A stretch of 26,323 bases of DNA, taken from a virus. Below, in pieces: positions 1-26,323 of this stretch (its first letter is position 1; each line of letters opens with the position of its first letter). The translations under genes were made by a program, and so were the position numbers. Where the stretch lies: the IMG/VR virus record IMGVR_UViG_3300035145_000626, positions 1 through 26,323 of that record, one strand, 5' to 3'. A model generated the notes under the pieces. The model searched no databases and was not told the DNA's origin. It saw nothing but the letters and a program-made list of their open reading frames with translations.

Positions 1-144
1 GGTCATCCGAAGGCTCGTTTTTTAGGTAGGCACGCCGCTGAGACTTTATTGAGAATCGCAGGGTAGGACTTATTGAGAACACAGGAGCCCCATCCCGCTC
101 TAGTTTGGGTGCGCTTAAATCAACTTAAAGTCAATTAAAGCTGA
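1..144. other. Leader before terS, candidate terminase recognition (cos/pac) region
   Basis: No gene is seen here. The stretch holds direct repeats: the 10-mer TTATTGAGAA at 46-55 and again at 70-79 (24 bases apart), AGGTAGG at 24-30 echoed by GGTAGG at 62-67, and TTAAAG at 125-130 and 135-140. In lambda the cos site, with repeated gpNu1-binding R sites, lies directly upstream of nu1, so repeats in the same place relative to a Nu1-like gene make this a candidate terminase-binding region. That is inference by position. I could not identify a nicking site or cohesive end. No convincing promoter was found. Confidence 0.35.
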
Positions 145-630
145 ATGTTGATAACTAAGGCTGAAGCTGCGCGGATTGTGGGAGTTAGCGGCCAAGCTGT
201 TGCGCAAGCCATTAAGCATGGCCGGATCAGTGTTGTTGAGCAAGACGGGCGGCAGTGGATTGAGCGTGACGGATTGGAGCAGACGTGGGCGGAGAACAGC
301 AGGAAGCGGATACCAAATATCAGGCAACATCGTCCTGGGCCAACTGTTGAAAGGCGGACAGAAGAGCTGCCTGATTACAACGAAAGCCGCGCACGGACTG
401 AGTGGCTGCGCGCTGAACTGATGGAGCTGGAGCGGGCCGAGAAGGAAGGCGAGCTTGTGCGTGCTGACGAGGTGGCTAAGGCTTGGACAGAGTTAATTGC
501 GATAACGCGGACCAAGATGATGGCGGTTCCGTCGAAAGCTAAACAGCGCATACCGGAGATCCCGGCGGATGCGTTCGTGGCGCTTGAAGAGATTGTGCGC
601 GAGGCCCTGGAGGACTTGGCTAATGGCTGA
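145..630 (+). CDS. terS: Terminase small subunit (Nu1-like)
   Basis: This 161-residue protein is probably the DNA-recognition subunit of the packaging motor, which binds the phage genome near cos/pac and hands it to the large subunit. Residues 2-48 form a MerR/Nu1-like winged helix-turn-helix: an alternating Ala/Val-rich first helix (TKAEAARIVGVSG), a recognition helix (QAVAQAIKHGRI) and a short wing ending in an aromatic. The rest is charged and helical (residues 80-160), as expected for the oligomerisation and TerL-binding part. Lambda gpNu1 is 181 residues, so the size fits. The ATG at 145 is used because the wHTH begins at once; the upstream Shine-Dalgarno is weak. The gene overlaps terL by 8 bases, as terminase pairs often do. 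The call rests on fold, position and the GpA-type partner. Confidence 0.85.
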   Translation: MLITKAEAARIVGVSGQAVAQAIKHGRISVVEQDGRQWIERDGLEQTWAENSRKRIPNIRQHRPGPTVERRTEELPDYNESRARTEWLRAELMELERAEKEGELVRADEVAKAWTELIAITRTKMMAVPSKAKQRIPEIPADAFVALEEIVREALEDLANG

Positions 631-2488
631 CATTGCTGAGCTGATGCGTGGAGCTTTAGAGGCGTTCCGTCCGCCGGAGAAGCTGACGCTGAGTGAATGG
701 GCTGATCGTTATGCGTTCTTGTCTGCTGAATCGAGTGCTGAGGCAGGCAGGTGGCACACGCTGCCGTATCAGAAGGGAATGATGGACGCGGTGACTGACC
801 CGGCTGTGGAGCAGATCACGGTGATGAAGTCAGCGCGTGTTGGTTACACCAAGATGATCAACCACGCGATTGGTTATCACGTCCATCAGGACGCTTGTCC
901 GATCATGGTTGTGCAGCCGACTGTGGAGGACGCGCAGGGCTACTCAAAGGAAGAGATTGCCCCGATGTTGAGGGACACGCCTTGTCTGACTGGCTTGGTG
1001 AGTGAGTCGAAAGCGAAGGACGGGAACAACACGATTCTGCAGAAAAATTTTCCTGGCGGCACGTTGTCGCTGGTGGGGGCCAACTCACCGCGTGGCTTTA
1101 GGCGTGTCAGCAGAAGGGTTGTGTTGTTTGATGAGGTTGACGGTTATCCGGCGTCAGCAGGATCTGAAGGCGATCAGATCAAGCTGGGTATCAAGCGAAC
1201 TGAGTATTACTGGAACCGCAAGATCATTGCTGGCAGCACGCCAACGGTGAAGGACTTCAGCCGCATCGAGCGGATGTACGAGGAGTCGGATAAGCGTAAG
1301 TATTTCGTGCCTTGTCCAGACTGCGGTGAGATGCAGGTGCTGGAGTGGGAGAACATCAAGTGGATCAACAATGATCCTGAGACTGCGGCCTATGCGTGCA
1401 AGGGCTGTGGCGTTCTGATCCCGCACAGCAAGAAACGCTGGATGGTTGAGCGCGGCGAGTGGCGTGCGACAGCAGCGGGCAACGGCAAGCACGCAGGGTT
1501 TCACATCTGGGCGGCGTACAGCTACAGCCCGAATGCGCGGTGGGCTGATCTTGTCGCTGAGTTTTTAGAGGCCAAGTCAAACCCTGAGCAGCTGCGGGTG
1601 TGGATCAACACCACGCTTGGTCAGACGTGGTCGGATGACTACAGCAGCGCGATGAGTGCTGAGGCGCTGGTGGAGCGGTGTGAGGATTACGAGGAGGGTG
1701 TGCTGCCTGCTGGTGTCTTGGCCGTCACGATCGGCGTTGACGTGCAGGGCGGCGGCGGAACGCTCGGTGAAAGATTGGCGATCAGCGTGTGGGGCTGGGG
1801 CCGCAAGGAAGAGGGCTGGCTGATTCAGTACGTCGAGATTGCGGGAGACCCGACGCGGTCTGAGGTGTGGAAACGTCTAGATGAGTTCGTGACGCGGCGT
1901 TGGCCGCATGAGCTGGGCGGCAGCTTGAAGGCTGACTTCATCGCTGTTGACAGCGGTGGTTTTGCCACGAGCGAGGTCTATCAGTACGCGCGAGAGCGAA
2001 GGGCCAATGGTGTGATTGCCATTAAGGGTCAAAGCCAGCGAGACAAGCAGCCGATTGGCAAGGCCACAAGGGTGGACATCAACTCACGAGGCAAGACGAT
2101 TAAGAAAGGCGCGACTTTGTACCCAGTCGGTGTTCATGCCATCAAGAACACGATGGCTGGGCGGTTGAAATACACCGAGCTGGGCGAGGGTTACTTGCAC
2201 TTTCACGCAACAACGGGTGAGGAGTATTTCAAGATGCTCACGGCGGAGAAGCAGGCAATCAAATTCCGCAACGGATTCCCTGAGCGCATCTGGGTCAAGA
2301 AAGGCGGCGCAAGGAACGAGAGCTGGGACACGTTGATTTATGCCTATGCCTGTTTGCAGCTGCTCTATCGCAAATATGACCGCCGGACGATTTGGGATCA
2401 GCTGGAAAAGCGTTTGGAGCAGCCGCTAAGATCAAAGGAAGCAACGCGTAAAGCGGTTGCGGCGCCGTCGTTCGTGAACAACTGGTGA
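623..2488 (+). CDS. terL: Terminase large subunit, GpA type (ATPase and nuclease)
   Basis: This is the 621-residue packaging motor (lambda gpA is 641). Residues 69-77 carry the deviant Walker A of the GpA family (KSARVGYTK), and VVLFDEVD at 166-173 is the Walker B with catalytic acidic residues 170-171. A zinc-binding pair of knuckles follows (C231, C234, C259, C262). The C-terminal half has the RNase-H-like nuclease pattern: GVDVQ near 371, an AVDSGG strand near 451, and a final WDTLIYAYA helix. The open frame extends upstream to 569, but the ATG at 623 is chosen: it overlaps the terS stop by 8 bases, and the 18 extra residues from 569 are basic, unlike family members. The protein cuts concatemeric DNA and pumps it through the portal encoded two genes downstream. 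Confidence 0.96.
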   Translation: MADIAELMRGALEAFRPPEKLTLSEWADRYAFLSAESSAEAGRWHTLPYQKGMMDAVTDPAVEQITVMKSARVGYTKMINHAIGYHVHQDACPIMVVQPTVEDAQGYSKEEIAPMLRDTPCLTGLVSESKAKDGNNTILQKNFPGGTLSLVGANSPRGFRRVSRRVVLFDEVDGYPASAGSEGDQIKLGIKRTEYYWNRKIIAGSTPTVKDFSRIERMYEESDKRKYFVPCPDCGEMQVLEWENIKWINNDPETAAYACKGCGVLIPHSKKRWMVERGEWRATAAGNGKHAGFHIWAAYSYSPNARWADLVAEFLEAKSNPEQLRVWINTTLGQTWSDDYSSAMSAEALVERCEDYEEGVLPAGVLAVTIGVDVQGGGGTLGERLAISVWGWGRKEEGWLIQYVEIAGDPTRSEVWKRLDEFVTRRWPHELGGSLKADFIAVDSGGFATSEVYQYARERRANGVIAIKGQSQRDKQPIGKATRVDINSRGKTIKKGATLYPVGVHAIKNTMAGRLKYTELGEGYLHFHATTGEEYFKMLTAEKQAIKFRNGFPERIWVKKGGARNESWDTLIYAYACLQLLYRKYDRRTIWDQLEKRLEQPLRSKEATRKAVAAPSFVNNW

Positions 2489-3054
2489 TTAAACATCCGG
2501 CTGAGATCAGGATCGGCGACACCGTAATTTTTGATGTGCCGTCTTTTGCCAACAGCATTGGCACAACGATTGACAACAGCTACACGCTGACTTGGTACGG
2601 ACGGACCAATACGGCCAGTAAGGGTGCAGCAGTAGTTGGAACCAGTCAGGGTGACGGATGGCGGATCACAATCCCGTCTTCTACCACTGATGATTGGGTT
2701 GCTGGTACTTGGTATTTCCAGCTGGTAGCCGTTAGCGGCTCGACGCAGTATCTGGCGGGCGAGGGTCAGTTCAAGGCCATCGCAAGCCTTGCTTATTCAG
2801 GTGATCCTGGCGCGTTTGATGGTCGCAGCCGTGCGCAAGTTGATCTTGATCAAGTCCAGGCGGCCATTCGCACGATTCTTGATGGCGGTGCTGTCAAGAG
2901 TTATTCAATCGCAGGGCGCAATCTGCAGAAATATGAATTGGCAGATTTGTTGGCCTTGGAAACTAAACTGAAGGCTGAGGTTAAGCGTGAGCAGACAGCT
3001 GATCTGATTCGCAATGGCCAGGGCAATCCCCACAACTTGTTCGTGAGATTCTGA
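2485..3054 (+). CDS. gpW-like head-tail joining protein with Ig-like N-terminal domain
   Basis: The protein has 189 residues and starts with GTG inside a GTGA overlap with terL. Residues 118-175 resemble lambda gpW: a helix ending AAIRTILDGG, a short hairpin (VKSYSIAGRNLQKYE) and a second helix rich in charged residues, followed by a tail. Lambda W sits in the same place, between A and B, and joins filled heads to tails. Lambda gpW has only 68 residues, so the first 100 residues are extra. They look like a beta sandwich (TVIFDVP, YTLTWYG, GWRITIP, GTWYFQLVAV), in the style of a phage Ig-like domain. The W assignment is by pattern and position; the role of the N-terminal part is unknown, but exposure on the neck is plausible. 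Confidence 0.7.
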   Translation: MIKHPAEIRIGDTVIFDVPSFANSIGTTIDNSYTLTWYGRTNTASKGAAVVGTSQGDGWRITIPSSTTDDWVAGTWYFQLVAVSGSTQYLAGEGQFKAIASLAYSGDPGAFDGRSRAQVDLDQVQAAIRTILDGGAVKSYSIAGRNLQKYELADLLALETKLKAEVKREQTADLIRNGQGNPHNLFVRF

Positions 3055-4604
3055 TGGGCGTTCGATCTGCTTTCCGCGAACTGTTTAGGCGTGAGCGGCC
3101 ACAACGTCGCCGCAGTTATGCAGGCGCAAGAGTTAGCCGGCTGACTGCTGACTGGGTGACGAGTGGCACCAGTGCAGACAGCGAGATCAAGTCGAGCTAC
3201 AAGATGCTGCGCAATCGCGCGCGGCAGCTTTGCAGGGACAACGACTATGCAAAGCAGGCGCTCAGAAGTATCACCAATAATGTCATTGGGCATGGCATCT
3301 ATCACCAATCACAGGTGCGGATGCAGCGTGGCGGGCGAATGGACGAGGCAACCAACGCTCGCATTCATCAAGCCTGGCAACGCTGGAGTCACAAGACGCG
3401 TTGCGATGTCAGTGGCCTGCTGAGCTTCTATGACATGGAGCGGCTGCTGTGCCGCAGTTTGGCTGAGTCCGGTGAGGTGTTCATCAGGATTATTCGCCGG
3501 CCATTTGGTGACAGCGGGATCCCGTTTGCGCTGCAGGTGCTTGAGGCTGACTATCTCATCGATGATGACGTTCAAGCCGCGAAGGACGGCAGAACGGTGC
3601 GCATGGGCATTGAGCGGGATGAGTACCTGCGCCCCATCGCCTACAACTTTTATGCCAACCATCCTGGCGATGTTTACGCCGGGAATGTGCGCACATCGCG
3701 CCGCATCCGCGTTAATGCTGATGATGTCATCCATCTGTTTATCCCTGAGCGGCCCAGTCAGACGCGCGGTGTCACTTGGTTTGCATCAGCGTTGCAACGG
3801 TTGCACATGCTCGACGGTTACGAGAACGCTGAGCTTGTTCGCGCTCGGGCTAGCAGCGCGTTGATGGGATTTATCACCAGCCCTGAAGGTGAGCTGGTGG
3901 GTGATGACATTGTCGATGGTGAGCGCGTCACAGACTTTCAGCCTGGCGTCTTCAAGTACCTGGACCCCGGGCAGAGCGTAGAGGTGCCGCAGCTGGACGC
4001 ACCTGATGGTCAGCTTGAGGCGTTCACGCGGTCAATGTTGAGGGCCGCGGCCGCTGGAATCGGGGTGAGCTTTGAAAGCATCAGCAAGAACTACAGCCAA
4101 TCGAACTACAGCAGCAGCAGGCTGAGCTTGCTTGAGGAGCGGGATACATATAAGTGTCTGCAGCGTTATTTCATCGAGAACTTCCATCAGATTGTTTTTG
4201 AGAAGTGGCTGGACATGGCGGTGCTGAGCGGAACGCTGAGCCTGCCGGGTTACGAAACAGACCCTGATCGTTATCGCGCCAGTAAGTGGGTGCCGCGCAG
4301 CTGGGAATGGGTCGATCCGCAGAAAGAAGTTGCGGCTTACAAGTCAGCAGTGCGCAGCGGCTTCAAGACTCTTGGCCAAGTGATCAGCGAGCAAGGCGGT
4401 GACATTGAAGAGGTACTCACCATGCGTCAGGCCGAGTTGGCGATGCTGGACGAGAAGAACATCATCACGGACACCGATCCGAGCGAGGTGAATGGTGGCG
4501 GTGGTGTTCAGCCTGGCTTAGGTATGGGTGCAGTCCCGGCCTTTGATGACACTGAGCCGCCGGTATCTGATGAGGAGGAGGTGCAGGAAGATGGCGACGA
4601 TTGA
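3054..4604 (+). CDS. Portal protein (lambda gpB-like)
   Basis: The protein has 516 residues and starts in a TGATG overlap. It matches the lambda portal family: a basic N-terminus, the helical segment SSYKMLRNRARQLCRDNDYA near residues 45-65 followed by ITNNVIGHGI, a central SGEVFIRIIRR strand, the HLFIPERPSQTRGVTW stretch near 226-241, and a tunnel-loop region GIGVSFESISKNYSQSNYSS near 335-356. The tail is acidic and low-complexity (EPPVSDEEEVQEDGDD), common in this family. Portals form a dodecameric ring at one head vertex through which DNA enters and to which the connector and tail attach. Its last 14 bases overlap the next gene, and the acidic tail codons supply that gene's GAGGAGGAG ribosome binding site. 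Confidence 0.95.
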   Translation: MGVRSAFRELFRRERPQRRRSYAGARVSRLTADWVTSGTSADSEIKSSYKMLRNRARQLCRDNDYAKQALRSITNNVIGHGIYHQSQVRMQRGGRMDEATNARIHQAWQRWSHKTRCDVSGLLSFYDMERLLCRSLAESGEVFIRIIRRPFGDSGIPFALQVLEADYLIDDDVQAAKDGRTVRMGIERDEYLRPIAYNFYANHPGDVYAGNVRTSRRIRVNADDVIHLFIPERPSQTRGVTWFASALQRLHMLDGYENAELVRARASSALMGFITSPEGELVGDDIVDGERVTDFQPGVFKYLDPGQSVEVPQLDAPDGQLEAFTRSMLRAAAAGIGVSFESISKNYSQSNYSSSRLSLLEERDTYKCLQRYFIENFHQIVFEKWLDMAVLSGTLSLPGYETDPDRYRASKWVPRSWEWVDPQKEVAAYKSAVRSGFKTLGQVISEQGGDIEEVLTMRQAELAMLDEKNIITDTDPSEVNGGGGVQPGLGMGAVPAFDDTEPPVSDEEEVQEDGDD

Positions 4605-6978
4605 AGGCGTTGAGATTGACCTGACGCCTACGTCAGGCATGAAGGAAGAGGCGCAGCGTTATCGGGATTGGAAGGCTGATGGCGAGGCTGGCGGCACAGA
4701 GGTTGCAGCACGCAGGGCCACGCAGATTCTTAGCGGTAACGAGCTAAGTGCTGACGTTGTGATCGCAATGAATGCTTGGTTTGCGCGGCATGAAGTAGAC
4801 AAACAAGGCGAAGGTTTTTCGCCTGGAGAGGATGGTTATCCGTCACCCGGCAGAGTTGCATGGGCAGCGTGGGGTGGAGACGCTGGAATGAGGTGGAGTA
4901 GCGGCAAAGCAGATAGAATCAAAGAAATTCGTGATAGAAGCATGGACACGGATAGGGCCGAGCCTGGTGATTTGCGGGTTGGCGATTTTGTGCGCTGGAG
5001 TGCGAGCGGAGGCACCGCACAAGGCAAGATCGATCGCATTGAACGCGATGGTTCGATCAACGTCCCTGATTCAGAGTTCACCATCAATGGTGACGAGGAT
5101 GATCCTGCTGCCTTGATCACTGTTTATCGCGAAGGTGACGAAGGCTGGGAAGAAACTGATGTGCAGGTTGGCCATCGCTTTTCAACGCTGACCAAGATTG
5201 CGGCATTGCGCTGGCTTGAGGGCAAGACTTACAAGCGCAGTGAGAACACTGCATTTGATGAGGTTGAAGACCGCATTTATGACTTTCCGTTCTCCTCTGA
5301 GCAGCCTGTGGCTCGGTATTACGGAAATGAAATTCTTAGCCATGAAAAAGGCGCTGCTGATCTCAGTCGCCTGAATGACGGCGCTCCGCTGTTGTTCAAC
5401 CACAACCCTGATCGAGTGATTGGAGTTGTGGAGCGTGCGTATATCGACGACGACAAACGTCGTGGTTATGCGCGCGTGCGGTTCAGCCGCAACGAGTTCG
5501 CGCAAGAAGTCTTGCGCGACGTAAGGGACGGAATCATCCGAAATGTGAGCTTTGGCTACGCCATCGACAAGATGGAGGAGAGGAGTAGCGGCGAATTTGT
5601 CGCTACTTCCTGGACCCCTACGGAGGTCTCGGCCGTTGCAATCCCCGCTGACGCCAGCGTGGGATTTGGCCGCTCTTTATCGGAGTCCGATCCCGAACCC
5701 GCTGCCTCGGCAGCAATATCCACACCACCTGTTCCTGAAATGGAAGACACCACCCCTGATATGGAAGTGGTGCGGGCCGAGGCCGTTGAGGCTGAGCGTT
5801 CCCGCATTGCTGAAGTGACCAGCCTGTGCAACAAGCACGGCATGGAAGATCTGGGCCGTCAGCTCGTCGAGTCTGGCCGTTCGATCAATGAAGCACGGGC
5901 TGCCGTGCTTGAAAAACTCAACGTCAAAGAGGAGCCCGTCAACATGAAGGCCGCTGAAATTGGCCTCACCGAGAAGGAAAGCCGCAGCTTCTCCTTCCTG
6001 CGTGCCATCAACTATCTGGCCAACCCGACCGATCGCGCTGCCCGTGAGGCGGCTGCTTTCGAGATCGAGGCATCTGAAGCTGCTGCTGACAAGCTGGGCC
6101 GCGCTTCCCGTGGCATCACCATCCCCATGGATGTGATGAAGCGGGATCTGAACGTTGGTACTGCCACCGCTGGCGGCAACCTCGTTGAGACCGAGCTGGA
6201 TTCCGCCAACTTCATTGATCTGCTGCGGAACGCTTCCGCTCTGGATCAAGCTGGCGCAACCGTGCTGACGGGCCTCTCTGGCAACGTCAACATCCCCCGT
6301 CAGTCTGGTGCTGCTACCGCTTACTGGGTTGCTGAGTCCGGTTCACCCACCGAGTCCCAGCAGACCATTGATCAGGTCGCACTGACGCCTAAGACCTGCG
6401 GTGCCTTCACCGACTTCAGCCGCAAGCTGATGATCCAGTCCTCCATCGACGTGGAGAACATGGTGCGCACCGACCTGGCTCGTGTGCTGGCTCTTGAGAT
6501 CGACCGCGTTGGTCTCTACGGCTCCGGCTCCTCCAACCAGCCCCTGGGCCTGAAGGACACCACTGGTGTTCTGACTGAGGACTTCGCTGCTAACACCCCG
6601 ACCTTCGCTGAGGTTGTGGCTCTGGAAAGCGACGTGTCTGGCGCTAACGCTCTGCTGGGTTCTCCTGTCTATGTGATGAACGCAGCAATGGCTGGCAGCC
6701 TCAAGACTGCCACCAAGGATTCTGGCTCCGGTCAGTTCATCCTCCAAGGCGGTGAGGTTAACGGCTATCGCGCTGTGATCTCCAACCAAGTCGAGAGCAA
6801 CGATCTCTGGTTCGGTAACTTCTCCGACCTGATCATTGCTTACTTCTCTGGTCTGGATCTGATGGTGGATCCCTTCACTGGCAGCACCTCCGGCACCGTC
6901 CGCGTGGTTGCTCTGCAGGATGTGGACATCGCAGCCCGCCACGGCGCGAGCTTCTCACGCGGTAACAACACCCTCTGA
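4591..6978 (+). CDS. Fused prohead protease (S78) and HK97-fold major capsid protein with two N-terminal accessory domains
   Basis: One open frame of 795 residues. Residues 15-115 are a domain met in other phage proteases, ending in GFSPGEDGYPSPGRVAWAAW then GGDAG. Residues 128-200 look like a small Tudor/DUF2945-like barrel (VGDFVRWSASGG, then DDPAALITVY). Residues 232-361 are an HK97-type S78 protease with H271 in LFNHNPD, S320 in NVSFGY and E345 in the TEVSAVAIPAD segment. Residues 390-445 form a charged helical delta/scaffold-like stretch. From about 452 onward it is an HK97-fold capsid protein (GGNLVETEL, YWVAESG, LYGSGSSNQPLGL). The fusion would give protease and capsid in one chain, cut after assembly. 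The start at 4591 follows a strong Shine-Dalgarno; the frame is open from 4528, but the extra residues are portal codons read in another frame. The capsid half uses many C-ending codons, a sign of high expression. Confidence 0.93.
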   Translation: MATIEGVEIDLTPTSGMKEEAQRYRDWKADGEAGGTEVAARRATQILSGNELSADVVIAMNAWFARHEVDKQGEGFSPGEDGYPSPGRVAWAAWGGDAGMRWSSGKADRIKEIRDRSMDTDRAEPGDLRVGDFVRWSASGGTAQGKIDRIERDGSINVPDSEFTINGDEDDPAALITVYREGDEGWEETDVQVGHRFSTLTKIAALRWLEGKTYKRSENTAFDEVEDRIYDFPFSSEQPVARYYGNEILSHEKGAADLSRLNDGAPLLFNHNPDRVIGVVERAYIDDDKRRGYARVRFSRNEFAQEVLRDVRDGIIRNVSFGYAIDKMEERSSGEFVATSWTPTEVSAVAIPADASVGFGRSLSESDPEPAASAAISTPPVPEMEDTTPDMEVVRAEAVEAERSRIAEVTSLCNKHGMEDLGRQLVESGRSINEARAAVLEKLNVKEEPVNMKAAEIGLTEKESRSFSFLRAINYLANPTDRAAREAAAFEIEASEAAADKLGRASRGITIPMDVMKRDLNVGTATAGGNLVETELDSANFIDLLRNASALDQAGATVLTGLSGNVNIPRQSGAATAYWVAESGSPTESQQTIDQVALTPKTCGAFTDFSRKLMIQSSIDVENMVRTDLARVLALEIDRVGLYGSGSSNQPLGLKDTTGVLTEDFAANTPTFAEVVALESDVSGANALLGSPVYVMNAAMAGSLKTATKDSGSGQFILQGGEVNGYRAVISNQVESNDLWFGNFSDLIIAYFSGLDLMVDPFTGSTSGTVRVVALQDVDIAARHGASFSRGNNTL
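5926..5946 (+). promoter_or_regulatory. Internal ribosome binding site and ATG for free major capsid protein
   Basis: AAAGAGGAG at 5926-5934 is a near-perfect Shine-Dalgarno, followed by a 9-base spacer and an in-frame ATG at 5944 (residue 452 of the fusion). Starting here would give a 344-residue protein made only of the capsid domain, and it falls just where the delta-like helical region ends. Lambda makes its scaffold Nu3 from an internal start in gene C, so nested translation has precedent in the head genes. Whether ribosomes use this site cannot be seen from sequence. Confidence 0.6.
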
Positions 6979-6980
6979 TC

Positions 6981-7193
6981 ATGAAGATCGAGATCCGTAA
7001 ACAGGTAACTCTTGCGGGTCAAATCGTCCGTATTGGGGAAGTCGTCGAGGCTTCCCTTACGGATGCAGCGATCCTGCTAGGTCAAGCTGCAGCTGTTCCT
7101 TATGTGGAGCCCGTGCAGCCTGAGGAAACGCCAACGCCTAAGGCAGAGGCAAAGCCGAAAACCACTACACGCCGGAGGGCTAAACAATCATGA
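6981..7193 (+). CDS. Small head-completion-type protein
   Basis: A 70-residue protein begins two bases after the capsid stop. Residues 1-43 fit a small beta-rich fold (KIEIRKQVTLAGQIVRIGEVVEA, then a DAAILLGQAAAVPYV helix), the pattern of short phage proteins of the DUF7210 kind that follow capsid genes. The C-terminus is a Pro/Lys/Arg linker (PTPKAEAKPKTTTRRRAKQS), probably disordered. Its place between capsid and connector genes suggests a role in head completion or decoration. No specific activity can be named. It ends in an ATGA overlap with the next gene. Confidence 0.6.
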   Translation: MKIEIRKQVTLAGQIVRIGEVVEASLTDAAILLGQAAAVPYVEPVQPEETPTPKAEAKPKTTTRRRAKQS

Positions 7194-7567
7194 CCGTCCA
7201 AAATCTCGGCACGAAAACCACGCTCTTGTCGCTCTCGGCAAGTGATGTGGTTACTGCAAGTGCCAACCGCACTGGCGTCGATCTCGTCGATTACGAGGGC
7301 GACATCATGGCCGTTCTCGATGCTGAGGCCGGTGGCTCTGGCATCACCTACGCCGTGAAGATCCAAGACTCCGCCGACAACAGCACCTTTGCTGATGTTT
7401 CTGGTCTGGCCTTCACGACCACGACTGCCGACACCGCACTGACCGAGACCCTTCGCATCAACAGCGACGAGGTCAAGCGTTACATCCGTGCTGTGATCAC
7501 CGTTGCTGGTGGTACTGGTGCTGGTGCTCTGAGCGTTGTTGCTCTTGGCTCTAAGAAGTACGGCTGA
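7190..7567 (+). CDS. Head-associated structural protein, possible decoration protein
   Basis: A 125-residue, Ala/Thr/Val-rich protein without cysteines, starting in an ATGA overlap. The sequence alternates in beta fashion: VDLVDYEGDIMAVLDA, ITYAVKIQDSADNSTFADVS, and a last KRYIRAVITVAGGTGAGALS segment. Small beta-sandwich proteins of this kind are common directly after HK97-type capsid genes, where they often bind the shell surface or complete the vertex. Lambda gpD (110 residues) has a comparable size and job but stands before the capsid gene. I see no motif that proves decoration, so the function is by position only. Confidence 0.55.
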   Translation: MTVQNLGTKTTLLSLSASDVVTASANRTGVDLVDYEGDIMAVLDAEAGGSGITYAVKIQDSADNSTFADVSGLAFTTTTADTALTETLRINSDEVKRYIRAVITVAGGTGAGALSVVALGSKKYG

Positions 7568-7569
7568 TC

Positions 7570-7848
7570 ATGCCTATCACCGAGGATCTCGACGTTTACT
7601 TGGCCGACTTTGGCGTTAGCTGTACGGCTGGCGCCACAACGGCCAATGGAATACTCGACATGCCTGGTGAGGTAGTGGCTGGGGGATTAGTCCTTACAAC
7701 GGACTATTCCCTCACCACCCGGTATTCAACATTTGGCACCTTAGCCGCAGGGGATGCGATCACTGTTGATGGTGACGCTTATACCGTGCGCGAAAACCGC
7801 CGCATAGGTGACGGCAAGTTCGTTGAGATCGCATTGCAGAAAACCTGA
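7570..7848 (+). CDS. Head-tail connector (lambda gpFII-like)
   Basis: This 92-residue protein starts two bases after the previous stop. Residues 50-92 follow the gpFII pattern: a strand (LTTRYSTFG), then a turn into GDAITVDGDAYTVRENRRIGDG and a final strand FVEIALQ. In lambda, FII (117 residues) joins the head to the tail and has a GDTLTIGEENFWV segment in the same place. The N-terminus is shorter than in lambda. It overlaps the next gene by one base (TGATG). Confidence is moderate because the family is short and divergent, but its place in the gene order agrees. Confidence 0.68.
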   Translation: MPITEDLDVYLADFGVSCTAGATTANGILDMPGEVVAGGLVLTTDYSLTTRYSTFGTLAAGDAITVDGDAYTVRENRRIGDGKFVEIALQKT

Positions 7849-8483
7849 TGGCCATTCAAAAGGTTGACAGTCGAGCAGGATGGTCAGCGAGGAATCCGCT
7901 TCTGTTATCAGGTGAGATCGGCCTTGAGAAAGAGACTGGCAATCAAAAGATCGGCAATGGCCGCCAACAGTGGAACGATCTTCAGTATTTCGGCAGCCCT
8001 GGCTACTGGGCTGAGTTCGCAAGCGATACAGACCAAACGGCAACAGCAAACACCCCAACAGAAATCACGTTCAACAAAGCCAACGAGCATAACCATGGCG
8101 TAAAGGTCATCTCTGACAGCAGGCTGACCGTTGAGTATCCAGGCGTTTACGTCTTTGAAGTCATGCTGCAGCTACAGAATGACGACACGCAAATTCACGA
8201 CGCGCATTTCTGGTTGAGGAAAAACAACGCTGGTGACGCAGGCAACTTAGCTTTGACAGGGAGCACAGCCAGTGTCATTGAAAGCCACGGTGGGATCCCA
8301 GGTGCCAACAACTTGCTGCTTGACCATACGTTGAAGTTGGCTGGCGACGATTACATCCAAATCATGTGGGCTCCCTCGGACGCGGATATCTCACTGAAAG
8401 CAGGAGCTGCAGCATCTAGCCCTTACGTCAGACCGTCACGGCCTAGCGTTGTGTGCAACGTGTTTCAGATCGCGGGGGCTTAG
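7848..8483 (+). CDS. Mtd-N-like and C1q/TNF-like jelly-roll protein in the head-tail junction block
   Basis: A 211-residue protein with two parts. Residues 5-50 (RAGWSARNPLLLSGEIGLEK, then KIGNGRQQWNDLQYFG) match the short adaptor found at the start of many phage fibres, as in the Mtd N-terminal domain (sequence of type NPLLxxGEIGxE...KIGNGxxxWNxL). Residues 55-208 look like a C1q/TNF jelly roll (YPGVYVFEVMLQLQN, IHDAHFWLRKNNAGD, AGDDYIQIMWAP), a fold used for trimeric binding heads. The protein is thus built like a small trimeric fibre with a binding tip, yet lies between the connector and the tail terminator, where lambda has gene Z. It could be a head or neck fibre. No experimental family with this role is known to me. 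Confidence 0.65.
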   Translation: MAIQKVDSRAGWSARNPLLLSGEIGLEKETGNQKIGNGRQQWNDLQYFGSPGYWAEFASDTDQTATANTPTEITFNKANEHNHGVKVISDSRLTVEYPGVYVFEVMLQLQNDDTQIHDAHFWLRKNNAGDAGNLALTGSTASVIESHGGIPGANNLLLDHTLKLAGDDYIQIMWAPSDADISLKAGAAASSPYVRPSRPSVVCNVFQIAGA

Positions 8484-8485
8484 TC

Positions 8486-8917
8486 ATGACGACACTGCGC
8501 GAGAACATCCTGGATGACATCGTTAGCAGCCTGACGGGCACAACCAACGTCGGAACGCGCATCTACAGAAGCCGCGTTGTGCCGTTGCAGCGTGGTGAGA
8601 GCCCTGCACTGGTTGTTGAAGCGATTAGCGACACGCCTGAGCAGAACACCAGCCTGCCAACGCTGGACTGGACGCTCACAGTGCGTGTGTCTGTGATCGT
8701 GCGTGGCGATAAGCCTGATGAAGTTGCAGACCCAATCGTTGAGAGCCTGCACAGCAAAATCATGGCTGATCTGACGCTCGGAGGATCGGCCATCGATGTG
8801 CAGCCAGGAACGACAACATTTGAAATGGTTGACGCTGATCAGCCAGCTGGTGTGATTGGTGTTGAATATCTAGTGCGTTATCGCACCCGGCTCGCTGACC
8901 TGACTCAAGGCCCGTGA
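8486..8917 (+). CDS. Tail terminator (lambda gpU-like)
   Basis: The protein has 143 residues. The frame is open from 8453, but the ATG at 8486, two bases after the previous stop, gives the expected N-terminal helix (TTLRENILDDIVSSLTG). The alpha/beta order agrees with gpU: a PALVVEAI strand, a long LDWTLTVRVSVIVRG strand, a helix (PDEVADPIVESLHSKIMADL), and a closing GVEYLVRYRTRL strand. gpU (131 residues) forms a hexamer that stops tube growth and offers the surface for head joining. It stands directly upstream of the tube gene, as U stands before V. A 7-bp hairpin starts in its stop codon. Confidence 0.75.
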   Translation: MTTLRENILDDIVSSLTGTTNVGTRIYRSRVVPLQRGESPALVVEAISDTPEQNTSLPTLDWTLTVRVSVIVRGDKPDEVADPIVESLHSKIMADLTLGGSAIDVQPGTTTFEMVDADQPAGVIGVEYLVRYRTRLADLTQGP

Positions 8918-8939
8918 CTATTATGGGTTCTGATAGTCA
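8915..8939 (+). other. Short perfect inverted repeat between terminator and tube genes
   Basis: TGACTAT at 8915-8921 and ATAGTCA at 8933-8939 can pair perfectly around an 11-base loop. The left arm includes the stop codon of the gpU-like gene. No T-run follows, so it is not a standard terminator. It lies 31 bases before the tube ATG and just upstream of that gene's GAGG site, so it could be an mRNA processing or protection structure raising tube expression over its neighbours. Confidence 0.4.
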
Positions 8940-8969
8940 ACTTCCTGTCTCCAACTGAGGTTTTGACCA

Positions 8970-9905
8970 ATGGCACTTAGAACAAGTCAACGCCTCTTGT
9001 TGGCGAAAGAGGAGTCAACTTACGGAACCGATCCAACGCCAACAGGCTCTGCAGATGCGATCCTTGTTCGCAGCCTTGAGATCAGCCCTTTTCAGTCTGA
9101 CGCTGTTGAGCGTGAGCTGATTCGTGGCTACATGGGGAATTATGAAATACTCCATGCCAACCAAAGAGTTGAGGTGACTTTTGAGGTTGAGATGGTCGGC
9201 TCTGGCACAGCCGGCACTGCCCCTGCATTTGGCCCTTTGCTTAAGGCTTGCGGCAACAGCGAAACCATCGTTGCCAGCACCTCGGTCACCTATGCCCCGG
9301 TAAGCAGCAGCTTTGACTCTGTCACCATCTACTTTTTCCAAGATGGCGTCCGCCAGAAAGTGACTGGCGCTCGCGGTTCATTCTCGATCAACGCAGAGAT
9401 TGGTCAGATCCCGACCATCAACTTCACGATGGTTGGCATCTATAACGAGCCGACAGACGTTGCAAACGCAACGCCGACGTATCAGAACCAAGCCAAGCCG
9501 GTGCTGTTCAAGAACGGCAACACCACCAGCCAGCAGCTGTTCAGCTATGCCGGCGCTGTGCAGTCGTTCAGCTTTGATCAAAACAATCAGAGCGTTTATC
9601 GCGAGCTGGTTGGTGGCAGCAAGGAAGTGCTGATCACTGATCGTCGCCCTGGCGGCAGCATTGTTCTTGAGGCCGTCACGATGGCAACCAAGAATTACTT
9701 CACTGCCATCACAGGCTCTGCCACTGGCAACAACACGTTCCAGCATGGCCAAACTGCTGGCAACATCTTCACCTTCAGCGCACCTCAGACTGATTTGTCT
9801 GCTGTTAGCTACTCAGATTCTGATGGCGTTCAGATGCTGAACTTTGACTACACAGCAACCCCGACAACATCGGGCAACGATGAGTACAGCCTGGCACTTA
9901 CATAG
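8970..9905 (+). CDS. Major tail tube protein
   Basis: The protein has 311 residues. The N-terminus is of a common siphovirus tube type: RTSQRLLLAKEESTYGTDPT, then a strand-rich body with SLEISPF, RVEVTFEVEM, FGPLLKACG and VTIYFFQDGVRQKVTGARGS. The segment FGPLLKACG with a following DGVRQKVTGARGSF is a hallmark of Phage_tube_2-like tubes. Hexameric rings of this protein stack around the tape measure to make the tail. It has its own clear leader: GAGG at 8957-8960 spaced 9 bases from the ATG, after a 52-base gap with a hairpin, in an operon where most genes overlap. That agrees with the need for many copies. Lambda gpV (246 residues) is the positional counterpart. Confidence 0.88.
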   Translation: MALRTSQRLLLAKEESTYGTDPTPTGSADAILVRSLEISPFQSDAVERELIRGYMGNYEILHANQRVEVTFEVEMVGSGTAGTAPAFGPLLKACGNSETIVASTSVTYAPVSSSFDSVTIYFFQDGVRQKVTGARGSFSINAEIGQIPTINFTMVGIYNEPTDVANATPTYQNQAKPVLFKNGNTTSQQLFSYAGAVQSFSFDQNNQSVYRELVGGSKEVLITDRRPGGSIVLEAVTMATKNYFTAITGSATGNNTFQHGQTAGNIFTFSAPQTDLSAVSYSDSDGVQMLNFDYTATPTTSGNDEYSLALT

Positions 9906-9936
9906 TGCGCTAGTTTTGGGATGAATTTTTCCTTTT

Positions 9937-10281
9937 ATGGGATTCGTCCTTAAGAAGTCCAACACCTACAAGTGGCCCGTTTCTGTGGATGTCCCTGTTG
10001 ATGGGGGCAAACACGAGCGGGTCACTTTTGATGTTGAGTTCAAAGACTTGACGCAAAGCCGTCTGCTTGAGATTGCTGAGCTGAGCGGTGAAGGCAATCT
10101 GTCTGACGTTGAGATCGCTCGTGAGGTGATGTCAGGTTGGGCAGGCGTTGAGGATGAGGACGGCAAGGAACTGCCTTACAGCATCACCAAGCGTGATGAG
10201 CTGCTCGACGTGCCCATGATGGCTAGTGCCATTGCTGGTGCTTATTTGGACAGCAAGCAGGGAGCCAAGAGAAAAAACTAG
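9937..10281 (+). CDS. Tail assembly chaperone G
   Basis: This 114-residue protein, between tube and tape measure genes, is the G-type chaperone that coats the tape measure before tube assembly. The N-terminal beta part (KWPVSVDVPVDGGKHERVTF) resembles a tube-like fold and is followed by helices with acidic character. The end is the key evidence: the final codons AAA AAC before the stop at 10279 form the slippery heptamer AAAAAAC in the correct phase, so a fraction of ribosomes should shift by -1 and continue into the next frame to give a G-T protein of about 222 residues. There is no clear Shine-Dalgarno before the ATG at 9937. Confidence 0.85.
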   Translation: MGFVLKKSNTYKWPVSVDVPVDGGKHERVTFDVEFKDLTQSRLLEIAELSGEGNLSDVEIAREVMSGWAGVEDEDGKELPYSITKRDELLDVPMMASAIAGAYLDSKQGAKRKN

Positions 10282-10311
10282 AGGAGGCCGTTGAGTATTT
10301 GTTCAACGGTC
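10259..10311 (+). promoter_or_regulatory. Programmed -1 ribosomal frameshift element (G to GT)
   Basis: All three classical parts are visible. The heptamer A-AAA-AAC lies at 10272-10278 with the zero frame reading AGA AAA AAC TAG. A Shine-Dalgarno-like AGGGAG stands at 10259-10264, seven bases upstream, as in E. coli dnaX. After a 7-base spacer a stem follows: 10286-10294 pairs with 10303-10311 (nine pairs, one of them G-U) around an 8-base loop. The -1 frame is open from the heptamer to 10604. Lambda uses the same strategy with GGGAAAG. Confidence 0.9.
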
Positions 10312-10604
10312 CTGATGACACCTCAGAGCTGATGGCTGATGCCAAGGCGTTTGGCTTGGCGTTGCCTGAGCCTGATGCGCCTCAAGATTTTGAGGTGTGG
10401 TCTGATAACTGGCCTGCAGTTGAGATGTTCCTGCGTTGCCAGACGCAATGGCGCACAACGGCGTCAGGTGTTTGTGGGCTGGACTATTCAGCTGTTGAAT
10501 GGCTGTTTAGACTGTATGAAGTCGAGGATCAGCCGGCCGTGCTTGAAGACTTGCAAGTCATGGAAGCTGCGGCGGTCAAGATCCTGAATAAGGAGCAGGG
10601 CTGA
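10278..10604 (+). CDS. T part of the G-T tail assembly chaperone, reached by -1 frameshift
   Basis: This frame is read as an extension of G after slippage (9937-10278 joined to 10278-10604), adding 108 residues. It has no good start of its own: the first in-frame candidate is a TTG at 10299, within the predicted stem-loop. The sequence is acidic and helical (DDTSELMADAKAFGLAL, SAVEWLFRLYEVEDQPAVLEDLQVMEAA), as expected for the T domain, which in lambda binds the tube protein and recruits it to the G-coated tape measure. It ends one base into the tape measure gene (TGATG). A gaggagg at 10281-10287 could allow weak independent starts at the TTG, but the frameshift explains the arrangement better. 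Confidence 0.85.
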   Translation, partial: LEEAVEYLFNGPDDTSELMADAKAFGLALPEPDAPQDFEVWSDNWPAVEMFLRCQTQWRTTASGVCGLDYSAVEWLFRLYEVEDQPAVLEDLQVMEAAAVKILNKEQG

Positions 10605-12391
10605 TGCAAAAGTCAGTCTTTCAGATGCTTCTGGATGTCAAAACCAGAGGCTCAAATAACATCAGGCGGCTCGGCAGGGACCTGCAGGGAGTACAGGGCA
10701 AGGCTAAAAATCTGGCCTCGTCTTTTACTGGGCTGACTAAGCCGCTTATTGCGTTAGCTGGCATTAGTGGTGGCGCTGCTTTAATCACATCGATTTTTGG
10801 TTCTAGGGCAGAGCTTGAGTCGCAGACTCGATCACTGCAGGTCTTGACCGGCAGCGCCGAAAAGACAAAACAGATCGTTGGTGAGATCAAAGCGTTTGGG
10901 GCCGCGACACCGTTTCAGGTGCGCGACCTGATCAATGTCACCAAAAAGCTGAAAGCGTTTGGCATTGAGACTGATTCGCTTGTCGATACAACCAAGCGAC
11001 TGGGTGATATTGCTGGCGCCACTGGTGCTGACCTTGACGGCATCGCAACTGCGTTCGGTCAGATCAGGGCGAAGGGTAAGTTTTCGCAGGAGGAGAACCT
11101 GCAGCTTCTGGAGCGTGGCGTTGATTTAACGACTGAGCTGAAGAAGATGTACGGCTTGTCTGGTGACGAGCTGGCCAAGGCTATGAGCAAAGGCCAAATC
11201 AGCTTCGAGGCGGCAAACCAAGCCTTGATCACGTTGACGAATCAAGGCGGGCAGTATTTTGGCGGCGCAGTCGCACAGGCAGACACACTGAATGGCAAGC
11301 TTTCAACGCTTCAAGATGCCTTTGTGACGCTGGGCCAAAACATTGGCAAGGTGCTTGAGCCGTTGTTCAAAGGCATCCTTGACTTTGTCACGTTCTTAAC
11401 TAATAAGCTCAACAGCCTGTTTGAAGAGGCAGATATTACAAACGAAGCTCTCAAAAATGTTATAGGCGGAAAAACGCAAGCACAGTTTTTTAAGCAGAGA
11501 GGCGCAAGGGAAATTCTTGAAGCTGAAAAGGAAAGAATTAGAAAACAAAGATCAGCGGCCAGCGGCGGGGAGACCGTTCAGTTCACGCCTGCCTTGTTGG
11601 CAGGTACAGCTGCAAGCAACGCTTCAACTAAGGCGACCAAAGAGACAGTGCAGGCGTCTGACCAAATGCGTCAGATCTTGGAGCAAATCAACGTTGCAAG
11701 AGTTGCGGGCAATGAGTTCCAGCTGGCAGGGCTTGAGTTTGACCGTGAGATGCTGCGAATCCAAGAGGAGGGCTTGACTGGCAACAATCTTGCGATTGCT
11801 CAAAGCAGCGCCTTGGCGGACTTTGACTTGAAGCGTCAACAGCTTTTGTCTGGCACTATTGAAAAGCAGAAAGAACTCAACAAAGAGACTGACAAGTACA
11901 AGATCACTCTTGATCAGGTCAAAGACACGCTGGCTAATCAAATGACCAGCGCGATCGAGGGTCTGATTGACGGCACCAAGACTTTGGGTCAATCGTTGTC
12001 TGGTCTGTTGCGGACGTTTGGCAGCATGTTCCTGCGGTCTGGCATGGGCAGGCTTGTAGAAAACATTTTCCCCAGCGCCAAGGGCAACGTGTTCGCTCAA
12101 AACGGCATCGTGCCTTATGCCAAGGGTGGCTACATTGGCCGGCCAACAATGGCGCTTATGGGTGAGCAGGGCCCAGAAGCCGTCCTCCCTTTGCGCCGTG
12201 GCCGTGGCGGTCGTCTTGGTGTTGAGACTTCAGGTGGTGGTGTAGGTAGCGTGACAGTCAACGTTGACGCTACGGGTTCTGCTGTTGAAGGTAACGATGC
12301 TCAAGCGTCACAACTCGGCAAGGCCATTGGCATTGCTGTGCAGCAAGAATTGGTCAAGCAAAAACGTCCTGGCGGTCTACTCGCAAGCTGA
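10604..12391 (+). CDS. Tape measure protein
   Basis: A 595-residue protein, short for the class (lambda gpH is 853). Residues 45-65 form a hydrophobic helix (LIALAGISGGAALITSIFG). Residues 75-215 match the tape measure N-terminal domain (LQVLTGSAEKTKQIVGEIKA, TPFQVRDLINVTKKLKAFGI, GIATAFGQIRAKGKFSQEEN). The middle is coiled-coil rich. The C-terminus has the usual AKGGYIGRPTMALMGEQGPE motif near 508-527, followed by AVLPLRRG. It sets tail length and is thought to enter or span the host membrane during DNA injection. At about 0.15 nm per residue the tail should be near 90 nm. It starts and ends in TGATG overlaps, so its translation is probably tied to G/T and M. Confidence 0.93.
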   Translation: MQKSVFQMLLDVKTRGSNNIRRLGRDLQGVQGKAKNLASSFTGLTKPLIALAGISGGAALITSIFGSRAELESQTRSLQVLTGSAEKTKQIVGEIKAFGAATPFQVRDLINVTKKLKAFGIETDSLVDTTKRLGDIAGATGADLDGIATAFGQIRAKGKFSQEENLQLLERGVDLTTELKKMYGLSGDELAKAMSKGQISFEAANQALITLTNQGGQYFGGAVAQADTLNGKLSTLQDAFVTLGQNIGKVLEPLFKGILDFVTFLTNKLNSLFEEADITNEALKNVIGGKTQAQFFKQRGAREILEAEKERIRKQRSAASGGETVQFTPALLAGTAASNASTKATKETVQASDQMRQILEQINVARVAGNEFQLAGLEFDREMLRIQEEGLTGNNLAIAQSSALADFDLKRQQLLSGTIEKQKELNKETDKYKITLDQVKDTLANQMTSAIEGLIDGTKTLGQSLSGLLRTFGSMFLRSGMGRLVENIFPSAKGNVFAQNGIVPYAKGGYIGRPTMALMGEQGPEAVLPLRRGRGGRLGVETSGGGVGSVTVNVDATGSAVEGNDAQASQLGKAIGIAVQQELVKQKRPGGLLAS

Positions 12392-12735
12392 TGGCAACTT
12401 TTCCTTCTATTGACCCTGACTACGGTGCGCAAAAGGCAAGCCAGCCAAACGTGCGCCGTGTGCAATTTGGCGATGGCTATGAAGCCAGGCTGACCTATGG
12501 CCTAAATCAGAATCCAAAAGTTTGGACTTTGTCCTTTGTCAATTTGACAGAGGCTGACTCTGACACCATTGAGACGTTTCTTGATGCTCGTGCAGACGAT
12601 TACGCTTCCTTTGACTGGTCGCCGCCAGACGAGACAAGCACATACAAATGGGTGTGTGATGAATGGACCAAGTCGATCCCATACGCAAACCGCGCCACAA
12701 TTCAAGCAACGTTCCGCCAAGTCTTTGAACCGTAA
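12391..12735 (+). CDS. M: Minor tail protein M
   Basis: This 114-residue protein matches the lambda gpM family (109 residues): PDYGAQKASQPNVRRVQFGD at residues 9-28, the LTYGLNQNPKVWTLSFVNL strands, the ADSDTIETFLDARADDYASF helix and loop, WSPPDE, and a closing RATIQATFRQVFEP strand. gpM belongs to the tail tip, as a ring joining tube and distal tip. It follows the tape measure and precedes L exactly as in lambda, sharing one base with each neighbour. Confidence 0.92.
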   Translation: MATFPSIDPDYGAQKASQPNVRRVQFGDGYEARLTYGLNQNPKVWTLSFVNLTEADSDTIETFLDARADDYASFDWSPPDETSTYKWVCDEWTKSIPYANRATIQATFRQVFEP

Positions 12736-13628
12736 TGGCAGTAGCAGCCTGGGCAGCTAGTACCGCGTTTTCCGTTGGCGACATCCGACGCGCCAGCACT
12801 GAGCAGGCATCCGGCCTGTTCTTCCGGTGTACGACTGCTGGAACGTCAGATTCCTCTGAACCCAGCTGGCCAACAGATATTGGCAGCACAATCACGGACA
12901 ACACTTGTGTCTGGACGGCGATTGCTTCTGCATATGAGGAGCTGGCCAAGCTCAACCCCAGTGCAATTATCGAACTGTTTGAGCTGCATCTGAACAACAC
13001 GCTCCACAGCAGCACGAATGTTTACCGCTTTCACGCAGGCGCAAACGCAGCTATAGACGGCAACGTTGTTTTCAACGGCAACACCTACACCCGTATTCCA
13101 GTCAAAGCAGACGGCTTCGAGTTCACGAACACTGGTACGTTGCCCCGCCCCACACTGACGATTAGCAACCTAGACGGCACGATGACTACGCTTTTACTGC
13201 TGGTCAACGCGACCACTGCAGGCAATGACCTTGGTGGAGCGGAGGTTCGTCGGATCCGAACGCTGAAGAAGTTTTTGGACGGCGAGGCAACTGCGGATCC
13301 AAACGCCAAGTTCCCTGATGAAATCTGGTATATCGACCGGAAGGCTAATGAGTCACGGGACAGCGTGACGTTTGAACTAGCCAGCAAATTTGACCTAGCG
13401 GGTCAGAAGCTGCCAAAGCGTCAGATCGTTGCAAACGTTTGTCAGTGGAAATATCGCAGCAGCGAGTGCAGCTATACCGGCAGCAACTACTTTGACGTGA
13501 ATGGCAATACTGTCACCACTTTGGCGGCTGATGTTTGCGGCAAGCGGGTCGAAAGTTGCAAGCTGCGGTTTGGAAATAATGCCGAGCTGCCGTTTGGATC
13601 ATTCCCTGGAGCTGGACTGACTAAGTGA
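12735..13628 (+). CDS. L: Minor tail protein L with [4Fe-4S] cysteines and an added N-terminal module
   Basis: A 297-residue tail-tip protein. The last 230 residues match lambda gpL (232 residues). C236, C245, C268 and C275 are spaced 9, 23 and 7, the same as the four cysteines (173, 182, 205, 212) reported to hold the iron-sulfur cluster of lambda gpL, so the cluster is probably kept. Residues 5-61 are extra: WAASTAFSVGDIRRA, FFRCTTAGTS, EPSWPTDIGS and CVWTA match the chitin-binding-like (CBM5/12-style) module seen in many phage tail proteins. It could add glycan binding at the tip, though two of its cysteines (32, 58) might also pair. The start overlaps the M stop by one base. Confidence 0.93.
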   Translation: MAVAAWAASTAFSVGDIRRASTEQASGLFFRCTTAGTSDSSEPSWPTDIGSTITDNTCVWTAIASAYEELAKLNPSAIIELFELHLNNTLHSSTNVYRFHAGANAAIDGNVVFNGNTYTRIPVKADGFEFTNTGTLPRPTLTISNLDGTMTTLLLLVNATTAGNDLGGAEVRRIRTLKKFLDGEATADPNAKFPDEIWYIDRKANESRDSVTFELASKFDLAGQKLPKRQIVANVCQWKYRSSECSYTGSNYFDVNGNTVTTLAADVCGKRVESCKLRFGNNAELPFGSFPGAGLTK

Positions 13629-14344
13629 TGAAGCTGACAGCGACAATGCAAGCTGAAATCCTTCAGCAGGCAAAAGACGAGTTCCCGCGTGAGAGCTGCG
13701 GCCTGATAGCTGTTGTCAAAGGGCGTCGGCGTTATTTCCCTTGCCGAAACATTGCCGAGACTCCTGATGAGCACTTTGTTCTTGAAGGCTGGGCAGAGGT
13801 AGAGGACAAGGGTGAGGTTGTTGCCGTGGTTCACAGCCACCCCAAAACCAATCCCGCTCCATCACCAGCTGACCGCGTTGCCTGCGAGAAGTCCGGCCTG
13901 CCATGGTTCATCGTCAATCCAAACACTGAAGGCTGGGGATACTGCGAGCCAGATGGCTTCGAGCTGCCTTATGTGGGGCGTGAATTTGTCCATGGAGTTG
14001 TGGACTGCTACAGCCTTTGCCGTGACTGGTACGGAAGGGAGTGGGGGCTTGAGCTGCGGGATTATGACCGCCGCGACCAATGGTGGGACCACGGTGAAAA
14101 CCTGTATCTAGAGAACTTCCAGAAGGAGGGGTTTCACAAGATTCCGGTTGAGGAGATGCAGCGCGGTGATGCGTTGTTGATGCAACTGGTTTCACCCGTT
14201 CCAAATCATGCTGCGATCTATCTGGGTGACTCCCAGATCTTGCATCATGTGCAGGGAAGGCTGTCGAGCAGGGATGTTTACACCCTTGGCAGCAGTTACT
14301 ATGGCAAGAGCACTGCTTGCGCCTTGAGGCATGAAAGTCGTTAA
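13628..14344 (+). CDS. K: Tail tip protein K: JAMM peptidase and NlpC/P60 domains
   Basis: A 238-residue lambda gpK-like protein with two catalytic domains. The JAB1/JAMM zinc motif is complete: E22, then H69-S-H71, S79 and D82 (HSHPKTNPAPSPAD), with the exact HxH-x7-S-x2-D spacing. The NlpC/P60 part has C127 (VDCYSLC) and H194 (NHAAIYLGD). In lambda K is needed for tail tip assembly, and the NlpC/P60 domain may cut peptidoglycan during entry; the JAMM part may process a tip protein. The frame also offers GTG at 13625, but the ATG at 13628 makes the TGATG overlap used throughout this operon. It overlaps I by 14 bases. Confidence 0.94.
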   Translation: MKLTATMQAEILQQAKDEFPRESCGLIAVVKGRRRYFPCRNIAETPDEHFVLEGWAEVEDKGEVVAVVHSHPKTNPAPSPADRVACEKSGLPWFIVNPNTEGWGYCEPDGFELPYVGREFVHGVVDCYSLCRDWYGREWGLELRDYDRRDQWWDHGENLYLENFQKEGFHKIPVEEMQRGDALLMQLVSPVPNHAAIYLGDSQILHHVQGRLSSRDVYTLGSSYYGKSTACALRHESR

Positions 14345-14984
14345 GGTCTACGGCGCACTCCGCAAGCGACTAGGCCAGTGCCGATTTGAGTTTGATGTAA
14401 ATACGCCAGCGCAAGCAATTAAGGCGTTGTGCGTCAACTTTTCTGGTCTTGATAAGTGGTTAATTGATAGCGAAAAAGATGGAGTCGGCTATCGCCTAGC
14501 AGTCAGTAAAGAAAAAGTATCAGAGCACGATTTGACCCCTCTAGTAATGCCGTTTAGTGACCGCGAGGTTTTTAGCATCACGCCTGTGGTTGCTGGTGCG
14601 GGGCGCGGAACGGGTCAAATTTTGGCTGGCCTTGCTTTGATTACGGTTGGAATTGTGTCAGGTGGAGCGGGATTTGCTCTTAATGCAACTCAAGGCGTTG
14701 GTTTTGTTGGCATCACTAGCGCAAGTGCTACCGCTAATGCGTTTGCTGCTGCCGTTGGAAACCTAGGTGTGTTTTTAACGTTGTCGGGTATCGCAACTGC
14801 AATCTCTCCGCAGCCCTCTCTTGACAGCACTCTTGATGAGTCAGTACAGCTTGAGTCTTTTACCTTTTCAAACGTTGTCAATACATCAAAGCAAGGTTTG
14901 CCCGTGCCGATAGCGTATGGGCGGGTCTTCGTTGGATCGGCAGTCCTTTCCAGCGGTCTCGACGTTGATCAGCAAACGACATGA
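14331..14984 (+). CDS. I: Tail assembly protein I
   Basis: The protein has 217 residues and matches the lambda gpI family (223). The N-terminal 90 residues are ubiquitin-like (VVKVYGALRKRLGQCRFEFD, AQAIKALCVNF). Two hydrophobic Gly/Ala segments follow (ILAGLALITVGIVSGGAGFA near residue 97-116 and FAAAVGNLGVFLTLSGIATA near 138-157). The conserved end LPVPIAYGRVFVGSAVLSSG is present. gpI is needed to build the tip with J and K but is absent or scarce in the finished virion. The start lies inside the last codons of K, and the end is an ATGA overlap with J, so K, I and J are probably coupled in translation. Confidence 0.93.
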   Translation: MKVVKVYGALRKRLGQCRFEFDVNTPAQAIKALCVNFSGLDKWLIDSEKDGVGYRLAVSKEKVSEHDLTPLVMPFSDREVFSITPVVAGAGRGTGQILAGLALITVGIVSGGAGFALNATQGVGFVGITSASATANAFAAAVGNLGVFLTLSGIATAISPQPSLDSTLDESVQLESFTFSNVVNTSKQGLPVPIAYGRVFVGSAVLSSGLDVDQQTT

Positions 14985-17900
14985 CGCAGACTAAATACAT
15001 TGCAGGCGCTGGTGGCGGAGGCGGCGGCAAAGGTGGCGGTGGTGGCTCTCACACTCCTACCGAGGCTGATGACACCCTTCAGTCAGTTCAGTTTGCCAGT
15101 GTTCTTGATCTTTTAAGTGAAGGAGAAATTGCTGGCATTGAAGACCCTGGGGGTGGAACTAACTCTTGGCATAAAAGTATTTTCCTAGAAGATACCCCAG
15201 TTCAGAACGCAGACGGAACAAATAATTTCAACGGTTTTACGATTATCACTCGGAATGGCACACAAGCTCAGACCCATATTGGGGGTAATTTTGCTTCTAA
15301 TGAGTCAGAAAATGCGGTTAACGCTGAAGTAACTAACGGGAGCCCTATTACCCGGACAATAACGGACAGCAATGTAGACAAAGTGCGTGTTACGTTAGCA
15401 ATTCCATCGCTTCGCATTGTTGAAGATGACGGTGACATTATTGGTCATAGCGTAGAGATCAAAATACAAATTCAGTACAACGGTGGTGGTTTTAATGATG
15501 TGGACTTAAACGGTTCTGGCACAATTAATGGTAAAAGCAGCGCAAGGTATCAACGTGACTATATGGTTCCCCTTAGCGGCGCTTTCCCTGTCGATATTCG
15601 GATGGTGCGCGTAAGCGCTGACGAGGCAAGCTCACGCCGTTCTAGCTCAACATTTTTTCAAAGTTATACTGAAATAATTGAAGAAAAGTTTCGCTATCCA
15701 AACTCTGCGCTAGTTGCTCTGCGGTTTGACTCTCGACAGTTCAACAGCATACCGACGCGTAAGTATTTGATTCGTGGGATCAAGGTCAAGATTCCAAGCA
15801 ACGCGACAGTAGACACAACAACGCATCTAGGGCGCTTGACGTATAGCGGGGTCTGGGATGGAACCTACCAAGCTGCCACTTGGTGTTCAGATCCTGCGTT
15901 CTGCTTGCTGGACTTGCTTACCAACGAAAGGTACGGAGCAGGTGTGCCAGAAGACACGCTTGATAAATACGATTTCTTTGCGATCAGTCAGTATTGCAAT
16001 GAGCTGGTCAGCGATGGGCAAGGCGGGCAAGAGCCCCGTTTCAGCCTCAACATGCTGATCAACAACAGGGACGAGGTTTACAACGTCATCCAGCAGCTGA
16101 CTGCTATTTTCCGTGGCATTGCATATTACGGCGCGGGATCGTTGGTCTTGCTGCAAGACAAACCGTCTGATGCTCAGTATTTGCTTGGTCCGTCCAACGT
16201 GGTTGATGGGACGTTTTCATATTCAGGCACCTCGCAGAAAGCACGTCACACAGTTGCTGTGGTGGCTTGGCAGTCATACGACACCCGCGGCGATATTGAG
16301 TATGAATATGTAGAAGATCATGCTGCTGTTGCCAAGTACGGGATTATCAAAAAAGACATCAAGGCTATTGGTTGCTATAGCCAAGGCCAGGCTCACCGTC
16401 TCGGCAAGTGGGCGCTGCTTTCAGAGCAAAACCTGACTGAGACTTGTCAGTTTTCAGTTTCAATTGATAGCGGCATTGTTGTCCGTCCAGGCATGGTGGT
16501 CAACATTGCTGATCCCTTGCGTGGTGGAACGCGAAGAAGCGGGCGAGTCAGCTCAGCCACAACAACAGTCATCACGATTGATAGCGATACAGACCTGTCT
16601 GTAAGCCTTACTGCAAGCCCTACGCTTTCAGTCTTGCTGTCTACAGGCTTGGTTGAGACAAAATCTATTTCAAGCATTTCTGGCAGGGCAATCACGGTTA
16701 GCAGTGCTTTCAGCGAAGCACCAAGCGCAGGAGCCGTTTACTTGATCGAAACCACTGATATTCAGGCTCAACAGTTCCGAGTTTTATCAGTAGCAGAATC
16801 CGGCGATGGCATTTATGGCGTAAGCGCAGTTGCATATAACGAATCAATCTATGCAGCCGTTGAGTCTGACGTAGCCCTTAGGCAGCGTGACATCACCAAC
16901 CTTTCTGCAACGCCATCCGCACCAGAAAACCTAACAGGCAATGAGTTTCTATATCAAGAGGGTCAAACGGTTCATACTGGATTTGATTTAAGTTTCACGC
17001 ATGACCGCAGAAATACGAATGATTTTCAAATCAAGTACAAGATCGATAATGACAATTTCACAACGCTAATTACTAGCAGCCCTTCGATCACGTTGCGGAC
17101 ATTACGCGCTGGGACGTTGACCGTGCAAGTCTTGGCTCGTAATTACTTAGGCAGACAAAGCACAATTGCAACAGCAACTTTTACTCTCGTCGGCAAGACA
17201 GCAGTGCCTGGCGATGTTCAGAACCTGACGATTGAGCCTATTAACGCCAACAGCGCTCGTCTGCGATGGACCGAGACGGTTGATTTAGACGTAAAAGTGA
17301 ATGGCCGTGTTCACATTAAGCACAGCAACCTAACTGATGGTTCTGCAACATGGCCCAACTCTGTCAATCTAATTCCTGCTGTTGCAGGCAACTCGACTGA
17401 AGCCATTGTTCCGCTGGTTGAAGGTGAAATTTTTGCCAAGTTTGAAGATGACTTGGGCAACAGAAGTACCAACGCCGCAAGTGTTCTGGTTGATTTCCCA
17501 GACACGTTAGGGCGTTTACCTGTCCTTACACGTCGAGAAGATCAAGATACACCTCCTTTTCAAGGAACAAAGACGAATTGTTTTTACAGTAGTGATTTTG
17601 ATGCGTTGATTATTGATGGTGATGAACTTTTAGATTCAGTAACTGATTTTGACGCGATTAGCTCGTTTGACTTTATGGGCGATATCCTGACGTCAGCAGA
17701 ATATGAATTTGCAAACACTCTTGACCTAGGCGCTGCTTTCTCTCTTGATCTTGCAAGACGGTTTGTAACCAGAGCTTTCTTCCCTAACGACAACATTGAT
17801 TCGCGGACTGCAAACGTTGATACCTGGAATGACTGGGACGGCACGAATGCTGACCGTGTTAACGCAAAACTCTATATGCGCTCAACCAATGATGATCCGT

Positions 17901-18325
17901 CTGGGTCTCCGACTTACTCAGCATGGAGAGAATTCATTAACGGCACATTCACTGGCCGTGCTTTTCAGTTCAAGGCTGAGTTAGAAAGCAGCGACGTCGC
18001 TCAAAACATCCTTATTGATGAGCTGGGTTTTGAGGCCACACTTCAGCGAAGGTTTGAAAACAGCAATGGGGCGATCGCTTCTGGTACTAGCACTAAGGCC
18101 GTGACCTTTGACAACCCGTTCTTTACGGGCACAGCATCGCTAGGCGGCACGAACGCTTACCTCCCAAATGTTGGGGTGACTGTTCAAAACCTTGGCTCTG
18201 GTGAGCGGGTTAATGTCAGTAGTGTGACGGGTACAGGGTTTAACGTTGATGTCTTGGATTCAGGCGGCAGCAACGTAAACCGCAACTTTACCTACAGCGC
18301 AGTTGGATATGGCAGGACGCCGTAA
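14981..18325 (+). CDS. J: Central tail tip / host specificity protein J
   Basis: A 1114-residue protein, close to lambda gpJ (1132). After a Gly-rich opening (GGGGGGKGGGGGS) comes the conserved VQFASVLDLLSEGEIAGIED near residue 38. The baseplate-hub domains run to about 620 (LLTNERYGAGVPEDTLDKYD, KWALLSEQNLTETCQFSVS). Two fibronectin-type III-like domains follow, near 641-735 (SATPSAPENLTGN) and 741-835 (GDVQNLTIEPINANSARLRW). The last 75 residues (AVTFDNPFFTGTASLGG onward) look like a small beta domain of the H-type lectin sort, a reasonable receptor-binding candidate. J trimers form the tail tip and its C-terminus decides host range. The ATG overlaps the I stop (ATGA). Confidence 0.94.
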   Translation: MTQTKYIAGAGGGGGGKGGGGGSHTPTEADDTLQSVQFASVLDLLSEGEIAGIEDPGGGTNSWHKSIFLEDTPVQNADGTNNFNGFTIITRNGTQAQTHIGGNFASNESENAVNAEVTNGSPITRTITDSNVDKVRVTLAIPSLRIVEDDGDIIGHSVEIKIQIQYNGGGFNDVDLNGSGTINGKSSARYQRDYMVPLSGAFPVDIRMVRVSADEASSRRSSSTFFQSYTEIIEEKFRYPNSALVALRFDSRQFNSIPTRKYLIRGIKVKIPSNATVDTTTHLGRLTYSGVWDGTYQAATWCSDPAFCLLDLLTNERYGAGVPEDTLDKYDFFAISQYCNELVSDGQGGQEPRFSLNMLINNRDEVYNVIQQLTAIFRGIAYYGAGSLVLLQDKPSDAQYLLGPSNVVDGTFSYSGTSQKARHTVAVVAWQSYDTRGDIEYEYVEDHAAVAKYGIIKKDIKAIGCYSQGQAHRLGKWALLSEQNLTETCQFSVSIDSGIVVRPGMVVNIADPLRGGTRRSGRVSSATTTVITIDSDTDLSVSLTASPTLSVLLSTGLVETKSISSISGRAITVSSAFSEAPSAGAVYLIETTDIQAQQFRVLSVAESGDGIYGVSAVAYNESIYAAVESDVALRQRDITNLSATPSAPENLTGNEFLYQEGQTVHTGFDLSFTHDRRNTNDFQIKYKIDNDNFTTLITSSPSITLRTLRAGTLTVQVLARNYLGRQSTIATATFTLVGKTAVPGDVQNLTIEPINANSARLRWTETVDLDVKVNGRVHIKHSNLTDGSATWPNSVNLIPAVAGNSTEAIVPLVEGEIFAKFEDDLGNRSTNAASVLVDFPDTLGRLPVLTRREDQDTPPFQGTKTNCFYSSDFDALIIDGDELLDSVTDFDAISSFDFMGDILTSAEYEFANTLDLGAAFSLDLARRFVTRAFFPNDNIDSRTANVDTWNDWDGTNADRVNAKLYMRSTNDDPSGSPTYSAWREFINGTFTGRAFQFKAELESSDVAQNILIDELGFEATLQRRFENSNGAIASGTSTKAVTFDNPFFTGTASLGGTNAYLPNVGVTVQNLGSGERVNVSSVTGTGFNVDVLDSGGSNVNRNFTYSAVGYGRTP

Positions 18326-18358
18326 GATGTATGCAATGTTGTTCGATGCAAGCTAGTC

Positions 18359-20347
18359 ATGCCCCCAGTTCATGATTATGTTGTCGCAAATGGAACGGGA
18401 GCGGCGGTCCGTTCAGATTTAAATAACGCCTTGGCGGCAATCGTCAGCAATAACAGCAGCGCTTCAGCTCCAGCTACGACCTACGCATACATGTGGTGGG
18501 CGGACACTAACGACAATGTCCTCAAGATGAGGAACAGTGCCAATAACGGCTGGATCACGCTGCAACAGCTTGACGGCACGTTGCTGATGGAGGACGGAAC
18601 TGAAGGGTCTCCAGGGCTTGCTTTCAGGGACGACACTGATACCGGATTCTTTTCACCTGGAGCAAACACATTAGCCATTTCTAGCGGCGGCACAGAACGC
18701 GTCAGGTTTGGCACTGCTGGGGCTGTGTTCAACGAAGGCAGCAATGATGTGGACTTCCGCGTGGAGTCAAACGGCCAAACTCACATGTTGTTTGTCGATG
18801 GGGGGACCGATTGCGTTGGCATTGGGGTATCAAATCCTGGAGATTTCAGCTCAAAAGCAGAAACATTAGTTCTTGCAAAGGGTGGTGATCATGTTGGCAT
18901 CACTCTCGATTGTGACACTGATAAAGAAGGAAGCATATTTTTTGCGGATGGGGGTTCAGGGTCCAATCTATTCAGAGGGCAAATTGTATATAACCACAGC
19001 GGCGACACCCTGAGATTTGTAACTAACGCATCGGAAAGAGCGCGAATTAATAGCTCGGGCGAATGGGGCATTGGCACTACCACTCCAGAAAGTTTATTAG
19101 AAATTCATGACTCTGTTTCAAGTGATAATACGGCCTTGCGAATTAAAACTTACAAACCTGGCATTCGATTTATTGACATATCTACTGGCTCAGACGATGC
19201 AGAAATTGTTATGGATGGAGATTCATTGCGCTTTAGGATCAGCGATGAGGTTGATGCAGATACGGCCTTAACGGAGCGAATGAGGCTGACCGGCACGGGC
19301 CGGTTGGGTATTGCTACAACCTCCCCCGTTACGAGTTTAGATGTTTCTGGAGATGCTATTTTCGGAAACAAAACTTCTGGTAATCCTGAGGGTGGTCAGA
19401 TAACCCTTAGAGCAAAAAACGGCAGCACTGGCTTGGCGAATTTTGACGTTGATAGCGCTGATGATATTCGCTTGTTTACAACTACTAATAACACTAATTT
19501 TAAGATTGGTCAGCTTAGTGGCACTGGCAGTGCCTTACTGTTTTATACAGCTGGGTCCGAGCGATCTAGGGTAGATGGTACAGGGAACATTTATATACAC
19601 CAAAGTTCAACCGATACGCCTGGGGCCGGCAATACAACTTTAGGGGCATCTTTTGAAAATCTTGGTTCAGACGGATCAGCTCTTTTTGTTTCAAGATCAA
19701 ACAACTATGTTGCTAGTTTTAACAGGGCTCAAGATGGAACAATCGTTCAATTTAACAGCGCAGGAAATACAGAAGGTACCATTAGTATTTCAGGCAGCAC
19801 CACTTCATACAATGGTGCTCACCTTTCTCGCTGGTCACAACTTGCAGCCAATGCAGAGCGCATTGAAATCTTGCGTGGTTCGGTGCTCAGCAACCTTGAT
19901 GAAATGTGCGAATGGGCTCATGCTGCTCAAGATGAGGTGCTTTGGACAGCAGAGGATGCCCTTCCTGAGGGCGTCAGTGTTGGTGATGTAAAGACACCTG
20001 CTCGTGACGCTTACACGGAAAACAACGAACAGCTGAACCGCATGAAGGTCAGTGATGTCGAAGGGGATACCAATGTGGCGGGTGTATTCCAAGCGTGGGA
20101 CGATGACGATGACACGTTCACCAACGACTTCTACTGTGCGATGACGGGTGATTTTGTCATTCGCATTGCACAAGGCACCACCGTTGCTCGCGGTGATCTG
20201 CTGATGTCTGCTGGTGATGGAACGGCAAAACCGCAGGATGATGACATCGTGCGTTCCAAGACTGTTGCCAAGGTCACTAGCACCACGGTTTCCACCACTT
20301 ACGCCGATGGCAGCTATTGCGTACCTTGTGTACTGATGGCTTGCTGA
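18359..20347 (+). CDS. Tail fibre with beta-helix repeats and probable self-processing C-terminal domain
   Basis: A 662-residue fibre. The shaft carries four copies of an ER-x-R motif near residues 112, 224, 304 and 399, two of them followed by the typical G-x-GIxTTxP turn (WGIGTTTPESLLEI, LGIATTSPVTSLDV). The stretch GTISISGSTTSYNGAHLSRW near 479 usually opens an intramolecular chaperone/autoprotease in fibres; the following region (LDEMCEWAHA, FYCAMTGDFVIRIAQGTTVA, RGDLLMSAGDG, ending YCVPCVLMAC) resembles the Peptidase_G2-like chaperone of phage appendages rather than the SDxRLKENI type S74 domain. Such domains trimerise the shaft and then cut themselves off. It follows J after 33 bases, the position of side-fibre genes in lambda. 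Confidence 0.8.
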   Translation: MPPVHDYVVANGTGAAVRSDLNNALAAIVSNNSSASAPATTYAYMWWADTNDNVLKMRNSANNGWITLQQLDGTLLMEDGTEGSPGLAFRDDTDTGFFSPGANTLAISSGGTERVRFGTAGAVFNEGSNDVDFRVESNGQTHMLFVDGGTDCVGIGVSNPGDFSSKAETLVLAKGGDHVGITLDCDTDKEGSIFFADGGSGSNLFRGQIVYNHSGDTLRFVTNASERARINSSGEWGIGTTTPESLLEIHDSVSSDNTALRIKTYKPGIRFIDISTGSDDAEIVMDGDSLRFRISDEVDADTALTERMRLTGTGRLGIATTSPVTSLDVSGDAIFGNKTSGNPEGGQITLRAKNGSTGLANFDVDSADDIRLFTTTNNTNFKIGQLSGTGSALLFYTAGSERSRVDGTGNIYIHQSSTDTPGAGNTTLGASFENLGSDGSALFVSRSNNYVASFNRAQDGTIVQFNSAGNTEGTISISGSTTSYNGAHLSRWSQLAANAERIEILRGSVLSNLDEMCEWAHAAQDEVLWTAEDALPEGVSVGDVKTPARDAYTENNEQLNRMKVSDVEGDTNVAGVFQAWDDDDDTFTNDFYCAMTGDFVIRIAQGTTVARGDLLMSAGDGTAKPQDDDIVRSKTVAKVTSTTVSTTYADGSYCVPCVLMAC

Positions 20348-20379
20348 TCGGTCTAAACTTTCTCTGACTTCACTTCACC

Positions 20380-20712
20380 ATGGCTAACACCTACGTCTGG
20401 AAGATCGTCGATCTAGACAGAAATCTGTCGGATGGATTTGCTTTTCAAGCCCATTACACCGTGACTGCAATCAGCGATCAAGTGGATTCCAGTGGCAACC
20501 CTTACAACTCAGGTGCCTACGGCAGCGTTGGCCTTCAGCGTCCTGAGACCTTGGTTGATTTTGATGACCTGACCGAGGCTCAGATTGTGGCAGCTGTACA
20601 GGCTGAACTGGGTGGTGAGGAAAAAGTCACCGCGATCCATGACGAGCTTGCTACACGGATCACTGAGCAGATCAATCCAACTAAGGCATCTGGCACACCC
20701 TCTGGCTGGTGA
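20380..20712 (+). CDS. Small fibre-associated protein (DUF7936-like)
   Basis: A 110-residue protein just downstream of the fibre. It looks like a family I recall from marine phages: YVWKIVDLDRN opening, HYTVTAISD strand, an AYGSVGLQRPETL loop, a DDLTEAQIVAAVQAELGGEE helix, a TRITEQINPT helix and a short SGTPSGW tail. The family often sits beside tail fibre genes and its job is not known; a fibre tip or fibre chaperone is possible. There is no visible Shine-Dalgarno in the 32 bases before its ATG, so it may depend on ribosomes from the fibre gene. Confidence 0.65.
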   Translation: MANTYVWKIVDLDRNLSDGFAFQAHYTVTAISDQVDSSGNPYNSGAYGSVGLQRPETLVDFDDLTEAQIVAAVQAELGGEEKVTAIHDELATRITEQINPTKASGTPSGW

Positions 20713-20729
20713 CGTCAGCTAGTCGGTTG

Positions 20730-20867
20730 ATGTTGTGCTTTTGGTTGGTGATCATCTCTTGGTTGATGGCAATCATGAGCACCGCTCACATGATGTATGA
20801 CGCTGGCTACTCACAAGCACAGCGTGATTTTCCTGCACACAAGCAATGCAACGCCCTGATCCAATGA
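20730..20867 (+). CDS. Small membrane protein, 45 residues
   Basis: A short frame not detected at usual length limits. It opens with a clear membrane segment (MLCFWLVIISWLMAIMSTAH), followed by a short polar tail (AQRDFPAHKQCNALIQ). Its stop overlaps the ATG of the next gene in an ATGA, the same coupling used by real genes here, which supports it. Start is the ATG at 20730, 17 bases after the previous stop; several in-frame ATGs exist. No family is recognised. Small single-span proteins of this kind are common near phage lysis and fibre genes. Confidence 0.55.
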   Translation: MLCFWLVIISWLMAIMSTAHMMYDAGYSQAQRDFPAHKQCNALIQ

Positions 20868-21037
20868 TTGCCGCTAAGCCTGGTGCGGAAGACGTGCAGG
20901 CTATGGCGGCTAGAACGCTGTGGCTGGAAGAGCTGTATTTCCTTGATGGCCGCGACATGATCAGCCATCCGCAGCATGGTCTGTTCACTGGTTTGGCGGC
21001 TAAATATCAAAACCTGCAGTCAACTGACGGCTACTGA
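20864..21037 (+). CDS. Small conserved-looking protein, 57 residues
   Basis: The frame is open from 20846, but the ATG at 20864 (ATGA overlap) gives a plausible start. The sequence is compact: AEDVQAMAARTLWLEELYFL, then DGRDMISHPQHGLFTGLAAK and YQNLQ. The rich mix of aromatic, His and Gly residues in HPQHGLFTGL suggests a conserved family rather than a chance frame, and I recall similar short proteins in marine phages. No function can be given. It overlaps the next small gene by one base (TGATG). Confidence 0.6.
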   Translation: MIAAKPGAEDVQAMAARTLWLEELYFLDGRDMISHPQHGLFTGLAAKYQNLQSTDGY

Positions 21038-21162
21038 TGGCCAAGTCCCTAAGTGGCAACACTTTTGTTGTCGGTAAACCGAAACGGACCAAACAGGGAA
21101 ATGGTCAACACTCACGCCCAAAAAAAGGCCGTAAGAAGTACCGTGGCCAAGGAAAACGCTAA
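21037..21162 (+). CDS. Small highly basic protein, 41 residues
   Basis: Starts in a TGATG overlap with the 57-residue gene. Of 41 residues, 15 are Lys or Arg, grouped in PKRTKQGNGQHSRPKKGRKK followed by YRGQGKR. It has no hydrophobic core, so it is probably disordered and nucleic-acid binding. I recall near-identical short proteins (PKRTRQGxxxxSxPKKGRKxYRGQG) in cyanophage and marine phage genomes, usually without a name. Too short for routine gene finding; support comes from the overlap, the composition and that recollection. Confidence 0.65.
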   Translation: MAKSLSGNTFVVGKPKRTKQGNGQHSRPKKGRKKYRGQGKR

Positions 21163-21170
21163 TTCTTCTA

Positions 21171-21512
21171 ATGATCAAGCGTCTTGTTTTTGGTGTAGCC
21201 GCTGGCGCACTTGCCTTGGCTCCCCTCTCTGCCCGCGCAGATTGGTACATTAATCCGGAACTGAACGCCTCAGCCGGGCTTGATTCTGGAACAGGTGCCG
21301 CAAACCTCGAAACTCACATCGGGTACGACTTCGAGAACGGTGGTTACATCCAAGCGGGTCCAGCAGCTGTCCTTCCGGATAGTGGCGAAAACAAAGTTGA
21401 GTTCACTGGCAAAGCTGGTATCAGCGGCGGTCCTCTCTACGGTGAGATCTCTTTCAGCACCGGAGACGAGTTCGGCCTTGGTTTCAAAACTGGTGCCAAA
21501 TTTAGCTTCTGA
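21171..21512 (+). CDS. Exported mini outer-membrane-like beta protein
   Basis: The protein has 113 residues. A classic Sec signal (MIKRLVFGVAAGALALAPLS then ARA, with cleavage before DWY) leaves about 89 residues. These alternate in short beta hairpins with Gly/Asn turns (ETHIGYDFENGGYIQAGPAA, VEFTGKAGISGGPLYGEISF, GLGFKTGAKFSF). The last residue is Phe after an alternating AKFSF strand, which matches the C-terminal signal recognised by the Bam machinery in Gram-negative outer membranes. It is short for an eight-strand barrel. No Shine-Dalgarno is close; it follows the basic protein after 8 bases. It is the last gene before the strong terminator at 21550. Confidence 0.7.
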   Translation: MIKRLVFGVAAGALALAPLSARADWYINPELNASAGLDSGTGAANLETHIGYDFENGGYIQAGPAAVLPDSGENKVEFTGKAGISGGPLYGEISFSTGDEFGLGFKTGAKFSF

Positions 21513-21549
21513 GCTATAACTCAGACGTCTCCTCACACCGGACAGCAAG

Positions 21550-21576
21550 AGGCTCCCGAAAGGGGGCCTTTTGTTT
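21550..21576 (+). terminator. Rho-independent terminator closing the long + strand operon
   Basis: Stem AGGCTCCC at 21550-21557 pairs with GGGGGCCT at 21562-21569 around a GAAA tetraloop (eight pairs, one T-G wobble), followed directly by TTTGTTT. It is oriented for + strand transcription and has no T-run on the other side. It lies 38 bases after the stop of the exported beta protein, so it probably ends the late structural transcript. Confidence 0.85.
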
Positions 21577-21588
21577 ACTTAGGCACCT

Positions 21589-21807
21589 ATGCAGAAAATC
21601 ATCAACGTCGTTTCTGCCTGCACCTTTGTGCTGGCTCTAGCGAACACAGCCGTGATTGTTGTGGCCGTGACGCGTGGGCCATCAATGATGAAGCTCTATC
21701 TGAGTGAAATGAAGTTGGATCTGACTCAGACGATTCTTGATCAAGTTCCCGTTCCAGAAATGCCTGAACTGCCCAAAGCAACTGGGCCTGCCATTCCTTT
21801 CAGGTGA
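21589..21807 (+). CDS. Single-span membrane protein, 72 residues
   Basis: Starts 13 bases after the terminator. Residues 4-28 are one membrane helix (IINVVSACTFVLALANTAVI and onward), then an amphipathic charged helix (KLYLSEMKLDLTQTILDQV) and a Pro-rich end (VPEMPELPKATGPAIPF). I recall cyanophage proteins ending in the same PELPxxTGPAxPF pattern, without known function. Its architecture, N-terminal anchor plus periplasmic or cytoplasmic helix, could fit an inner-membrane spanin or a holin partner but nothing proves that. It ends by overlapping the tail of a minus-strand gene by 8 bases. Confidence 0.6.
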   Translation: MQKIINVVSACTFVLALANTAVIVVAVTRGPSMMKLYLSEMKLDLTQTILDQVPVPEMPELPKATGPAIPFR

Positions 21808-22120
21808 TCATCTTGGTGTTGGCGGTTGGATCTTCATCATGCGCTTCGGGACCCCAGCTTTCCGCCTTGATCCGTTCAGCAAGGTCCGGTTCTGGCGCGG
21901 GTGCGTCTGGTTCTTGATCAAACGACGCTAACCATTCCCGCAGCGCATCTCCTGTAGGTGTTTTTGAGGGCCACTTGACCCAGCGCAGAAGGGCCTTGTG
22001 ATCGGTGAACAGCCTTGCACTATTCCCACTCATTACGCTGTAAACAACTAGCGGCCCTTCACGGTGCTTTGTCCGTTCAATAAAGAGCTGACGACCTGCT
22101 GTAAACCGTTCTGCCTTCAT
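21800..22120 (-). CDS. Protein of unknown function, minus strand
   Basis: The protein has 106 residues from the CAT at 22118-22120; the frame is open from 22168 (122 residues). The first 65 residues look folded (ERFTAGRQLFIERTKHREGP, LVVYSVMSGNSARLFTDHKA, LLRWVKWPS, PTGDALREWLASFD); the rest is acidic and Pro/Ala/Glu-rich, probably disordered. The chosen start shares a CATG with the start of the + strand gene at 22119, so the two starts overlap by two bases. I do not recognise the family. The folded part is rich in conserved-looking aromatic and basic residues. No Shine-Dalgarno is evident at any candidate start, so the exact start is uncertain. Confidence 0.55.
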   Translation of the reverse strand: MKAERFTAGRQLFIERTKHREGPLVVYSVMSGNSARLFTDHKALLRWVKWPSKTPTGDALREWLASFDQEPDAPAPEPDLAERIKAESWGPEAHDEDPTANTKMIT

Positions 22121-22886
22121 GCCTGAAATCCGTGACATCGGTGTGCGAACAATCGGCGTGCCTGACATTTCTGCAGGTCAACCAATCCCGCCACCTGTTC
22201 TACCAGTAGCGCCGCCAGTTACATCAGCAGCGTTTCCGGTTATTGATATGCCTGGCTGCGTGCGTGCCCGTATTGGCAAAGGCACTGGCGTTCAGACGTA
22301 TGAAGACGATGAGCGCGGAACGGTAACGCTGTGCGATGGAACGGTGCCAGTCTTTGAAGCACCCGACTACAGGCCACACGAGTTCACCTGGGTGCAACCA
22401 CCGAAAACGAACAGTAAAAAGCCGGAGCCAAAAGCCCCGGCTGTAGCCCCCTCTTTTGATGTGCCAGGTCCTGGTCCCGACAATCCAAGATTGCCACCAA
22501 GTAAACCTTGTCCACCTTTTGGCGCGAAAGAAATCGGATCGTTTAACAAATTAGGGACAGAGGTCTTGGCGGGTTATGAGCTGCGGGACGGCAAGTGCGT
22601 AACGCTTTGGGATCCTGTGCCTGTTGGGCAAGTCGTCAACAACTATGTGCCTGATGTCGGCCCGACAGTTTCAGTTGCGGTCACTGCCGCGTTTGCCACT
22701 ACTGCCGCCATCTTGAGCAAGCCGATTGCATCAGTGCTGCAGAAGCTTGCCAAGCCGATCACGAAGAAGGTTGTGAAGAAGCTCCTTTTGAAAAAGGCAA
22801 AACCGGTATCTTTACGGGAGCGGATCCTGGCGCAGAGAGATCGGAATCGCGCACTAATGGCTTTACGTCGGGCTGTGGGTAAGTGA
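22119..22886 (+). CDS. Pro-rich protein with C-terminal hydrophobic and basic region
   Basis: A 255-residue protein sandwiched between two minus-strand genes. Residues 14-45 are Pro/Val-rich (VPDISAGQPIPPPVLPVAPP then VTSAAFPVIDMPGCVRAR). A long Pro/Lys linker follows (PPKTNSKKPEPKAPAVAPS, PSFDVPGPGPDNPRLPPSKP). Residues 182-205 contain a VVNNYVPDVGPTVSVAVTAA segment leading to a hydrophobic stretch, and the last 50 residues are very basic (KPITKKVVKKLLLKKAKPV, LRERILAQRDRNRALMALRR). The pattern resembles virion or membrane-associated proteins of cyanophages as I remember them; the function is unknown. Its last 128 bases lie antisense to the end of the next minus-strand gene. Confidence 0.6.
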   Translation: MPEIRDIGVRTIGVPDISAGQPIPPPVLPVAPPVTSAAFPVIDMPGCVRARIGKGTGVQTYEDDERGTVTLCDGTVPVFEAPDYRPHEFTWVQPPKTNSKKPEPKAPAVAPSFDVPGPGPDNPRLPPSKPCPPFGAKEIGSFNKLGTEVLAGYELRDGKCVTLWDPVPVGQVVNNYVPDVGPTVSVAVTAAFATTAAILSKPIASVLQKLAKPITKKVVKKLLLKKAKPVSLRERILAQRDRNRALMALRRAVGK

Positions 22887-23541
22887 TGGCGTGGGTGTGA
22901 TCTTCAACAGGGATTGGCTTGAGCACTACGTCAGCACAGATTGCTTTGAAGGGGCTGTCATCGGAAAAGCCGTAGCCGTTTTTTATGGCTTCAGAGCAAG
23001 CCTTGAGTCGCCCCATCTCGTAGTTGAGGCGTTTTTCAGCAAGAGCTTGTTCATAGAGGGCGACTTGTTTGCGTGCCGCCTGTTTACACAGCTCAATCGG
23101 TTGACGATCCAGTGGGATTGAAAACGTGGCTGTGATGCCAAAGTTATGGCTGAAGTTCTGGCGATAGCCAGTTCTCATCGGCTTGTAGTAAAGGATTTTG
23201 CCAGGGTTGTCTGGAACGCCATCTGGCCCGTCTTTGCCGTTTTTGTCAGGCTTGCCCTTGTTATCGCTGGTGTCATAAATGGGCTCTTGGTAATACTCGT
23301 TATTGGGGAAGCCGTAGGAATTGACGGTTGAGACAAACGGGCTGATGTTCAGCGTGGCTGTATCGCACTGAATGCCTGAGCCGTAAAACTGGCGCATGTA
23401 TTGCCCAGGATTGATCTGGACAGCCTGATTAACGACTGAACCGCTGCTGTTGCTGACAGGTGCAGCAGTCGCGTTCATCTGTGCCGCTGCTGGCGCTCCA
23501 TACATCAAGCCAAGCAACAGAAGACTTGCCGCTGTTTTCAT
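22759..23541 (-). CDS. Exported protein with four cysteines, minus-strand cassette
   Basis: A 260-residue protein with a Sec signal (MKTAASLLLLGLMYGAPAAA, cleavage before Q21). The mature part starts NATAAPVSNSSGSVVNQAVQ, then QYMRQFYGSGIQCDTATLNI, which I recall from a family of secreted marine phage proteins. A Lys/Gly/Asp/Pro linker spans about 93-115. Residues 145-190 look helical (QPIELCKQAARKQVALYEQA). Cysteines at 59, 152, 182 and 202 could form two disulfides in the periplasm. It is the last gene of a four-gene chain, overlapping the 128-residue gene by 4 bases, and runs 128 bases into the end of the convergent + gene. No function can be assigned. Confidence 0.72.
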   Translation of the reverse strand: MKTAASLLLLGLMYGAPAAAQMNATAAPVSNSSGSVVNQAVQINPGQYMRQFYGSGIQCDTATLNISPFVSTVNSYGFPNNEYYQEPIYDTSDNKGKPDKNGKDGPDGVPDNPGKILYYKPMRTGYRQNFSHNFGITATFSIPLDRQPIELCKQAARKQVALYEQALAEKRLNYEMGRLKACSEAIKNGYGFSDDSPFKAICADVVLKPIPVEDHTHAITYPQPDVKPLVRDSDLSAPGSAPVKIPVLPFSKGASSQPSS

Positions 23542-23924
23542 TGGCTGAAGGTGCTGGTGGAATCAACGACCGCCTCAACGACTGTTTCACGGCTGATGTT
23601 GACCTTTTCGATCAAGCCAGGACCGCTAAAGGTTTCTGCGAACTGGAACGGTTGACCGGCTGTGGTCTGCTTCCAGTTACCACGGGTCTGGAACGTAATG
23701 CTGTTGGTGCTTGGCGTAGGGCTGACAATGCCGTTTACCGGCTGCACGTTTTTGCCGGAGACGGTGTACTCAAAGCCAGTGCGGTAAGACTCGGAGACAA
23801 TCGACTCTTTAACCACAGTTTTTGACTCTGTCCGGGAAGTGACCACACCAGTGGCGAAGTTAGGGACAACTGGGACGGCTACTGCTGGAGTTGGTAACAG
23901 CAGCAGAAGAATTAGCCGTTTCAC
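23538..23924 (-). CDS. Exported beta-rich protein, minus-strand cassette
   Basis: A 128-residue protein with a Sec signal (MKRLILLLLLPTPAVA, cleavage before VP). The mature 112 residues are strand-like: TGVVTSRTESKTVVKESIVS, YRTGFEYTVSGKNV, NSITFQTRGNWKQTTAGQPF, then FAETFSGPGLIEKVNISRET. It lacks cysteines. It shares ATGA overlaps with both neighbours (23538-23541 and 23921-23924), so the three exported proteins are probably made together and in related amounts. The family is not named; I recall similar short exported proteins beside each other in cyanophage genomes. Confidence 0.7.
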   Translation of the reverse strand: MKRLILLLLLPTPAVAVPVVPNFATGVVTSRTESKTVVKESIVSESYRTGFEYTVSGKNVQPVNGIVSPTPSTNSITFQTRGNWKQTTAGQPFQFAETFSGPGLIEKVNISRETVVEAVVDSTSTFSQ

Positions 23925-24415
23925 CGTGTCGTCAGCTCAGTAACAACTTGGCCGATTGCACTGGTGTTAGCTCCACCGGCTGTGACGGTAACTGCGCCAG
24001 AGGTTGAGATTGTGCCAGCCAAGGTTGATGCAGTTCCTGCAGCTGTACTGGTGATATCAGAGAAGGCGGGCACGGCTCCCACTGTTGGGGCGGATGTCGG
24101 GATTGTGTCGCCTGCCTGGAACGAGTTGCTGAAGCTGAACGCTGACCCGTTTGTGGATTGAGTCGCAGTGACGGCGGTCAAAGCGTTGACGCCATTAGTG
24201 TGAGCGCCCAGGCCGCCAATAGCGCCAGAAGTAGTGCCATCAGTGGTGTTGACCCCACTCCCGCTCACGGAATAGCTGTTGCCCTGTCTAATCGCACGAG
24301 TTGACGCCCCACCGACATCGAGCTGGAGGCTGCTGCTGATCCGGTGGGTAAGGTCAGCATGAGCGGGAAGAGCAGCTGCCAAAGTGATGCCCAATACCAA
24401 AAGTGTCCGGGTCAT
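23921..24415 (-). CDS. Exported Ser/Thr/Gly-rich protein, minus-strand cassette
   Basis: A 164-residue protein with a Sec signal (MTRTLLVLGITLAAALPAHA, cleavage before DLTH). The mature part opens with DLTHRISSSLQLDVGGAST and continues with low-complexity Ser/Thr/Gly/Ala sequence (NSYSVSGSGVNTTDGTTSGA, AFSFSNSF, TSTAAGTASTLAGTISTSG), typical of secreted beta-structured or fibrous proteins. It has no cysteine and no membrane segment after the signal. ATGA overlaps link it to the holin-like gene before it and the 128-residue gene after it. It may self-assemble, but the curli repeat pattern is absent. Function unknown. Confidence 0.7.
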   Translation of the reverse strand: MTRTLLVLGITLAAALPAHADLTHRISSSLQLDVGGASTRAIRQGNSYSVSGSGVNTTDGTTSGAIGGLGAHTNGVNALTAVTATQSTNGSAFSFSNSFQAGDTIPTSAPTVGAVPAFSDITSTAAGTASTLAGTISTSGAVTVTAGGANTSAIGQVVTELTTR

Positions 24416-24675
24416 TTGATGCCAGCTTTGGTGTCTTTGTTGTCAACAATAGTCGGCTTCTTGTTGCCATTGCCATTGGACTTACGTTCGATGCCGAACG
24501 ATGCCATCGCGCCAGTCAACAGTGACGCCACGAACGTATTGTCCATCTTCATCTGAGGAAAGATCCCCAGGTACGAAGCGGTCAGCAACGCAGCACTCCA
24601 AGCGAGCACCAACGCTTTGACGACATCCGCCATTGAGATGCCTTCTTTTTCGTGGCTCTCTGTCGGTTCTGTCAT
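24412..24675 (-). CDS. Holin-like membrane protein, first gene of minus-strand cassette
   Basis: This 87-residue protein has a short charged start (MTEPTESHEKEGIS), a membrane helix (ADVVKALVLAWSAALLTASY), a turn (LGIFPQMKMDN), a second weaker helix (TFVASLLTGAMASFGIE) and a basic, Asn/Lys-rich tail. Two helices with a charged tail and this length suit a small phage holin, and lysis-type genes lie just across on the + strand. A second start at residue 15 (ATG ending at 24633 on the minus strand) has a better Shine-Dalgarno, AAGAAGG seven bases upstream, giving 73 residues. It starts a chain of 4-base overlaps with three exported proteins. Holin is a reasonable but unproven reading; a membrane anchor or chaperone for the exported set is the alternative. 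Confidence 0.5.
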   Translation of the reverse strand: MTEPTESHEKEGISMADVVKALVLAWSAALLTASYLGIFPQMKMDNTFVASLLTGAMASFGIERKSNGNGNKKPTIVDNKDTKAGIK

Positions 24676-24699
24676 GATGAAGGCAGTGGCAGTCAGATC

Positions 24700-24951
24700 A
24701 TGGTTGAAGTCTGGGCTGCTGTCGCTGGAGCGTCAATAACCACTGCTGCACTAGGCGTTTCAGGCATTAGCCGTCAAACACGCCAAGGTCAGGACTCGTT
24801 GATTCGTTTGACTACTGCGGTGGACAACTTGTCGAGCCGCTTGGACATTCTCCACAACGACATTAAAACCAAAGATGTGGAGGTGTTTGCCAGGTTGAAT
24901 GAACTGGAGCGTGCAGTGGCACGGCTGGAAGGTCATACAGATAGGCACTAA
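24700..24951 (+). CDS. Membrane-anchored coiled-coil protein (XhlA/spanin-like)
   Basis: This 83-residue protein takes the ATG at 24700; upstream in-frame codons to 24652 lie inside the oppositely oriented gene. It has a membrane helix at residues 3-22 (EVWAAVAGASITTAALGVSG) and then a heptad-rich coiled coil to the end (DSLIRLTTAVDNLSSRLDIL, DVEVFARLNELERAVARLEG). This N-anchored coiled-coil plan is shared by XhlA-type lysis accessory proteins and inner-membrane spanins, and by many short marine phage proteins. Its 5' end is 24 bases from the divergent start of the holin-like gene, leaving no room for a promoter between them. Confidence 0.6.
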   Translation: MVEVWAAVAGASITTAALGVSGISRQTRQGQDSLIRLTTAVDNLSSRLDILHNDIKTKDVEVFARLNELERAVARLEGHTDRH

Positions 24952-24978
24952 CGTATTAGTGATATTCAAGGCAGTCCG

Positions 24979-25152
24979 ATGCTTTTGATTCTCAAGCCTG
25001 TGTTGATGACTATGTGGAAATCACGGGCCTTCAAAGAACTGATTGTCGCGATGTGCGAGAAGGTTGTATCGCGCACCGATAACGATTTGGATGACCTGGC
25101 TGTCAAGCACCTGCGTGACCTGCTGCTGCCTGACACAAGGATTGAAAAATAG
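24979..25152 (+). CDS. Small protein upstream of the C39 peptidase, 57 residues
   Basis: Too short for routine gene finding. It begins MLLILKPVLMTMWKSRAFKE (hydrophobic, then basic) and continues LIVAMCEKVVSRTDNDLDDL and AVKHLRDLLLPDTRIEK. The pattern SRAFKELIVAMCEKVVSRTD followed by NDLDDLAV recurs, as far as I remember, in small proteins next to lysis genes of marine phages. It is probably helical and may associate with the membrane by its N-terminus. It ends three bases before the TTG start of the peptidase gene, which suggests coupled translation. Function unknown. Confidence 0.6.
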   Translation: MLLILKPVLMTMWKSRAFKELIVAMCEKVVSRTDNDLDDLAVKHLRDLLLPDTRIEK

Positions 25153-25155
25153 ACC

Positions 25156-25902
25156 TTGTCCGGCATCATCCAAGTGACCCTGCTGGTCATCGCCATGGCA
25201 CTCGCGTTGCTGCCGTTTTTCGAGTGGTATAAGCCAGACGTGCCGCATCGCATGGCTGCCATCAAGCAGCTGGAAGAGGCGATGCCTCCTGAGTTGTTGT
25301 CAGAAGATGCTGAGTGGTTTCAGGCTTGGAAAGCTAGCGGCATCGACCAGGAGGTGTACTTGCCTCGTTATTTCCGACAACTCGATCTGCCCGGCGGTGA
25401 ACGTAAGTGCTTCACCTCGTCTGGAGCGATGGCGGCGGCTTACTTCAAAAAGATTGCCACGCAAGAGGAGTACGAACAGATAAGGAAGCGATACGGGGAC
25501 ACCACCTCTGTTTACGCTCACGTCAAAGCACTGACGAGCCTGGGCCTGCAGGTTCGCTTTGTTGACAATGCTGATGCAGAAGACGTGATGGAGGCCATCG
25601 ACGCGGGCGTCATCGTTATGGCCGGGTGGTATCACCGTGGTGACATGCTGCGCGGTGAACCGCCAATGTGCGGTAGTGAAGATTGCGGACACTGGTCTGT
25701 CATTCACGGCTACAGCGGGCGATACAGCAACGACGCGAGTTGGCTGATGAGCGATCCGCTCGGCCTGCCAGATATTGAGAGGGGCACGCACAATCCTGCT
25801 CTGTCTGGTTATCGCGTCAGCGTGCGGCAGGCTGCATTTCATCAACGTTGGCAAGTCAATGGCCCTAGGAGCGGCTGGGCCATATTTGTCGAGGCACAAT
25901 AG
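25156..25902 (+). CDS. C39-like cysteine peptidase with N-terminal membrane segment, candidate endolysin
   Basis: A 248-residue protein. Residues 3-24 are a hydrophobic anchor or signal-arrest segment (GIIQVTLLVIAMALALLPFF). Residues 65-245 match the papain-like C39 family: catalytic C85 in RKCFTSSGAMAAAYF, H179 in CGHWSVIHGY and D200 in LMSDPLG. Such peptidases in marine phages are considered wall-cutting lysins; an ABC-transporter maturation role is unlikely without a transporter. The start is TTG at 25156, because the next ATG (25195) would delete half of the anchor; no start has a strong Shine-Dalgarno. A membrane anchor plus an enzyme domain recalls signal-arrest-release endolysins. It stands after a coiled-coil membrane protein and near a holin-like gene. 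Confidence 0.75.
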   Translation: MSGIIQVTLLVIAMALALLPFFEWYKPDVPHRMAAIKQLEEAMPPELLSEDAEWFQAWKASGIDQEVYLPRYFRQLDLPGGERKCFTSSGAMAAAYFKKIATQEEYEQIRKRYGDTTSVYAHVKALTSLGLQVRFVDNADAEDVMEAIDAGVIVMAGWYHRGDMLRGEPPMCGSEDCGHWSVIHGYSGRYSNDASWLMSDPLGLPDIERGTHNPALSGYRVSVRQAAFHQRWQVNGPRSGWAIFVEAQ

Positions 25903-25922
25903 GTTGCACTTAAAAGCAGCGA

Positions 25923-26323
25923 ATGTCGGTTCTGTGTGACTGGGAGATCAAGGCAAGGTGTCAAAAAAGCCAAATGGTCACCCCTTTTGATGCAGAGTTG
26001 CTAAACCCAGCCAGCCTGGATCTGCGGCTGGGTCTGCATTTGATGGTTGAAAACATCTGCGACCCTGAGCTGATCCGCGTTGACATTTCAGGCAGAACAG
26101 AGGATGACCCGTTCATGCTGCAGCCGGGTGAGTTTTGCTTGGCTGAAACACTTGAGCTGTTTAACATCCCCGACGACATCAGCTGCCAATTTGTACTCAA
26201 GTCAAGCCGCGCACGATCTGGTCTTAATCACTTGCTTGCTGGCTGGTGCGACCCAGGCTGGCACGGATCGCGGCTAACTCTTGAGCTGAAAAACGAGCGC
26301 CTGCATCACCCGCTGCCTCTATA
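25923..26323 (+). CDS. dcd: dCTP deaminase (partial, 3' end outside window)
   Basis: An open frame from the ATG at 25923 to the end of the window (133 codons so far). The Dcd/dUTPase fold is clear: PFDAELLNPASLDLRLGLHL, a LQPGEFCLAETLELFNIPDD stretch, KSSRARSGL (binding and catalytic Ser and Arg region) and GWCDPGWHGSRLTLELKNE, with the conserved Glu of the active site in TLEL. It turns dCTP into dUTP, feeding dTMP synthesis for phage DNA. It begins the nucleotide-metabolism or replication part of the genome, 20 bases after the peptidase, and would have been missed because no stop is reached. The missing end prevents deciding between mono- and bifunctional enzyme. Confidence 0.9.
   Translation, partial: MSVLCDWEIKARCQKSQMVTPFDAELLNPASLDLRLGLHLMVENICDPELIRVDISGRTEDDPFMLQPGEFCLAETLELFNIPDDISCQFVLKSSRARSGLNHLLAGWCDPGWHGSRLTLELKNERLHHPLPL

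Follow-up and report, generated by a model that had tools for sequence, protein, structure and literature searches.

A widespread cassette of exported proteins in marine cyanophages, with a possible role in the outer-membrane step of lysis

The window analysed here is a viral contig of 26,323 bases, the plus strand of which bears lambda/HK97-type head and tail genes. Four open reading frames on the minus strand, in the order A, B, C, D, form a cassette at 22759-24675 (Table 1). The ORF coordinates confirm the statement of the first-pass annotation that consecutive genes overlap by exactly 4 bases; its reading of these overlaps as ATGA holds for their length, but the overlap at C is GTGA, since C starts with GTG. 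The 3' end of D also overlaps the converging gene E by 128 nt. Scans of the window for sigma-70 promoters and terminators gave counts at chance level. When the cassette genes were compared with relatives at 70-95% amino-acid identity, dN was about 5-20 times lower than dS, which points to strong purifying selection; since dN is far below dS and all four products fall into recognised families, the genes are real.

Table 1. Genes of the cassette and its surroundings, with positions in the window.
Feature	Position	Strand	Description
Phage_OMP	21171-21512	plus	PF24653 / phrog_417; exported, beta-barrel-like; frequent neighbour
tm72	21589-21807	plus	One-TM protein; phrog_568 "plasmid stability"; T4-GC 414; regular companion of E
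E	22119-22886	plus	255 aa; phrog_570; T4-GC 234; converges on D
D	22759-23541	minus	260 aa exported protein; phrog_848/1755; T4-GC 235
C	23538-23924	minus	128 aa exported protein, GTG start; DUF6322 / phrog_650; T4-GC 236
B	23921-24415	minus	164 aa exported protein; phrog_564; T4-GC 237
A	24412-24675	minus	87 aa, holin-like; DUF6450 / phrog_21865 (also phrog_721, phrog_2714); T4-GC 218
F	24700-24951	plus	phrog_26178; N-terminal hydrophobic segment and coiled coil; divergent from A
Small conserved gene	24979-25152	plus	phrog_2738/402; divergent from A
C39-like peptidase	25156-25902	plus	phrog_10051 endolysin; N-terminal hydrophobic segment

Two of the cassette proteins pass the Pfam gathering cut-offs, namely A for DUF6450 (PF20048; 53.9 bits vs 25) and C for DUF6322 (PF19847; 72.9 bits vs 30.6). 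B scores 15.9 bits against DUF6322, under the 30.6 cut-off, and is homologous to C according to profile alignment (hhalign probability 97%, E 1e-10). DUF6322, DUF6450 and PHROG families 564, 650, 848, 1755 and 570 are family names without an assigned function; no text naming DUF6322 or DUF6450 was found in the literature, and an NCBIfam search with the cassette proteins yielded nothing useful. A had been described as a two-helix membrane protein: its transmembrane window at residues 21-39 is clear, but the second hydrophobic stretch is weaker. The Sec signals noted for B, C and D recur in nearly all close relatives (78 of 79 B, 73 of 81 C and 79 of 80 D proteins) and consist of a basic N-region, a hydrophobic core and an AXA-type site, with cleavage of B predicted near A20/D21. 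A lipobox was found in none of the 79 B, 81 C and 80 D proteins, nor in any of 52 OMP-like proteins.

Both B and C are rich in Thr, Ser and Gly, C is predicted to be rich in beta strands, and D carries four conserved cysteines. The AlphaFold2 model of C (pLDDT 81) has a small beta part lying between two long strands, each of 24-25 residues. In the model of D (mean pLDDT 71), which is weak at its two termini, a beta part leads into a helix of 41 residues, and conserved cysteines lie close to either end of this helix. Profile searches of solved structures found no relatives of B, C or D, and fold comparison of the C and D models in the PDB gave no reliable homologue; the weak shape matches (Z < 5), to pore toxins, the flagellar L-ring, phage lower collars and Ena fibres, are not taken as evidence of homology, nor does the missing match imply a new fold. 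The beta-pore-forming toxins (aerolysin, lysenin, PA) rank high for the C model, but with Z of at most 4.1 and a Foldseek E above 0.1. A ring or pore architecture of the exported proteins is possible on the basis of these models. In BFVD, the significant matches of the models were homologues from cyanophages or uncultured phages.

E has a Pro-rich N-terminal part with four Cys residues, a C-terminal hydrophobic segment and a basic tail; because it lacks an N-terminal signal, its N-terminal part is not certain to form a large domain in the periplasm. The library name of tm72, "plasmid stability", finds little support, as the protein has no significant Pfam match, a single transmembrane segment and constant partners among the envelope genes. 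Genes so named (tm72 itself, and positions 17591-17854 of locus L085) encode 70-90 residues and lie nearly always beside the cassette; ideas of mobility and pseudolysogeny that rest on this name look unfounded. The Phage_OMP (PF24653) gene neighbours the cassette in siphoviruses and adjoins psbA in the T7-like phages P-SSP2 and S-TIP37 (L090 25391-25750; L180 18859-19203). An ORF at 21037-21162, which separates the OMP-like gene of the window from the tail region, encodes a very basic product of 41 aa with a net charge of +14.

On the other side of the cassette, F has an i-spanin-like topology and is present in 21 of 80 window-like siphovirus loci, in some of these truncated. In those siphovirus and T7-like genomes that were examined, the small phrog_2738/402 gene lies next to the module. 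A C39 endolysin-type gene lies beside the cassette in the window and its relatives, and its product is probably the endolysin of the region. This C39-like peptidase has a strongly hydrophobic segment directly after its TTG start, absent in the S-PM2 relative; an endolysin with such a segment would be exported or held by a signal anchor.

Searches by tblastn matched D in 441 phage records, C in 409, B in 371 and A in 458, nearly all of them phages of Synechococcus or Prochlorococcus. The carriers of the module comprise siphoviruses, T4-like and T7-like phages of the marine members of these genera, and in the isolates MED4-117 and MED4-184 the layout matches that of the window. The linkage of the genes was assessed in 240 IMG/VR loci retrieved by D, which fall into three sets (window-like, siphovirus MED4-184-like and T4-type Syn9-like). 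Among contigs with room for the gene in question, C adjoins D in 220 of 220, B precedes C in 197 of 198, E converges on D in 192 of 201 and tm72 is present in 148 of 148; as the loci are related and were selected by D, these counts are a description rather than a set of independent trials. C was found in every module-bearing genome examined, the T7-like ones included. Co-occurrence of the cassette genes, set beforehand as a test of the first-pass annotation, was thus seen in hundreds of genomes and three tail types. The gene orders suggest that the module moves as a unit, as one envelope module exchanged among unrelated tailed phages with common hosts.

Among 84,980 species genomes of cells only five matches were found, all of them on cyanophage contigs as judged by gene order, which were taken for phage DNA within bins or single-cell assemblies, and a host-derived cassette (AMG) was rejected for want of cell homologues. 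Cyanophage contigs in GTDB genomes labelled Lewinella, Euryarchaeota TMED129, Formosa and Nonlabens xiamenensis (L172, L173, L174, L175), the last of these labels borne by a contig of 188 kb, are apparently contamination. B, C and D are missing from S-PM2, from Syn5 and from the examined parts of S-CREM2, so that some marine cyanophages lyse their hosts without the module; for the same reason the virion proteome of S-CREM2 speaks neither for nor against a place of these proteins in the particle. In S-CREM2 the DUF6450 gene adjoins a head-tail adaptor gene (L261 3481-3774) and a small phrog_2738-type gene lies distant from it (L261 41648-41809); genes of these two types can therefore occur without the cassette.

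The T4-like phages carry the cassette among replication genes, with no endolysin alongside. In Syn9, gp167-166-165 face gp161-164 beside regA and hsp20, and in P-HM1 the cassette lies beside hli genes. In P-RSM4, E is inverted and follows D on the strand of B, C and D, which indicates that the link between E and D is independent of their convergent overlap. The window genes A, E, D, B and tm72 match those of Syn9 (tblastn/HMM) in identity and order, and the Syn9 gene order bears the same T4-GC numbers in Syn33 and P-RSM4; record notes give 218 for A, 219 for the gp163-like gene, 234 for E, 235 for D, 236 for C, 237 for B and 414 for tm72. The earlier view that no such system had been described has to be amended: a cluster of T4-GC 218/219/234/235/237, often with T4-GC 414, was reported in 15 of 16 T4-like cyanophages and absent in S-PM2, and was called "hypothetical", its clustering being supposed functional (Sullivan et al. 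2010, PMC3037559).

The late promoter of T4-like cyanophages is close to NATAAATA (PMC2984593). The motif [N][AC]TAAATA occurs upstream of B in 61 of 70 T4-like loci, mostly at -28 to -37 (2.7 in shuffles), and upstream of A in 53 of 74 (2.4 in shuffles). At other ORF starts of the same loci its frequency is 7%, and at the starts of E, tm72, gp163 and OMP it is seen in 0-2 loci. From this placement, the genes appear to be organised as two late operons, B-C-D and A-tm72-gp163-E, the 3' ends of which meet. The suggestion that the cassette is expressed separately agrees with the strand arrangement in the window, but not with the late promoters of the T4-like phages or with the T7-like phages, in which the genes lie within the late block.

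In coliphage T7 the holin is encoded by gene 17.5, between the fibre and small terminase genes, and the spanins by 18.5/18.7, between the terminase genes 18 (TerS) and 19 (TerL). In P-SSP7, gp43, gp44 and gp45 correspond to A, C and D (DUF6450, 2e-32; phrog_650, 2e-32; phrog_1755, 3e-51), preceded directly by gp42, a short protein with a weak match to E (E 0.002), and followed by a small phrog_2738-type gene, the whole set being located between the tail fibres and the small terminase. The same slot holds A-C-D and the small gene in P-SSP2, and in S-TIP37 this set is preceded by a short E-like protein; the identities in P-SSP7 and P-SSP2 were confirmed with library profiles. In P-SCSP1q, A-C-D are on the minus strand and the phrog_2738 gene diverges from them, as in the window. 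Syn5 lacks A, C and D and keeps the small phrog_2738-type gene, and among the T7-like genomes examined only the uncultured S37-C6 has B, as part of a full set. The S-TIP37 record has no annotation over the DUF6450 gene (L180 39230-39430), where E- and A-like matches fall in overlapping frames; the E-like gene does not seem to stay in frame, so a gene may have been missed here or a frameshift may be present.

Late timing, export, a small inner-membrane protein, the holin slot of T7 and a neighbouring C39 endolysin together lead us to propose that the cassette could act on the envelope as the late half of the system by which phages of marine picocyanobacteria lyse their hosts, replacing spanins, a proposal to which we give about an even chance of being right. 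The sequences support the export signals and the lack of a lipobox, the co-occurrence in three phage types, the lysis slot and the T4-like late promoters. A fits the description of a holin, a small protein with one or more transmembrane segments and a charged tail that is encoded in a lysis cassette, by its 87 aa, its segment at 21-39 and the holin slot of its T7-like relatives, and is a candidate holin or holin partner, with the same evenly balanced confidence as the lysis reading of which it is part. In the proposed mechanism, A would reside in the inner membrane, while C and D, exported via Sec to the periplasm, would associate with the outer membrane; B would serve as a second C-like protein in the siphoviruses and T4-like phages, and the Pro-rich E would be anchored in the inner membrane through its C-terminal segment. 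Once the C39-type endolysin had cut the wall, the exported proteins and E would rupture or perforate the outer membrane, and the module would thereby substitute for the Rz/Rz1 spanins that are absent from these phages. Among the roles listed in the first-pass annotation, a lysis-related complex is the best supported, by the T7 lysis slot in T7-like and the late promoters in T4-like relatives; we infer the lysis role, the outer-membrane site, the topology of E and the physical complex alike. A more specific version, which we regard as tentative and rather doubtful, is that the exported proteins form an outer-membrane pore or ring coupled by E to the inner membrane, in a non-spanin system exchanged among three tail types.

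Late promoters would suit virion proteins as well, and B, C, D and E could be virion proteins or assembly factors (of the tail or collar, for example) that have signal-like N-termini or pass through the envelope. In siphoviruses, E and tm72 run in the same direction as the tail genes, and the C and D models weakly resemble phage lower-collar proteins in shape. We nevertheless consider this unlikely: nearly every member has a cleavable Sec signal, which does not fit easily with assembly in the cytoplasm, and one conserved set is found in sipho-, myo- and podoviruses despite their unrelated tails. Solved virion chains searched with the cassette proteins gave no match, and a comparison of solved phage chains with the C-, D- and E-like proteins of P-SCSP1q likewise found none; the nozzle of its relative, the MPP-C phage P-SCSP1u, has been solved (8i4m). 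Moreover, the cluster was still called "hypothetical" in a study that included the virion proteomes of S-SM1, Syn9 and S-PM2 (Sullivan et al. 2010, PMC3037559).

Less probable again is superinfection exclusion or surface remodelling, an option raised earlier, in which the exported proteins would block the receptors or DNA entry of competitors. Genes for exclusion, such as T4 imm and sp, are as a rule expressed early, whereas both operons here have late promoters, and this timing disfavours the option in spite of the export of the proteins, their confinement to phages of one host group and their lack of cell homologues. Strong conservation across mutually competing phages would also be unexpected, and the PADLOC profiles, which cover bacterial defence rather than phage exclusion, gave no family match at E 0.1.

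Since cyanobacterial Sec also serves the thylakoid, the exported proteins might have their site of action in the thylakoid lumen or might affect photosynthesis, which would explain their restriction to phages of marine picocyanobacteria and would fit the hli genes beside the cassette in P-HM1; the late timing, the lysis-slot position in T7-like phages, away from psbA/hli, and the absence of similarity to lumenal proteins make this very improbable. A secreted fibre or extracellular assembly built from the homologous B and C, also listed among the earlier options, could draw on their Thr/Ser/Gly-rich composition and the predicted strands of C, but it found no positive support and hardly seems credible, as the T7-like isolates carry C and D only, no fibre family was significant in structure comparison and a lytic phage would have no evident benefit from it.

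The cassette is real, widespread, conserved and partly described before, and a good case can be made from the sequences that it may supply the outer-membrane step so far missing from lysis by marine cyanophages. Marine Prochlorococcus and Synechococcus have a Gram-negative envelope and undergo lysis on an enormous scale, yet no gene for disruption of the outer membrane is known from their phages. Should the cassette fill this gap, it would offer two or three small proteins for knock-out or expression and the question would become testable; if the lysis reading is true, a function would be given to a cluster of unknown genes that is among the most widespread in ocean viruses.

Compared with the cluster of Sullivan et al. 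2010, the genes are the same; that description covered only T4-like phages and proposed mobility at most as a function. The present analysis adds their occurrence in siphoviruses and T7-like phages, the export signals, the lysis slot, the late promoters, the homology of B and C and the lysis reading. Like the T7 lysis region, the A-C-D genes of P-SSP7 and P-SSP2 occupy the stretch between fibre and small terminase, with a small membrane protein (A) in the place of the holin; unlike it, the cassette has no Rz/Rz1-type genes, and its soluble exported proteins have cleavable signals and no lipobox.

With regard to spanins, a survey listed 20 marine cyanophages among 91 spanin-less phages, including T4-like cyanophages that bear the module as well as S-PM2 and Syn5, and guessed that the hosts simply have a fragile outer membrane (Kongari et al. 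2018, PMC6139136); we found no other paper on cyanophage spanins. As the spanin-less S-PM2 and Syn5 lack C and D, the module would be a common but not the sole solution. The two-component spanins (lambda Rz/Rz1, T4 PseT.3/PseT.2) differ from the cassette, which has two or three exported proteins and neither a lipoprotein nor a group-wide coiled-coil partner with an N-terminal transmembrane segment; none of the B, C, D and OMP-like proteins shows the lipobox of an outer-membrane lipoprotein. The two systems are alike in their envelope location and in the proposed disruption of the outer membrane, and the cysteines of D and E recall those of spanins.
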